Of a stretch of 64,000 bases of DNA, positions 1 to 64,000 are shown piece after piece. The notes under the pieces were generated by a model. That model was not told the DNA's origin. It did not search any database and worked only from the letters and a program-made list of their open reading frames with translations. Position 1 is the first letter of the stretch. Every line of letters begins with the position of its first letter. Origin of the DNA: Asticcacaulis excentricus (GTDB lineage: Bacteria; Pseudomonadota; Alphaproteobacteria; Caulobacterales; Caulobacteraceae); contig NZ_AP018827.1 of the NCBI RefSeq assembly GCF_003966695.1, positions 992,001 to 1,056,000 on the forward strand. The letters run 5' to 3'. The position numbers and the translations under genes are program-made.

Positions 1-2
1 AG

Positions 3-272
3 ATCGTGCCGTCGCGCCCCGTCACGGTCGAAGAAGTCAACGCCGCCATCATCGCCGCCGCCGACGGCCCGATGAAGGGCATTCTCGCCTATACCGACGA
101 GCCGCTGGTGTCTTCAGACTTCAACCACAATCCGGCCTCCTCGACCTTCGCGCTCAAGCAGACGCAGGTCATCGACGGTCAGTTCGTGCGCATCCTGACC
201 TGGTACGACAATGAGTGGGGCTTCTCGACCCGCATGTCGGACACCGCCGTCGCGCTGGGCAAGTTCCTGTAA
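3..272 (+). CDS. gap: Glyceraldehyde-3-phosphate dehydrogenase, C-terminal part
   Basis: C-terminal ~90 residues of GAPDH, the glycolytic enzyme that oxidises glyceraldehyde 3-phosphate with NAD(P)+ and phosphate. The reading frame is open at the left window edge, so the catalytic cysteine and most of the protein lie outside. The end carries the family hallmark [12 protein letters not shown], preceded by the SSTFALKQT stretch typical of the C-terminal domain. Two stop codons in a row end the gene and an intrinsic terminator follows directly. With pgk and fba downstream it forms the common alphaproteobacterial gap-pgk-fba glycolytic/Calvin-type cluster, although a small unrelated gene and a terminator separate it from pgk here. 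Confidence 0.95.
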
Positions 273-281
273 TAAGATACA

Positions 282-310
282 CCCCGCCGGAGCGATCCGG
301 CGGGGTTTTT
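282..310 (+). terminator. Intrinsic terminator of gap
   Basis: A perfect 9-bp GC-rich stem (282-290 with 297-305, CCCCGCCGG/CCGGCGGGG), a 6-nt loop and five T residues. It lies 7 nt after the tandem gap stop codons, so gap transcription should mostly end before the next small gene. Confidence 0.9.
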
Positions 311-326
311 ATTGCGAGGGAGCGGG

Positions 327-626
327 ATGAAAAAGAAGGTCGCATTAGGTTTATGGCTCACAGGAAGCCTCATATCTGGATTTATTCATTTTATGAGCTT
401 GGCCGTTTTGGCGTTGAATTATTATGTGAATAGTATTGATTTTATATGGACCGCACCAGTAGTCCTTAGTTTTCTGATTGCCGCATACATAATCGCCAAA
501 ACTACTCCTAGACCATCTTTAAGAACCATTATTATTGATATTCTTAGCCTAACAGCCGTATTCGCATTCGGCTGGTTTTTAGGCAGCTTATTCTTAAACT
601 GGACCTACCCCCCAAATTACAACTAG
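327..626 (+). CDS. Small membrane protein of unknown function
   Basis: Encodes 99 residues from the ATG at 327. That start has a purine-rich GAGGGAGCGGG just upstream and gives a lysine-rich N-terminus (MKKKVALGLW); the in-frame TTG at 312 is less likely. Three hydrophobic segments are visible, about residues 6-30, 40-56 and 70-90, so it should sit in the inner membrane. I recognise no family. Its codon use is far more AT-rich than that of gap or pgk on either side, and it sits between the gap terminator and pgk with 34 nt before the pgk start. This looks like an acquired cargo gene inside a glycolytic cluster. Confidence 0.7.
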   Translation: MKKKVALGLWLTGSLISGFIHFMSLAVLALNYYVNSIDFIWTAPVVLSFLIAAYIIAKTTPRPSLRTIIIDILSLTAVFAFGWFLGSLFLNWTYPPNYN

Positions 627-660
627 GCTGTTTCCTTAAAAGCCTAAGGACGATGAAGAT

Positions 661-1854
661 ATGACCTTTAAAACCCTTGATGATGTTTCCGACCTTCACG
701 GCAAGACCGCGCTGGTGCGCGTCGATTTCAACGTGCCGGTCGAAGACGGTCGCATCACCGACGACACGCGCCTGAAGGTGGCCTTACCGACCATCGAAAA
801 GCTGCAAAAATCAGGCGCGAAAGTCGCCCTTCTGGCGCACTTCGACCGCCCGAAGGGCAAGGTCGTGCCGGAAATGTCGCTGCGGTTCGTTGCTCCGGCC
901 CTGTCGGCGCTGCTGGGGACCACCGTCGCCTTTGCCGATGACTGCGTGGGTGCAGACGCCGCCGATGTGCTGAAACTGTTGCCCGCCGGGGGCGTGGCCC
1001 TGCTCGAAAACGTGCGCTTCCACGCGGGCGAAGAAAAGAACGATCCCGACTTTGCGGCGCAACTGGCCGCACTTGGCGATATCTACGTCAATGACGCCTT
1101 CTCCGCCGCCCACCGCGCCCATGCTTCGACCGAAGGCGTTGCGAAACTTTTGCCCGCCTATGCCGGGGAGTCGATGCGCCGCGAACTGGACGCGCTGAAC
1201 GCCGCGCTGGGCACACCCGTGCGCCCGACCATCGGCATTGTCGGCGGTTCCAAAGTGTCCACGAAGCTCGACCTGCTGAAAAATCTGGTGGGTAAGCTCG
1301 ATGCGCTGGCCATCGGCGGCGGCATGGCCAACACCTTCCTCTATGCCCAGGGACACGAAGTCGGCGGTTCCCTCTGCGAAAAAGACCTGAAGGACACGGC
1401 CCTCGAAATCCTGAAAGAGGCCGAAACCAAAGGCTGCCGCATCCTGCTGCCGCTTGATGTCGTTGTGGCGCAGGACTTCAAGGCGCACGCGGCTAATCGC
1501 ACGCTTGATCTGGGGTCGGAACTGAGCGCCGACGACAAGATTTTCGACGCGGGCCCCAAGACGGTGGCGCAACTGAAAGACGTCATCGCCAATTCCAAAA
1601 CCCTGATCTGGAATGGCCCTCTGGGTGTGTTCGAACTGCCACCGTTTGACGCCGCGACCGTCGAAGCCGCGAAATTTGCGGCAGAACAAACGCAATCGGG
1701 TAAGCTGGTCGCTGTGGCCGGTGGCGGCGATACGGTTGCCGCGCTGAACCACGCCGGTGTGGTGCAGGACATGACCTTTGTGTCCACGGCGGGCGGCGCG
1801 TTTCTGGAATGGATGGAAGGCAAGGACTTGCCGGGCGTCTCCGCACTCGGTTAA
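661..1854 (+). CDS. pgk: Phosphoglycerate kinase
   Basis: Cytosolic enzyme that transfers phosphate from 1,3-bisphosphoglycerate to ADP. The full length of 397 residues fits bacterial Pgk. Visible motifs are the N-terminal RVDFNVP (residues 20-26), which shapes the substrate pocket, [15 protein letters not shown] in the hinge/substrate region, and the C-terminal GGGDTVAAL and [10 protein letters not shown] nucleotide-site loops. The usual SH(L/F)GRPKG loop reads AHFDRPKG, with Asp in place of the common Gly. It follows gap and the small membrane gene and precedes fba in the same direction. Confidence 0.97.
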
Positions 1855-1990
1855 ATGAAAAGGCTATAGCTCTGGTGTCAGGGAGCCAGACCGACTAATA
1901 TTTAAATGATTTTCAGACCTTGCGGCCTGAGACCGGAAACCGGCCAGTCCGCAGGGTCCTCACTGAGCATATGAAAGAGGGAAATTTATC

Positions 1991-3031
1991 ATGGCTCGTA
2001 TCAGTCTGCGCCAGCTTCTCGACCACGCGGCCGAGAACGATTACGGCGTACCGGCCTTCAATATCAACAATATGGAACAGGGGCTGGCCGTCATGGACGC
2101 CGCCCGCAAGGCCGAAAGCCCGGTCATTATTCAGGCGTCGCGCGGCGCGCGCAACTATGCGCACGACATCATGCTGACCAAGATGATCGACGCTCTGGTC
2201 GAAATCTATCCGGAACTGCCGATCGTCATGCACCAGGACCACGGCAATTCGCCGGCGACCTGCGCCACGGCCATTCAGAACGGCTTTACCTCAGTGATGA
2301 TGGACGGCTCGCTGATGGCCGACGCCAAGACGCCCGCCGACTTTGAGTACAATGTCAATGTGACCAAGACCGTCGTCGATTTCGCCCATGCCTGCGGCGT
2401 ATCGGTCGAAGGCGAACTGGGTGTGCTGGGTTCGCTGGAAACCGGCATGGGCGAAGCCGAAGACGGCCACGGGGCCGAAGGCGTGCTCGACCATTCACAA
2501 CTGCTGACCGACCCGGATCAGGCCGTTGATTTTGTGGCCAAAACCAATGTCGATGCCCTGGCGATCGCGATGGGCACCTCGCACGGCGCCTACAAGTTCT
2601 CGCGCAAGCCCGATGGCGAAGTTCTGGCCATGCACGTCATCGCCGAAATCCACAAGCGCCTGCCCAATACCCACCTCGTCATGCACGGTTCGTCCTCGGT
2701 GCCGCAGGAGCTTCAGGACCTGATCAACGCCTATGGCGGGGAAATGCCGCAAACCTACGGCGTGCCGGTCGAAGAACTGCAAAAGGCCATCAAGATCGGC
2801 GTGCGCAAGATCAATATCGACACCGACTGCCGCATGGCCATCACCGGCACGATCCGCAAATACTTTATCGAAAACCCGGCGGGCTTCGATCCCCGCTCGT
2901 ACCTGAAACCCGCCAAGGAAGCGATGCAGCAGGTCTGCTATGACCGCTTTGTGCAGTTCGGCACCGCAGGCAACGCCTCGAAGATCAAGGCCAAGCCTTT
3001 GTCGAGCATGGCGAAATACTATCTGGCGTAA
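1991..3031 (+). CDS. fba: Class II fructose-bisphosphate aldolase
   Basis: Zinc-dependent aldolase that interconverts fructose 1,6-bisphosphate with DHAP and glyceraldehyde 3-phosphate. The 346 residues match the Calvin-cycle/FbaA-type class II subfamily. HQDHG at residues 81-85 contains the first zinc/catalytic histidine pair and Asp83; GTSHGAYK (195-202) and MHGSSSVP (231-238) supply the other metal and phosphate ligands. The start ATG at 1991 has AAAGAGGGAAA upstream. The 136-nt gap after pgk contains no gene. A strong terminator follows, so fba ends the glycolytic cluster. Confidence 0.96.
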
Positions 3032-3075
3032 TAAAAACTATACCTCTCTGGCTTACCGGAGAAGAATACCAATCG

Positions 3076-3108
3076 AAAAAGCGCAGGCCCCACGCCTGCG
3101 CTTTTTTT
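3076..3108 (+). terminator. Intrinsic terminator of fba
   Basis: An 8-bp stem GCGCAGGC (3081-3088) with GCCTGCGC (3094-3101), flanked by AAAAA on the left and TTTTTTT on the right; the flanking A/T tracts can extend the stem. Confidence 0.92.
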
Positions 3109-3131
3109 GTTTATAAAATTTTGCGGCACCT

Positions 3132-3159
3132 CTTGAAGCCGTCTAAACCCTCACCAAAT
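3132..3159 (+). promoter_or_regulatory. Possible sigma-32 (RpoH) heat-shock promoter
   Basis: CTTGAA at 3132-3137 matches the RpoH -35 hexamer, and CACCAAAT at 3152-3159, 14 nt later, resembles the CCCCATnT -10 box. The position suits a long 5' leader in front of the small heat-shock gene at 3296. Pattern match only. Confidence 0.45.
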
Positions 3160-3199
3160 CCATAGACGTAAGACGCCGACACCGGGTCTTTCTGGACCG

Positions 3200-3295
3200 C
3201 TTCATCGCCCGTTTCGGGGATGCGCAAGCGTTCCAACCGACAACCGAAGACAGCTCTACGCCGCTGTCGATCTCGCTTTGGATAAGGAGACTTTC
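3200..3295 (+). promoter_or_regulatory. Probable ROSE-type RNA thermometer
   Basis: The leader folds into small hairpins and ends in a stem that hides the ribosome-binding site. TCTCGCTT (3271-3278) faces AAGGAGA (3284-3290), which is the Shine-Dalgarno sequence 5 nt before the ATG at 3296. TCGCT at 3273-3277 is the conserved U(U/C)GCU block of ROSE elements, which pairs imperfectly with AGGA and melts on heating. A second hairpin lies just upstream (GACAGC 3249-3254 with GCTGTC 3263-3268). ROSE elements are known in front of small heat-shock genes of Rhizobiales and other Proteobacteria. The exact 5' end is not determined. Confidence 0.75.
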
Positions 3296-3772
3296 ATGCG
3301 TACTCAAATCGACTTTTCCCCCCTGTACCGCAGCGCCGTTGGCTTTGACCGTCTGGTCAGCCTGCTCGATTCCGCCGCGCGCACCGATACTGCGCCGGGC
3401 TGGCCGCCGTACAATATCGAACGCATTGCCACCGGCACCGATGGGGATGGTGACGCCTACCGCATCGAAATCGCCGTCGCTGGCTTCCGCCCCGACCAAC
3501 TGAATATCGAGGTCAAGGAAAACGTCCTGACCGTCACCGGCAAGAAGGACGCCGAAGACGGATCGCGCACCTTCCTGCATCGCGGTCTGGCCGAACGCAG
3601 CTTTGAGCGCCGCTTCCAACTTGCCGACCATATCCGCGTCACCGAAGCCGAACTGGCCAACGGGCTGCTGACCCTCAACCTGATGGTCGAAATCCCGGAA
3701 GCCAAGAAGCCGAAGCAGATTGCCATCAAGACCTCCGGCAACACCCCGCAGGCACTGGAAGCCGCAGAGTAA
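3296..3772 (+). CDS. Small heat-shock protein of the Hsp20/IbpA family
   Basis: ATP-independent holdase chaperone that binds unfolding proteins and forms large oligomers. The 158 residues contain an IbpA-like N-terminus with PPYNIE (37-42), an alpha-crystallin domain (about 40-135) with the hallmark ANGLLTLNL (121-129), and the C-terminal I-x-I anchor IAI (142-144). The ATG at 3296 is preferred over the TTG at 3278 because it lies right behind AAGGAGA. Control appears double: a sigma-32-like promoter and a ROSE-like thermometer that masks this Shine-Dalgarno. It is a single-gene unit closed by its own terminator. Confidence 0.95.
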   Translation: MRTQIDFSPLYRSAVGFDRLVSLLDSAARTDTAPGWPPYNIERIATGTDGDGDAYRIEIAVAGFRPDQLNIEVKENVLTVTGKKDAEDGSRTFLHRGLAERSFERRFQLADHIRVTEAELANGLLTLNLMVEIPEAKKPKQIAIKTSGNTPQALEAAE

Positions 3773-3909
3773 GCCTTGCGTATGCACTGAATGCCGCTTC
3801 GGTCGGCGCGTATCGGTGCCCCTTATCCCCGACCGAATGGGTCGCGTCTCTCGTATCTCTCTGATGAGGGATGCGACCCGCCCCTTCTCTCTCCCCCTCC
3901 GAAACTCCG

Positions 3910-3939
3910 CCGGAAGCGCCCCCTCGCTTCCGGTTTTTT
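3910..3939 (+). terminator. Intrinsic terminator after the hsp20 gene
   Basis: A 9-bp stem CCGGAAGCG (3910-3918) with CGCTTCCGG (3925-3933), a 6-nt loop and six T residues. The T tract runs into the stop codon of the convergent WYL gene. Confidence 0.88.
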
Positions 3940-4669
3940 ATGCCGTCTCGGCCTGACGCGCCTCATAGGCCCGGTACATGGCGTCTTCCTGCTCGCGCCA
4001 TTGTCTGAGCAGCGTCGTGCGCCGCGTCGGATAGCGCTCATCCGCAACGCTCAGATTACGAATACGGTCAGAGCGGAAATGCCGGAAATCCTGCCGCAAT
4101 TCACACCAGCCGACCAGCAGCCGCGCCCGCTCATAAAAGCCCAGCGCCACAGGCCAGACGACACGCGCCGTCGTCGCCTCTTTCACGTCGCTGTAGTCCA
4201 TAATCAGTTTGCGTTCGGACTTCAGCGCCTGACGGATCATTTTGAGGTAGCGGTCTTCAAACTCCGTCACCGCGGCATCCTTCCACGGCGGCGGCACCAT
4301 CAGGCCGGTCGTTTGCAGACTGTCGCGCATATCGTCAGGCAGGACGGCATTGATCTTGGCCAGCGCATTGACCGCCGCCGCCGAAATGGCCTTGTCCGTG
4401 CGCCCGGCCACCCATTTGACCCCCAGCGCAATGGCCTCGATCTCATCGTGCGACAGCATCAGTGGCGGCAGCATGAAACCGGGGCGCAGCAGAAAGCCCA
4501 CCCCGGCCTCGGCCTCGATATCGGCCCCCTGCGCGCGCAGGGCATCAACGTCCCGATAGAGGGTGCGCAGCGAGACGTTCAGCTCCTGCGCCAGACAGTC
4601 ACCGGTTACCGGATAGCGGTGCCGGCGCAAAATCTGTAGCAAATTCAAAAGCCGGGCGGCGCGCGACAT
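3938..4669 (-). CDS. WYL-domain transcriptional regulator (YafY family)
   Basis: A 243-residue DNA-binding protein. An N-terminal helix-turn-helix of the HTH_11 type (about residues 5-55, including LNVSLRTLYRDVDALRAQG) is followed by a WYL sensor domain (about 125-215) with the FYERARLLVGWCELR core and RHFRSDRI. Members of this family bind ligands or nucleic acid through WYL and act as activators or repressors of nearby genes. It stands alone, convergent with the small heat-shock gene and facing away from metC, so its target is not evident here. Confidence 0.9.
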   Translation of the reverse strand: MSRAARLLNLLQILRRHRYPVTGDCLAQELNVSLRTLYRDVDALRAQGADIEAEAGVGFLLRPGFMLPPLMLSHDEIEAIALGVKWVAGRTDKAISAAAVNALAKINAVLPDDMRDSLQTTGLMVPPPWKDAAVTEFEDRYLKMIRQALKSERKLIMDYSDVKEATTARVVWPVALGFYERARLLVGWCELRQDFRHFRSDRIRNLSVADERYPTRRTTLLRQWREQEDAMYRAYEARQAETA

Positions 4670-4749
4670 ATCCCTTCCCCTGCGTCAGTCCACTTTTGAC
4701 ATAGCGCAAAGGCCGGAACAAATCAAAAACAAAATCTATAACACCGCCA

Positions 4750-4778
4750 AAGCGGAATGATCTCTGATCATTCCGCTT
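4750..4778. repeat. Perfect 13-bp intergenic palindrome
   Basis: AAGCGGAATGATC (4750-4762) and GATCATTCCGCTT (4766-4778) are perfectly complementary around a 3-nt loop. The arm resembles the AGAGCGGAATTTC hairpin arm at 54241. Two further GC-rich hairpins follow at about 4781-4823. The block lies between the WYL gene start and the metC terminator, and no coding potential is seen in it. Confidence 0.7.
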
Positions 4779-4833
4779 AAGCCGCCATTGAGGCGGCGGC
4801 CAAGGTGGCGGAGCCGCCGCCCGGCGAGGGGCT

Positions 4834-4887
4834 AAAAGACAAAAATCTGGATCATTATGTTTCTATAAAGAAACATAATGATCCAGA
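4834..4887 (-). terminator. Intrinsic terminator overlapping the end of metC
   Basis: Read on the minus strand, an 18-bp perfect inverted repeat (4887-4870 with 4863-4846) surrounds a 6-nt loop that contains the TAG stop codon's neighbourhood, followed by the T-rich tract TTTTTGTCTTTT. The left arm is made of the last codons of metC (LDHYVS), so coding sequence and terminator share bases. Confidence 0.88.
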
Positions 4888-6035
4888 GCCTGTTCAATAT
4901 CGGCGATCAGGTCGTCGGGGTCTTCGAGGCCGACATAAAGACGCACATAGCTGCCTTCCAGCGGCGCATGGTCTTCGGGCGTTAGTTTGTGACGGCCGAT
5001 AAATTGCGGTTCACAATTGACGGCGAGGCTCTCATAGCCGCCCCACGAAAAGCCCAGCCCGAACAGTTTGAGCGCATTCAGAAAGCGCTGTGAGGCCGGT
5101 TCACCATCGCCTTTGAGCACCACCAGAAACAGGCCATTGGGCGCGCTGAAATCCCGGCGGAAGACGTCGCTTCCCGGATGGCTGTCCAGCCACGGATGGA
5201 CCACGCGGATCACTTCGGGGCGGGTGGTGAGCCATTGCGCCACCTTCAGACCCGCCTCGCCTGACTGTTTGAGGCGCAGGTGCAGGGTGCGCAGACCGCG
5301 CAGGGCCAGATAGGATTCGTCGGCCGAGGTGAAGAAGCCCCACGCCTTGATGGCATCATAAATCGCCTTGGCCAGCGCCGGATCATTGACCGCTACCGAC
5401 CCGATCAGCACATCGGAATGGCCGCCCACATATTTGGTCAGGGCCTGCATGGACATATCGACCCCGTGCGCCAGCGGCTTGAACAGCACACCCGCCCCAT
5501 AGGTATTGTCGCAGAAGGTCAGGATGCCACGCGCCTTAGCGGCCTGCGCAATGGCCGGGATATCCTGAATTTCAAAGGTCAGCGACCCGGGGCTTTCGAG
5601 ATAGATCAGCTTCGTCTTTTCGGTGGCGAGCGCCATCACTTCGTCTGGCGTTGCGGACGGCGCATACCAGGTGACATCGACGCCAAAGCGCGCCAGTTGC
5701 GTATCAAGAAACCGCCTGACCGGGCGATAGGCCGAATTGACCGCCAGCACATGATCGCCGGCCTTCAGCACCGCAAAGATGGGCAGGGTCTGCGCCGCCA
5801 GACCGCTGGGCAGGATAAAGGCCTCTTCCGCGCCCTCCAGTTCGGCCAGCAGTCGGCACAGTTCGCGCTGAGTCGAAAGGCCTTCGGTGCCATAGGTCGG
5901 CTTGATATCGTCGCGATACAACACCTCCGCGCTTTCCATCAGCACGGTCGATCCGCGCTCGACACCGGTATTGACGGCGCGGCGGCTGCGGGGCTTATCC
6001 AGAACCGGAGAGATGACGCGGGTGGTTTCACGCAT
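4863..6035 (-). CDS. metC: Cystathionine beta-lyase / Cys-Met metabolism PLP enzyme
   Basis: A PLP-dependent enzyme of the gamma-family, most likely cleaving cystathionine to homocysteine in methionine synthesis. It has 390 residues from the ATG at 6035; the upstream extension to 6158 has no family character. K201 in ALTKYVGGHSD forms the Schiff base, D176 in CDNTYG contacts the PLP nitrogen, and SGLAA (77-81) binds the phosphate. Cystathionine gamma-synthase/lyase relatives share these motifs, so the exact reaction is inferred. It is divergent from a sulfate transporter, which fits a sulfur role. Confidence 0.88.
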   Translation of the reverse strand: MRETTRVISPVLDKPRSRRAVNTGVERGSTVLMESAEVLYRDDIKPTYGTEGLSTQRELCRLLAELEGAEEAFILPSGLAAQTLPIFAVLKAGDHVLAVNSAYRPVRRFLDTQLARFGVDVTWYAPSATPDEVMALATEKTKLIYLESPGSLTFEIQDIPAIAQAAKARGILTFCDNTYGAGVLFKPLAHGVDMSMQALTKYVGGHSDVLIGSVAVNDPALAKAIYDAIKAWGFFTSADESYLALRGLRTLHLRLKQSGEAGLKVAQWLTTRPEVIRVVHPWLDSHPGSDVFRRDFSAPNGLFLVVLKGDGEPASQRFLNALKLFGLGFSWGGYESLAVNCEPQFIGRHKLTPEDHAPLEGSYVRLYVGLEDPDDLIADIEQALDHYVSL

Positions 6036-6101
6036 GGGAAGAGCCTTTCGTATACGATGACTGCTCTGCCGCCGAATGGCGTCAGGCGCAAGTGAAGATT
6101 G

Positions 6102-6138
6102 ACCGGATCGCAGATTAGAACGACTAATCCGACCCGGT
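6102..6138. promoter_or_regulatory. Nested dyad between metC and the sulfate operon
   Basis: In the 242-nt divergent promoter region an inverted repeat GATTAG-AACGA-CTAATC (6113-6129) lies inside a wider ACCGG...CCGGT dyad (6102-6106 and about 6134-6138). Its placement between two sulfur-related units suggests a shared operator. The regulator is not known and no SAM riboswitch motif was recognised. Confidence 0.4.
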
Positions 6139-6277
6139 AAAAATCGTCGCCTGACCAATTGTCATGGATTTGGCATATGCTGCGTCATGGGGTAGGCTGT
6201 GGCGTTATCAAAAGACGTGCGCAAAATTCCTACCAAATTGCATTCGTAACCGGCCTTTTCCGTACAGGAGACCGACC

Positions 6278-7306
6278 ATGACCCGATCTGTTGCTCTTTC
6301 CCGCCGCTGGCTGCTCAAAGGCGCGGCAGCGGCTGGCCTTACGGGTTCGGCCCTGTCTCTGGCGGCTTGCGGTCAGAGCGGTGAGGCGTCGGCCAAGACC
6401 CTGCTCAACGTCTCCTACGACCCGACGCGCGAGCTTTATGTCGCCTATAACAAGCTGTTCGCCACCAAGGTGAAGACGCCGGTGACGGTCAATCAGAGCC
6501 ACGGCGGCTCCGGCAAGCAGACGACCGCGGTCATCGAAGGGCTCGATGCCGATATTGTCTCTCTGGCGCTGGCCCACGACATCGACGCCATTGCCGCAAA
6601 AGGCCTGATCAGTGCCGACTGGGCCAAACGTCTGCCGCACAATTCGACCCCCTATTATTCGACCATCGTGTTTCTGGTGCGCAAGGGTAACCCCAAAGCT
6701 ATCAAGGACTGGGGCGATCTGATCAAGCCGGGCATCGGCGTCATTACCCCCAACCCCAAGACCTCGGGCGGGGCGCGCTGGAACTATCTGGCGGCCTATG
6801 GCTGGGCCAAAACCAATGGTCAGGACCCTGCGGCCTATATCGAAGCACTTTATCGAAATGTGCCGGTGCTCGACACCGGGGCGCGCGGATCGACCACCAC
6901 CTTTGTGCAGCGCGGTCAGGGCGATGTCCTGCTGGCCTGGGAAAACGAGGCCCTGCTGGCGCTGAAGGACAGCGAAGCCAAGGATTTCGAGATCGTCTAT
7001 CCGTCCCTGTCGATCCGCGCCGAGCCGCCGGTCGCCGTGGTGGACAAGACTGTCGATAAGAAGGGCACGCGCGCACTGGCCGAAGCCTATGTGAAGGGCC
7101 TGTTCGACGACGACGCACAAAAGCTGGTCGCCGAAAACTTCTACCGCCCGGTCAGCGAAGCCGTCGCCGCGCAGTTCACGCAGACGTTCCCGCAACTGCG
7201 CCTGTTGTCAGTGGACAGCGACTTCGGCGGCTGGAAAAAGGCCCATGCCGATTTCTTTGCGGCGGGCGCGGCCTTCGATGCGCTGCAAGTCAAGCTGAAC
7301 AAGTAA
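6278..7306 (+). CDS. Sulfate-binding periplasmic lipoprotein of an ABC transporter
   Basis: Captures sulfate (or thiosulfate) for the CysTWA importer encoded downstream. It has 342 residues from the ATG at 6278, behind ACAGGAG. The N-terminus SRRWLLKG resembles a Tat twin-arginine motif and is followed by a lipobox-like LAAC at about residues 29-32, so the protein may be folded before export and lipid-anchored. Family motifs are [28 protein letters not shown] and LLAWENEA, typical of Sbp/CysP. Sbp and CysP cannot be separated by sight. First gene of a four-gene operon. Confidence 0.9.
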
Positions 7307-7319
7307 GCCCCAGGCCTTT

Positions 7320-8213
7320 ATGACCATCAACGCCACCCCTACGCCGGGCGCTGTTCCGCTGGCCACCGAAGGCTACAAGCCGCCTAAGGCGACGCACAAG
7401 GCGCGCGTCCTGCCGGGCTTTAGCCTGTCGCTGGGCATCACCCTGACCTATCTGTCGCTGATCGTCGTCCTGCCGCTGGCCGCCCTTCTGGCGCGTCCGT
7501 GGGAACACGGGCTGGACGGCGTGTGGCAAACCATCAGCGACCCGCGCGTCCTGGCCAGCTTGCGCCTGACCTTCACCACCTCGCTTCTGGCGGCACTGGT
7601 CAATCTGTTTGCCGGGCTGATCGTGGCCTGGGTGCTGACGCGCTATGAGTTTCCGGGCAAGGGGCTGGTCGATGCGCTGGTCGATCTGCCGTTTGCCCTG
7701 CCCACCGCCGTGGCCGGCGTGTCGCTCTGTTCGATGTACGCCGCCAATGGCTGGGTCGGCAGCCTGTTCGCGCCCTTAGGTATCAAGATCGCCTATACGC
7801 CGCTTGGTATCTTCGTAGCGCTGGTCTTTGTCGGCCTGCCCTTCATCGTGCGCTCGGTGCAGCCCGTTCTGGCCGAGTTCGATGCCGAGGTCGAAGAGGC
7901 CGCCGCCACTCTGGGGGCCACGCCGCTGCAAACCACCTTGCGCGTCATCGTGCCCTCGCTGGCGCCGGCCCTGCTAACCGGCTTTTCGCTGGCCTTTGCG
8001 CGCGCCGTCGGCGAATACGGCTCGGTCATCTTTATCGCCGGCAATATGCCCTTTGTGTCGGAAATCACGCCGCTGTTGATCGTTATCAAGCTGGAAGAAT
8101 TCGACTATGCCGGGGCGGCCGCCATTGCGGTGGCCATGCTGAGCCTCGCCTTCCTTAGCCTGCTGCTGGTCAATGCCCTGCAACTGCTTCTATCGCGCCG
8201 GGGACGCGCCTGA
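7320..8213 (+). CDS. cysT: Sulfate ABC transporter permease CysT (CysU)
   Basis: One of two inner-membrane permeases that form the sulfate channel. The 297 residues carry about six hydrophobic helices and an EAA loop (EEAAATLGATPLQTTLRVIV, then FARAVGEYGSVIFIAG) that docks to CysA. The gene starts 13 nt after the binding-protein gene and ends 2 nt before cysW, so translation is probably coupled. Confidence 0.95.
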   Translation: MTINATPTPGAVPLATEGYKPPKATHKARVLPGFSLSLGITLTYLSLIVVLPLAALLARPWEHGLDGVWQTISDPRVLASLRLTFTTSLLAALVNLFAGLIVAWVLTRYEFPGKGLVDALVDLPFALPTAVAGVSLCSMYAANGWVGSLFAPLGIKIAYTPLGIFVALVFVGLPFIVRSVQPVLAEFDAEVEEAAATLGATPLQTTLRVIVPSLAPALLTGFSLAFARAVGEYGSVIFIAGNMPFVSEITPLLIVIKLEEFDYAGAAAIAVAMLSLAFLSLLLVNALQLLLSRRGRA

Positions 8214-8215
8214 CC

Positions 8216-9061
8216 ATGAGAGCCCGCGCCCCCGAAAAACCAAAGACCCCCGCCGCCTTCCTGCTGATGGCGCTGGCCGCCGTGTGGATGGCGCTGGTTA
8301 TCGTCCTGCCGCTGGTCAATGTGCTGGCCGAAGCCTTCAAACAAGGCGTTCAGCCCTACCTGTCGGCGATCGTACAGCCCGACGCCCTCAGCGCCATCCG
8401 TCTGACCCTGACGGTCGCCGCCATCGCCGTGCCGCTCAATGCCGTCTTCGGCATAGCGGCGGCGTGGTGCGTGACGCGCTTTGACTTTGCGGGTAAGGGG
8501 CTGTTGCTGTCGGTGCTCGACCTGCCCTTTACCATCTCGCCAGTCATTTCGGGCATGGTGTGGGTACTGTTGTTCGGCGCGCACGGCTGGTTCGCCAGCG
8601 TGCTCGAAGCCAGCAATATCAAAATCATCTACGCCCTGCCCGGCCTCGTTATCGCCACCGTGCTGGTCACCCTGCCCTTCGTAGCGCGTGAGTTGATCCC
8701 GCTGATGCAGGATCAGGGTACGGACGAAGAAATCGCTGCGGTGACGCTGGGGGCTTCAGGCTGGGATGTCTTCTTTCGCGTGACTCTGCCCAATATCAAA
8801 TGGGCCCTGACCTATGGCGTGCTTCTGTGTACGGCGCGGGCCATGGGCGAATTCGGCGCGGTGTCGGTGGTGTCGGGCCATATCCGCGGCCTGACCAACA
8901 CCCTGCCCCTGCACATCGAAGTGCTGTACAACGAATATGACAGTGTGGGGGCCTTCGGGGCCGCGACGCTGCTGGCCGGTCTGGCGCTCGTGACGCTGGT
9001 CCTGAAAACCCTGCTGGAATGGCGCTTCGGTGACGAACTGGCCGCCAACCGCCGCCACTGA
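8216..9061 (+). CDS. cysW: Sulfate ABC transporter permease CysW
   Basis: Second permease of the sulfate importer, 281 residues with about six transmembrane helices. The EAA-type coupling region reads [19 protein letters not shown] followed by [15 protein letters not shown], the CysW hallmark. It lies between cysT (2 nt) and cysA (11 nt) in one operon. Confidence 0.95.
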
Positions 9062-9072
9062 TTGAGCTTTAT

Positions 9073-10107
9073 ATGTCCTTAGTCGTCAAAAACATCACCA
9101 AACGCTTCAGCGACTTCGCCGCGCTCAACGACGTGTCGTTCGAAGCCCAGCCGGGCGAATTTCTGGCCCTGCTCGGTCCGTCGGGTTCGGGCAAGACGAC
9201 GCTTTTGCGCCTGCTGGCCGGGCTCGACCGTCCGGATACGGGCCGTATCGACTTCGACGGCCTCGACTATCTGACGCTGTCGGCGCGCGACCGTCGCGTC
9301 GGCATGGTGTTTCAGTCCTACGCCCTGTTCCGCCACATGACCGTGGCGCAGAACATCGCCTTTGGCCTCAATGTGCGCCCCTCCAAAGACCGCCCGTCCA
9401 AGGCCGAGATTCAGGCCACGGTGCAGCGCCTTCTGAAACTGATCCAGCTCGAAGACCTCGGTAAGCGCTACCCCAGCCAGCTTTCGGGCGGTCAGCGGCA
9501 GCGTGTGGCGCTGGCGCGCGCTCTGGCCATCAATCCACGTATCCTGCTGCTCGATGAACCCTTCGGCGCGCTCGATGCGCTGGTGCGCAAAGATCTGCGC
9601 CGCTGGCTGCGCCGCATCCACGATGAAACGGGCGTCACCACCCTCTTCGTTACCCACGATCAGGAAGAGGCGCTCGACCTCGCCGACCGCGTGGTGGTGC
9701 TGAAAGACGGTCAGATCGAACAGATCGGCAAGCCGCTGGAGCTTTATCGCCACCCGCAATCGGCCTTTGTCTTCGATTTTCTCGGCACGTCCAATCAGGT
9801 GCCGGCCAGCCTGTCGGACGGGGTGGCCGACTTCGGCGGCTTCAGCGCCCCGGTCGTCAGCCCCAAGGCGCTCAGCGGCGCACAGACCGTGCGCTTTCGC
9901 CCTTTCGATACGCACCTGCACCGCGAGGGGCCGGGTTTTGAAGCGAAGGTGCTGTCCCTCCTGCCCGCCGGGGCCAATCTGCGTCTGGAGCTTCAAAGTC
10001 CAACGGGGCAGGTGTTTGAAACCCAGCACGCCCACGACTCAGAGGCCTCAGACCTGCGCCTGAACGACACGGTCTATCTGCGCCCGTCCAAGGTCTATGC
10101 GTTTTAG
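9073..10107 (+). CDS. cysA: Sulfate ABC transporter ATPase CysA
   Basis: Powers sulfate import. In its 344 residues, Walker A is GPSGSGKT (35-42), the Q-loop is FQSYALF, the signature is LSGGQ (137-141), Walker B is ILLLDEP with D161/E162, and the switch is [12 protein letters not shown]-terminal TOBE-like regulatory extension covers about residues 240-344. Last gene of the operon; no strong terminator was seen in the 66 nt before the convergent gene. Confidence 0.95.
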
Positions 10108-10173
10108 CGCTATCCCCTTAGAGGCGGTGCGAAAGACAGGGTAGGGTGAGATCGGCAAACCTTGCCGTAGAAG

Positions 10174-10827
10174 CTATCTGATCAGTTCGCTTTTCACCGT
10201 GACCGTGCCGTTGGCCGGGGTGAACGTCATCCGAAAATCGTGTTTGACGTCGCAAAGGGCCATTGACCAGATTTCGCTCCAGCCCCCTGTTTCCGGACGA
10301 CCTTCGATCCGCGTGTCGTAGAGGAGTGGGAGTTGCTGACAATTGTCAGGCCCCTTCGCCCTACGCATCGCCTGCATGGCGTCAAAAGCCAGGCTTGAGG
10401 CCTTGAACTGTGCGTCAATCGAGGCAATGGTTTCGCCGTCTCTCAGGAAGTCCATATTGGGCAGCGTATTGCGGCGATCGTGCCACGCAAGAAAATTATG
10501 GCGATAGGTTTTCCCGCAACCTCTCACCACAACCTTTTCCTTGACCGCGATAAGTATGTCTTCCCCCGCGCCAGACATGGCTTCGTTAGTAAAAAAATCT
10601 ATAGATGACCGGTTGTTAGGCAATACAAACGGCTCAAACCCGTCCGAAATATAGGTGACTTCAGAACAGTTGCCAAAGACCCACTCCCGCCGCACAGTGA
10701 TGCCATCAAGGTTCAGATATTGCTCCAGCTTGGCCTTATATGCGGGCTGTCCGTATCTGCCGGTCAAAATCTCCGGCCGGTCGCCTAAGCCCGTAATAAC
10801 AACTGCCGCTACCGCCAAACCCAGCAT
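10174..10827 (-). CDS. Putative secreted protein of unknown function
   Basis: 217 residues if started at the ATG at 10827, which has GGGGAG 8 nt upstream; a GTG at 10836 overlaps that site and is less likely. A short hydrophobic N-terminus (MLGLAVAAVVITGLG) looks like a signal peptide. Cysteines at scattered positions (NCSEV, RGCGKT, DNCQQL, LCDVK) could form disulfides in the periplasm. No family recognised. It is convergent with cysA and divergent from the cobalamin riboswitch, without evident partners. Confidence 0.75.
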   Translation of the reverse strand: MLGLAVAAVVITGLGDRPEILTGRYGQPAYKAKLEQYLNLDGITVRREWVFGNCSEVTYISDGFEPFVLPNNRSSIDFFTNEAMSGAGEDILIAVKEKVVVRGCGKTYRHNFLAWHDRRNTLPNMDFLRDGETIASIDAQFKASSLAFDAMQAMRRAKGPDNCQQLPLLYDTRIEGRPETGGWSEIWSMALCDVKHDFRMTFTPANGTVTVKSELIR

Positions 10828-11022
10828 CTGTGCCACTCCCCTGCGCCATCAACCCGCAACACTATGACAGTAGCAGGGCGGGTCGATACCACAAAAACGG
10901 TAGGTTGCCTTTGGCGGAGCACAGCCTGTCAAACCGCGTCCTAAGCGCCACACTTGTCTTTATACACGCGCACCGCGCTTGACCTTCTCCCCCTGCTCCC
11001 CTACCCCCGACCCTGTGCAGAC

Positions 11023-11180
11023 GGTGCCGCAGAGATGCGGCTTAAAAGGGAAGCAGGTGTAAGGCCTGCGCTGTCCCCGCAACTGTAAGCGTCGAGTGTT
11101 CCGCCATACGCCACTGGTTGTTTCTGAACCGGGAAGGCGGCGGAACACGCCTGAGACGTGAGCCAGGAGACCTGCCCCTG
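11023..11180 (+). ncRNA. Cobalamin (adenosylcobalamin) riboswitch
   Basis: All landmark blocks of the B12 riboswitch are present in order: GGTGCCGC near the 5' end, AAAAGGGAAGCAGGTG, the core CTGTCCCCGCAACTGTAAGC (B12-box-like region, 11071-11090), GCCACTGG, CCGGGAAGGCGG, and GTGAGCCAGGAGACCTGCC closing the structure. When cobalamin is bound such elements switch off transport genes. It lies 120-140 nt before the BtuB-like receptor gene. Confidence 0.95.
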
Positions 11181-11298
11181 CTGTCGTCCTTCGCGTGGTC
11201 GGGGTGTGCCACAAGAGCGGATAAGCCTTTTTAACCGGAGGCCTTCCTCAGAGACGATTCGTGGTGCGCGCCGGTCCGTCCGGGGCGCTCGTCCTGTT

Positions 11299-13146
11299 GT
11301 GAATAGGCATAAGACCTTGAAAACTCTCCTTTGCGGCGTTGCGTTTGCCGCTCTCCTCACCTCGCCTGCGCTGGCCGAAGATGCCCCGCAGGAGGTGATC
11401 GTCACCCTCACCCGCGAACCGGTGGCCCTGTCCAAGGTGGGGCAGAGCGTCACCACGTTTGACGCCGCCGCCATAGAACGCAGTCAGTCGGTCTATCTGA
11501 AAGATCTGATCGCTCTCACCCCATCCGTCTCCATCGCTCAGACCGGCGGTCCCGGTCAGGCCGGCACGGCGCGCTTTCGCGGGGCCGAAAGCGACCGCAG
11601 CCTGTTCATCGTCGATGGCGTGAAGCTGGGCGACCCGTCGATGATCGGCGGCGGGCTGAACCTCGGCCTGCTGGCACTGAATGATGCCGAGCGCGTCGAA
11701 ATCTTGCGCGGCCCGCTTTCGACCCTGTGGGGCTCTCAGGCCATCGGCGGGGTGGTGTCGGTGACGACCCGCGCGCCCCAGGCCCCATTTGAGGCGCAAG
11801 GCTCCCTCGAAGGCCTGGATGAATACGTCGTGGGCAAGGCCGGTATCGGCGGCAAGACGGGCCCACTGAGCTGGCGTCTGGCGGCGTCCTATATCGACGA
11901 TGACGGGGTGTCGTCGCTGCGCGGCGGGGCGGAAAAGGACGGCTTTACGCAAAAGCACCTCAACGCCTACGTCCACTACGCCCTGAGCGACACTTCGGGC
12001 CTGCGCGCCCGTCTGGCCCGCACCGAAAGCGACTACGATTTCGACGGTTATAATGCGGCATTCCAACTGGCCGACACCCGCGACACCGGTTTTCAAAACG
12101 AAAATCTGGCCAGCCTCGGCTACTACACTCAGGCCTTTGACGGCGCGCTGAAGCAGACCTTCACCCTGAGCTACAGCACGACGAAGCGCTCGACCTCTGA
12201 CCTCGCCAACGCCACCGCCTATCCGTTCGAAGGCCGTCAGACCAGCTTTGACTACACCGGGGCTCTGGCCCTGTCGGAGACGTCCAAACTGGTCTTCGGC
12301 GCGTCGAGCGAGCGCTCGAAAGCTATTGCCTCCGGCCTCAACAAGCGTGTCACCCTTAACGGCCTGTTCGCACAACTGCGTCAGGACGTGACGCCCGCCC
12401 TGACGGTGAACGCCAGCCTGCGCTATGATGACCATTCGGTCTTTGGCGGCAACACCATCGCTCAGGTCGCCGTGGCCTATGCCCTGTCGCCCTCTCTCGT
12501 CCTGCGCAGCAGCCTCGGTCAGGGCTTCAAAGCCCCCAGCCTCTATCAGCTCTATGACGGCTGGTCAGGTAATCTCAAGCTCAAGCCTGAGGAAGCAACC
12601 AATCTCGATGTCGGCGTCGATTATTATGGCACGAACGACAGCCGCATCGGTGTCTCGCTGTTCGGGCGCAAGACCGACAACCAGATCGACTATGACATGT
12701 CGTCCTTCCGCTATGGCAATATCGCCCGCACCAAGGCCTATGGCATCGAGTTGGAAGGCGAGACAAGGCTGACCCAAAGCGTTCGTTTGTCGGGCAATTA
12801 CAGCCACATCATCGCCCGCGACGACGCCCGTTCGAGCTCTACCTTCCGCAACGATCTGGGCCGTGCGCCGCGTCATCTGGCCAATGCCAGCGTCGAATGG
12901 CAGGCGACGGAGGCGCTCGAACTGGGGGCCTCTGTCCGCTATGCGGGCAAGTCGTTCGAGAACATCTACAATACCCGGCGACTGGACGCCTACACCCTGC
13001 TCGACCTGCGCGCCAGCTATGCGCTGAACGACACGGTGGCGCTCTTCGGGCGCATCGAAAACGCCAAGGACGAAGACTATGAAACCGCCGCCAACTATGG
13101 CTCGGTCGGTCGCCGCCTATGGCTGGGCGTACGCGCCAAGTATTGA
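11299..13146 (+). CDS. btuB: TonB-dependent vitamin B12 receptor, BtuB-like
   Basis: Outer-membrane beta-barrel that imports cobalamin with energy from TonB. About 615 residues: a signal peptide (KTLLCGVAFAALLTSPALA), a TonB box EVIVT just after it, a plug domain (about residues 40-150, RFRGAESDRSLFIVDGVKLGDPS) and a barrel ending in aromatic-rich WLGVRAKY. No ATG fits the start: GTG 11299 or TTG 11317 (AGG 9 nt upstream) are the candidates. Longer starts would run into the riboswitch. The riboswitch makes cobalamin the likely substrate. Confidence 0.9.
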   Translation: MNRHKTLKTLLCGVAFAALLTSPALAEDAPQEVIVTLTREPVALSKVGQSVTTFDAAAIERSQSVYLKDLIALTPSVSIAQTGGPGQAGTARFRGAESDRSLFIVDGVKLGDPSMIGGGLNLGLLALNDAERVEILRGPLSTLWGSQAIGGVVSVTTRAPQAPFEAQGSLEGLDEYVVGKAGIGGKTGPLSWRLAASYIDDDGVSSLRGGAEKDGFTQKHLNAYVHYALSDTSGLRARLARTESDYDFDGYNAAFQLADTRDTGFQNENLASLGYYTQAFDGALKQTFTLSYSTTKRSTSDLANATAYPFEGRQTSFDYTGALALSETSKLVFGASSERSKAIASGLNKRVTLNGLFAQLRQDVTPALTVNASLRYDDHSVFGGNTIAQVAVAYALSPSLVLRSSLGQGFKAPSLYQLYDGWSGNLKLKPEEATNLDVGVDYYGTNDSRIGVSLFGRKTDNQIDYDMSSFRYGNIARTKAYGIELEGETRLTQSVRLSGNYSHIIARDDARSSSTFRNDLGRAPRHLANASVEWQATEALELGASVRYAGKSFENIYNTRRLDAYTLLDLRASYALNDTVALFGRIENAKDEDYETAANYGSVGRRLWLGVRAKY

Positions 13147-13156
13147 GACCGATGAT

Positions 13157-13215
13157 AGGATTTGAAACCAAATCCTTACGGTCTATATAGGGGGCCTCCA
13201 TCGACCGAGGCCCCC
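13157..13215 (+). promoter_or_regulatory. Two hairpins before pepP, the second masking the RBS
   Basis: The first hairpin, AGGATTTG (13157-13164) with CAAATCCT (13169-13176), follows btuB and may end it, although it lacks a T tract. The second, GGGGGCCTC (13190-13198) with GAGGCCCCC (13207-13215), has a 9-bp stem that ends 3 nt before the ATG of the next gene. GAGG at 13207-13210 is the only plausible Shine-Dalgarno and is buried in that stem. Confidence 0.6.
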
Positions 13216-13218
13216 ACC

Positions 13219-15051
13219 ATGACCGCCGATACCGCCCATGCCTTTCAGACCTACAGCGTCACCACCCATCCGTCGCAGGGCGTGACCCACGTCGCCGCGC
13301 TGCGGGCGCAGTTTGCCGGTCTCGGTATCGACGGCTTTATTATCCCGCACGAAGACGAGCACCAGAACGAATATCTACCCGACGCCAATGAGCGTCTGGC
13401 CTGGGTATCGGGTTTTACCGGCTCCGCCGGTGCAGCCCTGATCCTCAAAGAGCAAGCCATCCTGTTTGCCGATGGCCGCTACACCCTGCAATCGCGCGAA
13501 CAGACCGATCCCTCGGTGTTCGCGGTCGTTGATTTCACTGCCACCGCCATCGCCGAACAGATCGCCGCTCAGCCGCGCGGCCGCGTCATCGGCTATGATC
13601 CGCGCCTGCACAGCCCGGCGGCCCTGAAGGCGCTGCAACTGGCGGCCACCAGCGTCGGCGTCACGTTGAAAGCCGTGGATAAAAACCCCATCGACCTCGC
13701 CTGGGGGGCGGCGCGCCCGGCTCAGCCGATGACACCGGTGGTGCCACAACCGCTGCAATTTGCAGGCGTCACGTCGGGTGACAAGCGCGCCAAGCTGGCC
13801 GAAAGCCTGCGTCAGAAGGGCGTGGCCGCCGCTCTGATCACCGCACCGTCGTCTATCGCGTGGCTGTTCAATGTGCGCGGCGGCGACGTCATCCGTTCGC
13901 CCCTGCCGCTGGCGCAGGCCCTGCTCAAGGCCGACGGCACGGCAGAACTGTTCCTCGAACCGGCCAAGGTCACGGACGGTTTGGACGAATGGCTGGGCAA
14001 TGAGGTGGCGCTGAAGACGCCCACGGACATCCCGGCGGCGCTGACGGCCCTGTCCGGTCAGGGCGTGCTGGTCGATCCCAACTGGTCCTCGGCCTGGTGG
14101 GTGCAGGCCATCGAAGGCGCCGGGGCCACCTCCGTTCCGGGCGACGACCCATGCCTTGTCCCGCGCGCCTGCAAAAACGCCGCAGAAATCGCCGGGACCA
14201 CCGAAGCCCATATCCGCGACGGGGCCATCCTCAGCGAATTTCTCTACTGGGTGGCCACCGAGGCGCAAGCGACCCTGCCGTCCGAAATCGAAGTGGCGCA
14301 AAAGCTGGAGTCCCTTCGCATCGCGTCGGGTTTGGTCAAAGACCTCAGCTTCGACACCATTTCCGGCTTTGGCCCGCATGGGGCCCTGCCGCATTACCGC
14401 GTCACCGAACAGAGCAATATCCGCATCGCACCCGGCAATCTGCTGCTGGTCGATTCCGGGGGGCAGTACGTCGATGGCACCACCGATGTCACCCGCACCA
14501 TGGCCATCGGCACGCCGAGCGCCGAACACAAACGCATGTTCACCCTGGTGCTTAAGGGGCACATTGCGCTGGCCACCATCCGCTTCCCGGCCGGCACGAC
14601 CGGCACGCATCTTGATGTGCTCGCGCGGCAGTTCCTGTGGAACGCCGGGTTCGACTACGACCACGGCACGGGCCACGGCGTCGGTGTTTATCTGGGGGTA
14701 CACGAAGGCCCGCAGCGCATCGCCAAGGCGCTCAATGCCTATGCTCTGCAACCCGGCATGATCGTCTCCAACGAGCCGGGCTTCTATAAGGCCGGTGACT
14801 TCGGCATCCGTATCGAGAACCTGCAATACGTCACCGAAGCGGCCCCCATCGCCGGGGGTGAACGCCCGATGCTGGGCTTCAAGAACCTGACCTGGGCACC
14901 GATTGATCGCAGCCTGATTGAGGTGTCGCAGCTCAGCGAGGCCGAGCGCCGCTATATGGACGATTACCATGCGGAGGTGCTGCGCCTGCTGTCGCCGCGC
15001 GTAAAACCGGAGGTGGCAGACTGGCTCAAAACCGTCTGCGCGCCCTTATAA
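13219..15051 (+). CDS. Aminopeptidase P (Xaa-Pro aminopeptidase), three-domain type
   Basis: M24B metallopeptidase that removes an N-terminal residue before proline. It has 610 residues from the ATG at 13219, much longer than E. coli PepP (~440), and matches the eukaryote-like XPNPEP1 layout: two creatinase-like N-terminal domains, then the pita-bread catalytic domain. The five dinuclear-metal ligands are all visible: D412, D423, H486, E519 and E533 (in VDSGGQYVDGTTDVTRT, GHGVGVYLGVHEGP, NEPGFY and RIEN). Intact, cytosolic, not clearly in an operon. A hairpin covers its ribosome-binding site. Confidence 0.93.
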   Translation: MTADTAHAFQTYSVTTHPSQGVTHVAALRAQFAGLGIDGFIIPHEDEHQNEYLPDANERLAWVSGFTGSAGAALILKEQAILFADGRYTLQSREQTDPSVFAVVDFTATAIAEQIAAQPRGRVIGYDPRLHSPAALKALQLAATSVGVTLKAVDKNPIDLAWGAARPAQPMTPVVPQPLQFAGVTSGDKRAKLAESLRQKGVAAALITAPSSIAWLFNVRGGDVIRSPLPLAQALLKADGTAELFLEPAKVTDGLDEWLGNEVALKTPTDIPAALTALSGQGVLVDPNWSSAWWVQAIEGAGATSVPGDDPCLVPRACKNAAEIAGTTEAHIRDGAILSEFLYWVATEAQATLPSEIEVAQKLESLRIASGLVKDLSFDTISGFGPHGALPHYRVTEQSNIRIAPGNLLLVDSGGQYVDGTTDVTRTMAIGTPSAEHKRMFTLVLKGHIALATIRFPAGTTGTHLDVLARQFLWNAGFDYDHGTGHGVGVYLGVHEGPQRIAKALNAYALQPGMIVSNEPGFYKAGDFGIRIENLQYVTEAAPIAGGERPMLGFKNLTWAPIDRSLIEVSQLSEAERRYMDDYHAEVLRLLSPRVKPEVADWLKTVCAPL

Positions 15052-15143
15052 AGGCTTTATATCCGGCAAAATCAGAACGACCTGCGCCCTTATCCGGCCG
15101 GTCGTAAGGTGTCCCCGTAGCCATTAGTCTGCGGAGGGACACC

Positions 15144-15398
15144 ATGCCTGCCAGCACCGTTTTTCAACCCGCCACCGACACCTTCGGTAAATTCACCGTT
15201 TCGCATAGCCCGGCACGCGCCCTGTCGCCCGAAGCCGAAGCGCGCAAGGCCGCCCGCAGGCATTTCCTGATCGGGACGGGCTTTGTTGCCGGACTAATCG
15301 CTCTGTTCGGGATGGTATCGCTGGCCGACCGCACCCTGTTCCCCGAACCGCAACTGACGGCGCAGGAACAGGCCTATTTCGCGACCGCGATGGATTGA
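15144..15398 (+). CDS. Small single-pass membrane protein, hypothetical
   Basis: 84 residues with a clear start behind GCGGAGGGACACC. The N-terminal half is polar, residues 41-60 (FLIGTGFVAGLIALFGMVSL) form one transmembrane helix, and a short C-terminal tail ends in YFATAMD. RKAARRH before the helix suggests an N-inside orientation. No family recognised. It stands alone and ends 3 nt before the convergent ligA stop. Confidence 0.75.
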   Translation: MPASTVFQPATDTFGKFTVSHSPARALSPEAEARKAARRHFLIGTGFVAGLIALFGMVSLADRTLFPEPQLTAQEQAYFATAMD

Positions 15399-15400
15399 TC

Positions 15401-17503
<2,103 letters not shown>

Positions 17504-17507
17504 TTAT

Positions 17508-17532
17508 CCCTCCCCTGAGATCAGGGGGGAGG
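17508..17532. repeat. CCTCCCCTGA-type palindrome between recN and ligA
   Basis: CCTCCCC and GGGGGGAGG flank TGAGATCA, forming a hairpin in the 46-nt recN-ligA gap. Similar CTCCCC(C)TGA...TCAGGGG blocks occur at 42046-42178 between cobT and cobS. It lies on the transcribed leader of ligA. Confidence 0.6.
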
Positions 17533-17540
17533 CTATGCCT

Positions 17541-19250
17541 TTACCCCTTCACCAGCGCGATCGCGGCGGCGCGGGCTTCGGGGGTGATTTCGGCGCCCGA
17601 CAACATGCGGGCCAGTTCTTCCAGCGTCTCATCCTTACTCAGTTCGACGACGCGCGAGCGCATCCCCTCACCGGCATCGGCCTTGGAAACCTTCAAATGC
17701 TGATCGCCGCGTGCAGCCACCTGCGGCGAGTGGGTGACGACGATCACCTGAGAGCGCTGGGCCAGCTTACGCAGGCGCAGCCCCACGGCATCGGCCACGG
17801 CACCACCCACGCCCTGATCGACCTCGTCAAAGATCATCACCGGACCGGCCGCGTCTTCGCCGCCGCGCGTGGACAGAGCCGCCTTGAGCGCCAGGGCAAA
17901 GCGCGCGAGTTCGCCACCCGACGCAATGGCCGCCATCCCCCCCCAGTCGGCACCGGGATTGGTGCGAACCTCGAACGTAATCACATCGCCGCCCGCAGCA
18001 CCGTACTTTTCAGGCTCCAGCGGGCGGATCGCCACGCGGAAGGCCGCCTTGTCGAGCTTAAGCGGCACCAGTTCGGCCATGACGGCGGCGCTCAGCGCCT
18101 CACCCGCCGCCAGACGCTTCTGCCGCAGGGTTTCGACCGCCGCATAGAAGGCCTGCTCCGCCGCGGCAATCGCCGCCGCCAGCTTTTTCAGCTCGGCATC
18201 GGCGTCTTCGATACGCCCCAGAGACTGGGCGATCTCGGCGCGTTTTTTGGGCAGGTCCTCGACCAGAATATTCAGCTTACGCGCCATGGCCCGCAGAGCG
18301 AACAGACGCTCCTCAACGCGGTCCAGCTTGCCCGGCTCCACGTCCAGCGCATCGGCCGCCGCGTCCATCAGGGCCAGCGCCTCATCGGCGGCAATCAGGG
18401 TGCGGTCGAGCGCTTCGGCGGCATCGGAAAGCGCCTTGAGTACCGCATGGCCCTCCCCTGCCCCGGCCTGCTGTGCGCGCGTGCGGGCGTGATCGAGGGC
18501 GCGGAAGGCCTTGGACAGGCGCTGCGACAACTGATCGCCGCCGACCGTGGTGCGCGCCTCATTGATGTCTTCCAGCGCCCGCTCAGAAGCCCCCAGAAGC
18601 GCCCGGTCAGACGCCAGTTGCGCCTCCTCATCCGGCAGCGGGTTGAGGCGGTCCAGTTCCTGAAGCCGCAGGGTCAGTTCTTCGATTTCGGCCGTCGCAT
18701 TGTCGGATTGCCGCTTGAGGTCGCGGTACTGATCGCGCAGGGCCTTAAGCGTGCGGAAAGCCGCCGCCGTGGCCGCCAGCGCCCCCTCACACCCGCCATA
18801 GGCATCGAGCATGGCTCCGTGCGTGCGCGGATCGAGCAGGCCGACCGTCTCATGCTGACCATGCACTTCCAGCAGGCCGTCACCCAGCGCCTTGAGCACG
18901 CTGACCGAGACCGACTGATCATTGACGAAGGCCTTGGAGCGCCCGTCACGGCTGACCACCCGGCGCAGCAGCAAGGGCTCACCGGGCTCTACGGCCAGCC
19001 CCTTGTCTTCGAGAAATTCATAAAGCGGGTGCCCGGCGGCCAGATCGAACTCAGCCGTGACCGAGGCCTGCGGCGCACCGGCACGGATCAACCCCGCATC
19101 GCCGCGCGCACCGGTGGCCAGACCCAGACTGTCGAGAATGATGGATTTGCCGGCCCCGGTTTCACCGGTGAGTACCGAAAGGCCCTGCCGGATATCGAGA
19201 TCCAGCCGATCAACGAGCACAACGTCTTGAATAGACAGGCGTGTGAGCAT
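17541..19250 (-). CDS. recN: DNA repair protein RecN
   Basis: SMC-like ATPase that acts in double-strand break repair. Within 569 residues: Walker A GETGAGKS (29-36), a long central helical/coiled-coil region (about 150-370), the signature IASGGELARFALALK, and Walker B VMIFDEVDQGVGG. The DNA-binding heads come together through the N- and C-terminal parts. It lies downstream of bamD (52 nt) and upstream of ligA, the order usual for Caulobacterales. A long open frame on the opposite strand is only a shadow of its GC-rich codons. Confidence 0.97.
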   Translation of the reverse strand: MLTRLSIQDVVLVDRLDLDIRQGLSVLTGETGAGKSIILDSLGLATGARGDAGLIRAGAPQASVTAEFDLAAGHPLYEFLEDKGLAVEPGEPLLLRRVVSRDGRSKAFVNDQSVSVSVLKALGDGLLEVHGQHETVGLLDPRTHGAMLDAYGGCEGALAATAAAFRTLKALRDQYRDLKRQSDNATAEIEELTLRLQELDRLNPLPDEEAQLASDRALLGASERALEDINEARTTVGGDQLSQRLSKAFRALDHARTRAQQAGAGEGHAVLKALSDAAEALDRTLIAADEALALMDAAADALDVEPGKLDRVEERLFALRAMARKLNILVEDLPKKRAEIAQSLGRIEDADAELKKLAAAIAAAEQAFYAAVETLRQKRLAAGEALSAAVMAELVPLKLDKAAFRVAIRPLEPEKYGAAGGDVITFEVRTNPGADWGGMAAIASGGELARFALALKAALSTRGGEDAAGPVMIFDEVDQGVGGAVADAVGLRLRKLAQRSQVIVVTHSPQVAARGDQHLKVSKADAGEGMRSRVVELSKDETLEELARMLSGAEITPEARAAAIALVKG

Positions 19251-19301
19251 GGAAACCCTGACGAAAAAGCCGTGAGTCGGCTCACGGCTGTTTCTCTCAG
19301 A

Positions 19302-20210
19302 TTACATCGGGTTGATGCGGCTTAGCCAGCTCTTTTTCTCTTTTTGTTCTTTTTTCGCCGGTTTGGTTTTTTCGGCAACCGGCAGCGGCTTGATGTCCAT
19401 CGGTTGCCCGCGTTCCTGCATCAGCTTGTAGGCCGCGTTGTACCAGCGGTCGCCCGCATAGTTATAACCCAGAACCGCCGCATTGCGGTTGGCTTCGTCG
19501 GTAACGCCCATCATCAGATTGGCTTCGACAAGGCGATAGAGGGCTTCAGGCGTGTGCGAGGTCGTCTGATAGCGGGTGATAACCGTCTTGAAGCGGCCAA
19601 TGGCGGCCAGAGGCTGGTTTTGCGCCAGATAGAAACGGCCGATTTCCATTTCCTTGCCCGCCAACTGGTCATAGACCATGTCGAGCTTGACCTGGGCGTC
19701 GCGCGCATATTCAGTACCCGGATAGCGCTGCACGATTTCACGCAGATAGGCTTGCGCCGTTTCGGTATAGGCCTGATCCCGGCCCACATCGACGATCTGC
19801 TCGAAATAGTTGATGGCCCGCATATAGTAGGCATAGGGGGTCAGGGGCGAGCCCGGATAGAGCTTGATGAACCGTTCCGCCGCCGCCGTCGATTCGTTAT
19901 AATCGTTGGCCTGATAGTGGGCGTAGATTTCCATGATGATCGAGCGGCGCGACCATTCCGAATAAGGGTGCTGACGCTCCACCTCTTCGAAATAATCCAC
20001 CGCTTCGTTCCAGCTCTTTTCATCCAGACGCTGCATACCGGTATTGTAGAGCGCCTCGACCGGGCGCTCCTCATACACGAGGCGCGTGCGTTGCTTGGGC
20101 TTACCGGCGCAGGCCGTGAGGGCCACAGCCGCCAGCGCCGTCAGCAGCAGAAGCTTTGCCGAGGTCTTGCCGAAGGAGGGAGAAGCGGTCGAAGTCGTAT
20201 AGGCCGGCAC
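19302..20210 (-). CDS. bamD: Outer-membrane assembly lipoprotein BamD
   Basis: Essential part of the BAM complex that inserts beta-barrels. 302 residues from a GTG start (AGGA upstream). The signal peptide ends in the lipobox LTAC with C34 as lipid anchor. Tetratricopeptide-like repeats follow (about 45-260), including YNTGMQRLDEKSWNEAVDYFEEVE and GSPLTPYAYYMRAINYFEQI, and the C-terminal tail is lysine-rich. It sits between lpxC and recN. Confidence 0.95.
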   Translation of the reverse strand: MPAYTTSTASPSFGKTSAKLLLLTALAAVALTACAGKPKQRTRLVYEERPVEALYNTGMQRLDEKSWNEAVDYFEEVERQHPYSEWSRRSIIMEIYAHYQANDYNESTAAAERFIKLYPGSPLTPYAYYMRAINYFEQIVDVGRDQAYTETAQAYLREIVQRYPGTEYARDAQVKLDMVYDQLAGKEMEIGRFYLAQNQPLAAIGRFKTVITRYQTTSHTPEALYRLVEANLMMGVTDEANRNAAVLGYNYAGDRWYNAAYKLMQERGQPMDIKPLPVAEKTKPAKKEQKEKKSWLSRINPM

Positions 20211-20303
20211 GATAAATCCTCATCAGGCCGGTCAGTCGCCCGGCAGTCTTAACGCTTTATGGAGGATAGCTCTACAACGGCGCGCCACAAACGCCAACAG
20301 GTT

Positions 20304-21206
20304 TTAACCAACCTGCTGGAGCACGGGGGCGCGGGTCACGATCCGGTAGGCATCCGGTTGCGACAGTAGGGCACGGACCGCGGCATTATTAAGGCCGTGG
20401 CCAGCACGGATTCCTTCAAACCTGCCAAGAATGGGCATACCGAGCACGTAAAGGTCACCAATGGCGTCCAGCGCCTTGTGACGGACGAATTCGTCGGCAA
20501 AGCGCAGGCCTTCGGCATTCAGCACACGGTCGCCATCAATGACGATGGCATTGTCCATCGAGCCGCCACGCGCCAGACCGGCCGCACGCAGGGCTTCGAC
20601 ACCTTCGATAAAGCCGAAGGTGCGAGCCGCCGCCAGTTCGGTGCGGAAGCTGTCTTCGGTGACGACCATTTCGATTTCCTGATGGCCGATGACGGCGCTG
20701 GGGAAGTCGATTTCGAAGTGCATTTCGAAGCGGTCAGCCGGATAGAAGGCCGCGCGCTTGTCGCCTTCGACGACCACGACCGGCTTGAGGATTTCGATGA
20801 CCTGCTGCGGCTGCGCCTGACGGCGGAACCCGGCCTGATCCAGCAGTTGCACGAAAGGCTGCGCCGAACCGTCCATGATCGGCACTTCCGGACCATCCAG
20901 TTCGATCAGGGCATTATCGACGCCAAGCGCCGAGAGAGCGGCCATCAGGTGCTCAATGGTCGAAACGGATACGCCCGCCGCATTGGTTATGACGGTGCCC
21001 AGACGGGTCTGCGTAACCAGATCAGCGCGTGCCGGCACGCGGTTGTCGCGGTCACAGATGTCGGTACGCACAAACACAATGCCCGTACCGGCGGACGCCG
21101 GACGCACGGACAGGCGCACACGTTGACCAGTGTGCAGGCCGACGCCCGCACAGATAGCAGGAACGGCAATCGTATGTTCGTGGTGGTCAGGCGACATGGA
21201 ACGCAT
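20304..21206 (-). CDS. lpxC: UDP-3-O-acyl-N-acetylglucosamine deacetylase
   Basis: Zinc enzyme catalysing the committed step of lipid A synthesis. 300 residues. The zinc ligands H86 (STIEHLMAAL), H243 and D247 (RHKALDAIGDLYVLG) and the general acid/base H270 (RAGHGLNN) are present. The start may be ATG 21206 or the in-frame ATG three codons later. It lies downstream of ftsZ but is separated from it by a strong terminator, so it probably has its own promoter in 21207-21345. Confidence 0.96.
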   Translation of the reverse strand: MRSMSPDHHEHTIAVPAICAGVGLHTGQRVRLSVRPASAGTGIVFVRTDICDRDNRVPARADLVTQTRLGTVITNAAGVSVSTIEHLMAALSALGVDNALIELDGPEVPIMDGSAQPFVQLLDQAGFRRQAQPQQVIEILKPVVVVEGDKRAAFYPADRFEMHFEIDFPSAVIGHQEIEMVVTEDSFRTELAAARTFGFIEGVEALRAAGLARGGSMDNAIVIDGDRVLNAEGLRFADEFVRHKALDAIGDLYVLGMPILGRFEGIRAGHGLNNAAVRALLSQPDAYRIVTRAPVLQQVG

Positions 21207-21345
21207 AAACCTAAAAATGAACGCGCGGAAAGGTTTCCGCTCACGTCAGTTTATACGCCCCGACACCCCCTCGCCTCAACTAAACATGGATTACGGTTTG
21301 TAACGCCATGATTAACGGGGTTTAGCGCGATCATAACGCTTTCAT

Positions 21346-21380
21346 ACCAAAAGAAAAAGCCCCCGGCGAACCGGGGGCTT
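21346..21380 (-). terminator. Intrinsic terminator of ftsZ
   Basis: Read on the minus strand: a 10-bp stem AAGCCCCCGG (21380-21371) with CCGGGGGCTT (21366-21357) around a TTCG tetraloop, then TTTTTCTTTT. It lies 22 nt after the ftsZ stop and insulates lpxC from ftsZ transcription. Confidence 0.92.
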
Positions 21381-21402
21381 TCATCAGGCATTACTGTCCT
21401 TG

Positions 21403-23061
21403 TCAGTTCGCGAGGCGGCGAAGAAAGGACGGGATTTCAAGATCATCCTCCGCTTCCATGCCCGGCAGCACGTCCGACTTCGCGGCGGCCTGAGGGGCCG
21501 CTTGCGGGGCGGGCGCAGTCGCATAGGGCGACGGGGCCGGCGCCGAAGGCTGACGGTATTCCGGGGTCTGTGTCACCGGCGCATCACTGCGCTTGGGGAA
21601 CAGGCCACGCCACAGGCCACCCCGGTCGTCTTCGCGCGGCGACTGTACGGCGGCACGTGCCGGCTCAGGGGCGCGCGTGGTGCCGTAACCGGCCACCGGA
21701 CGCTGGGGAATTTCGCGTTGCACCGACTGAGGTGCCGACTGAACCGCCGGGATATCGAACTCGTCTTCGACCGACGGATCGACGATTTTCGCAATGATGC
21801 GCGGCTCAGGCTGAGCCACAGGGGCCGGAGCCGGTTGCGGCGCAGGCGTTGCGGCAACGGGTTCCGGACGCACTTCCGGCTGATAGGCCGGTTGCACGGG
21901 GGTTTCAGCCACAGGCGCGGGCTGAACCGGAGCCGGTTGCGGCGCAGGCGCTGCCGTAGCCTGACTTAGCGGGGCCTGAACGGCAACCGTCTGAACCGGC
22001 TGAGCCTGCCCCGGACGGCCGGGGGTGATGTAGATGGACTGACGCGGCGGCGTCGAAGCCGTGGCCTGCGGCACCGGCGGTTGTTGCTGCGCTGCGGCGG
22101 AGTCCATGCCGGTGGCGACAACCGACACGCGCAGCTTGCCTTCCAGAGACGGATCGAAGGCCGCGCCGAAGATGATGTTGGCGTCAGGATCGACTTCCGA
22201 CGAAATGGCATTGGCCGCTTCATCGACTTCGAGCAGGGTCATATCGAGGCCGCCGGTGACATTGACCAACACCGCCTTGGCACCCTTGAGCGAGGTTTCG
22301 TCGAGCAGCGGGTTCTGGATGGCGTTTTGCGCCGCCTGAAGCGCGCGGTCATCGCCGGTCGCTTCGCCCGTACCCATCATGGCCTTGCCCATTTCGGACA
22401 TGACCGAGCGCACATCGGCGAAGTCAAGATTGATCAGGCCCGGCAGAACCATCAGGTCGGTGATGGAGCGCACGCCCGAATGCAGCACCTGATCGGCCAT
22501 GCCGAAGGCTTCGGCAAAGGTGGTGCGCTCATTGGCGATACGGAACAGGTTCTGGTTCGGGATAACGATCAGCGTATCGACATAGCGTTGCAGCTCGGCG
22601 ATGCCCGCATCGGCCAGACGCATACGGTGGCGGCCTTCGAACATGAAGGGCTTGGTCACCACGCCGACGGTCAGGATGCCGCGTTCACGCGCCGTCTTGG
22701 CGATAATCGGCGCGGCGCCCGTACCGGTGCCGCCGCCCATACCGGCAGTGATGAAGACCATATGCGCACCTTCGAGGTGCTCACCGATCTCATGCGCCGA
22801 CTCTTCGGCAGCGGTCATACCAACTTCCGGATGGGCACCCGCGCCCAGACCTTGCGTCAGAGAAACGCCCAACTGCACGCGACGGTCGGTCTTGGCAAAC
22901 TGGAGCTGTTGCGCGTCGGTATTGGCGACGACAAACTCAACCCCTTCGAGGCCCGCCTCGATCATGTTGTTGACGGCGTTGCCGCCCGCGCCACCGACGC
23001 CGAAAACGACGATGCGGGGCTTCAATTCCGTGGCGCGCGGCGCCGAGAGATGTATAGCCAT
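21403..23061 (-). CDS. ftsZ: Cell division GTPase FtsZ
   Basis: Tubulin-like GTPase that builds the Z ring. 552 codons from the ATG at 23061. The GTPase core (about 1-320) holds GGAGGNAVN (23-31) and the tubulin signature [12 protein letters not shown] (107-118). A very long intrinsically disordered linker (about 330-535), rich in Pro, Ala, Gln and Val, joins the core to the C-terminal peptide [12 protein letters not shown], which binds FtsA and other partners. Caulobacter FtsZ also has a long linker; this one seems longer. The 420-nt upstream region carries GANTC and CtrA-like sites that suggest cell-cycle control. Confidence 0.98.
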
Positions 23062-23481
23062 GTGATCAGACCAACCTTCCGTGACCCTGTCCGGGCGACC
23101 TTTGTTCCCGTCCAATTATCGACCCGGCGCTCTTGTCAAAAAGCGCTCACAAGCGTCGATCATGAGACATCGAATATGCTTAATGAATAGTTACCCGATA
23201 ACTTGAGTCGCAGCGATTTGAAGGTCTTTTTGCGATAAATTTTAACAAAAGTTACCGCTTGATAAATTTCCGGCCCGCCACCCGAATCAACCGGCAGGGC
23301 ATCAAGCGAAAATGGCCAAAATTACGGCCACTTATGCACAGAAGATTAATCCGGAATCAGGAATCCTTACCCGCACATTAACGCTCACACCATGCAGCCG
23401 CATACCGCCCAAACGCAAACGGGACGCCCGAAAGCGCCCCGCCAAAACTGTGGATTTTTTTGTGTGTAAACAGGCAACCGG
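23062..23481 (-). promoter_or_regulatory. ftsZ upstream region with GANTC and CtrA-like sites
   Basis: The 420-nt ftsA-ftsZ gap holds no gene. GANTC methylation sites occur at 23205-23209, 23284-23288, 23354-23358 and 23361-23365, with a fifth at 23487 in the ftsA end. CtrA-like boxes with one mismatch to TTAA-N7-TTAA occur at 23180-23194 (TTAA-N7-TTAC) and 23241-23255 (TTTA-N7-TTAC). In Caulobacter ftsZ is controlled by CtrA and by GcrA/CcrM, so this is the probable ftsZ promoter. Confidence 0.6.
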
Positions 23482-24840
23482 TTACAGATTCTGCTTGAGC
23501 CACTCCACCACGCGGCTCACCAGATGGCCCTTGGCGGCGCTGGGGGCGTCCTTGGGCGACAGGCGCGCCGTCATGATCTTGCGCGCCGGGACCACGTCGC
23601 GCGGGCCATAAAGCGTGCGCAGGATCACCCCGGCACAGGCGGCAAAGGCCGGCCCGGCGGCCGCATCAGCCAGGTGCGGTACACGCTTGGGCTTGCCCAG
23701 ACGCACAGGACGATCAAACACGCGGATGGCCAGTTCCCGCACACCCGCCAACTGCGACGCGCCGCCCGTCAGGACGATACCCGCACCGGGGTCGATCGGA
23801 ACGCCAGAGGCTTTCAGCTTTTCACGCAGCAGCTCAAAGGTTTCTTCGACACGCGGGGCGATAATGCCTTTGAGGATCGAGCGCGGCACCGAAATCGGCG
23901 GGGCCCCGGCATCGTCACCGCGCGGCGGCGCTTCGACCATTTCGCGGTCTTCGTTGGACGAGGCGATGGCCGAGCCGTGCAGCGTCTTGACGCGCTCCGC
24001 GCCGACAAGCGTGGTGGACAGGCCGCGCGCGATGTCGGCCGTGACGTGGCTACCGCCGACATTCAGGCAATCGACGTGTACCAACGCGCCGCCATAGAAG
24101 ACGGCTGCCGTGGTGCACGAGGCCCCCATGTCGATGCAGATGCAGCCCAGTTCCTTCTCGTCTTCCTCCAGCGCCGCGACGGCCGCCGCCAGAGGCGCGG
24201 AGACAATCGCCTGCACCTCAAGGTGCGCCATGCCGACGCACTGCATGATATTGTTAAAGACGTTTTCGTCGATGGTGACGACCAGCAGTTCAAGGCCAAG
24301 TGTACGACCCGTCAGGTTGCGCGGATCGCGCACACCGCTGTGGCCATCGACGGCCCAGCTTACCGGCAGCAGGTGGATGGGGCGACGATTGGGGAAGCGC
24401 ACCTGCGCCAGACCCGACGCGATGGCGCGGTTGAGGTCATCATCCGAGATCGGCTTCACACCGACCGACACCTGAGCGAAGACGCGATGCGACGCGGTCT
24501 GCGCCCCCGGCACAGAAACGCGAACCCCCTGTACCGAGACATTGGCCATGGCCTCAGCGCGCTCAACCGCCTGAGCGATGGCGGTGGCGGCAGCTTCCAT
24601 GTCAATAATATTGCCGGCACGCACGCCGCGCGACTGCACAAAGCCGACACCGGCCACACGGATGGAATGGTCGGCGCTGCGCACGCCGTCCGGCTTCATG
24701 ATGAAACAGCCGATCTTCGAAGCCCCCAGATCCAGAGACGCGACGACGCCCGGCGTCACGGCCATCACGGCGGATTGACGCGAGGCGGCTTCGACGTGAC
24801 GTCCTTCTTTGGCCAGTTTGCGATCTTCTAGACGCGACAT
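23482..24840 (-). CDS. ftsA: Cell division protein FtsA
   Basis: Actin-like ATPase that tethers FtsZ to the membrane and recruits the divisome. 452 residues. The phosphate-1 loop SLDLGASKIGCFI (about 35-47), the SHS2 1C domain (about 110-190), the phosphate-2 loop CIDMGASCTTAAVF and the adenosine motif IVLTGGASQLAGV are visible. The C-terminal amphipathic membrane-targeting helix ends in VSRVVEWLKQNL. It starts 12 nt after ftsQ and is clearly in the same operon; ftsZ follows after a 420-nt control region. Confidence 0.96.
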   Translation of the reverse strand: MSRLEDRKLAKEGRHVEAASRQSAVMAVTPGVVASLDLGASKIGCFIMKPDGVRSADHSIRVAGVGFVQSRGVRAGNIIDMEAAATAIAQAVERAEAMANVSVQGVRVSVPGAQTASHRVFAQVSVGVKPISDDDLNRAIASGLAQVRFPNRRPIHLLPVSWAVDGHSGVRDPRNLTGRTLGLELLVVTIDENVFNNIMQCVGMAHLEVQAIVSAPLAAAVAALEEDEKELGCICIDMGASCTTAAVFYGGALVHVDCLNVGGSHVTADIARGLSTTLVGAERVKTLHGSAIASSNEDREMVEAPPRGDDAGAPPISVPRSILKGIIAPRVEETFELLREKLKASGVPIDPGAGIVLTGGASQLAGVRELAIRVFDRPVRLGKPKRVPHLADAAAGPAFAACAGVILRTLYGPRDVVPARKIMTARLSPKDAPSAAKGHLVSRVVEWLKQNL

Positions 24841-24852
24841 GGACGGAGAACC

Positions 24853-25737
24853 TTAGGCTGCGGGGGCGGTTTCAAAGGGTTTGACGACGAGGGCATTGGG
24901 ATCGGTCAGGTCGATGACTGCGAGCCCCTGATCGAGGATGCGCTGTTGGCTGATCAGGCCGTCGAGACGGTTGAGGGCCTCGTCCTGGTTCAGCGCCGGC
25001 AACTTGATAATCGTGTTGTTTTTCAGTCGGATATCCCAACGGCGCGTGTTAACACGCTGAAACGCCCACACCCGCGACATCAGCTCTGGCCGCGCCTGCA
25101 TCAGGCGCAAAATGTCGGCACTGGTGGCATTGGCCTGCTCCCCGACCACCAGAGGCAGATCGAGGAAGTTGCCGGAATGCGCTTCGGGGATGACCTCGCC
25201 CGTATCGTCGATGACGTAGGTCTTATTCTGATACTGCCACACCGCCAGACGCGGGCGCTCCACAACGCTGATGATCAACTGATCCGGCAACTGACGGCGC
25301 ACCACGGCCGATTTGACCCAGCCGACGGATTCCACATCAGCCTTGACCTTGTTGAGGTCCATCAGGGCCAGAGGCTGACCGCGCTGAAACTGCATCGCCT
25401 TGCGGATGTCTTCGCGGGCCACATCGGACACGCCTTGCAGGCGCACATTCTGAAGATTGATGCCGATGGACGCGATGCGCGCGTCAGTAAAATTCACCAC
25501 GCCTGTACGCAGGGCTTCGGCACGCCCGCCGGTCAGCAGGAACACGGCCATCAGACCGGCCGCGCCCAGAAAGCCCAGCCACGCGGTCAACTCGTTGGGC
25601 ATAGCCACACCACCGAGCAGGGCAAATTTTCCGGCTTCGACCTTGCGCCCGCCACGGCCACGCGGAGCCGCCTGACGGGGTGACGCTTTCGAAACCGGGG
25701 CCGCCTGACGGCGCCCGCCTCTGACGACGGCTGGCAT
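24853..25737 (-). CDS. ftsQ: Cell division protein FtsQ
   Basis: Bitopic divisome protein linking FtsA-side and periplasmic factors. 294 residues from the ATG at 25737, chosen because GAGGAC lies just upstream; the TTG at 25764 is unlikely. A basic cytoplasmic tail (1-48) precedes a transmembrane helix (about 51-69), a POTRA domain (about 80-150, FTDARIASIGINLQNVRLQG) and the FtsQ beta domain. In Caulobacter ddl and mur genes precede ftsQ; here an IS relic and an accessory patch lie upstream instead. Confidence 0.95.
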   Translation of the reverse strand: MPAVVRGGRRQAAPVSKASPRQAAPRGRGGRKVEAGKFALLGGVAMPNELTAWLGFLGAAGLMAVFLLTGGRAEALRTGVVNFTDARIASIGINLQNVRLQGVSDVAREDIRKAMQFQRGQPLALMDLNKVKADVESVGWVKSAVVRRQLPDQLIISVVERPRLAVWQYQNKTYVIDDTGEVIPEAHSGNFLDLPLVVGEQANATSADILRLMQARPELMSRVWAFQRVNTRRWDIRLKNNTIIKLPALNQDEALNRLDGLISQQRILDQGLAVIDLTDPNALVVKPFETAPAA

Positions 25738-26058
25738 ATTCTGTCCTCGTGATCGTCCGCCCAAACAGGGCCGGTGGCGCTTCAGCCACCTAACAACGCG
25801 GGCGCGCCCTGCGGTTCTTTGAACCGGTACGGCAGTGCCCTAAAATCAGGAGGCTGAGAGGGTCAATAGACCGCAACAACCTTAATGATCCGCTAACGAA
25901 CACCCTCTCAGGCAGGTTTTCGTTAGGCATACCAGACCGCAATCTCACCTCTCTTTATATTGCATCTCATGCGCATCACGTATTGTGCAGCGCAGCAAGT
26001 GCTTTAATGCCCGCGCCACTTTCAACTCAGGTCAGACGGTCATCAGGGCGCGGACCCA
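25738..26058. promoter_or_regulatory. ftsQ upstream region with several dyads
   Basis: No gene is seen here. Inverted repeats are GGTGGC/GCCACC (25773-25790), CGGTTC-TTT-GAACCG (25812-25826) and a 10-bp pair CTGAGAGGGT (25854-25863) with ACCCTCTCAG (25902-25911). The minus-strand ftsQ-ftsA promoter should lie here, but no convincing -35/-10 pair could be fixed. Confidence 0.4.
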
Positions 26059-26160
26059 CTACAGCCACCAGATAACCACAGCGGCGAGCGCGACGGCGCT
26101 CATGAGGTTTTTAATGTTTCGGTCAAAGCGCGTGGCGAGGCGGCACCAGTCCTTTAGATG
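26059..26160 (-). pseudogene. C-terminal relic of an IS5-type transposase
   Basis: On the minus strand 26160-26059 reads about 33 codons to a TAG stop. The segment DWCRLATRFDRNIKNLM followed by a hydrophobic AVALAAVVIWWL end is the typical C-terminus of IS5-family DDE transposases. The rest of the transposase and a right-hand end are gone. It sits at the boundary between ftsQ and the lower-GC patch, so it may mark an insertion or rearrangement point. Confidence 0.75.
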
Positions 26161-26171
26161 GGAGAGCCCCT

Positions 26172-26387
26172 GTGACGGAAAAAACGACTCCGACCGACTT
26201 TATCAAGCCGTGGCGGGCTCAGTTCAGTCGCTTACCAGACGGGGGCCTTTTGTTTTATCTTCCGAACGAGGTTGCAGACGCAATCGGCTGGGATGAAGGT
26301 GACCTACTCGACGCTGACGTGGACAAAAATGGCCAGATAATCGTCAGAAAGATTGATACGGCTGCCGGGGCTGAAACGCAGAGCTAA
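26172..26387 (+). CDS. AbrB/SpoVT-like small DNA-binding protein (MazE-type antitoxin)
   Basis: 71 residues from a GTG start. The central part LPNEVADAIGWDEGDLLDADVDKNGQIIVRKI (spread over about residues 28-60) has the swapped-hairpin AbrB pattern: leucine-proline start, EGD turn and a basic IIVRK end. Such proteins are usually antitoxins or small repressors. No toxin gene lies beside it, so it is an orphan or the partner has been lost. It lies between the transposase relic and the ATPase gene in a lower-GC patch. Confidence 0.7.
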   Translation: MTEKTTPTDFIKPWRAQFSRLPDGGLLFYLPNEVADAIGWDEGDLLDADVDKNGQIIVRKIDTAAGAETQS

Positions 26388-26424
26388 AGTGCCAAAGCAA
26401 TCTAAATTATTGCATCGCCCATAA

Positions 26425-28035
26425 CTAAGCGTCGATATCTGCCTTCAGAGTGCTGAACAGGTTCTGTAGTGCCGAAAGTGCTTCATCGTCATCCATAAGC
26501 AACTTCCTGACGGCGCTCTCGTATTGCGATCTCCCTTGGAAGCCTAGACTGGTCGCAATCCTGTCCAGGGCAGGAGTCTCCCGAACAGGATAACGAGCGA
26601 TCACTGCGGTGAGATCGGCGGCTTCGCATGCTTCCGTCAAACGCTTAACCTCTGCAGCAACCATTGCAGGAATATCGATGGTGACGGTAAGAACTTCCGC
26701 GTGAGCAATATCTGCCCGCTTCGGGAGCTTGCTCATAAGATCTTGCCGGATAGATGCTTCAACCACCCGCTCACTAAGCCTTTGAATGTGCGGCCGGATC
26801 GCAGTTATAGCAGTAAAACTCGCCTGATTTAGGGATTGCGTGACGTCGGCACCAGTGAGGGTTTGCTGCCGCGCAGCTAGACGCCGCAGGACCTCGTCGT
26901 GGTAGTATATTGACTCGACTGCGTAGACAGGAACTGCATACACGCCCTTCTCTTTCAGTTCAGCGATGTTCATTGGTGTTCGCCGATCATTGTCTACAAT
27001 ACCGAAGGCATGCAGCCAGTGGAGGTTTTGGGCATCACGGATGCTAGAGACAGAATGCTCGACGTCGCGACAACTCGTTTTCGCGATTACAGATACCTGT
27101 GGGAAAAGTAGACTGTAGAGCGGCTTATCCAAGCTCTGTTCTGTCCCTTCAACGAACAGAAGCTTCCGGCGGCTGCCAAGGACATCCTGTTTCAACTGTT
27201 CGTCAATTTCTGTGTCTGTCGTAACGAGATCGGCGTCCCAGTTGGTTACTTGAGAGTTTTGGTACGTGCAGCCTCTTACGAGCAGTGTACGGGCGCCAGG
27301 ATTGTCGAGCGGGAGCATGACGTCGTGAGTAGATACAACGAATGCACAGTCGTCACGTCGCGAAAATAAGTTGGTTAGAAGAGGCGAAATAATGGACCGG
27401 TGAAGGTGTCTCTCCGGCTCATCTATAAAAAGGATCGTCTCCGGCTTGGAGGTGAGTACATTGGCTGCAATGAGAAGGGCATTCCGCTCGCCATCAGACA
27501 GTTCTGCGATGCTGTATTCCGGGCCACCGTTCCTGCTGGCCATGACTTGTTCGGATTCTCGAACTCTGATCTCAATAGGAATATTAGATAATTTCAGTAG
27601 TTCATTAATTACCTTTATAGGGGCATCATGCTTTGCTAATTGACGAGCTAGGTCGATGTTGTTGGCATCAACTGCATCCGCAATGCCTCTGGCGCGCACA
27701 TTCTCCGCGTCAATTAGATCGTAGATGGCAACGCTTGCACGTTCAGCAGAATAACTATCCATCCAGCGGGATTGAGGGTTGGTGTCTGAGTTTGAGATGT
27801 GGTTTTCTGTGTTCTTCTTGTCATTAGCAGACATGGTCATCGCGTTTGACGGAAACCAAGTCTGCCGGTGCGCAGAAACCCGGCGCGCTCTTCCATGATG
27901 GGCAGTGTAGAAGCGTTGCAAGAGACTTGATTTTCCGGTCCCATTCGCCCCCAACACAAAGACTACCTCTCCGAGAGCAACATTGAAGCTGATGGGCTCT
28001 CCAGCGGAAAGGGGAACACTTAATGCAAATGACAT
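26425..28035 (-). CDS. Fused ABC-type ATPase and TOPRIM/DUF4435-like protein, putative defence gene
   Basis: 536 residues from the ATG at 28035, chosen because GGAGG lies 7 nt upstream. N-terminal ABC/SMC-like ATPase: Walker A GANGTGKS (29-36), signature ELSDGER (178-184), Walker B ILFIDEP (201-207), H-loop STHD (235-238). Then a TOPRIM-like domain: FVEGTEQSLD (294-303, with E296) and VDNDRR with D348/D350. OLD-family nucleases and the AriA/AriB pair of PARIS phage defence combine the same two activities; this single chain may be a fused or related form. Composition is visibly less GC-rich than its neighbours. The function is inferred. Confidence 0.8.
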   Translation of the reverse strand: MSFALSVPLSAGEPISFNVALGEVVFVLGANGTGKSSLLQRFYTAHHGRARRVSAHRQTWFPSNAMTMSANDKKNTENHISNSDTNPQSRWMDSYSAERASVAIYDLIDAENVRARGIADAVDANNIDLARQLAKHDAPIKVINELLKLSNIPIEIRVRESEQVMASRNGGPEYSIAELSDGERNALLIAANVLTSKPETILFIDEPERHLHRSIISPLLTNLFSRRDDCAFVVSTHDVMLPLDNPGARTLLVRGCTYQNSQVTNWDADLVTTDTEIDEQLKQDVLGSRRKLLFVEGTEQSLDKPLYSLLFPQVSVIAKTSCRDVEHSVSSIRDAQNLHWLHAFGIVDNDRRTPMNIAELKEKGVYAVPVYAVESIYYHDEVLRRLAARQQTLTGADVTQSLNQASFTAITAIRPHIQRLSERVVEASIRQDLMSKLPKRADIAHAEVLTVTIDIPAMVAAEVKRLTEACEAADLTAVIARYPVRETPALDRIATSLGFQGRSQYESAVRKLLMDDDEALSALQNLFSTLKADIDA

Positions 28036-28597
28036 TCGTAGGCCTCCGGCCGAATCAGGACACTCAATCCAAAGCTGTGATACTTCGACCCGATTTAATA
28101 TGAAACAAGCTACGGAATTGTTTTTTCGTGAAGCGTGGTATCGCAACTGGATATTCCACCATAATGATCGCCTTTGGCGTTACAGCATTCCGGATAGTAT
28201 TTGCAGAGCCATCGATGAAAAGGATCACAAAATGCGCAAGGCCCGCTCTTGCAAGACTCGAGAGCACGATAGTCTCATGACCGCTTTTTCCTTTGCATCA
28301 AGGTCGCTGACGTCTCTTTAGGGCCAATAGCAGAAAATAGAACCTGCTTCTTAGCCTTGAGGTATCCACACGGGGAGAGGGGACCTGTTGGATGATTCCC
28401 GCATCCCAAAACTCGTTGTTGCCTCGCTAACGCGCGAAAGGTGTCGCTATCTTGCGCGTTTTTGGTGTTCGGAAAGCGAAAAAAAAACGCAAAAACATAC
28501 ATCTTGGATTGCGAAAAATGCGCCATTCGCCAAAGAGCTGCGAAAAATCGGTGTTTTAACGCTAAACTTTCGGCGTCTTAATGCTAACGCACAAAAA
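28036..28597. other. Non-coding AT-richer stretch between the ATPase and the tRNA
   Basis: No convincing gene here: short open frames on both strands lack family features and ribosome-binding sites. The part 28470-28560 has repeated GCGAAAAA blocks (near 28474, 28511 and 28540) and long A tracts, which would make the DNA bent. The ATPase promoter probably lies somewhere in 28050-28400. No copy of the tRNA 3' end was found that would serve as a second attachment site. Confidence 0.5.
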
Positions 28598-28674
28598 TGG
28601 TGACCCCTGCAGGACTCGAACCTGCGACCTCTGCTTTAGGAAAGCCTTGCTCTATCCGGCTGAGCTAAGGGGCC
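28598..28674 (-). tRNA. tRNA-Arg (anticodon CCT)
   Basis: 77 nt including an encoded CCA. Acceptor stem GGCCCCT/AGGGGTC, D arm GCTC...GAGC, anticodon loop TTCCTAA with CCT, T arm GCAGG-TTCGAGT-CCTGC are all present. The anticodon stem has only three Watson-Crick pairs next to the loop (GCT/AGC); the outer two positions are A27-G43 and G28-A42, a tandem purine mismatch. Such genes are common integration sites, and the lower-GC patch lies on its 3' side. Confidence 0.93.
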
Positions 28675-28998
28675 ACGCGCGTCGGGTTTAGCACGCAGCC
28701 CGCGCCTTTGAGAAGCCGTTTCAAACCCTGCCCGGCCTAAAAACCTGTGTGAGAACGCAACCGACTCGACTCACGGCGCGACTCAGCGCAAGTAGGGAAT
28801 TAGATATGGTTAATGCGCCATCGGGCTACCATATCTGGTATAGAACAAATCAGGCATCGCGCGATGTCACTGATTCGGTCATGATTCGTTTTCATGACGT
28901 TCACGGCGTTTGACTCCAGCCGTTAACCTCTGAATTTACGCGCTTTCGACACCGTCTTGTGCCTTTCCAAGGCCACTTTAAGCGTTTAAAACGGCTGC
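28675..28998 (+). promoter_or_regulatory. Helicase upstream region with six GANTC sites and a dyad
   Basis: 324 nt without a gene. GANTC sites occur at 28763, 28768, 28780, 28872, 28883 and 28912 (start positions), six within 154 nt. Between the two groups lies a 9-bp inverted repeat AGATATGGT (28802-28810) with ACCATATCT (28828-28836). Both point to methylation-dependent or repressor-controlled transcription of the helicase gene. Confidence 0.55.
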
Positions 28999-31434
28999 GT
29001 GCCCGACCGTTCTCCCCCCATTACCACCTATGCCGACCCAAACGCGGACTCGCGGCTGGTGGCCGTTTTAGGGCCGACCAATACCGGCAAGACTCATTAT
29101 GCGCTGGAGCGGATGATGGCGCATGCCACCGGCATGATCGGCCTGCCGCTGCGGCTTCTGGCGCGGGAAGTCTACGACCGCGTGGTGAAGGAAAAGGGCG
29201 TTAATGCCGTCGCCCTGATCACTGGCGAAGAGAAGATCATCCCGCGCCTCCCCTCCTATTTTATCTGCACGGTCGAGGCCATGCCGCTGGAGCGGCGCGT
29301 CGATTTTCTGGCCGTCGATGAGATCCAGCTATGCGCCGATACCGAGCGCGGCCACGTCTTCACCGACCGGCTTTTGCACGCGCGCGGGCGGTACGAGACG
29401 CTGTTTATGGGGGCAGCAACCTTTGCGCCCCTGTTCCGTTCGCTGTTTCCCCACGCTGAGGTGCAGTTCCGCGAGCGCCTGTCGCAACTGAGCTATGCGG
29501 GGTCGAAGAAGCTGACCCGCCTGCCCAAGCGCACGGCCATCGTCGCCTTTTCCACCGAACAGGTCTATGCCATTGCCGAACTGATCCGGCGTCAGCGAGG
29601 CGGAGCGGCCGTGGTGATGGGCAGCCTGAGCCCCAAGACACGTAACGCCCAGGTCGATCTGTTCCAGCGCGGCGAGGTCGATTTTCTGGTCGCCACCGAC
29701 GCCATCGGCATGGGGCTGAACATGGATATCGACCATGTGGCCTTTGCGGGCCTCAGCAAATTCGATGGTCGCCGCACCCGCCCCCTGACCGCACAGGAGG
29801 CCGCGCAGATCGCCGGGCGCGCCGGACGCAACCGCCGCGAAGGCACATTCGGGGTGACGGGCGATTGTGATGAGATGGACGACGACCTGATCGCGGCCAT
29901 TGAAAACCACCGTTTTCTCAGCCTGACGGCGGCGCAATGGCGCAATCACGAACTGGATTTTTCCTCGCTAGACAACCTGCTGCGCAGCCTGACGCGGCCC
30001 TCGCCGGCCCCGGCACTGCAACTGGCCCGCGAAGCGCTGGATGAGAAGGTGCTGCGCCATCTGAGCGCCGAAGAGGACATCGCGCAAAAGGTGCGCAATC
30101 CGGTCAGCCTGCGTATTCTGTGGGAGGTGTGTCAGCTTCCTGATTTCCGCAAGGTATCGCTGGACGAACACCTCAAGACGGTCGGTTTCCTCTTCTGGTC
30201 GCGCCACCGCCCTGACGGGTTTGTGCCGCACGACTGGTTCGATGAGCAGTTGAGCCACCTCGACCGCATGGATGGCGATATCGACACCCTGTCGGGGCGG
30301 TTGTCGGGGGTACGCACCCTGTCCTACATCGCCAATCGCACCGGCTGGCTGAAGGCGGCGGAGCATTGGCGCGAAGCGACGCGCGATTTGGAGGCACGTC
30401 TGTCTGACCGGCTGCACGAGGCCCTGATGCAGCGCTTTGTCGATCAGCGCACCAGTGCGCTGTTGAAGGCGCTCAATGCCTTTGAGGCACCCAAGCCGGA
30501 GATTATGGACAATGGCGACGTCTTCCTCGAAGGCCAGTGCGTGGGGCAGCTTAAAGGGCTGAACTTCGTGCAGGCGGCCGGTGAAAGCCTGATCGAGGAC
30601 AAGACGATCCGTCAGGCGGCGCATCGCGCGGTGACGCCCCTGATCCGCGACCGGCTGCACGCCCTGGCACAGGCCCCGTCCAAAACCCTGCGCCTGAAAG
30701 GCAAGCAGGTTCTGTGGCAGGGCGAAACGGTCGGTCATATCGCCCCGTCAGATTACTTCAACCCGGTCATCCGTCTGGCGTGTCAGTCCGATCAGGCGGC
30801 GCTGGAAGACCGCGCGCGCAAACGGCTGACCGATTTTGTGCGGCAGCAGGCTCTGCATCAGTTGAAACCTCTGCACCGGGTCTATGAAGCCGCCCACAAT
30901 GAAGCGACCCCCGCCGCCGTGCGTGCCGTGGCGTGGCAGATCTATGAAAACGGCGGCGTGACCTTGCGTGGGGAAGACAAGCTGACGGCGGATGAGCGCA
31001 AATTGCTGAAAGGGCTGGGCATACACGGCAATCGCTTCGTCTGGCGTTTGCCGAAGCTGTCGCCACCGTTGATGCAGGCTTTTGGCGGAGCGAAAGATCA
31101 TCCGCAGCGTGCCCTCAGCCTCAAGGGGCTGGTGGCCATTGCCGGGCATAAACCTGTCCGACTCAAGACGCTGGATGCGCTGGACAAGGCCCTGAGCGAA
31201 GGCGTGTGGCACAAGGGGGTCATCTATCTCAAGCCCGGCGCGACCGAGGGGCTTAGTGATAAACTGATGGCCGCGCTGGGCTTTGCCAAGGCCGGGACGC
31301 ATCGCTTCGGCGAAGGGGATGCGGCTGCGGATTATCAGGGATGGCGCAGCAAATCCGGCACGCCCAAAAAAGCCAAAGAACAGGCGCCCTTCGTCAATCC
31401 CTATTCACCCTTTGCGGTGCTGCGCGGCGGTTGA
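28999..31434 (+). CDS. Suv3-type DExH/D-box helicase
   Basis: 811 residues from a GTG start. Superfamily 2 helicase related to mitochondrial Suv3, which unwinds RNA for degradation. Motif I is GPTNTGKT (25-32), motif II VDEIQ (106-110), motif VI QIAGRAGRNRREG. The C-terminal half is long and charged, with Suv3-C-like segments (RFVDQRTSALLKALN) and a lysine-rich tail. Bacterial members are common in Alphaproteobacteria and their role is little studied. The next + strand gene, an S4 RNA-binding protein, follows after the minus-strand antiporter. Confidence 0.9.
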   Translation: MPDRSPPITTYADPNADSRLVAVLGPTNTGKTHYALERMMAHATGMIGLPLRLLAREVYDRVVKEKGVNAVALITGEEKIIPRLPSYFICTVEAMPLERRVDFLAVDEIQLCADTERGHVFTDRLLHARGRYETLFMGAATFAPLFRSLFPHAEVQFRERLSQLSYAGSKKLTRLPKRTAIVAFSTEQVYAIAELIRRQRGGAAVVMGSLSPKTRNAQVDLFQRGEVDFLVATDAIGMGLNMDIDHVAFAGLSKFDGRRTRPLTAQEAAQIAGRAGRNRREGTFGVTGDCDEMDDDLIAAIENHRFLSLTAAQWRNHELDFSSLDNLLRSLTRPSPAPALQLAREALDEKVLRHLSAEEDIAQKVRNPVSLRILWEVCQLPDFRKVSLDEHLKTVGFLFWSRHRPDGFVPHDWFDEQLSHLDRMDGDIDTLSGRLSGVRTLSYIANRTGWLKAAEHWREATRDLEARLSDRLHEALMQRFVDQRTSALLKALNAFEAPKPEIMDNGDVFLEGQCVGQLKGLNFVQAAGESLIEDKTIRQAAHRAVTPLIRDRLHALAQAPSKTLRLKGKQVLWQGETVGHIAPSDYFNPVIRLACQSDQAALEDRARKRLTDFVRQQALHQLKPLHRVYEAAHNEATPAAVRAVAWQIYENGGVTLRGEDKLTADERKLLKGLGIHGNRFVWRLPKLSPPLMQAFGGAKDHPQRALSLKGLVAIAGHKPVRLKTLDALDKALSEGVWHKGVIYLKPGATEGLSDKLMAALGFAKAGTHRFGEGDAAADYQGWRSKSGTPKKAKEQAPFVNPYSPFAVLRGG

Positions 31435-32511
31435 TCACAGCCCCAGAAACGACAGCATGATAAAGGCGCAGAACAGCACGAAGTGCGTGGTGCCCTCAAT
31501 GGCGTTGGTCTGACCGTCATTGAGGTTGATTGCCGCCACCAATAGTGTCAGAGCCGTCATGATGCTTTGGGTCGGGGTCAGGGCCATGTGGATCTTCTGA
31601 TCGTTGAATAGCGAGATCAGTTCGATCACGGGCACGGTCAGGACCACGGTCGAGAGCGAGGCCCCCAGCGCGATATTGATGACCGGCTGCATGCGGTTGG
31701 CCAGCGCGGCGCGCAGGGCCGTCAGGATTTCAGGACTGGCCGAAATGGCCGCCACCACCAGCGCCGGAAAGACCGGCGGGATGCCCGTGCCTTCGAGGCC
31801 TGTGCCCAGTGTCTTCGACATGACCTCGGCCAATACACCAATCAGCACCAGACCCGCAACGAGGATGGCCGCCGAATAGGCCGTCTTGCCACCGTGCGTA
31901 TGGTGTTCATCGCCTGTCCCAGCATAGGTGTAGCTGAAGAAATAGCTGTGCTTGGTGGTCTGAAGGCGCAGGAACATGGCGTAGAGGAAGACCATGATGC
32001 CGATGGAAAACACCGAATAGGCCTTCCAGTGCGCCACCGGGATAAATTCGGGCACCAGCATGGAGACGCCCATACCCGTCATGATCATGACGATATAGGT
32101 CTTGCCCGACGCATCATTATAGGGCTGCTCACCGTGTTTCAGGCCGCCCAGAATGGCGGCCACGCCGATAATGCCGTTGATGTCGAGCATAACTGCCGAA
32201 TAGATGGTGTCACGCGCCAAAGTCGGGTTGTGCGAATGGCCCAGCATGATGGCGAGAATGACCACCTCAACCAATACGGCCGACAGGGTAAGGATCATGG
32301 TGCCATAGGGTTCGCCGACCTTTTCGGCCAGCACCTCGGCGTGGTGCGCCACGCGCAGCGACACCAGAATGATCACCCCGATCAGGGCGATAGACGCGAT
32401 CAGGGCCACGCTCTGACCGGAGCCGACAAGGCTGTGTTCCAGCGGAATGGCAATCGCCGCCACGATCAGCGCGATCAGCAGATTACCTTCTGACTTCAAC
32501 AGGCCTGTCAA
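31435..32511 (-). CDS. chaA: Calcium/proton (cation/H+) antiporter, ChaA-like
   Basis: Inner-membrane exchanger of the CaCA family, about 11 helices. 358 residues from TTG 32511, chosen because AGGGGA lies 6 nt before it and the length then matches ChaA (~366). The upstream extension to 32592 is hydrophilic and not conserved in style. The two conserved repeats are GEPYGTMILTLSAVLVEVVILAIML and FPALVVAAISASPEILTALRAALANRMQ, each with the acidic residue of the ion site. Single gene, convergent with the helicase. Confidence 0.88.
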   Translation of the reverse strand: MTGLLKSEGNLLIALIVAAIAIPLEHSLVGSGQSVALIASIALIGVIILVSLRVAHHAEVLAEKVGEPYGTMILTLSAVLVEVVILAIMLGHSHNPTLARDTIYSAVMLDINGIIGVAAILGGLKHGEQPYNDASGKTYIVMIMTGMGVSMLVPEFIPVAHWKAYSVFSIGIMVFLYAMFLRLQTTKHSYFFSYTYAGTGDEHHTHGGKTAYSAAILVAGLVLIGVLAEVMSKTLGTGLEGTGIPPVFPALVVAAISASPEILTALRAALANRMQPVINIALGASLSTVVLTVPVIELISLFNDQKIHMALTPTQSIMTALTLLVAAINLNDGQTNAIEGTTHFVLFCAFIMLSFLGL

Positions 32512-32612
32512 AACGAATCCCCTAGTGTCGAGCGCAAAACAATCGATTGCTGACCTGCGGCATCGGCGCAAAATATGCAATGCTTTTTGCAATCGCAGGG
32601 TTAGAATGCGAC

Positions 32613-32894
32613 ATGGAATCCGCTTCTGAAACCTGCCGTATTGATGTCTGGCTATGGCGCGCCCGCTTTTTCAAGACGCGCGCCCTGTCGGCGAAGTTCG
32701 CCGAAAGCGGCCTTTTGCGGCTGGAACGTTTCGGTCAGACCTCACGCATCCAGAAGGCCGGCCACACAGTGCGCATCGGCGACCGGCTGACCTTCGCCAT
32801 CGGGGCGCGGCTGGTTGATGTGCGTGTGCTCGACATGGGGGAACGCCGCGGCCCGGCCAGCGAGGCGCAGGGCCTCTTTGAGCCCTGCGAATAG
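32613..32894 (+). CDS. S4-domain RNA-binding protein, Hsp15-like
   Basis: 93 residues from the ATG at 32613. The S4 fold is clear: CRIDVWLWRARFFKTRALSAKFAESGLL followed by a KAGHTVRIGDRLTF strand/turn. Hsp15 (HslR/YrfH) binds stalled 50S subunits carrying peptidyl-tRNA, and this family is related. It is divergent from the antiporter and upstream of fdxA, an arrangement common in Alphaproteobacteria. Confidence 0.88.
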   Translation: MESASETCRIDVWLWRARFFKTRALSAKFAESGLLRLERFGQTSRIQKAGHTVRIGDRLTFAIGARLVDVRVLDMGERRGPASEAQGLFEPCE

Positions 32895-33071
32895 GTTTCA
32901 CTCTCAGGCGCAACGCATAGGCTTAAGCCAAAGCCCTTGGGCGGTTTAGTAAAAATCGCGGTTGGGGTGCGGCTAAAGCCTTGACAGTGCGCGCCGCAAA
33001 AGTCATGACCCCCAAACACTGTACAGCCCCTGTTTTGTGGCACCTGTCCCCACTAAAGGCACCTGAGTTCC

Positions 33072-33413
33072 ATGACCTATATCGTCACCGATCCCTGCGT
33101 TAAGTGCAAGTTTATGGACTGCGTCGAAGTCTGTCCGGTGGACTGCTTCTATGAGGGTGAAAACTTCCTGGTTATCAATCCGGATGAGTGCATCGACTGC
33201 GGCGTCTGTGAGCCCGAATGCCCCGTGGACGCCATCAAGCCGGATACCGAGGATGAGCCGGACGGCAAGTGGCTGGAGGTCAACTCCAAATACGCCCGCG
33301 TCTGGCCAAACATCTCGGTCAAGGGCACGCCGCCCGCTGACCGCGAGGATTTTGAACGCGAAACCGGCAAGTTCGAGAAATACTTCTCCGAAAAGCCTGG
33401 CGACGGTAAATAA
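33072..33413 (+). CDS. fdxA: Seven-iron ferredoxin FdxA
   Basis: 113-residue electron carrier with one [3Fe-4S] and one [4Fe-4S] cluster. By comparison with Azotobacter FdI, C9, C17 and C50 should hold the 3Fe cluster and C21, C40, C43 and C46 the 4Fe cluster; C12 and C25 are extra. The C-terminal tail (about 60-113) with [15 protein letters not shown] is typical. It is followed by its own terminator; CarD, its frequent neighbour in Alphaproteobacteria, lies 2.9 kb further on, beyond the ars genes. Confidence 0.95.
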
Positions 33414-33418
33414 TAAAG

Positions 33419-33448
33419 ACAAAGAGCGCCGCATCGGGCGCTCTTTTT
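33419..33448 (+). terminator. Intrinsic terminator of fdxA
   Basis: A 10-bp stem AAAGAGCGCC (33421-33430) with GGCGCTCTTT (33437-33446), a 6-nt loop and continuing T residues. Confidence 0.9.
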
Positions 33449-33475
33449 GTATCTGAGGCAGCACCACCATCCCTA

Positions 33476-33512
33476 TTGACTCCTTCAAATATATCAAATA
33501 ATCATGATATAT
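33476..33512 (+). promoter_or_regulatory. arsR promoter and overlapping ArsR operator
   Basis: TTGACT at 33476-33481 is a good -35 hexamer; TAATCA at 33499-33504 lies 17 nt downstream as -10. That places transcription start at about 33511, the A of the arsR ATG, so the mRNA is probably leaderless; no Shine-Dalgarno is present. An 8-bp palindrome ATATATCA (33489-33496) with TGATATAT (33505-33512) covers the -10 region and the start codon and matches the style of ArsR operators. Confidence 0.65.
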
Positions 33513-33843
33513 GGATAAAAAACAAGCTCTCGATGCCCTTGCGGCACTCAGTCAGGAAACACGCCTTGATGTCTTCCGTCTGCTCGTGCAGGTGGGACAA
33601 CGGGGCCTGCCCGCGGGTGATATCGGTAACCGTCTGGGGGTACGTCAGAACACCATGTCCGCCAATCTGGCCATATTGACTCAGGCCGGCCTGATCCACA
33701 GCGTGCGTGAGGGACGCAGCATTCGCTACTTCGCCGATATGGATGGCGTCAGCGGGCTTTTGGGATTTCTGATGGAAAACTGTTGCGGCGGCGCGCCTGA
33801 ACTGTGTCAGCCCGTGATCGCCAAACTCACCTGCGCGTGCTGA
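33511..33843 (+). CDS. arsR: ArsR-family arsenite-responsive repressor
   Basis: 110 residues with a winged helix (about 10-85, LGVRQNTMSANLAILTQAGLI as the recognition region). Metal-binding cysteines cluster at the C-terminus: C91, C92, C99, C108 and C110. The adjacent pair plus a third cysteine resembles the arsenite site of Acidithiobacillus ArsR (C95/C96/C102) rather than the E. coli type (CVC in the DNA-binding helix). It should repress its own operon until As(III) binds. First gene of arsR-aqpS-arsC. Confidence 0.93.
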   Translation: MDKKQALDALAALSQETRLDVFRLLVQVGQRGLPAGDIGNRLGVRQNTMSANLAILTQAGLIHSVREGRSIRYFADMDGVSGLLGFLMENCCGGAPELCQPVIAKLTCAC

Positions 33844-33853
33844 GGGGCAGTGC

Positions 33854-34564
33854 ATGGAGATGGCTTTACGCAAATTAGCCGCTGAGGCACTGGGCACCGC
33901 CTGGCTACTGGCGATTGTCGTCGGGTCGGGCATCATGGGGCAGACCCTGTCAGGCGGTAACACCGCTCTGGCGCTAATGGCGAATGCGGTGGCGACGGGG
34001 GCAGGCCTGATCATACTGATCACCTTGTTCGGGCCCCTGTCTGGCGCGCACTTCAACCCGCTGGTGACTCTGACCTTTATGATGCGCGGCGACATCAAAC
34101 CGGCTCTGGCGGCAGCCTATATGGTCGCGCAATTCGCCGGAGCGGTCATCGGCGTCGGGATCGCTCACGCCATGTTCGGCGAGGCCCTGATGCAGTCGGC
34201 GACCCGACTGCGCGACGGTTCCGGCCTTATGCTGTCTGAAGCCGTAGCCACTTTTGGCCTGATCGGGGTCATTCTCGGCTGCCTGCGCTTTAGGCCCGAT
34301 TTTACACCCCCCGCCATAGGCCTTTACATCACCTCAGCCTACTGGTTCACAAGCTCTACCTCATTTGCCAACCCCGCCGTGACGGTGGCGCGCAGCCTGA
34401 CCGACAGCTTCGCGGGCATCGCCCTCGCCTCCGTGCCCGGTTTTATCGCGGCTCAAAGCGCAGGCGCCGCTATGGCCATCCTCGTTTTTGGCTGGTTGCT
34501 AAAGTCGTCCCCGCCCCAGATCTCCAAAAAGAGCAAAACCACCCCAGAGAGGATGGCCTCATGA
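33854..34564 (+). CDS. aqpS: Aquaglyceroporin AqpS-like, arsenite channel
   Basis: 236-residue MIP-family channel with six helices. The first half-helix motif is NPL (SGAHFNPLVT, about residues 72-81) instead of NPA; the second is a normal NPA (SFANPAVTVAR). In Sinorhizobium meliloti AqpS replaces ArsB and lets arsenite leave the cell downhill after arsenate reduction by ArsC. Its place between arsR and arsC, and the absence of arsB or acr3, support that role. It overlaps arsC by 4 nt. Confidence 0.9.
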   Translation: MEMALRKLAAEALGTAWLLAIVVGSGIMGQTLSGGNTALALMANAVATGAGLIILITLFGPLSGAHFNPLVTLTFMMRGDIKPALAAAYMVAQFAGAVIGVGIAHAMFGEALMQSATRLRDGSGLMLSEAVATFGLIGVILGCLRFRPDFTPPAIGLYITSAYWFTSSTSFANPAVTVARSLTDSFAGIALASVPGFIAAQSAGAAMAILVFGWLLKSSPPQISKKSKTTPERMAS

Positions 34565-34986
34565 CCGTCACCATCTATCACAATCCCGACTGCGGCACGT
34601 CGCGGAACGTCCTCGCCGTCATTGAAGCGGCGGGCTATACACCTCACGTCATTCCCTATCTCAGCGTCGGCTGGCAGCGCGAACCGTTGCTGACCCTGTT
34701 TGCTGAGGCCGGCCTGACGCCGCGTCAGGCCCTGCGCGAACACAAGTCACCGGCGGCCGAACTGGGTCTTCTGGACCCCGGCGTCAGCGATGAAGCGTTG
34801 ATTGAGGCCATGCTGATCCACCCCATACTGGTCAACCGCCCCTTTGTGGTTACGCCCAAGGGAACGCGGCTGTGCCGCCCCTCGGAGGTCGTACTCGATC
34901 TGCTGGAACGCTGGCCAGCCGGTCCTTTCCGCAAAGAAGATGGCGCATTGATGATTGACGCGAGTGGGAATCGCATCGTCGGGTAA
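34561..34986 (+). CDS. arsC: Arsenate reductase, glutaredoxin-linked ArsC
   Basis: 141 residues. The active cysteine is C11 in HNPDCGTSRN; the arginines expected around the arsenate site appear in NRPFVVTPKGTRLCRPSE. This class takes electrons from glutathione/glutaredoxin. The start overlaps the aqpS stop (ATGA), so translation is coupled. The product arsenite would leave through AqpS. Confidence 0.95.
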   Translation: MTVTIYHNPDCGTSRNVLAVIEAAGYTPHVIPYLSVGWQREPLLTLFAEAGLTPRQALREHKSPAAELGLLDPGVSDEALIEAMLIHPILVNRPFVVTPKGTRLCRPSEVVLDLLERWPAGPFRKEDGALMIDASGNRIVG

Positions 34987-35005
34987 AATACAGTAAGCAA
35001 GGCGC

Positions 35006-35698
35006 ATGACCGTCCCCGACCCTGCCGTTAGCGCCCTCAACACCGCCCTCTTCTGGCTGGACTACGCCGCCGTGGCCCTGTTCGGGGCCTCTGGCGCCAT
35101 AGCCGCGGCGCGCGGGCGGCAGGACATCATCACCTTCACCTTTTTCGCCGCCATTACGGGCGTCGGCGGCGGAACGCTGCGGGACCTCCTGATCGGGGCG
35201 CCGGTGTTCTGGGTACAGAGGCCGGACTACATCCTGATCTGCGCGCTGGCCGGGTTGGCTGTGTGGATACTGGCACCGCGCAATGCCTCACCGCGTCCGG
35301 ATGGCAAGCCCGGAAAGCGGATGCTGGCCATGCTGTGGCTGGACGCCATGGGGCTGGCGGCCTATGCGGTGGTGGGGGCGGCCAAGGCGCTAAACCTCGG
35401 CGTCGCGCCTGTGTCCGCTGTGGTCATGGGCGTGCTGACGGCGACCTTTGGCGGGATTATCCGCGACGTGCTGGCCGGAGAGCCCAACCTGTTGCTGCGC
35501 CGGGAAATCTATATCACCGCCGCGCTTTTGGGGGCGTCGGTGTTTGTTACCCTGACCCTGTTTGGCCTGTCCTTCTGGCTGGCGGGCCTTAGCGGATTCG
35601 CCGCTGCCCTGGCGTTACGTGGGGCGGCGATTCACTGGTCGCTGAGCCTGCCCGCCTTCGGCCCGCGCGATCACGACAGCCGTAACAAATCTTCATAA
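35006..35698 (+). CDS. TRIC-type (UPF0126) trimeric cation channel protein
   Basis: 230 residues, about seven transmembrane helices built from two UPF0126 repeats. Each repeat shows the glycine-rich kink motif: GVGGGTLRDLLIG (about 52-64) and ATFGGIIRDVLAGE (about 148-161). Bacterial TRIC proteins form potassium-permeable trimers. It starts 19 nt after arsC and could be co-transcribed with the ars operon, but a role in arsenic resistance is not known. Confidence 0.9.
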   Translation: MTVPDPAVSALNTALFWLDYAAVALFGASGAIAAARGRQDIITFTFFAAITGVGGGTLRDLLIGAPVFWVQRPDYILICALAGLAVWILAPRNASPRPDGKPGKRMLAMLWLDAMGLAAYAVVGAAKALNLGVAPVSAVVMGVLTATFGGIIRDVLAGEPNLLLRREIYITAALLGASVFVTLTLFGLSFWLAGLSGFAAALALRGAAIHWSLSLPAFGPRDHDSRNKSS

Positions 35699-36347
35699 TT
35701 GTTGCCGCCTGCGACGCGATGACTCTGCACCACCGCCTCTACCCCTATACTTTCATCCACAAGCTTTTTTAACACGCCCCCTCCCCGCTTGGAAATTTGC
35801 CACGTCCAAAATCCTGATAAAACAGGAAATATCATCATTTAAAATTAAACACAGGTCCATTTTGATTGAAAATGATGCGCAAATTCGCTGCTTCAGGAAG
35901 TGTACGCACGGATGACCTCCGGATTTACTACACCCGTCCATTTGCAAGGTGCAGATACACTTGGTGCCTGACCTCAACCCTGAGCCACGCATCACGGCGA
36001 CGCTTTCCTGACAGCCGGACTTTATTTTTGTGTAATTTTGTGATAGGCATGGCTTCACTGATGCAAAGGCGCGCGTCGCGTTCCACCGGCATCTCCCTAT
36101 ATTCACCTAAAATGCCGCCTGCGCTCTCCCGCACATCCGGCATCTTCGACAAAGGTCGGATGACAGGCTTGTCTTAGTCCATTCATACATAGCAGCGATG
36201 CCCCTAAGCCAATCAAGGGACGTCGTTGTTTTATTGCGTCTGCGTCTTCCGGCCTCCTCCCTGATCGCCGGTCAGTCGCATGCGTCGTGTGAACGGATTA
36301 GCTCAGTGCCTGACCTTCGGCCTCATTCAAACAGAAAGAGGACCGCA
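35699..36347 (+). promoter_or_regulatory. 649-nt region upstream of carD without a supported gene
   Basis: Several short open frames exist on both strands, but none has a convincing start, codon usage or family. The first half (35740-35940) is AT-rich. The part 36060-36340 is likely to hold the carD promoter and a long leader. One GANTC site lies at 35721. No clear terminator for the TRIC gene was recognised. A conserved untranslated RNA here is possible but not supported by visible structure. Confidence 0.4.
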
Positions 36348-36857
36348 ATGACGACTGTTGCAGCAGAACTCGAATTCAATACGGGCGACAAGGTTGTGTA
36401 TCCGGCGCATGGCGTCGGCACCGTGGCCGCCGTCGAGAGCCAGGAAGTGGCCGGCTATCAGCTCGAAGTCTATGTCGTCACCTTCGACCACGAGAAGATG
36501 ACCCTGCGCGTCCCGACCAAGAAGGCCAAGACGGCCGGTCTGCGCCACCTCGCCCCCGCCGCCGTCATGTCGCAGGCTCTGGTTACGCTAAAAGGCCGCG
36601 CCCGTGTGAAGCGCACCATGTGGTCGCGTCGCGCGCAGGAATACGAAGCCAAGATCAATTCAGGCGACCTCGTTTCGATCGCCGAAGTGGTGCGCGACCT
36701 GCACCGCGCCGAGAATCAGCCGGAGCAGTCCTATTCCGAGCGTCAGCTTTACGAATCGGCTCTGGACCGCATGGCCCGTGAAGTCGCCGCCATCGAAAAG
36801 ATCGACCGCGACGCCGCCGTGGCCCTGCTCAACAAGTCGCTGATCAAGGCGGCCTGA
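36348..36857 (+). CDS. carD: CarD/CdnL-family RNA polymerase-binding regulator
   Basis: 169 residues from the ATG at 36348, behind AGAAAGAGGA. The N-terminal RNAP-interaction domain (about 10-70) begins with FNTGDKVVYPAHGVGTVAAVE, the CarD/CdnL hallmark, and the C-terminal helical domain (about 75-169) contains MWSRRAQEYEAKINSGDLVSIAEVVRDL. In Caulobacter CdnL stabilises open complexes at rRNA and growth genes. Single gene closed by its own terminator. Confidence 0.96.
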   Translation: MTTVAAELEFNTGDKVVYPAHGVGTVAAVESQEVAGYQLEVYVVTFDHEKMTLRVPTKKAKTAGLRHLAPAAVMSQALVTLKGRARVKRTMWSRRAQEYEAKINSGDLVSIAEVVRDLHRAENQPEQSYSERQLYESALDRMAREVAAIEKIDRDAAVALLNKSLIKAA

Positions 36858-36876
36858 TATTGGTCAAAAGCTAAAG

Positions 36877-36906
36877 AAAACCCCGGAGAACCTCTCCGGG
36901 GTTTTT
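36877..36906 (+). terminator. Intrinsic terminator of carD
   Basis: A 9-bp stem CCCCGGAGA (36881-36889) with TCTCCGGGG (36893-36901), a 3-nt loop and a T tract, flanked by AAAA. Confidence 0.92.
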
Positions 36907-37061
36907 GCGTTTTGAAGACCTCGCCTTGCACACACAGGAATCCCTCCCGGTACGGGGTTTTTCCGCTTGACGCTGTGGCTGGCTTTGCCTATAGAACGCG
37001 CCTCTTGCGCTGCCGTCAAAAGGCCGCGCCCTGTCTATTGTTTCTAACGAAGGTGGATATC

Positions 37062-37358
37062 ATGTCGCGTCGTTGCGAACTCACCGGTGTCGGCCCGATG
37101 GTCGGCCACTCCGTGAGCCACTCAAACATCAAGACGAAGCGTCGCTTCCTGCCCTCGCTTCGTGAAACCGCGCTTCAATCCGAAGCTCTGGGTCAATCCT
37201 TCCGTCTGAAGATCTCCAACGCCGCCCTGCGCACGCTGGACTTCAAGGGCGGCCTGGACGCTTTCCTCGTCAAGGCTGACGATACCGAACTGTCTCTGCG
37301 CGCCCGTCGCCTGAAGAAGCAGATCAAGGCGAAGCTGGCTGAGAAGGCCGCGGCCTAA
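37062..37358 (+). CDS. rpmB: 50S ribosomal protein L28
   Basis: 98 residues from the ATG at 37062, behind GAAGGTGG. Family features are [29 protein letters not shown] at the N-terminus (residues 1-29) and [13 protein letters not shown] in the middle. The C-terminal [14 protein letters not shown] extension is usual in Alphaproteobacteria. Single transcription unit with a terminator 31 nt after the stop. Confidence 0.97.
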
Positions 37359-37383
37359 TCTTTTCGGTTCTAACCGAACACAT

Positions 37384-37417
37384 AAAAAACCCCGAAGCTC
37401 CGGCTTTGGGGTTTTTT
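37384..37417 (+). terminator. Intrinsic terminator of rpmB
   Basis: CCCCGAAGC (37390-37398) pairs with GCTTTGGGG (37403-37411, one G-T pair) around TCCG, flanked by AAAAAA and TTTTTT. Confidence 0.9.
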
Positions 37418-37450
37418 GTTGCCTGAAAATGCGCGGCATGAAGATACTAA

Positions 37451-37568
37451 CGACCGAAGATGCTGACCGCATCCGGCCGTCGAAAAAGCAAGACCGTCTC
37501 ATATGTATCAGCGACATGAGACGGTCTCGAATGGAATACCAAGAGTCATTTTCAATGACTCTTGGTAT
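37451..37568 (+). repeat. Three-hairpin dispersed repeat, copy 1
   Basis: Three hairpins follow each other: stem 1 CGAC 37451-37454/GTCG 37479-37482 with inner GATGC/GCATC; stem 2, 12 bp, 37491-37502 with 37516-37527 around the loop ATGTATCAGCGAC; stem 3, 15 bp perfect, 37536-37550 with 37554-37568 around TTC. A second copy lies at 57500-57619 in the opposite orientation with compensated base changes. It lies between the rpmB terminator and the next gene. Confidence 0.9.
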
Positions 37569-37640
37569 GACTGATTTCTGAAATCGCGCAGTCGAAGCGA
37601 CATATGCCCGGCACAAAGGCCCTTACACAAGGAGCCCTTT

Positions 37641-38324
37641 ATGCCTGACCTGCACAGTCTTAACATCTTCACTCACGTCCTGAGCGCCAGCGCCGCCCTG
37701 CTGACCGGACTATTCATTCTGGGTCGCCGCAAAGGTGATCGCCTGCATCGACTCAGCGGCCGCCTGATGCTGGGGCTGACGGGCCTGTCGGTTGCCGCCG
37801 CCCTGATTGGGGCGTTCCTGTTTCGTGGCAAGCTGGATCTGATAGGCGTGAGTGTGCTGGTCGCGTATCAGCTATGGAGCGGGCCACGCGCCCTGCGCTT
37901 GCGGGATCGGGGCTGTACGTGGCCGGACATGGTTCCCGCGCTCGCCCTGCTGGGAGGAGGCATTGGCCTGTTCTGGTACATTCGTCACGGTGGGGCCGTG
38001 CATTGGTCCCCCGCCCTCGTCAACGGGGCGATGGGAGGTATGATCTTTTATGGCGGTTGGGATGTAGGGCGCGCCCTCCTGCCTCAAAGCTGGCGTCGAT
38101 GGTTGAACCCAGCTGAGCACGCTTTCAAAATGACAGGACTAACCGGCGCCCTGCTGTCGGTTGCCGCGGGCACACTGCTGGGCAATACCTATTGGCCGCT
38201 GGGCGTATCCGCCGTGTTCAGCATCGTCTCACTGGTCTTAGCCTTCAGGGCAGCACGGAAGGCACTGGGCGTTACGCCTTCCGAGGCCTTGAACGCGCGA
38301 TTGAAGGCCGACAGCGAATTGTAA
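37641..38324 (+). CDS. Multi-pass membrane protein, DUF2306-like
   Basis: 227 residues with about seven hydrophobic helices, for example 7-28, 40-62, 65-80 and 95-112. The pattern of a histidine-rich first helix (LNIFTHVLSASAALLTG) and HRLSGRLML after a basic turn recalls predicted membrane proteins of the DUF2306 group; the function is unknown. The start ATG at 37641 follows CAAGGAGCCC. The last 45 codons overlap, on the opposite strand, the end of the AraC gene; the two genes share 136 nt. Confidence 0.8.
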   Translation: MPDLHSLNIFTHVLSASAALLTGLFILGRRKGDRLHRLSGRLMLGLTGLSVAAALIGAFLFRGKLDLIGVSVLVAYQLWSGPRALRLRDRGCTWPDMVPALALLGGGIGLFWYIRHGGAVHWSPALVNGAMGGMIFYGGWDVGRALLPQSWRRWLNPAEHAFKMTGLTGALLSVAAGTLLGNTYWPLGVSAVFSIVSLVLAFRAARKALGVTPSEALNARLKADSEL

Positions 38325-39166
38325 CCGACGCTAAGCGCCAGTTCGAGAATAGTACCCTCCTCCTTTGCCCGCGCCTTGAACGATTCGATGCGCCAGCGGT
38401 TGAGGTATCGGCTGAAATGCTCCTCACCTTCGCCGGCGTGAATAACCCGGCGCAGGTGATGTTCGGCCACGCCGAGCCGCTGCGCCAGCCGCGACAGGGT
38501 GAGGTTGGGGTCGGCATAGGTTTCGGCCATTTCGGTGCGCACCCGTTGCAGAAGGCGTGTTTCGGCCACGTTCAGGACTGAGCGCTCCGGCGTCAGGGTG
38601 CGTTTGAGTTCGCCGCCAAAAGCCGCCGTCGCCAGACACAGACAGAGCGTGAGAAAGGCACCCACAGTGGCCGCCGGAGCAGACCTGCCCAGAATCGAGG
38701 CCACGGCAACACCGGCACCCAGCAAAGTCCCAATGGCCAGAAGGGCATAGCTGGCGCGACGCCGCGCGTTGAGCAGGTCGCCGGGCAAGCGCCGCCACAG
38801 GCGTACAGGCAGTTCGAAAAAGAGATAGAGACTGACGACATCCCAGACAGGTTGCAGGGCTGAAAAGACATGTCCGATACCTGACAATCCCACCAGCAAC
38901 ACCAGAAGCGCCGCATCAATCTTCAGGGGGCGCGGCGTCAGCCCGAGACCCAAACCCACAGCGCGGTTGAACACCAGAGGTCCGGTCGCGATGATCGCTA
39001 CCAAGGGCTTCAGCGCTTCCGGAAAAGCGGCGTGCAGAAAATAGAGCGCCCCCAGACACAGGGCGGCTGCCATCTCGCGGCGTCCCGGCAAGGCAGTTTG
39101 CCGCCAGACCAGAACAGCCAGCATAATCTGGGCGGAAGCGGTTGCCGGGGCGATCAACGTAAGCAT
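38189..39166 (-). CDS. AraC-family regulator with membrane-spanning N-terminus
   Basis: 325 residues. The N-terminal ~200 residues are a string of hydrophobic helices (about seven), so the sensor part sits in the inner membrane; the C-terminal ~100 residues form the AraC DNA-binding domain, with LTLSRLAQRLGVAEHHLRRVIH and the end motif FKASEGVTPSAFR. It could sense a membrane or periplasmic signal. Its ATG overlaps the stop of the phytase-like gene, so they are co-translated. The 3' end overlaps the convergent membrane protein gene. Confidence 0.9.
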   Translation of the reverse strand: MLTLIAPATASAQIMLAVLVWRQTALPGRREMAAALCLGALYFLHAAFPEALKPLVAIIATGPLVFNRAVGLGLGLTPRPLKIDAALLVLLVGLSGIGHVFSALQPVWDVVSLYLFFELPVRLWRRLPGDLLNARRRASYALLAIGTLLGAGVAVASILGRSAPAATVGAFLTLCLCLATAAFGGELKRTLTPERSVLNVAETRLLQRVRTEMAETYADPNLTLSRLAQRLGVAEHHLRRVIHAGEGEEHFSRYLNRWRIESFKARAKEEGTILELALSVGYNSLSAFNRAFKASEGVTPSAFRAALKAKTSETMLNTADTPSGQ

Positions 39167-40113
39167 CAGGGCCGGTAATCGAACATCAGCAGGTGGGTCG
39201 GGTCATAGTCCCCGATAGGATCGCTGATCAGATAAAGCCGGTAGCCATCGCGCGTTTTGACCGCCGACACACCCTCATAATTGTCGATAGGCAGGGGCGG
39301 TTCGATTCGCAGAATCGTATCGATCACCTTGAGGCGATTTCCCTCCAGCCGCACAACACGCAAGACATTACGCGCCCCCACCACGGGCAGATAGAAGCGA
39401 TAGAGCGCCAGCATCTCATCCGGCCGGGCCGGGTCGAGCGGGGCCAGAGACACCAGCTTGTACGTGAAACCCGGCGTGGTCGGCCCGGTGAGCGTCTCGC
39501 ATCGGTAGGTATCGAGTGCGCACCTCCAGAAACCACCCACCTCGGCCCCCAGAATTAGCGACGCTTCGCCCTTTGCAGACAGGTGCAGCGTGACGGCCTC
39601 AAGCCCTTCATTCGACGGCAGGGCGGGCAGGCCGGTCAGCGGCAGACGCTCCCCCCGCCCGCCCAGATCGGGGCCATAGCGCATCACCCGCGCATCGCCT
39701 TCAAACGAGACATAGACCGTGCCATCGCGCGGATCGACGGCCATATCTTCGGCATCCGACAGCGACTTGTTGCCAAAGGGCTTGCCGTCGGCCCCGCGCA
39801 ACATCTCCACGCTCAGCGGGCCCTCTGTGCCGCGCACCGGCAGGGTAAAGCGCGCGCGGCTGCCGTAATCGCCGATACCGTCGATCATCACCCCGTCCTT
39901 ACCCGGTGTGACGACCAGATCGGACAGGCCGGTCAGCCAGGACGTGCCCTCCCCCTTCACCAAAAAGCCGCCGACATAACGGGCCTTTTGCGCTGGCGCG
40001 TCGTTGACCGCCGGTAAGGAGGTGAAGGTGACCCGCGTACCGCTCACATAGGGGACGGGACCGGCCACAGCCGTGGTGGTTAGCAAGGCAGAGAGCCACA
40101 ATACCAATCGCAT
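39166..40113 (-). CDS. Secreted phytase-like/esterase-like protein
   Basis: 315 residues from the ATG at 40113, which has a perfect GGAGG 4 nt upstream. A signal peptide (MRLVLWLSALLTTTAVAG) leads to a beta-propeller-like domain of the esterase-like-activity-of-phytase family: GLSDLVVTPGKDG, SDAEDMAVDPRDGTVYVSFEG, NEGLEAVTLH and NYEGVSAVKTRDGYRLYLISD. Acidic residues in these repeats probably bind calcium. Periplasmic or secreted; the substrate is unknown. Confidence 0.85.
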   Translation of the reverse strand: MRLVLWLSALLTTTAVAGPVPYVSGTRVTFTSLPAVNDAPAQKARYVGGFLVKGEGTSWLTGLSDLVVTPGKDGVMIDGIGDYGSRARFTLPVRGTEGPLSVEMLRGADGKPFGNKSLSDAEDMAVDPRDGTVYVSFEGDARVMRYGPDLGGRGERLPLTGLPALPSNEGLEAVTLHLSAKGEASLILGAEVGGFWRCALDTYRCETLTGPTTPGFTYKLVSLAPLDPARPDEMLALYRFYLPVVGARNVLRVVRLEGNRLKVIDTILRIEPPLPIDNYEGVSAVKTRDGYRLYLISDPIGDYDPTHLLMFDYRP

Positions 40114-40160
40114 GAGACCTCCGTTTGGCCACCCGCTCCCCCAAGGCAGGAGCGGTCGTA

Positions 40161-42023
40161 TCACCGCCGTGCGGCGGTTTTTTCATCGAACAGCTCAGCC
40201 AGCTTTTCGATCAGGGCCCCGCCCAGTTGCTCGACATCAATCAGTGTCATGGCCCGGCGGTAATAGCGCGTCACGTCGTGGCCAATGCCGATGGCCGCCA
40301 GCTCGACGCGCCCGGCCCCTTCGATGTCGGCGATGACCTTACGCAGGTGGTTTTCGAGATAGTGGCCCGAATTGACGCTGAGGGTCGAATCATCGACCGG
40401 CGCGCCATCGGATATGACCATCAGAATGCGACGCGACTCCGGACGCCCCAAGAGGCGCGTATAGGCCCATTGCAGTGCCTCCCCGTCGATATTCTCTTTC
40501 AACAGGCCCTCGCGCATCATCAGGCCGAGATTCTTGTTGGCGCGCCGCCAGGGATTATCCGCCGCCTTATAGATGATGTGTCTGAGGTCGTTGAGGCGAC
40601 CCGGCGCCGCCGGCTTGCCTTCGCGCACCCACTGTTCGCGCGACTGCCCGCCCTTCCAGGCCTTGGTGGTAAAGCCCAGAATCTCGACCTTCACGCCGCA
40701 GCGTTCCAGCGTGCGCGCCAGCACGTCGGCGCAGATGGCCGCGACCATGATCGGCCGCCCGCGCATCGAACCGGAATTATCGAGCAGCAGCGTCACCACC
40801 GTGTCGCGGAACTCGGTGTCCTTCTCCTGCTTGAACGACAAAGGGGCACTGGGGTCGATAATCACCCGCGTCAGGCGCGACGCATCAAGCACGCCCTCTT
40901 CGAGGTCGAAATTCCACGAACGGCTTTGCTGCGCCATCAGGCGGCGTTGCAGACGGTTGGCCAGCCGCGCCACCACGTTCGACAGATTGGCCAGTTGCTG
41001 ATTGAGAAAGCCGCGCAGCCGCTCCAGTTCTTCGGGGTCGCACAGGTCTTCGGCGTTGATCACCTCATCATAGGCCTTGGTGAAGACCTCATAGTCCTTG
41101 CGCTCGCCCCCCGCAGGGGGGGGCTGCATCTGGCTGGCCTCGGCGGCCTCGCCATCGACCACCTCATCGGCAGACCCCTCAGCCAGAGACTGAGGATCGC
41201 CCGACATCTGGGTGAAGTCCTCGTCTCCGGTCTGGGACTGATCATCACCGCCGGTGGGTTCTTCTTCCTGTTGTGGCTGCGAATCGTCCTGATCCTCGGC
41301 ATCCTCTTCGGCCTCAGCCGACGGGTCATTGCCTTCGGACGGCTCGTCCTCGCCTTCGTCGTTCTTTTCTTCTTCCTTGGCGTCCTGGGAATCGTCGGTG
41401 AGGTCCAGCGCCCGCAACACTTCACGCGCCTTTTGCGTAAAGGCCTTCTGATCACCGATCAGGTCCGCCAGTTCGTTCAAACCCTGCCCCGTCTTCTGTT
41501 CGATCTCGTCGCGCAGAAGATTGACCACCCGTTGCGCCTCATTTGGCACAGGATCACCGGTGAGGATTTCGCGCGCGATCAGTCCCAGAATGTCGGCCAG
41601 ATTGAGTTCGGACCTTTCTTCCTTACGCCCCAAACCGCTGCGATCCAGATCGGACTGAAGCGCCGCGCGCAGGTTTTTGCGAACCCCGCCCATGGCATTG
41701 GCCCCGATGGCTTCAAGCCGTGCCTCTTCCAGCACATCAAAAGCCTCAGCCCCCGCCGTATCGACAGGCCGGGCACGAACATGGATACCCGCGTCGTGGT
41801 GCGCGACCTTTAGCGCCAGGCGGTCGGCCTGACCGCGGACAGTGGCCGACAGGCGAGCATTCAGATCGCGTGGCGGATTGGGCAGGACCAGCTTGCGGCC
41901 ATCCAGACGCGGTCCATCCGGCCCGAAGACGACTTCGAGGTCGGGGTCTTCCGCCAGGGCGCGCGTAGAATGGATCAGCGCCTTGCGAAACGGATCGGAC
42001 AGAACGGTAACGGGCTTGGCCAT
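40161..42023 (-). CDS. cobT: Aerobic cobaltochelatase subunit CobT
   Basis: 620 residues from the ATG at 42023. With CobS it forms the AAA+ motor that works with CobN to insert cobalt in aerobic B12 synthesis. The layout is an N-terminal CobT domain (1-220), a very acidic low-complexity linker (about 225-320, rich in Asp, Glu and Gln) and a C-terminal VWA domain with the MIDAS motif DNSGSM and later SDGAPVDD. A palindromic repeat region separates it from cobS, which lies just upstream. Confidence 0.95.
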
Positions 42024-42045
42024 CGAACCTTTTTGCTTCCTAGCA

Positions 42046-42178
42046 CTCCCCCTGATTTCAGAGGGAGGTGGCGTGTAAGCGCCGGAGGGGGTTAAAACGA
42101 AGTAATTAATCCCACCACCGCTTCGCGGTCCCCCTCCCCTGAAACGAAGTTCGGCGAACGCCAAATCAGGGGAGGAAC
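42046..42178. repeat. Mosaic palindromic repeat between cobS and cobT
   Basis: Two nested palindromes: CTCCCCCTGA-TT-TCAGAGGGAG near 42046-42068 and CCTCCCCTGA (about 42133-42142) with ATCAGGGGAGG (42165-42175). The loop of the second is filled by a ~24-bp module (42141-42165) that recurs at 54170-54193. The block GGAGGTGGCGTGTAAGCGCCGGAGG between them belongs to the same type of intergenic element. No coding role. Confidence 0.7.
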
Positions 42179-42180
42179 TT

Positions 42181-43188
42181 TTATATCACCTTCACCTTGA
42201 GGGCGCTTTCCTTCACATCCGCGCCAAAGCTGCGCTGATAGAACTCCGCCAGTGTCGGGCGCTCCAGCTCATCACACTTGTTGAGGAAGGTCAGGCGGAA
42301 AGCCACCTCCGGGTCATTGCCGAAGATCAGCGTATTCTGCGCCCAGGTGATGACGGTCCGCGGCGACATGACGGTCGAGATATCGCCATTAGCAAAGGCC
42401 GAGCGCGTCAGGTCGGCGACGCGCACCATGGCGTCGATCAGGGCGCGACGTTCGGGCGTATTGAATTCCGGCAGCTTGGCCAGCACGATCTCCACCTCGG
42501 CCTCGTGGCTGAGATAGTTGAGCGTGGTGACAATCGACCAGCGGTCCATCTGACCCTGATTGATCTGCTGCGTGCCGTGATAAAGCCCGGTGGTGTCACC
42601 CAGACCGATGGTATTGGTGGTGGCAAATAAACGAAAGAAGCTGTTGGGGCGGATGACCTTGTTCTGATCCAGCAGAGTCAGGCGGCCCTGCGCCTCCAGA
42701 ACGCGCTGGATGACGAACATCACATCCGGACGCCCGGCGTCGTATTCGTCGAAGACCAGCGCCACAGGCCGTTGCAGCGACCACGGCAGGATGCCTTGCT
42801 TGAACTCGGTGACCTGCTGACCGTCCTTGAGCACGATGGCGTCCTTGCCGATCAGGTCGATCCGCGACACATGGCTGTCGAGATTGACGCGCACCAACGG
42901 CCAGTTCAGCCGCGCGGCGATCTGCTCGATATGGGTGGACTTACCCGTGCCGTGGAAGCCCTGCACCATGACGCGGCGGTCATAGGCAAAGCCGGCGCAG
43001 ATGGCGATGGTCGTTTGCGGGTCGAAGCGATAGGACGGGTCGATTTCCGGCACATGCTCATCGCGCGTCGAAAAGGCCGGGACCAGCATGTCGGAATCGA
43101 CGCCGAACACCTCACGCAGCGATACCTTCTTGTCCGGCACAAGGCCCAGAAGCGGATCGGTCAGGGTATCGGAGGTGAGTACGGGCAT
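42181..43188 (-). CDS. cobS: Aerobic cobaltochelatase subunit CobS
   Basis: 335-residue AAA+ ATPase (MoxR-like). Walker A GFHGTGKS (77-84), Walker B LVFDEYD, sensor ATTNTIG. It assembles with CobT to drive cobalt insertion by CobN. The N-terminal ~45 residues, including [17 protein letters not shown], are typical of CobS. First gene of the cobS-cobT pair; the rest of the cobalamin pathway is not in this window. Confidence 0.95.
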
Positions 43189-43296
43189 GGCAAAAAACGC
43201 TTTCGGACGGACGAACGGATGCGTTTTTCAGCTAAGACCTATGCCCTCAAGACTCAACCCTAAAACACGCCGGAGACGGATTTTTTTGAAGGCTGT

Positions 43297-43746
43297 TCAG
43301 TCATGGTCCGGGTGCTGATAGCTGATCAGCTTATCCAGAAACGGTGCGGCCTCGATGTCTTCCAACGTGGTGCGCTCCGGCAGGGCGTGCAGGCCATTGA
43401 CCCACGGCAGACGGCCTTCGGTGCCGAACTGAATGACCGGAGCGATGTCAGCGGGATCATCAAAGGCGGCGATGTACAGCGCCACACCGTCCGGCGCTTC
43501 GTAGGTCAGCGGCGTCCCGCAGTCGGGGCAAAAACCGCGCTGAACGAGGTTTGAACTTTGGAAGCGTTTGGGCTCGGCCTTGCTCCATGTGAGCGTCGCC
43601 TCCCGCACGCTGACCAGCGGCGCGAAGACATTGCCATAGGCCTTTTGGCACATGCGGCAATGACAGATGGAGGCATGGCCCAGCTCGCCTTCAACGCGGA
43701 AACGCACGGCCCCGCACTGACACCCACCGGTTCTGACCTCGACCAT
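43297..43746 (-). CDS. GFA-family (Gfa-like, CENP-V/GFA) zinc protein
   Basis: 149 residues with the zinc-cysteine pattern of the glutathione-dependent formaldehyde-activating fold: C9 and C11 (GGCQCG), C28, C30 and C33 (CHCRMC), C73 and C76 (CPDCG). Most members are not formaldehyde enzymes, so the substrate is open. Single gene upstream of cobS in the same direction, with a gap of 108 nt. Confidence 0.9.
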   Translation of the reverse strand: MVEVRTGGCQCGAVRFRVEGELGHASICHCRMCQKAYGNVFAPLVSVREATLTWSKAEPKRFQSSNLVQRGFCPDCGTPLTYEAPDGVALYIAAFDDPADIAPVIQFGTEGRLPWVNGLHALPERTTLEDIEAAPFLDKLISYQHPDHD

Positions 43747-43902
43747 AATCCCCTCCCTAACCCTCTTGCCGCAAGGGCGAGGGATTTAGCCTTGCATAAC
43801 CCAAAAGCCTTCAATTTGGATAAGATGGCAGGAGGCTAACGCAGCCCGTATATGAATACGGGCAAGTGACGCCGGCGCAGCAGATCGCCAAATTCAAGGC
43901 TT

Positions 43903-44571
43903 TTAAGCCAGGCCCATTTTTTTGAGAACTTTATAGGCCTTGATCACGCGCTGGAGCTTGTCTTCTGCCGAACGATCGCCGCCATTATTGTCCGGGTGGC
44001 AGCGCTTGAGCAGTTCGGTATAGGCGGCGCGCACCTTTTCCGGCTCGGCCCCGACCTCAAGGTCAAGATCGGCATAGGCCCCGCGTTCGATCTTACCGAA
44101 CTGACGCTGGATCGGCGCGTCCTCGCCGGGCTTGCGCGGTGCGGCACCGGCACCAAACACGGAGTGCGGGTCGTACATGCCCGCGCCCTTGGTCCGGCCG
44201 GCGCTGAAGGCCGCCGCTTCGCGCGACGCGGCCGAAGCGCGGAAGGCCCAGGTCGGGCGGCCTCCGGTCATGGTCGCTTCGCGGTGCGCCTTGGCCTCGC
44301 CTTCGGACATGCCGGCAAAGAAGTTCCAGTTCTTGTTATACTCGCCCGCGTGCGCCTGACAGAAGTTATAGTATTCGTTCATCATTTCGCGCGACTTCGG
44401 GGCCTTGGCCGTGGCCGCACGATGGCATTCCGGCCATTCGCAGCGCACCTGGCCCGGCTTCAGCGACAGCACATCGTCTTCCGGACGCTTGCCATTCACC
44501 TCGCCCTCCTTGGGCGGGCGAATACGCATGTCCAGACCAAACTTCGGCTTGTACTTGAACCCTTCGCTCAT
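43903..44571 (-). CDS. J-domain (DnaJ-like) protein
   Basis: 222 residues from ATG 44571; an ATG at 44613 is possible but lacks a ribosome-binding site. The J domain lies at the C-terminus (about 165-222): AYADLDLEVGAEPEKVRAAYTELLKRCHPDNNGG, with the HPD triad that stimulates DnaK. The N-terminal part is alphaproteobacteria-specific, with FKYKPKFGLDMRIRPP, a CEWPEC cysteine pair and an AHAGEYN segment. Divergent from bolA. Confidence 0.88.
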   Translation of the reverse strand: MSEGFKYKPKFGLDMRIRPPKEGEVNGKRPEDDVLSLKPGQVRCEWPECHRAATAKAPKSREMMNEYYNFCQAHAGEYNKNWNFFAGMSEGEAKAHREATMTGGRPTWAFRASAASREAAAFSAGRTKGAGMYDPHSVFGAGAAPRKPGEDAPIQRQFGKIERGAYADLDLEVGAEPEKVRAAYTELLKRCHPDNNGGDRSAEDKLQRVIKAYKVLKKMGLA

Positions 44572-44658
44572 GATTTCGAACGCGACCCTTTGAACTTTAC
44601 GCAAACCGACCATATAGGTCGGAGTCGGGCCTCTATAAAGCCCTTATGAGGTTAAATT

Positions 44659-44931
44659 ATGGGTAAAACACGCGAGACCATCGAGACCAAACTGACGGCG
44701 GCCTTCGCCCCGCTTCGTCTGGAGGTGACGGACGATAGCGATAAGCATAAAGGGCATTCGGGCGCGCGTGAAGGGGGCGAAAGTCACTTTTCCGTCCTGA
44801 TCGTCTCTGAGGCGTTTCGCGGACAGAGCCGCGTCGCCCGTCAGCGCGCCGTCAATGCGGCCCTGCGTGAGGAACTGAGCGGCCCGGTCCACGCCCTGTC
44901 GATGCAGACCCTGACACCGGAAGAGGCTTAA
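44659..44931 (+). CDS. bolA: BolA-family protein
   Basis: 90 residues. The BolA signature is present: DDSDKHKGHSGAREGGESHFSVLIVSEAF (about 25-53) with the conserved histidines that share a 2Fe-2S cluster with monothiol glutaredoxins, then QRAVNAALREEL. Acts in iron-sulfur cluster handling or stress morphology. Divergent from the J-domain gene. Confidence 0.93.
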   Translation: MGKTRETIETKLTAAFAPLRLEVTDDSDKHKGHSGAREGGESHFSVLIVSEAFRGQSRVARQRAVNAALREELSGPVHALSMQTLTPEEA

Positions 44932-44940
44932 TCCAGAAAC

Positions 44941-45543
44941 CTAACTCAGCGCGGCCACCAGAAAATCGCGCCCCAGACGCGAGCCCGGCGCATTGATACT
45001 GTGGCCCAGCCCCTTGAGAATGTGGGCGTCGGCGCTCAGGCCCGCGGCGGTCAGGCGCTCAGCCGCCTGAAGGGTTTCGGCAAAGGGGATCACCTCGTCC
45101 TGATCGCCGTGTACCAGCCGGATTGGCGTGGGCGCAGGCGTCCACGGCACAGGCGACGACAGGCGACCGGAATAGGCGACCACCGCCGCCACGGGCCAGC
45201 GTCCGCTGACCACGGCATCAAGCGCCATGATCGACCCTTGCGAAAAGCCAACCAGCGCCACCTGCGCCGGATCGTCTATGCCGCGTTCGGCCATGACGGC
45301 ATGCAGGGTCGCATCGAAGGCCTCACGCGCCTCGACAATCCGCTGCGCGCGGTTTTCCGCAGTCACTCTTTTGACCGAAAACCACTGCCGGCCACTGGCC
45401 TGTGCATACATATCGAACGGATCAGGTCCGTCAGGCGCGGCGAACGCCGTATCCGGCAAGGCCTCAGCCCAGTGTCGCCCCAGACCGATCATGTCCGCAC
45501 CGCACGAACCCACGCCGTGCAAAAAGATCACCAGATGTTTCAA
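44941..45543 (-). CDS. Serine esterase (phospholipase/carboxylesterase, YpfH-like)
   Basis: 200-residue alpha/beta hydrolase. Nucleophile S101 in GFSQG (99-103), acid D147 or D149 in HGDQDE, and H181 in GLGHSI. The oxyanion region is HGVGSCGAD. Such enzymes hydrolyse short acyl esters; the substrate is unknown. Convergent with bolA. Confidence 0.9.
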   Translation of the reverse strand: MKHLVIFLHGVGSCGADMIGLGRHWAEALPDTAFAAPDGPDPFDMYAQASGRQWFSVKRVTAENRAQRIVEAREAFDATLHAVMAERGIDDPAQVALVGFSQGSIMALDAVVSGRWPVAAVVAYSGRLSSPVPWTPAPTPIRLVHGDQDEVIPFAETLQAAERLTAAGLSADAHILKGLGHSINAPGSRLGRDFLVAALS

Positions 45544-45594
45544 CGCTTTTTACCAGAATGAGACCGCTCGACAGATAAGGGGGCGGCCTTTCAC

Positions 45595-46383
45595 CTAAAT
45601 TCCCTTTGTCCAGAACCGAAAACTCTCCATGGCGGCATCGAGATCGGAAGTATCGACGCCAGCGGCGTTCATAATGACATAAGTCAAAGGCGCGAACACC
45701 AAAAGGGCCAGTAAAATTATGATCAGTAGCACCACCAAAGCGAACGTAGGACGATTCACCAAGCTGATGATGCGATGGTGCCACCTGCCTGTTAAATAAG
45801 GCTCAAGGGCCAGAAAGCCATCCAGACCGGGGATGGGCAAAATGTTAATGAAGAATGCCGCCAGATTAAAAAAAGCCAGCAGTCCAACAGGCCCTTTCAG
45901 AAACGCCGTGAAGGCACCGCCTAAATTCAAGGCCATGTAAACGATGAAAAGACTAACAGCGAAAGCCAAAGTCGTTGCGGGCCCAGCGAGCGCAATTTTC
46001 GTCTGCGAACGCGAGTTTCTCAGAGCATCCAGATCAATCCTGACCGCAGCACCCGGCAAGGGAATGCCACCCAAAATCAAAGTAACCATAGGAAGCAAAA
46101 AACTCAGCCGCCACGAGATGTATCTAACCGGATCGAGAGTGAGATAACCTCGAATTTTTGTTAGGTAGTCTCCTTCACGATAGGCTGAAATAGCATGGGC
46201 ATACTCATGCAAACACACACCGATGATCCAGCCGGTAACGATGAAAGCAAATGTCAGAGGCCCCGCTAAATAAAAAACGATGGCACCGGACTCCAATGCG
46301 AAGAATAGGGGCAAAATTAGGAGCCCTACCGCAAAAACACCCCATGCTATGAGCAAAAGCCAAAATCGGTAATGAATATTCAT
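45595..46383 (-). CDS. Site-2 protease-like M50 membrane peptidase
   Basis: 262 residues from ATG 46383, preceded by GGGGGATGGGGG. Intramembrane metalloprotease of the M50 group: zinc motif HEYAH (H59, E60, H63) in the second or third helix and the C-terminal zinc ligand in ILPIPGLDGFLALEP. About six hydrophobic segments. No PDZ or CBS domain is seen. The codons are clearly less GC-rich than those of its neighbours, so the gene may be acquired. Possible substrates are anti-sigma factors, but none lies nearby. Confidence 0.85.
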   Translation of the reverse strand: MNIHYRFWLLLIAWGVFAVGLLILPLFFALESGAIVFYLAGPLTFAFIVTGWIIGVCLHEYAHAISAYREGDYLTKIRGYLTLDPVRYISWRLSFLLPMVTLILGGIPLPGAAVRIDLDALRNSRSQTKIALAGPATTLAFAVSLFIVYMALNLGGAFTAFLKGPVGLLAFFNLAAFFINILPIPGLDGFLALEPYLTGRWHHRIISLVNRPTFALVVLLIIILLALLVFAPLTYVIMNAAGVDTSDLDAAMESFRFWTKGI

Positions 46384-46457
46384 GCCCCCATCCCCCAAAA
46401 AATAAGGTGGGCAGAAACCTGCCCACCTCAATTGTCTATTGCGCTGAATATCTAAAT

Positions 46458-48680
46458 TCAAGCCGCCTTCGCCGCATCTGTCTTCCCAAACCGGCCATAG
46501 AAGGTCTCGCTCTTCTCCGCCATGTCGCGCAACAATTGCGGCGGGGCAAAGCGGTCACCATACTTGGCCGTCAGTTCGTCCAGTTCCTCGACAAACTTCG
46601 CCGTCCCGATGGCGTCGATCAGAGAGACGATCCCGCCCGACCATGGCGCAAAGCCCCAGCCGAGGATCGAACCAACATCGGCTTCGCGTGGATCGCTGAT
46701 GACGCCCTCTTCGAAGCAGCGCGCCGCCGTCACCGCCTGAATATACAGCAGGCGCTTGCGGATATCTTCGGCCAGTTCCGGCGTCGAGTCGGTGATGGTG
46801 GGCGCGAACTTGTCCGACAGGCCCGGCCACAGGCTCTTGTTACCGCCCGCTTCCGGACAGTCGTAGAAGCCCTTGCCGTTCTTGCGCCCCAGACGCCCGT
46901 CGGCGACCATCTGCGCCACCTCCTTTTCGCCGGGGATGGGCACATAGGCATCGCCCATGGCCTTGGCGGTTTCGGAGGTGATCTTGACCAGAAGGTCAAG
47001 CGCCACATCGTCCATCATCTCCAGAGGCCCGCGCGGCATCCCCGTGGCGCGACCGACATTGTCGATCAGGGCCGGGGCATAGCCTTCGGCCCACAGGTGC
47101 AGGCCTTCGGCGGTGAACGGGATGAAGCAGCGGTTGGCGTAGAAGAAGCGCGCGTCATTGACGACGATCGGCGTCTTACGGATCTTCAGCACGTAGTCGA
47201 TGGCCTTGGCCAGAGTCTCGTCCGAGGTCTCTTTACCTCGGATGATTTCGACCAGCATCATCTTGTCCACCGGCGAGAAGAAGTGGATGCCGATGAATTT
47301 CGACGCATCGACCGACGCCTTGGCCAACAGCGAAATGGGGATGGTCGAGGTATTGGTGCCAAAGATCGCCGTTTCGGCCTTATCGCCCGTATAGAGCTGG
47401 GCTTCGGCGTCCTTGGTGACCTTTTCCTTCAGTTCGGTGTTTTCAAACACCGCTTCGACGACCAGATCGGAACCGGCAATCTGCGTGTAGTCCGGTGTCG
47501 GCACGATCAGGTCGAGCAGGGCCTGCGCCTTTTCCGGGGTCATCTTGCCGCGTGATACGGCCTTTTTGACCAGACCTTCGCAATGCGCCTTCCCTTTATC
47601 GGCGGCCGCCTGATCCCGATCAATCAGGATGACGCGGATACCGGCCTGCGCCGAGACATAGGCAATCCCCGCCCCCATCATGCCGGCGCCGAGAACGGCC
47701 ACCTGCTTGGGATCAGTCTTTTCCACGCCCGCCGGGCGGCCGGAGCCCTTGCCCAGTTGCTGCATGGAGAAGAAGAAGGTGCGGATCATCGCCTTGGCCT
47801 GCGGGGTTTGCAGGGTGTTGACGAAATAGCGGCTTTCGACCTTGATGGCGCTATCGAACGGCAGTTGCAGGCCTTCATAGACGGCGCGCATCAGGTTCAC
47901 CACGGCGGGATAGTTGCCATAGGACTGCTTGCGCAGCAGGGCATTGGCCATGATGAATATTTGCGCGCCGGCCGGATGGTAGGGGCCGCCGCCGGGCAGC
48001 TTGTAGTCCTTCTTATCCCACAGGGCGACCGGATCGCCCTTGGTTTTGATCCAGTTTTTGGCCGCCTCGACCTCCTGACCGACCGGCACCACCTCGTGTA
48101 CGATACCGGCAGACAGGGCGTCCTTCGGCTTGAAACTCTTGCCTTCCGACATGGCCATCAGCGCCGCCTGTGCCCCGATCAGGCGCGTCAGGCGTTGCGA
48201 GCCGCCGCCGCCGGGGAAAAGACCGATCTTGATTTCCGGCAGGCCCACCTGCGTCTTGGGGCCGTCATTCAGCACGCGGTAGTGACAGGCGAGCGCCAGT
48301 TCCAGACCGCCGCCCAGCGCCAGCCCGTTAAGCGCCACCGCCACCGGCTTGCCGCAGGTTTCAAGCTGGCGATAGACGCGGTTCATCTCAAAGGCGGCGG
48401 CGAAGCCGGCCTTCAGCGCGCCTTCGGGATCGTTGGGGTCTGACTTGGCTTCCCACGCCCCGCCCAGCATTTCTTCAAGGTCAGCCCCGGCGCAGAAGCC
48501 GGTTGTTTTACCGGACGTGATCACCACGCCCTTGACCTCGGCGTCGGTCTTGGCGCGCTCGGCAATGGCCAGAAGATCAGCCAGGGCCTGCTTGGTAAAG
48601 GTGTTCATCGTCTTGCCCGGCACGTCGAAGGTGCAGAGCAGGATTCCATCGGCGTCGAGTTCGGTTTTGAAGCATTCCAT
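46458..48680 (-). CDS. fadJ: Fatty-acid oxidation multienzyme: enoyl-CoA hydratase/3-hydroxyacyl-CoA dehydrogenase
   Basis: 740 residues from ATG 48680. The N-terminal crotonase domain (about 1-190) has an oxyanion hole at GFCAGADLEEM and the catalytic region ALNGLALGGGLELALACHY. The dehydrogenase domain starts with the NAD fold VAVLGAGMMGAGIAYVSAQAG (about 325-345) and has IGIHFFSPVDKM with the catalytic His; a C-terminal helical domain follows. It forms the beta-oxidation complex with the thiolase encoded just upstream. Confidence 0.95.
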   Translation of the reverse strand: MECFKTELDADGILLCTFDVPGKTMNTFTKQALADLLAIAERAKTDAEVKGVVITSGKTTGFCAGADLEEMLGGAWEAKSDPNDPEGALKAGFAAAFEMNRVYRQLETCGKPVAVALNGLALGGGLELALACHYRVLNDGPKTQVGLPEIKIGLFPGGGGSQRLTRLIGAQAALMAMSEGKSFKPKDALSAGIVHEVVPVGQEVEAAKNWIKTKGDPVALWDKKDYKLPGGGPYHPAGAQIFIMANALLRKQSYGNYPAVVNLMRAVYEGLQLPFDSAIKVESRYFVNTLQTPQAKAMIRTFFFSMQQLGKGSGRPAGVEKTDPKQVAVLGAGMMGAGIAYVSAQAGIRVILIDRDQAAADKGKAHCEGLVKKAVSRGKMTPEKAQALLDLIVPTPDYTQIAGSDLVVEAVFENTELKEKVTKDAEAQLYTGDKAETAIFGTNTSTIPISLLAKASVDASKFIGIHFFSPVDKMMLVEIIRGKETSDETLAKAIDYVLKIRKTPIVVNDARFFYANRCFIPFTAEGLHLWAEGYAPALIDNVGRATGMPRGPLEMMDDVALDLLVKITSETAKAMGDAYVPIPGEKEVAQMVADGRLGRKNGKGFYDCPEAGGNKSLWPGLSDKFAPTITDSTPELAEDIRKRLLYIQAVTAARCFEEGVISDPREADVGSILGWGFAPWSGGIVSLIDAIGTAKFVEELDELTAKYGDRFAPPQLLRDMAEKSETFYGRFGKTDAAKAA

Positions 48681-48703
48681 TGTGTTTTCTCCCTCGACTG
48701 TTC

Positions 48704-49921
48704 TTAAATCCGCTCGATGACCGTGGCCGTGGCCATGCCACCGCCGACGCACAGCGTGACCAGTGCCGTCCCCTTGCCCGTGCGCTCAAGCTCGTCGAGC
48801 ACGGTGCCGAGGATCATGGCGCCCGTGGCCCCCAGCGGGTGGCCCATGGCGATGGCGCCGCCGCAGACATTGATCTTGTCATGCGGGATATCGAGCGCCT
48901 GCATGTAGCGCAGCACGACCGAGGCAAAGGCTTCGTTCAGTTCGTAAAGGTCGATGTCCGACACACTCATGCCGAGCTTTTTCAGCACCTTTTCCGTGGC
49001 AAAGGACGGCCCGGTCAGCATGATCGACGGCTCGGAACCGATGGAGGCCATGCCCTTGATGCGGGCGCGCGGCTTGAGCCCCGACAGGGCAGCGGCTTCG
49101 GCCGAACCGATCAGCACGGCGGCCGCACCATCGACGATGGCTGACGAATTGCCCGGCGTATGCACGTGGTTGACGCGCTCGATTTCGGGATAGCGCTGAT
49201 TGATCACCGCATCGAAGGCCATTTCGCCCATCATGGCGAAGGACGGGTTGAGGCCGCCCAGCGTTTGCATGTCGGTATTGGGGCGGATGGTTTCGTCGTG
49301 ATCAAGGCGGGTAACGCCCATCTGATCCTTGACCGGCAGGATAGACTTTTTGAAGCGCCCTTCGGCCCAGGATTGCGCCGAACGCTTATGCGATTCGACG
49401 GCGTAGGTATCGACGTCGCTGCGGGAAAAACCCCACTTGGTGGCGATCATGTCGGCGGACACGCCCTGCGGCACGAAATAGGTCGGGAAGGCGGCATTGA
49501 CGTCGATGGCCCACGCCCCGCCGTCCGAGCCCATGGGCACCCGGCTCATGGCTTCGACGCCGCCGCCGATGGCCATGGTGGCTTCGCCGGAAATGACCTT
49601 ACCGGCCGCGATATTGATGGCCTCAAGGCCCGAGGCGCAGAAGCGATTGACCTGAATGCCGCCGGTCGTTTCCGCATAGCCCGCCGCCAGCACCGCCGCA
49701 CGGGCGATATCGCCGCCCTGCTCACCGACCGGAGTGACGCAGCCAAAGGCCACATCATCGACCAGCGCCGTATCGAGGCCGTTGCGGTCCTTGAGACCCT
49801 TCAGCACCTGCCGCGACAGGTCCAGCGCCGTGATTTCGTGCAGGCTGCCGTCCTTCTTGCCTTTGCCGCGAGGCGTGCGCACCGCGTCGTAAATATAGGC
49901 GCCTGGGCTTAAGCTGGCCAT
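48704..49921 (-). CDS. fadA: Acetyl-CoA acyltransferase (thiolase)
   Basis: 405 residues from ATG 49921, chosen because AGGAGG lies 6 nt upstream; the ATG two codons before overlaps it. Thiolase hallmarks: active C95 in [25 protein letters not shown], and the C-terminal [10 protein letters not shown] and CVGGGMATA with the second cysteine. Catalyses the last thiolytic step of beta-oxidation. Co-directional with fadJ, 23 nt apart. Confidence 0.95.
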
Positions 49922-50156
49922 TGCCATCCTCCTGAGGTTTGGTTTTTTTGGTCGCGCATCTTGTCTGAAAACCGCTTTACATTTTTCAGGATGCGCTCGT
50001 GGGTGCTTACTTGCGCCCGCTTTACGCGAACGTCAAGATAGACGTAAGGTAACATTCGCGAGACTTTTTCGTAGCTCCCTGATTTAAATAGGAATTATTC
50101 CGCCTCTGATCCGCCTTCTGACCAAAGAGCGCAGACGGCTTATTTATCATACAAAC

Positions 50157-50183
50157 TTGACGACTTGCGCGACCTTCTATAGT
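50157..50183 (+). promoter_or_regulatory. Possible promoter of the lactonase-dgoKA operon
   Basis: TTGACG (50157-50162) and TATAGT (50178-50183) are 15 nt apart, followed by 39 nt of leader to the ATG at 50223. The rest of the 301-nt fadA-lactonase gap is AT-rich and contains a small dyad GGAATTATTCC (about 50090-50100); nothing else was recognised. Confidence 0.45.
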
Positions 50184-50222
50184 CCGACAAAAGAAAGGCC
50201 TGATAAAAACCGGAGGACGCCC

Positions 50223-51089
50223 ATGACCGATACGATTATCCGCCGCTCAAAGCCGGGGGCCGCTCTGGGCGAGGGCCTGTTGTGGTCGCGCCGCGACGGG
50301 TGCGTCTATTGGGTGGATATTTTGGGCAATCGCCTGCACGCCTTCTATCTGGCCGACGGGTCGGAAAAGACCTGGTACTTTCCCGATCATATCGGCTGGG
50401 TCATCGAGCGCGAAAAGGGTGGTTTTATCGCGGGCCTGATGAGCGGCTTTCACGAACTGAGCCTTGAGCCCTTTATCCTCAAGCACATCGCCAACCCCTT
50501 CCCGCATGAGCCGGGCAATCGTCTCAATGATGCCAAGGCCGACGATCAGGGCCGCATTTGGGCCGGGTCGATGCACAAGCCGCAGGAAAAGAAGTCCGGT
50601 GCCCTGTATCGTCTGAATACCGACCTCAGCCACATCGAGGTGGATGGGCCTTATCAGGTGGCCAATGGCCCGACCTTCTCGCCCGATCATGCCAAAATCT
50701 ATCACACCGACTCAGGCGAAAACGACGTGTTCGTCTTCGACATCGTGGACGGCGAAGCGGTCAACAAGCGCCTATTTGTGCACTTCCCCGACGACTGGGG
50801 CTCGCCCGACGGCATGACCACCGACGCGCAGGGCGGCATCTGGATCGCCCACTGGGGCGGCGGCAAGATCAGCCGCTTCACGCCGGACGGCGCGCTCGAT
50901 TTTTCGATCGCCCTGCCTGCCAAACAGATCACCAATGTCTGCTTCGCCGGTGCGGCGCTGGACCGCGTCTTCGTCACCTCCGCCGCCGTCGATCAGCCCG
51001 ATGATCGTGAAGCGGGGACTTTGTTTGAAATCCCAAGTGAACTGTTGCGGGGTCATACCGGCCTTGAACCGCAAAAGTTCAAGGGGTAG
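50223..51089 (+). CDS. SMP-30/gluconolactonase-family sugar lactonase
   Basis: 288 residues from ATG 50223, behind CCGGAGGACG. Six-bladed propeller with the metal and substrate residues of the family: GEGLLWSRRDGCVYWVDI at the N-terminus (metal Glu), GNRLNDAKADDQGRIWAGS, NGPTFSPDHAKIYHTDS (metal Asn/Asp) and GSPDGMTTDAQGGIW. It opens an aldonolactone. With DgoK and DgoA downstream the likely substrate is galactonolactone in the De Ley-Doudoroff route. Confidence 0.9.
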   Translation: MTDTIIRRSKPGAALGEGLLWSRRDGCVYWVDILGNRLHAFYLADGSEKTWYFPDHIGWVIEREKGGFIAGLMSGFHELSLEPFILKHIANPFPHEPGNRLNDAKADDQGRIWAGSMHKPQEKKSGALYRLNTDLSHIEVDGPYQVANGPTFSPDHAKIYHTDSGENDVFVFDIVDGEAVNKRLFVHFPDDWGSPDGMTTDAQGGIWIAHWGGGKISRFTPDGALDFSIALPAKQITNVCFAGAALDRVFVTSAAVDQPDDREAGTLFEIPSELLRGHTGLEPQKFKG

Positions 51090-51146
51090 GAACACCCAGC
51101 CGCCACCTCCCTTCGCCACGCAGGGGAGGAGATTTCAGGAAAACCC

Positions 51147-52055
51147 ATGACCACACCTTCGCTGATCGCCGCCGACTGGGGCACCACCAATTTCCGCCTG
51201 TTCCTTTATGATGAGGCCGGTCAGGTCATCGCCCGCCACGCCGCCAATATTGGCCTGAAAAACCTCGGCGTGCTGAGCTTTGAACAGGCGCTCCTCAGCG
51301 TGCTGAAAGGCGATTTCGCCGGTCTGGAGCATCTGCCCTTCCTGCTGTCCGGTATGGTGGGGTCGCGTCAGGGCTGGGTCGAAGCCCCCTACGCCGCCTG
51401 CCCGGCCAGCCTGCAAACTCTGGCCGACGGTCTCGTCAAGGCCCCGTCCGATCTGGACGTCGCCATCGTCCCCGGCCTGTTCGCCGAAAGCCCCGGCACG
51501 GGCCTGCTCAACGTCATGCGCGGCGAAGAAACCCAGATTTTCGGCATCCTTCAGTCCGATCCGTCTGACGGCTTCTTCGTCCTGCCCGGCACCCATTCCA
51601 AGTGGGCGCTGGTGCGTGGCGGCAAGGTCGAATCCTTCTCGACCCACATGACCGGTGAAATGTTCCAGGTGCTGAAGGCCCATTCGATCCTTGGCCTTTT
51701 GATGGAAAACAGCACCGACAACGAAGAGGTGTTCCTGAAAGGCGTTGAGCGCGGCATGTATAACCGCGCCTTCCTGTCGGTGATCTTCTCGGTGCGCACC
51801 GAAGCCCTGTTCAATCACATCGCGCCGGAGCATCTGGCGACGTATTTGTCGGGCTTACTGATCGGCGCGGAAATCGTCGCTGAGCTGGAGCGCCACGGCA
51901 AGAGCCCGGTGCGTCTGGTCGGCGAAGGCGCACTGGTCGATCTTTATGAAAAAGCGCTGGCCTTCGCCGGCTTTACCGATGTGACCCGCTTCGACGGCAA
52001 TGCCGCCTCTGAATCAGGTCTTTGGGCGATTCACAAGCTCCGGAGTTCCAAATGA
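51147..52055 (+). CDS. dgoK: 2-dehydro-3-deoxygalactonokinase
   Basis: 302 residues. Sugar-acid kinase of the ASKHA fold: phosphate-1 loop ADWGTTNFRLF (9-19), PGTHSKWALV phosphate-2/substrate loop, and GEGALVDLYEKAL towards the C-terminus. Phosphorylates 2-keto-3-deoxygalactonate. It overlaps dgoA by 4 nt (ATGA), so the two are translationally coupled. Confidence 0.95.
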   Translation: MTTPSLIAADWGTTNFRLFLYDEAGQVIARHAANIGLKNLGVLSFEQALLSVLKGDFAGLEHLPFLLSGMVGSRQGWVEAPYAACPASLQTLADGLVKAPSDLDVAIVPGLFAESPGTGLLNVMRGEETQIFGILQSDPSDGFFVLPGTHSKWALVRGGKVESFSTHMTGEMFQVLKAHSILGLLMENSTDNEEVFLKGVERGMYNRAFLSVIFSVRTEALFNHIAPEHLATYLSGLLIGAEIVAELERHGKSPVRLVGEGALVDLYEKALAFAGFTDVTRFDGNAASESGLWAIHKLRSSK

Positions 52056-52690
52056 CCCTTACCCAACGCTGGCAGGACACGCTGGCCACCCTGCCGCTGG
52101 TCGCCATCCTGCGCGGCCTCGGTCCCGATGAAGCGCTGGACGTCGGCGACGCCCTGATCAGCGCCGGTTTCAAGGTGGTCGAGGTGCCGCTCAACTCGCC
52201 GCAGCCCTTCGTCTCCATCGAAAAGCTGGCCGCGCATCTGGGCGACAAGGCCATTGTTGGCGCGGGTACGGTGCTCAAGCTGGATGACGTGCAAAAGCTG
52301 TACGATGTCGGCGGACAGATCTGCATTTCGCCGAACACCAACCCGGAAGTCATCCGCTTTGCCAAGGCACTGGGCCTGATCTCCTTCCCGGCCTTCTTCA
52401 CCCCGACCGAAGCCTTTGCGGCCATCGACGCCGGGGCCGACGCGCTTAAGCTATTTCCCGCCGAACTGGCCGGTCCCAAGGGCCTCAAAGCCGTCAAGGC
52501 CGTCCTGCCGCGCACCTTACCCGTCTTCCCGGTCGGTGGCGTTGAGCCCGGCAATATGAAGGAGTTTGTGGCGGCCGGTGCCACCGGCTTTGGCATCGGC
52601 TCCAGCGTCTATAAGCCCGGCGACACGCCGGAAATCGTCCACGCCAAGGCCACCGCCTTCGTGGACGCCTGGAACGCCTTAAAGGCCTAA
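52052..52690 (+). CDS. dgoA: 2-dehydro-3-deoxy-6-phosphogalactonate aldolase
   Basis: 212 residues from ATG 52052. KDPG-aldolase fold: EVPLNSP (44-50, catalytic Glu), GAGTV (70-74) and the Schiff-base lysine K133 in ADALKLFPAE. Cleaves KDPGal to pyruvate and glyceraldehyde 3-phosphate, feeding glycolysis. Last gene of the lactonase-dgoK-dgoA operon; galactose dehydrogenase and galactonate dehydratase are not in the window. Confidence 0.95.
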   Translation: MTLTQRWQDTLATLPLVAILRGLGPDEALDVGDALISAGFKVVEVPLNSPQPFVSIEKLAAHLGDKAIVGAGTVLKLDDVQKLYDVGGQICISPNTNPEVIRFAKALGLISFPAFFTPTEAFAAIDAGADALKLFPAELAGPKGLKAVKAVLPRTLPVFPVGGVEPGNMKEFVAAGATGFGIGSSVYKPGDTPEIVHAKATAFVDAWNALKA

Positions 52691-52698
52691 GCCTTTCA

Positions 52699-52729
52699 CC
52701 CCTCTTCTTTTCAAAGGAGAGGGGTTTTT
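52699..52729 (+). terminator. Intrinsic terminator of dgoA
   Basis: CCCCTCT (52699-52705) pairs with AGAGGGG (52718-52724), then TTTTT. It borders the stop codon of the convergent HxlR gene. Confidence 0.85.
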
Positions 52730-53196
52730 CATGCGGCGTCGAAGGTCTGACGCGCCTCGGCAATGCGCGGATGGTTGTCCACGGCCCACGCCACCAGCGC
52801 CCTGAGGGCAGGCATCAGCGACTCGCCCAGCGGCGTCAGGCGATATTCGACACTGGGCGGCACGGTGGCAAAGACGTGGCGGCTGATATAGCCGTCGCGT
52901 TGCAGGTCACGCAGGGTCTGGGTCAGCATTCTTTGTGAAATATCCGGCACGGCGCGCTTCAGTTCTCCGAAGCGGTGCGGCTTGGTCGAGAGCACCAGAA
53001 GCATCAGGCTCGACCACTTGCCACCGATATGATCCATCACATCGCGCACCGGACAGGTCGAAATATCGAACCCGGCATTGAGAATGGCCTCGGTAATCGA
53101 CGGTTCTTCCGCGCTCACTATTCTGAGGGGTTGCGCAGCCGAGTCCAAAAACCGGTTCCCACTTTTTGGGCTGCGCGCCAATGGTTCCCTTTTCAT
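52729..53196 (-). CDS. HxlR-family transcriptional regulator (QorR-like)
   Basis: 155 residues from ATG 53196, which has CGGGAGA a few bases upstream. The winged-helix HxlR domain covers about 45-145: CPVRDVMDHIGGKWSSLMLL with the redox-type cysteine, RFGELKRAVPDISQRMLTQTLRDLQRDGYI as the recognition part. The ~40 residues before it are encoded partly by a palindromic repeat (53133-53176), which adds ARSPKSGNRFLDSAAQ. E. coli ytfG/ytfH has the same divergent layout with a quinone reductase, so it probably controls that gene. Confidence 0.92.
   Translation of the reverse strand: MKREPLARSPKSGNRFLDSAAQPLRIVSAEEPSITEAILNAGFDISTCPVRDVMDHIGGKWSSLMLLVLSTKPHRFGELKRAVPDISQRMLTQTLRDLQRDGYISRHVFATVPPSVEYRLTPLGESLMPALRALVAWAVDNHPRIAEARQTFDAA
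53133..53176 (-). repeat. Palindromic repeat family 2, copy inside the HxlR gene
   Basis: Read on the minus strand: GCGCAGCCCAAAAAGTG...ACCGGTTTTTGG...GGCTGCGC. It matches the core shared with 54161-54224, 59337-59364 and 61672-61715. Here it is in frame within the N-terminal part of the regulator and adds ~15 codons without a stop. Confidence 0.8.
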
Positions 53197-53230
53197 CCCT
53201 ATCTCCCGAAATAGTGCCGTCTTTACAGGG

Positions 53231-53253
53231 GTACAAAACTTCCTATTTTGCAC
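53231..53253. promoter_or_regulatory. Probable HxlR/QorR operator
   Basis: GTACAAAA (53231-53238) and TTTTGCAC (53246-53253) form a near-perfect dyad (one mismatch) with a 7-nt spacer in the 107-nt space between the HxlR gene and qorB. HxlR dimers bind such dyads. Confidence 0.6.
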
Positions 53254-53303
53254 ATGATCTCATTTTGAGACTAATGTGATATATATAAAGAAAGGACCAC
53301 CTC

Positions 53304-54152
53304 ATGTCCACCATACTCGTCACGGGCGCTTCGGGCCAACTGGGTCAGCTTGTGCTGAAGGCGCTGGAGAACAGCCCGCACACGGTTATCGCTGCTTCGC
53401 GCGACCCGTCGAAACTGAACACGTCTTTTGCCACCCGCACCGCCGATTTTGACCAGCCCGATACCCTCGTTGAGGCCTTCACAGGCGTGGACCGCGTACT
53501 GATCATCTCGACCGACGCCCTCGCCGTGCCGGGTCAGCGCCTGAAACAACACAGCGCCGCCATCGAAGCCGCCAGGGCCGCCGGCGTGCAGCATCTTGTC
53601 TATACCTCGCTGCCCAATGCCGAACCCGGCAACAAGATCAGCTTCGCCCCCGACCATTACGGCACCGAACAGGCGATCAAGGCCTCCGGCATCGCCCATA
53701 CGATCCTGCGCAACAACTGGTACATCGAAAACCTGATGATGAGCCTGCCGCACGCGCTGGAAAGCGGTCAGTTCTACACCTCCGCCCCCGAAGGCCGCGT
53801 GGCCTATGTGGCGCGCGAGGATGCAGCCCGCGCCGCCGCCGCGGCCCTGAGCGACGCCCCCGGCGGTACCTTCACCGTCACCGGCCCCGAAGCCCTGACC
53901 TATGGCGAGGTCGTGGCCCTGGCCAATGACATCACCGGTAAGTCGGTGAACCTGATCCCGCTCACCGATGACCAATTCGGCGGCGGGCTGAAGGCGGCGG
54001 GCCTGCCTGACTTCGTGGCCGATATGCTGACCTCAGCCGAAGCCGCCATCCGCGCCGGGCAGCTCGACGGGGTGACGGATACGGTGCAGACGCTGACCGG
54101 TCAGACTCCGAAGACGGTGCGTGAGGTGCTGACGGCGCTCCTCAAAGGGTGA
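53304..54152 (+). CDS. qorB: NmrA-type NAD(P)H:quinone oxidoreductase, QorB-like
   Basis: 282 residues. Atypical SDR fold with the glycine-rich VTGASGQLGQ (6-15), a central YTSLPNAEPG and HYGTEQAIKASGIAHTILRNNWYIEN region as in E. coli QorB (YtfG). Reduces quinones with NAD(P)H without a flavin. Start ATG 53304 behind AGAAAGGACC. Probably repressed by the divergent HxlR protein. Confidence 0.92.
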   Translation: MSTILVTGASGQLGQLVLKALENSPHTVIAASRDPSKLNTSFATRTADFDQPDTLVEAFTGVDRVLIISTDALAVPGQRLKQHSAAIEAARAAGVQHLVYTSLPNAEPGNKISFAPDHYGTEQAIKASGIAHTILRNNWYIENLMMSLPHALESGQFYTSAPEGRVAYVAREDAARAAAAALSDAPGGTFTVTGPEALTYGEVVALANDITGKSVNLIPLTDDQFGGGLKAAGLPDFVADMLTSAEAAIRAGQLDGVTDTVQTLTGQTPKTVREVLTALLKG

Positions 54153-54160
54153 TCGCCAAA

Positions 54161-54282
54161 GCGCATTCCGAAACGGAGTTCGGCGAAGCCAAAAGTGTGC
54201 AACGGTTTTCGGAATCAAATGCGCGACAAAACAAAACGTTAGAGCGGAATTTCAATTCAACTTGAACGAAATTCCGCTCTAA
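54161..54282 (+). repeat. Palindromic repeat family 2, copy A with second hairpin
   Basis: Hairpin 1: GCGCATTCCGAAA (54161-54173) with TTTCGGAAT...ATGCGC (54207-54224). A linker GCGACAAAACAAAA follows, then hairpin 2: AGAGCGGAATTTC (54241-54253) with GAAATTCCGCTCT (54268-54280). A ~24-bp module, 54170-54193, is inserted in the loop side of hairpin 1. Same architecture as 61670-61771. Confidence 0.85.
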
Positions 54283-54327
54283 ACGGCGGAGTAGCCTCCG
54301 CCGTCCCCACCGTCTATAAACGCCCCC

Positions 54328-54840
54328 ATGTTGATTCAACCCGTTCAAAGCGCCGACCTGAGCGACCTGTCCAGACTGGGGCGCGAGACCTTTACCCACA
54401 CCTTCGGGCACCTCTATCCCGCCGAAGATCTCGCGGCCTATCTCGACAAAGCCTACGCGCCGCAGGTACTGGGCGAGGAGACGCAAGGGAAGGATCAGTT
54501 CTGGCGACTGGTGCGCGATAACCGGGGCCGCGCTATCGCCTATATTCAGGCCGGTCCTGTCGGCCTGCCCCACCCCGAAGCCGATCCGCAAACGCAAGGG
54601 GAGATCAAACGTCTCTACGTCCATCAGGAGGCGCAGGGCTCAGGCCTCGGCAAGCGGTTGCTGGAGCTGGGGCTGGCCTTTCTCAAGGCCCGCTATGGCG
54701 ATGCGCCGCAATGGATCGGCGTATGGAGTGAGAATTATCGCGCCCAGACACTCTATGAAGGCTACGGATTTACCCGCGTAGGCGAATACGGTTTCAAGGT
54801 CGGTGGCACCACCGACCGTGAGTTCATCCTGCGTCGATAA
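54328..54840 (+). CDS. GNAT-family N-acetyltransferase
   Basis: 170 residues. Acetyl-CoA motif A reads KRLYVHQEAQGSGLGKRLLELG (the QGSGLG loop binds the pyrophosphate), motif B is QWIGVWSENYRAQTLYEGYGFTRVGE. Transfers an acetyl group to an unknown amine. Its last 17 nt overlap the convergent Nudix gene. Confidence 0.93.
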   Translation: MLIQPVQSADLSDLSRLGRETFTHTFGHLYPAEDLAAYLDKAYAPQVLGEETQGKDQFWRLVRDNRGRAIAYIQAGPVGLPHPEADPQTQGEIKRLYVHQEAQGSGLGKRLLELGLAFLKARYGDAPQWIGVWSENYRAQTLYEGYGFTRVGEYGFKVGGTTDREFILRR

Positions 54841-55282
54841 GATGGTTGCGCAGCGCCTGTAGCAGGACCGCAGCGTAACCCTCTTTTTCCAGCGCCAGCA
54901 GGGCCTCAAGGGGCGTCAGCCACTCGGTGTCGTGGTCCATCTCGACCTTGATTTCAGGCCGCTCCGCTACGATATCGGCCAGATAGATGCGCGCGTGATT
55001 GGCATAGGGCTTGCCGTCCGTATTGATGAAATACTGCAAGACCTCACCGACAAAGGCCCCGACGGCGACCTCAAACCCCGCCTCTTCGCGGCATTCGCGG
55101 ACGACCGCCTCTTCGGGTGTTTCGTCGCCTTCAATGCCACCGCCGGGCAGGTCCAGCTTGCCGTCCTGCCGCATCAGGGCCAGACGTCCGTCACGTACGA
55201 TCAGCGCGTAGGCGGCGCTGCGGGCCAGATAGGTCAGGCCCGCTACCTTCGTCCCGTAGGCATTGAGCGCGGGCAGCGGCAT
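54824..55282 (-). CDS. Nudix hydrolase
   Basis: 152 residues from ATG 55282. The Nudix box GGGIEGDETPEEAVVRECREEAGF (spread over about residues 48-71) is complete, including the REXXEE metal site. Cleaves a nucleoside diphosphate-linked substrate that is not identifiable. Its ATG overlaps the stop of the nuclease gene by 1 nt, so the two are coupled. Confidence 0.93.
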   Translation of the reverse strand: MPLPALNAYGTKVAGLTYLARSAAYALIVRDGRLALMRQDGKLDLPGGGIEGDETPEEAVVRECREEAGFEVAVGAFVGEVLQYFINTDGKPYANHARIYLADIVAERPEIKVEMDHDTEWLTPLEALLALEKEGYAAVLLQALRNHLIDAG

Positions 55283-56301
55283 TACTTGTCGTCTTCGCCG
55301 CGCAGTGCCTTCCACGCATCGCCGCGACCGGCCACCACATCTTCATAGGTCACCGCCGGGTAGCCAAAGCCCATGGTCTTGGACTCGCGCCACGCATCGA
55401 GCAGCACATCGCGCAGGTCCGAAGCCCCCTGCCCCAGACGCCCGACCATGAAGCCCTTGCCGCGCGCATCGCCCTCATTGAAACCGCCCGCCTTATAAAG
55501 CTCATACAGTGGCGTCACGTATTTCCAGTTGCGCTCCAGCTTGGCATCGAAGCAGCGCTCGGCCGCAAGGGTGCAGGGCTCGCTGGCCGACATGGCGGCG
55601 CGCACGTCTTCATTATTGATATTGGCGCTGACAAAGGCGCTTTCCAGCGGACCGTGGATCGGCTCCAGCGTGAAGTTCTGCGGATTGGGGTATTCCTTGC
55701 CCCAGCCGTTATAATGGATCGACAGGTGCAGGGGCTGGGACGAGTCGCCGACATAGTGCGAAAGGATACCGATATCGCGCAGCGTCAGGGCCTCACGCCG
55801 GCGGATCGCCTCTTTCAGCCACGCCTTACGCTTGGGGTCACTTTCGTGCGCCTCCATATAGGTCATGCCGCGCCAGTAGGCGAAATCCTTGACCACCTGT
55901 TGCCAGGCATCGACCAGCGCGTAGTTGAGGTAGCCCGACTTCCACGGCATCACGTTCTTCGACCGCAGCAGGGCGTCGAAGTCCGAGCGCGACTGCGGCA
56001 CCTCCTGAAGACGCACGCCCGCCAAAGTCTTGCCTTCGTCATCCAGATCGATGAAGTGCGCAGAATCGCGCTCGAAATCGTGCACTTTTCCCGCGCCCTT
56101 CCAGGCGTCGGGTTCGTTGGAATAGAAGCCGATATCGCCCACACCCTGAGCGCTGCGCACAAACTCCGGCATATAGGCCGGAAGCGCGCGCGCCGCCTCT
56201 TCGCCGACGATGCGGTGGCCGGTCGGGCCCCAGGCAAGGGCGGAACTGGCCGAAAGCAGGGCCACGCCGGTGATCAGCAGCGAACGAAGGGTCTTACGCA
56301 T
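55282..56301 (-). CDS. Secreted S1/P1-type nuclease
   Basis: 339 residues from ATG 56301. Signal peptide MRKTLRSLLITGVALLSASSALA; cleavage leaves Trp first (WGPTGH), and in this family the N-terminal Trp amino group and carbonyl bind zinc. Other zinc ligands are in VHDFERD, LSHYVGDSSQPLHLS and NWKYVT regions. Degrades single-stranded DNA/RNA in the periplasm or outside, perhaps for phosphate scavenging. Upstream of the Nudix gene in one unit. Confidence 0.93.
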   Translation of the reverse strand: MRKTLRSLLITGVALLSASSALAWGPTGHRIVGEEAARALPAYMPEFVRSAQGVGDIGFYSNEPDAWKGAGKVHDFERDSAHFIDLDDEGKTLAGVRLQEVPQSRSDFDALLRSKNVMPWKSGYLNYALVDAWQQVVKDFAYWRGMTYMEAHESDPKRKAWLKEAIRRREALTLRDIGILSHYVGDSSQPLHLSIHYNGWGKEYPNPQNFTLEPIHGPLESAFVSANINNEDVRAAMSASEPCTLAAERCFDAKLERNWKYVTPLYELYKAGGFNEGDARGKGFMVGRLGQGASDLRDVLLDAWRESKTMGFGYPAVTYEDVVAGRGDAWKALRGEDDK

Positions 56302-56388
56302 GGGGGCGAACCTTTGAGAACGGGTCATTTACCCTGTTCGCATAGCCGATTTGCCCCGCCAATGCCAGCATAGCTTAGCCGACCAGCG

Positions 56389-56712
56389 TTATCCCTCCGG
56401 CGCCAGCGTGACCTCAAGGCCATTGAGATCGTCGCGCATCAGGATCTGGCACGACAGGCGCGAATTGCGCTTCACGAGGAAGGCTTCGTCCAGCTTTTCC
56501 TCTTCCTCATCCGACTTTTCGATCAGCTTGGGCAGCCAGTCCGCGCCGACATAGACGTGGCAGGTGGCGCATTCCAGCGCACCGCCGCATTCGGCCTTGA
56601 TGGGCAGGCCGTTGTCGCGGATGATCTCCATGATGCGCCAGCCATCAATCGCCGGCAGGGTGTGCTGCACGCCGTCACGGTCCGTGCACAGGATATGGAG
56701 TTCATCGCTCAT
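56389..56712 (-). CDS. 2Fe-2S ferredoxin
   Basis: 107 residues from ATG 56712. Adrenodoxin/ISC-type fold; the cluster cysteines are C42, C48, C51 and C88 (ECGGALECATC, RLSCQ). An acidic stretch SDEEEEKLDE (67-76) should contact the reductase. Electron transfer to a P450 or cluster assembly; no isc or P450 genes nearby. Single gene. Confidence 0.93.
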   Translation of the reverse strand: MSDELHILCTDRDGVQHTLPAIDGWRIMEIIRDNGLPIKAECGGALECATCHVYVGADWLPKLIEKSDEEEEKLDEAFLVKRNSRLSCQILMRDDLNGLEVTLAPEG

Positions 56713-56776
56713 TGTGGGGGCCTTTTCAGGGTTTTGTGGCGCATTTAACGGCCACAACCTGCCCCGACAAGCGATT

Positions 56777-57130
56777 TCAGCTCTTGAGACGGTTTAGCTC
56801 CAGTCCATGCAGATAGGCGGCCACATCCATCAGGGCGGCATCAAGCGCATCGCGGACCTTTTCCAGACGCCCCTGCGCCCCGCCCTCATCACCGCGCTCG
56901 GCCACTTCGGCGGCCGCCGAGAGCGCATTGGCTCCGATCCCGGCCGCTGCCCCTTTCAGCGTATGGGCGGCGTCGCGCCAGCCGGGATGGCCGACATCGA
57001 GCAGCGGCGCCCACAGGTCGGCCTGCTGCTGAAACAAACGCAGCACCTCCTCGATCACGGTCGCATCGTTCAGTGTGTAGGCCTCAAGGTGGGCGAAATC
57101 GACCGCGCCGGACAGGTCACGAAACGCCAT
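56777..57130 (-). CDS. HPt-domain phosphotransfer protein
   Basis: 117 residues, a four-helix HPt domain. The phosphoaccepting histidine is H56 in AAHTLKGAAAGIGA, with K59 and G60 of the usual HxxKG pattern. It passes phosphate between a hybrid histidine kinase and a response regulator, neither of which is in this window. Length and the lack of other domains mark it as a free-standing shuttle. Confidence 0.9.
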   Translation of the reverse strand: MAFRDLSGAVDFAHLEAYTLNDATVIEEVLRLFQQQADLWAPLLDVGHPGWRDAAHTLKGAAAGIGANALSAAAEVAERGDEGGAQGRLEKVRDALDAALMDVAAYLHGLELNRLKS

Positions 57131-57225
57131 GACATCCTCTCATTTTGCTGGGATGCGCCACACAGTGAGGCGTTTTGCGGCGGCTGACAAGCCATCAGAA
57201 CGGCGCATTTACAGGAGAACGGGCA

Positions 57226-57261
57226 CAGAAAAAGGCTCCAGTCTCTCTCCCCGGAGCCTTT
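57226..57261 (-). terminator. Minus-strand intrinsic terminator
   Basis: AAAGGCTCC (57231-57239) with GGAGCCTTT (57253-57261); on the minus strand it is followed by TTTTTCTG. No minus-strand gene ends before it until beyond 59 kb, but the three-hairpin repeat at 57619-57500 lies upstream on the same strand. Another 9-bp dyad is CGAAGGCCC (57363-57371) with GGGCCTTCG (57385-57393). The rest of 57131-57499 shows no gene. Confidence 0.65.
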
Positions 57262-57499
57262 ATACCCCAACGGTCAGAAGGGCTGTGCCCGCCGCCCGAT
57301 GCGATAAGGGCAGCTTAGGCCGAAGCGTATAAAGGGGCGATAGGGAGACGCCGGCAAAAGCACGAAGGCCCCGTAGAGAGACCAGGGCCTTCGGGCCGCA
57401 GTGTGACCGTTGCAGGTGGATCTGGATCAACGACCTTTTGCGGCCCTCTCAGGATACGCCCGCGCGCATAAACAATCGATACGCGGGGGATTTGGCTTC

Positions 57500-57619
57500 T
57501 ACCAAAAGTCATTGAAAATGACCCTTGGTATTCCTTTCGAGAATGTCTCATGTCGCTGATACATATGAGACATTCTCGTGTCTTCAACGGCCGGATGCGG
57601 TCGGCATCTTCGGCCGTTG
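57500..57619 (-). repeat. Three-hairpin dispersed repeat, copy 2
   Basis: Reverse orientation to copy 1. Stem 1 is CAACGGCCG (minus strand, 57619-57611) with CGGCCGTTG and inner GATGC/GCATC; stem 2 has 14 perfect bp (57578-57565 with 57551-57538) around the same 13-nt loop; stem 3 has 14 pairs including two G.U pairs (57530-57517 with 57513-57500) around TTC. Most stem-2 differences from copy 1 are compensated. Confidence 0.9.
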
Positions 57620-57768
57620 GTATTACGCTGTGGGAAAATCTTGACCGGCCTGCATCCATCCGCCCCAGCGGCGGACATTAAGAGACAAGACGGGGTATCA
57701 GCGCGTAGAGTCATGTACCGCCCAGCCTTACCCTGTCTCATGGCAACTCACGCAACCGGAGACAAACG

Positions 57769-58149
57769 ATGGAAATCCTTTTTACGCAATACTGGTGGCT
57801 GCTTTTCCCCTTTTTCGGCATGGGTATGGGCATTTACGCCATGTACATGAACCATAAGGCCCGGAAAGACCGCATCGGTCTGATCCGTCAGTACCTCGAA
57901 CAGGGCAAGGAGCCACCGGCGGCCCTGCTCGAAGGCTTAAACGGCGACGACAGGATGGATAAGTCTGGACAGACGGCCAATAGCGGACTGGTGTCCATGG
58001 TCTGTATCTTCTCGGCCTTCGCCCTGGCCTTTGGCTATGTCGGCTGGAAGCAGGGCAGCGACGTCTATTTCGCGCTGGGGCTGGGGTTTGCCCCGGCAGC
58101 TCTGGTTTCGCTCATCATCCTGATCGCCAAGTCGATACGGAAGGACTAA
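57769..58149 (+). CDS. Two-helix membrane protein in an ECF sigma operon
   Basis: 126 residues: transmembrane helix about 7-27 (WWLLFPFFGMGMGIYAMYM), a charged cytoplasmic loop (28-72), then two hydrophobic segments (about 75-93 and 98-120). No known anti-sigma domain. It ends 2 nt before the sigma factor gene, so it belongs to the same operon and may take part in its control. Start behind CGGAGACAAACG. Confidence 0.8.
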   Translation: MEILFTQYWWLLFPFFGMGMGIYAMYMNHKARKDRIGLIRQYLEQGKEPPAALLEGLNGDDRMDKSGQTANSGLVSMVCIFSAFALAFGYVGWKQGSDVYFALGLGFAPAALVSLIILIAKSIRKD

Positions 58150-58151
58150 GC

Positions 58152-58667
58152 GTGACGGACCGCCGCCACGTACAGGCCCGCAAGGGATCAGAGGCAGCCT
58201 TCGCCGTTCTGGTGTCAGAGCATCAGCAGGCGGTGCGGCAGTTTCTGCGACGGCTGGCGGCCAATCCAGCCGACGCCGATGATCTGGCGCAGGAGGCCTT
58301 CGTCACCGCCTGGGAGCGGATTGACCGCCTGCAATCCGGCGTGTCATTTCGCACCTTTGTCTGCGGCATCGCGTGGAAAAAGGCCCAGAACGACCGCCGC
58401 CGGATCCGGCGTTCCGAAACGCGCGACGGGGCGTGGCTGTCGCTGCGTAGCGAAGCGGAAACGCCCACGCACGAAACACGCCTCAGCCTCGACAAGGCCA
58501 TGCAATCCCTGCCGCTCGATATGCGGGCCGTCATTTCGCTATGCGTAGCCGAAGACTACAGCCACGCCGAAGCCGCCCGGATTCTGGGACTTCCCCTCGG
58601 CACAGTAAAATCGCATATTCAGCGTGGGCGTGCCCGACTGTGTGAACTTCTGGGAGTAGAGCCATGA
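58152..58667 (+). CDS. ECF-type RNA polymerase sigma factor
   Basis: 171 residues from a GTG start. Region 2 (about 20-85) contains NPADADDLAQEAFVTAWERID; region 4 (about 115-168) has SHAEAARILGLPLGTVKSHIQRGRARL. Directs transcription from a special promoter set, often for envelope or oxidative stress. The stop overlaps the next gene (ATGA). The flanking membrane proteins could act as anti-sigma factors but lack the zinc ASD motif. Confidence 0.93.
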   Translation: MTDRRHVQARKGSEAAFAVLVSEHQQAVRQFLRRLAANPADADDLAQEAFVTAWERIDRLQSGVSFRTFVCGIAWKKAQNDRRRIRRSETRDGAWLSLRSEAETPTHETRLSLDKAMQSLPLDMRAVISLCVAEDYSHAEAARILGLPLGTVKSHIQRGRARLCELLGVEP

Positions 58668-58948
58668 ACGATCCATTGCGTCTGATGTTCGCCCCCACAA
58701 ACGTGCCCGCCCGCGATCTGGCTTTCGAACTGCGCGTTCTCGAAGCCGTCGAGCGCCGTCGTTTCCGCCGACAGATGGCCCTCTATGTTTTGGTGGCACT
58801 GGTCATACTCATGGGCAGCGTTTTCCTGACGCCGCTACTGGGGCCTGTATTGACCCTGCCGGCCCTGCCCGTCTTTTTGTCGGTCATTGGCGTCCTGCCG
58901 GGCCTTTTCCTTGCAGGCCGGCAGATTCTGGCCATTCAACGGGTCTAA
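58664..58948 (+). CDS. Small membrane protein downstream of the sigma factor
   Basis: 94 residues: a 35-residue charged N-terminus (DLAFELRVLEAVERRRFRRQM) and two hydrophobic helices (about 41-60 and 62-84). It overlaps the sigma gene by 4 nt and is therefore co-translated. Its topology, with a cytoplasmic basic N-terminus, would suit a membrane anchor for the sigma factor, which is inference only. Confidence 0.8.
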   Translation: MNDPLRLMFAPTNVPARDLAFELRVLEAVERRRFRRQMALYVLVALVILMGSVFLTPLLGPVLTLPALPVFLSVIGVLPGLFLAGRQILAIQRV

Positions 58949-58960
58949 CCCGACTTAGGT

Positions 58961-59278
58961 GTGTCGATTAGGGTAGCCGAGGCGGCTCTGCGGCCGAACC
59001 TCAGGACAGTCACTGAGAAGACCCAGGATCAACTGGATCTTCAGGCCTGCCACCGTGTTCGCTCGCGGTTGGTGTCGCGGCGTACGGGCGAGGCCTTTGA
59101 ACGTGGTCGCGACTTCGGGGCCTGGCTGGGCCTGGTACCAAAGCAATTCAGCACGGGCGGTCGTTCAATTCTTGGACGCATCTCAAAGCGCGGAAGCCGA
59201 TATCTGCGAACGCTGTTCGTACAGGCCGCCAAGATCCTCCTGATGAGGCCGCAAAATTGGTCAAAGTACAGCTTTTAA
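58961..59278 (+). pseudogene. IS110-family transposase relic with internal deletion
   Basis: 105 codons remain of a transposase normally ~340 long. The first part AEAALRPNLRTVTEKTQDQ and HRVRSRLVSRRT matches the end of the N-terminal DEDD domain; it jumps to GRDFGAWLGLVPKQFSTGGR and LGRISKRGSRYLRTLFVQAA, the Transposase_20 domain. The frame is still open, but the middle and the catalytic acidic residues at the N-terminus are missing. It follows the sigma operon directly. Confidence 0.82.
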
Positions 59279-59336
59279 GTCCGTTGCGTCTACCGATTGC
59301 GCCATGCCCGCAAACTGGTCGGCCCTTATCGCAAGG

Positions 59337-59364
59337 GGCGGAAAACTGTAACCGGTTTTCCGCC
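59337..59364. repeat. Palindromic repeat family 2, short copy D
   Basis: GGCGGAAAAC (59337-59346) and GTTTTCCGCC (59355-59364) around TGTAACCG. Same core as the copy at 61679-61704. It lies just after the M28 peptidase stop on the minus strand and may help end its transcript. Confidence 0.75.
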
Positions 59365-59375
59365 CTGCTTTTACG

Positions 59376-60830
59376 TTACTTACCGTTGGTCGGCTGGAAG
59401 GTAACGCTGGTATTGGCGATCATCCACACCGTTGCGGCCCAGGCGGCGACATTTTGGCTCATCTTCTTCGGGTCGATGCGGTCCAGTGTATCGTCTGCTG
59501 TGTGGTGGACATCGAAATAGTCCGTGCCATCCTGTTGCAGGTCGAAGATCGGCACACCCTTCGCGTTCAGCGGACTGGTGTCCGGGCCGCCGCCCGTTGC
59601 CGGATCACGCTCGATGAAAATGCCCAGAGGGTAGAGAATTTTGCCCAAGGTCTTGTTGAAATCGGGGGCGTCACTTTTGGGCAGGGCCAGTGAATAGATC
59701 ACGTCCGCCCCGAAATCGGACTCGGCGGCGGCGATGTGCTTGTCCTTATCCGACGATTTAGCGTAGGCCACCGCCCCGGACAGCCCCAGATCCCCCGGCT
59801 GCGAGACCTCTTCGGAGCCCCAGAAAACCACGCGCACCGTGCGTTCCGGACGCAGCTTGTGGTCAATCATCAGCTTTGCTGTAGCCATGGTGATCGCCAC
59901 ACCAGCGCCGTCATCAATAGCCCCGGTGCCGAGGTCCCAGCTATCGAGGTGACCGCCTATGGTGATAATCTCTTCCGGACGCTTGGAACCCTTGATCTCA
60001 GCGATGACGTTTTGTGACTGACCGCCGGTACGAACCGTGGGTGTTGAAAGCATTTTAAGGCGCAGCGGACCGGCTTCCCCCGCGCGTTGTAACTTCAGCA
60101 GACGCTCGAACTGTTCGGCATCCGGCGGCGACATGGCCAGAGCCGGCAGGCCGTCTAAACCGGTAAAGCGTGTGGCACCGGTGTGGGCGAAGCGATGATC
60201 CTCGGTGCCCAGCGAACGCATGACATACCCGACGGCACCGCGCTTCTTGGCCTCTTCCGGCCCACTGCGGCGCACCGAACCGGAATTGACGCCGTAGCCC
60301 TGCCCCGTCTGAGTGCGCACAGTGGGTTGCAGAATGACGACGATCTTGCCGGTCAGGTCTGCCTTGGAGTCGATAAATTCAGCGTAGGTTTCAAACAGGG
60401 CCGCCTCGCCCTCTACCCCCTCGGCTGGCGTCGCGCCAGAACCACCCAGCGCCGTCACCACCATCTTCTGCGCGAAGGGACCGGTGATTTCGAGGCTTTC
60501 GGCCCCGCGTTGCCAGATGACCAGCGGGAAGGTTTCGATGCGGACATTCTCAAAGCCCATTTTTTTCAGCTCGGCCGCCGACCATTCGGCCGCCTTGCGC
60601 TCGGACTCCGAGCCTGCCGGACGCGCGCCGAAGCGCGTCGTCAATTGCGCGACGAACTCATAGGCACCGTTTGATTGCAGCGCGGCGTCACGCAGGCGCG
60701 CAGCGGTGACTTCGGACGCTTCGGCCACCGCTGCCGCCGGGGCCACAGACTTGGCCTTCGGCTTGGCGAGGGCCGGGGTGGTCCCGCAAGCCAGCGCGGC
60801 GGTGACGAGAAGAAGGGCCTTGAGGTTCAT
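59376..60830 (-). CDS. M28-family zinc aminopeptidase, secreted
   Basis: 484 residues from ATG 60830. Signal peptide MNLKALLLVTAALACGTTPALA. A PA-domain-like insert lies at about 135-250. Catalytic zinc site: H294 and D296 (GGHLDSWD), D306/D307 (GAIDDGAG), E340/E341 (WGSEE), and HHTADDTLDRID near the C-terminus. Carboxypeptidase Q-like; releases amino acids from peptides in the periplasm or outside. The cinA-type gene ends 3 nt before its start. Confidence 0.93.
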   Translation of the reverse strand: MNLKALLLVTAALACGTTPALAKPKAKSVAPAAAVAEASEVTAARLRDAALQSNGAYEFVAQLTTRFGARPAGSESERKAAEWSAAELKKMGFENVRIETFPLVIWQRGAESLEITGPFAQKMVVTALGGSGATPAEGVEGEAALFETYAEFIDSKADLTGKIVVILQPTVRTQTGQGYGVNSGSVRRSGPEEAKKRGAVGYVMRSLGTEDHRFAHTGATRFTGLDGLPALAMSPPDAEQFERLLKLQRAGEAGPLRLKMLSTPTVRTGGQSQNVIAEIKGSKRPEEIITIGGHLDSWDLGTGAIDDGAGVAITMATAKLMIDHKLRPERTVRVVFWGSEEVSQPGDLGLSGAVAYAKSSDKDKHIAAAESDFGADVIYSLALPKSDAPDFNKTLGKILYPLGIFIERDPATGGGPDTSPLNAKGVPIFDLQQDGTDYFDVHHTADDTLDRIDPKKMSQNVAAWAATVWMIANTSVTFQPTNGK

Positions 60831-60832
60831 GA

Positions 60833-61636
60833 TCAATCCTGAGTAACGAGTTCTTCAAAACGGGCGTCGGGGAAGCGTTCGCGGGCCTTTTCGACCACGG
60901 CGGGCAGGCCGTCGAGCAAGGCCTGAAACGCCTCATCGAGGGCCTCGCGATTGCGCCCCCGGATGACGAGTTGCGTGCCGAACTCATCGGGGAAGATGCC
61001 GAAGGGATAGGAGCCCAGCGACAGATCGGGATAGTGTTTGTCGAGCGCGCTGAGAATGTCCGCGGCGAGGCTTTCGGGCACGTAGGTCGCCTTGACGGTG
61101 CGCGCCTGAACCTGTTCGCCCTGACGCAGGCGCGGGGCCACATCATTGAGCATACCGACCATGATGCGCGGCACCCCGGCCATGACGAAGACGTTTTCGA
61201 TCTGGAAGCCCGGCGCACCCGACACCGGATTAAGGATCAGCGACGCCCCTTGCGGAATGCGCGCCATGCGGCGGCTGTTGGCATTGAGCAGGCGCGCGTC
61301 GCCGCCATAGCGATCGAGCAATATCTTCAATGCGTCCTCACGCTCGGCAATCGTCACGCCAAAGGCCTGCGCCACGCAGTCGGCGGTGATATCATCGTGC
61401 GTCGGCCCGATGCCGCCGGTGGTAAAGACGTAATCCACGGCGCTACGCAGTTCGTTGAGCGTCCGCACAATCTGCGCCGCATCGTCGTGGATTATGCGCA
61501 CCTCAATCAGATCGATGCCCAATGCGCCCAGGAATTTGGCCAGCGTATTGACATTGGTGTCCTGTGTGCGGCCCGACAGGATTTCATCGCCGATAATGAT
61601 AACAGCGGCGGTGGGATTTTCTGTACTGACCGTCAT
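60833..61636 (-). CDS. CinA N-terminal (MoaB/MogA-like) domain protein
   Basis: 267 residues. Molybdopterin-binding fold: IIGDEILSGRTQDTN (15-29), TTGGIGPTHDDITADCVAQAFG (about 71-92), then NPVSGAPGFQIENVFVMAGVP. It lacks the C-terminal CinA deamidase domain of full CinA, as in many Alphaproteobacteria. In others this domain hydrolyses ADP-ribose or is a competence/damage protein. Directly upstream of the M28 gene. Confidence 0.9.
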   Translation of the reverse strand: MTVSTENPTAAVIIIGDEILSGRTQDTNVNTLAKFLGALGIDLIEVRIIHDDAAQIVRTLNELRSAVDYVFTTGGIGPTHDDITADCVAQAFGVTIAEREDALKILLDRYGGDARLLNANSRRMARIPQGASLILNPVSGAPGFQIENVFVMAGVPRIMVGMLNDVAPRLRQGEQVQARTVKATYVPESLAADILSALDKHYPDLSLGSYPFGIFPDEFGTQLVIRGRNREALDEAFQALLDGLPAVVEKARERFPDARFEELVTQD

Positions 61637-61669
61637 GAGGCAGGCTCCTTATCACGACCCTGAACATTA

Positions 61670-61771
61670 GAGCGATGTGCGGAAAAGTGTGAGCGGTTTT
61701 CCGCAAAAACATCGCGACAAAACAAAAATTTAGAGCGAAATGTCGATCCCTCTTAAAGTCCTTTCGCTCTA
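61670..61771 (+). repeat. Palindromic repeat family 2, copy B with second hairpin
   Basis: Hairpin 1: GCGATGT-GCGGAAAA (61672-61686) with TTTTCCGC-AAAA-ACATCGC (61697-61715). Linker GCGACAAAACAAAA (61714-61727). Hairpin 2: TAGAGCGAAA (61731-61740) with TTTCGCTCTA (61762-61771). It lies between the divergent CinA-type gene and sfsA, so it covers their promoter space. Confidence 0.85.
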
Positions 61772-61787
61772 GCCCCCGGAACCGCTC

Positions 61788-62492
61788 ATGCCATTCGCGC
61801 ACAGACTTACTCAAGGCCGTCTGGTAACGAGATACAAACGATTCTTCGCCGATGTCGAACTGGATACGGGTGCAACCGTCGTAAGCCATTGTCCCAATCC
61901 CGGCAAGATGCTGGGGCTACTGAGACCGGGCACACCTGCGCTTTTGACCGAAATAAGTGACCCTACGAAAAAGCTGCGCTGGCGGCTGGAGGCCCTGCGC
62001 GAAGGCGATACCTGGGTCGGGGTGAATACGCAGTGGCCCAACCGCCTGATCGGCGACCTGATAAGGGATCAGCAGGTGCCGGAGCTGCGCGGCTATGCCA
62101 GCCAGCGTCCGGAGGTCCGCTACGGGCACAATTCGCGCATAGACTGGCTGTTGCAAGGACACACTCAGCAGGCAGAGGCGTGGGTCGAGATCAAGAACGT
62201 CCACTATAGCCGCGTTCCCGGTCTGGCGGAATTTCCCGACAGCGTGACCGAACGCGGCGCAAAACATCTCATGGAACTGATCGGGCGCGTAGAGGCCGGC
62301 GCGCGCGCCGTGGTGGTCTTTTGCGTACAACGCGACGATGTGTTTCGGTTTGATGTGGCGCGTGACCTCGATCCGGTCTTCGGCCGGGCCTATGCGGCCG
62401 CGCGTGAGGCCGGGGTCGCATTTCTGGCCCACGCCTTTCGCGTCACCCCCGACGGCATTACCCACAGCCACGCGCTGAAGATAGAGGGTTAG
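61788..62492 (+). CDS. sfsA: SfsA family DNA/RNA nuclease protein
   Basis: 234 residues. N-terminal OB-like part with RLVTRYKRFFADVELDTGATVVSHCPNPGKMLGLL (spread over about 8-42); C-terminal PD-(D/E)XK-like part with NSRIDWLLQG, WVEIKNVHYSR (about 126-136) and DSVTERGAKHLMELI. In E. coli SfsA was named for sugar fermentation stimulation. It ends convergent with the MprF-like gene, overlapping it by 4 nt. Confidence 0.94.
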   Translation: MPFAHRLTQGRLVTRYKRFFADVELDTGATVVSHCPNPGKMLGLLRPGTPALLTEISDPTKKLRWRLEALREGDTWVGVNTQWPNRLIGDLIRDQQVPELRGYASQRPEVRYGHNSRIDWLLQGHTQQAEAWVEIKNVHYSRVPGLAEFPDSVTERGAKHLMELIGRVEAGARAVVVFCVQRDDVFRFDVARDLDPVFGRAYAAAREAGVAFLAHAFRVTPDGITHSHALKIEG

Positions 62493-64000
62493 GCCTCTTT
62501 GGCCTTATCGACGCGCCCACCCAGTTGCACAACGGCCAGAAGCGCCGGCATCAGCGCCGCTTCGTTACCGGAAACCGCGAAGTAGATCGGCTTCCAGACC
62601 GGCTTGAACTTTTCCTTATAGGCGCGAAGACCGTCGAAATTGTACATCTCACCGCCATAGGCGTAGATCAGGGCCGCGATCTTGTTCCACATGGGGCTTA
62701 AGGGACGCGCCTCCAGCCCGCCCAGCGGGGCCATGCCGAGGCTGAACCACTGATAGCCTTCGTCGCGGGCGTAAAAGATCAGCCGCAGGAACAAATATTC
62801 CATGATATTGGGCGGGGCCTCCGGTGCGTAGCGCATCAGGTCGAGGCTGAGCGAGGTCCGGCCTTCGGCGGCCCACAGATTGGCAAAGGCCATGATTTCA
62901 CCGCCGATGCGGATGACGGCGATCGGCGTCAGGCGAATATAGTCCGGATCAAAATAGCCCAGAGAATAGCCCTTCTCCTTGCCCTTCTTTTCTTCCAGCC
63001 AGGCGGCAGAAATGGCTTTCAGGCGCGGCAGATGGGTCTCCACCGCTTCGGGATGCAGCACTTCGAACTGGGCTTCGGCCTGTTCAAACTTGCGCCACAC
63101 CTGCCGGAAGCCGTAGCCTTTTTTCCCGGCCAGATCGAAGCTTTGCACGGGCACCAGCGCCTCTTCGCCGATCTTGAAGGGCCTGAGCCCCAGATCAATG
63201 GCCAAAGGCAGGAACTCCGCCGTTACGCGGTAGATGGACAGCTTGGCATTGGCCAGTGCCGCCATTTCCTTCAACCGCCAGCCCAGCTTTTCCACCTCTT
63301 CCGGCGGGCCGACGGGGGCGGACAGGACCACCCAGTTGCGACCCGCGACACCATACATGGCAAAGGCCGTGCGCGCCTCATTCCACAGGATATGCTTGTC
63401 GCCGGTGAGCGCCAGCCAGGCCTGCGGGTCCCGCGCCAGCGAAACCACCCCGCGCAGATCTTCCATATCCTCATCATCAGGCAGGTCCGGCGTGGCGCGC
63501 GCCAGCCCGAACAGGCGATAAAGGGCAAACAAGGCCACCGTAATGGCGATGACCACCAGACCGCGCAGGAAGCGCGAGACGCTGGCCTCATAGGCGAAGC
63601 GCTGCCACAGCTCATGGGCATAGGGGGTGCGCTCATAGAAGTAGAAGCCCACTGTGGCCACAAGGATCAGCACAGTCGCCGTCACCAGCAGCCAGATCGG
63701 CTTCAGCGTTAGCGTCATCAGGCGTGAGCGGCGGTTAAAGGCGCGCTTGCACGGCAAGAGCAGCAGAGCGCAGACCACCATCACCTCGGCTACGCCGAAG
63801 GCCAGTTCGCGCGTCATCGACAGGATGGCCCCTGCGACCAGCAGACCCAGCGCCATGTACCAGGCCGAATCCAGCCGCTCCCACAGGCCGCGCGCCGCAA
63901 ACAGCAGCAACACCCCGGTGGCGACACCGGCAACGTGCGACAGTTCCACCACCTCAAGCGGCAGCCACTGACGCACAAACGGCATGGCTTCGGGATCAAT
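62489..64000 (-). CDS. MprF-like phosphatidylglycerol lysyltransferase, C-terminal part
   Basis: At least 503 codons, open at the right window edge. Five to seven membrane helices (to about 62 kb-side residue 160) precede the soluble DUF2156 acyl/aminoacyltransferase domain: GDKHILWNEARTAFAMYGVAGRNWVVLSAPVG, SFDLAGKKGYGFRQVWRKFEQ, FSLGMAPLGGLEAR and YNFDGLRAYKEKFKPVW. MprF adds lysine or alanine to phosphatidylglycerol and flips it, protecting against cationic peptides. The N-terminal flippase part is off the window. Confidence 0.9.
   Translation of the reverse strand: MDPEAMPFVRQWLPLEVVELSHVAGVATGVLLLFAARGLWERLDSAWYMALGLLVAGAILSMTRELAFGVAEVMVVCALLLLPCKRAFNRRSRLMTLTLKPIWLLVTATVLILVATVGFYFYERTPYAHELWQRFAYEASVSRFLRGLVVIAITVALFALYRLFGLARATPDLPDDEDMEDLRGVVSLARDPQAWLALTGDKHILWNEARTAFAMYGVAGRNWVVLSAPVGPPEEVEKLGWRLKEMAALANAKLSIYRVTAEFLPLAIDLGLRPFKIGEEALVPVQSFDLAGKKGYGFRQVWRKFEQAEAQFEVLHPEAVETHLPRLKAISAAWLEEKKGKEKGYSLGYFDPDYIRLTPIAVIRIGGEIMAFANLWAAEGRTSLSLDLMRYAPEAPPNIMEYLFLRLIFYARDEGYQWFSLGMAPLGGLEARPLSPMWNKIAALIYAYGGEMYNFDGLRAYKEKFKPVWKPIYFAVSGNEAALMPALLAVVQLGGRVDKAKEA

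Follow-up and report, generated by a model that had tools for sequence, protein, structure and literature searches.

A mobile three-hairpin DNA element of Asticcacaulis excentricus found in TNA triplets and over-represented at stop codons

The 64,000-nucleotide stretch of the Asticcacaulis excentricus genome analysed here (contig NZ_AP018827.1, positions 992,001 to 1,056,000; hereafter the window) contains two copies of a repeat made of three consecutive hairpins, one on each strand. A preliminary description of the repeat left two readings side by side, a conserved structured RNA read in one direction and a mobile hairpin element. The question is which of them agrees with the copies found in this and other genomes, and with the places at which these copies lie.

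The repeat unit and its distribution

Both copies were found in the window with the features ascribed to them (Table 1). The stem-2 loop ATGTATCAGCGAC and the stem-3 loop TTC are identical in the two copies, two pairs of stem 2 differ between them and both are compensated, and stem 3 of copy 2 has two G.U pairs on the strand read in the preliminary description. The repeat itself thus stood, and only its borders had been placed slightly off. The unit is 123 bp long in both window copies, with TACC at its start and GGTA at its end, and in copy 1 two pairs of stem 1 are broken, both as A.C, at alignment columns 9-33 and 5-37. Folding z-scores for the two strands of each window copy were −7.2, −8.8, −9.9, and −7.4, and none of 200 shuffles folded as well as either copy on either strand. 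None of the Rfam families matched the repeat at gathering score when the window was scanned; the scan also found a cobalamin riboswitch at 11004-11193 (+) and a tRNA at 28601-28674 (−), both ordinary.

Table 1. Coordinates of the two copies of the repeat and of their parts in the window
Feature	Position	Strand	Basis
Copy 1 of the three-hairpin element (L001)	37445..37567	+	Alignment and model match, 136 bits
Copy 1, stem 1: left terminal hairpin, two broken pairs	37448..37482	+	Alignment columns 4-38
Copy 1, stem 2: linker hairpin	37489..37529	+	Alignment columns 45-85
Copy 1, stem 3: right terminal hairpin, with GAGTC and GACTC (GANTC sites)	37537..37567	+	Alignment columns 93-123, sequence
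TGA to the right of copy 1; left triplet AGA, duplication not intact there	37568..37570	+	
Copy 2 of the element (L020)	57500..57622	−	Model match, 146.9 bits
TAA to the left of copy 2 (5' side on the copy-2 strand); right triplet GAA	57623..57625	−	

A BLAST search with copy 1 revealed at least 40 long matches in the own genome. A covariance model, R1, was derived from the first 30 loci minus L030, which contains an insertion (29 loci), and 55 matches of at least 74 bits, 53 of them at least 115 bp long, were found with it in the 3.79-Mb own genome; beyond these, the genome contains reverse-strand echoes and partial units consisting of lone stem-1 or stem-3 hairpins. Among 41 genomes, comprising the own genome, 24 others of the genus, and 16 from other families of the order, R1 was positive in seven, with 72 matches in the own genome (echoes counted), 67 in G001, 62 in G023, 54 in G019, 20 in G010, 7 in G014, and 6 in G009. 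The covariance-model search suggested with the preliminary description yielded further copies in both the own genome and its genus relatives; match numbers similar to those of the own genome occur in three of the 24 relatives, and the 16 genomes from other families gave no match. When 200 genomes drawn from the order (42 genera) were searched with stricter filters, the own genome alone matched, and 20 pieces of 20 kb (400 kb) from one genome of another genus of the family contained nothing convincing, the best scores being 18 and 16 bits. The nearest named records to the repeat are from Asticcacaulis.

The units of G009 and G014 are 132-133 bp long and have the same ends as the window unit; their hairpin arms differ in sequence and keep their pairing. 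All seven full-length units read in these two genomes have TAA on both sides, and two of the seven are at a stop codon.

Copy 1 also matches 15 plasmid records (13 from Agrobacterium, one from Allorhizobium, and one from Asticcacaulis), and R1 scored 39.6-97.2 bits on the units of A. vitis/Allorhizobium plasmids; to judge by sequence, plasmids of the Rhizobiaceae carry clear homologues of the repeat. On a Pannonibacter plasmid, 17 whole or partial stretches resemble a related mosaic unit. No match to the repeat was found in phage records, and none to a G009 unit in plasmids. On an A. salinitolerans plasmid (L363, L372), about 2.9 kb containing IS66-type genes separate the halves of a unit, and an IS66-type insertion appears to have split the copy; the plasmid copy in L362 likewise borders on an IS66-type end.

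Stem-1 and stem-3 hairpins also occur alone, with TACC or GGTA ends (L111:2501 and 3417, L114:2501, L112, L115), as if terminal hairpins could persist singly. A model of the right hairpin, with which an autonomous copy was sought, matched nine of 21 genus genomes, its counts not being copy numbers because the palindrome can match on both strands and at most 150 candidates per genome were scored. About 130 bp before the hairpin were read at 19 loci; three run into N and one is at a contig end. Many identical right hairpins are present in G009, suggesting recent spread. A second dispersed repeat of about 140 bp (L004:933-1072; also, e.g., G000:C1:31736-31882) has many copies in most genus genomes, several of which are without the three-hairpin unit.

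Insertion sites and stop codons

The context of the unit was recorded for all own matches except L104, whose right end is lost (54 of 55), and for 81 of the 83 model hits taken from other genomes, L191 and L212 being truncated at contig ends. Together these are 135 copies from five genomes, those from other genomes being part of the matches listed. The triplets on the two sides of the unit are identical in 33 of the 54 own copies and in 85 of the 135 copies among the matches listed, the remaining 50 of these 135 being without identical triplets. The duplicated triplet is TNA, the middle base of which varies from copy to copy and agrees across the two sides; of the 135 copies among the matches listed, 108 have TNA on their left and 119 on their right.

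Related genomes provide sites with and without the unit. The L004 site is filled in G000, G001, and G019; the sequence there is continuous in G010 (TTGATCAGGCG) and nearly continuous in G015 and G023. The triplet of this site, TCA, was read from the empty sites because the filled copies have unlike triplets on the two sides. The insertion corresponding to window copy 2 is filled in G001, with TAA on both sides, and the site is empty in G010, where TAC, not TAA, is read at the insertion point. At the site of window copy 1, G015 has no remnant, and G010 and G023 have a short one with both ends. This remnant (L267 and L266, respectively), about 30 bp long with both element ends kept, looks as after an internal deletion across the hairpins. 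The L008 site proves nothing, since the relatives do not form a plain empty/filled pair there and hold other sequence, several of them with a small open frame in the intergenic position that the element occupies in the own genome (L217, L218, L220, L221). The TACC...GGTA ends, the duplicated TNA, and the two loci with empty sites identify the unit as a mobile DNA element. None of the 135 copies among the matches listed lies wholly inside a predicted gene, and two of the own copies overlap a predicted frame at its end.

In 22 of the 54 own copies, the triplet is the exact stop codon of the neighbouring gene, with the stem-3 end adjoining it in 18 of these and the stem-1 end in 4. The same holds for 52 of the 135 copies of the five genomes among the matches listed (43 and 9) and for 37 of 101 distinct sites (30 and 7), a set that omits copies without a right TNA, with short flanks, or with the same right flank. 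The background was taken from the window and the flanks of the own copies, where 190 of 2983 non-coding TNA triplets are stops (6.4%), so that 22 of 54 corresponds to a one-sided p of about 5e-13; genes in the genomes were called by our own codon-usage script, the same for copies and background, one overlapping window frame being dropped. The kind of gap does not explain this excess, because it is seen in convergent gaps (14 of 21 own copies versus 16.7% in the background) as well as in tandem ones (8 of 24 versus 9.5%); the corresponding values for the other genomes, among the matches listed, are 15 of 21 and 13 of 36. Another 28 copies, 8 of the 54 own ones included, lie between divergent genes, where a position at a stop is impossible. 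The two window copies are both away from stop codons. The stop triplets used are TAA and TGA, the stem-3 end mostly faces the gene, and the duplicated triplet leaves the stop of the gene intact.

Insertions away from stops prefer TNA-G-N-C, with 50% G and 50% C at these positions versus 25% and 27%, respectively. Seen from the other side, the motif reads GNC-TNA, i.e., a last codon and a stop. The orientation ratio expected from it is near 2.2, and the observed 30 to 7 is compatible with this value (p 0.15). As the sole cause of the stop excess, the motif was rejected, since it predicts 6-7% of insertions at stops versus the 37-41% seen. The site preference accounts for part of the orientation and not for the size of the stop excess, most of which is therefore to be ascribed to further targeting or to survival. 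On plasmids, the right triplet is the exact annotated stop at 4 of 12 distinct sites (L361, L365, L370 = L371, L373), the last codons being CAG, GGC, GTC, and GTC and the plasmids coming from other bacterial families; one place was taken per record, the split-copy pieces L363 and L372 were excluded, and the gene table is incomplete. The titles and the first parts of abstracts in the open-access literature offered no account of stop-codon insertion by such elements.

The unit could also act as an mRNA 3'-end element, the hairpins being kept after landing since they protect or end the mRNA. The 22 own copies beginning at a stop codon, the 21 own copies between convergent genes, and the orientation bias of 30 to 7 over distinct sites are what such a role would leave; we nevertheless consider it improbable, since the aligned copies have, by sequence, no U-run after the hairpins, the orientation bias is compatible with the site motif, and the wobble pairs described below are without strand preference. 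Even less probable is an element of the REP/REPIN kind, whose terminal hairpins would be recognised by a Y1 (RAYT-type) transposase and which would move as single-stranded DNA. In line with it, both ends carry terminal hairpins whose pairing is preserved by compensated changes in distant forms, and lone hairpins occur, but the chemistry of Y1 transposases is not known to leave a true direct duplication with a matching variable base, which is what is seen here, next to TACC...GGTA ends.

Stem covariation and wobble pairs

The covariation of the stems, from which the idea of a structured RNA had been drawn, proved to be real in several alignments. In alignment A2, made without the model, changes on both sides occur at 7 of 42 pairs, and the 24 cells with such changes compare with 10.8 in shuffles, none of 500 shuffles reaching the observed number. 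In the model-fitted alignments, 21 of 42 pairs are changed on both sides in the own genome (74 cells versus 22), 21 of 42 in the other genomes (108 versus 36), and 26 of 42 in the plasmid units (41 versus 11; 1 of the 14 rows is the reverse-strand match of L359), counts that lean towards the model and are inflated by the relatedness of the copies.

An RNA read one way is expected to favour G.U pairs on its own strand. Over 135 distinct sequences (136 rows), 63 G.U and 154 A.C cells were counted; without the most skewed pair, at columns 100-116, there were 57 G.U versus 72 A.C cells (p 0.22, 135 distinct copies). At columns 100-116, A.C was found in 82 copies and G.U in 6, which runs opposite to the preliminary argument that the G.U pairs of copy 2 fall on one strand. 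Because G.U does not exceed A.C on that strand, the reading as a one-direction structured RNA is not supported, while the reading as a mobile hairpin element is borne out by the duplicated triplet and the empty sites. The symmetry of the wobble pairs is compatible with a hairpin acting as DNA, or with one arm being repaired from the other. A structured non-coding or cis-acting RNA that is read one way and spread by duplication, to which the three hairpins with compensated changes in several alignments could be attributed, is thus very unlikely in view of the wobble counts, of copies lying in both orientations to genes and, in 8 of 54 own cases, between divergent genes, of the lack of an Rfam match, and of a TNA duplication and empty sites such as a DNA element leaves. 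A repeat can have compensated stems without acting as RNA.

Relation to known repeats and possible mode of movement

The Caulobacter CcrM-associated intergenic repeats (CIR) were reportedly described by Chen and Shapiro in 2003. The account of CIR in a 2007 review describes units of about 110 bp in which a linker joins two hairpin arms, with TA termini and GANTC at a terminal loop, places them never inside genes, marks their target duplication with '?', and leaves their mode of movement unexplained (PMC2229807); a 2024 review, where it deals with CIR, terms them strictly intergenic (PMC10969869). The preliminary statement that no named family fits the repeat thus holds for Rfam but not for build, which matches that of CIR as outlined in the 2007 review. 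The element is likewise alphaproteobacterial and of similar size (123 bp), with two hairpin arms and a linker, TA at its termini (TACC...GGTA), GANTC in a terminal hairpin, and copies outside genes (0 of 135 wholly inside, among the matches listed). It differs in that the linker carries a third hairpin, that GANTC lies in the stem-3 arm, not in the loop, in the window lineage (in the stem-1 loop region in G009 and G014), and that duplication and empty sites are shown here. The element may accordingly be called CIR-like in build, being likened to CIR by description (PMC2229807).

At least one GANTC is present in 44 of the 54 own copies, mostly in the stem-3 arm, and, among the matches listed, in 20 of 23 copies of G001, 18 of 25 of G019, 22 of 27 of G023, and 4 of 6 of G010, as well as in all 10 units of the A. 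vitis type, 5 of 5 of G009, and 3 of 4 of G014. The own copies have on average 0.96 GANTC per copy versus 0.47 in letter shuffles (1.5 per kb in the window), an enrichment which is not a test of selection because the copies are related.

By description, the element also resembles Bru-RS of Brucella (103-118 bp) and RIME of rhizobia, likewise palindromic intergenic repeats of Alphaproteobacteria as presented in the sources on them (PMC2267715, PMC2266754, PMC2573895). MITEs such as RUP, with IS630-Spn1, are also short and non-coding, with inverted ends and a target duplication, according to the same 2007 review (PMC2229807); the element differs in duplicating TNA, not TA, and in that no insertion sequence with matching ends was found (PF01609 and PF13586, five genomes). 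REPINs and REP sequences, reportedly the subject of PMC3116915 and PMC3733652, are mobile palindromes of intergenic DNA too, from which the element is set apart by its TACC...GGTA ends and 3-bp duplication. Titles and opening lines of abstracts in the open-access literature contained nothing to the point on repeats of Asticcacaulis.

Taken together, the unit is very probably a non-autonomous mobile DNA element of CIR-like build that lies in TNA triplets and is over-represented at stop codons. Its two terminal hairpins (stems 1 and 3), running from TACC to GGTA and joined by a linker with the third hairpin, enter a TNA triplet, which is thereby duplicated, as the duplications and empty sites show. 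Copies lie outside genes and more often than expected at TNA stops, where the duplicated triplet keeps the stop whole. A DDE-type transposase encoded elsewhere may act in trans on the TACC ends. The arms may stay matched since the hairpin works as DNA, or since one arm templates repair of the other, and movement may be coupled to replication through the GANTC (CcrM) sites of the terminal hairpin. The stop excess could arise from targeting, from survival of harmless insertions, or from both.

Elements of the IS1031 group duplicate TNA. No helper transposase was found among the PF01609 and PF13586 loci of the five genomes or, among the matches listed, when the own genome was searched for the end pattern; two multi-copy insertion sequences have ends that do not match those of the element. 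An IS5-like element with a core of 854 bp and the ends TAGGCTCAGG...CCTAG is present in five near-identical copies (L132, L136, L140, L143, L145); its ends rule it out as the helper. One could tentatively extend the proposal and suppose that the insertion machinery of alphaproteobacterial mobile hairpins prefers stops (GNC-TNA), with CcrM sites tying movement to the passage of the replication fork, although we regard this extension as rather doubtful.

A repeat of CIR build is seen here with its duplication, its empty sites, and its landing place, duplication and movement having been left open where the 2007 review treats CIR (PMC2229807). Landing on stop codons makes the choice between targeting and survival a clear testable question. 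By landing on a stop codon and copying it, a mobile element would be able to spread without breaking genes, and an insertion machinery that prefers stops, if true, would be a safe harbour at codon resolution.
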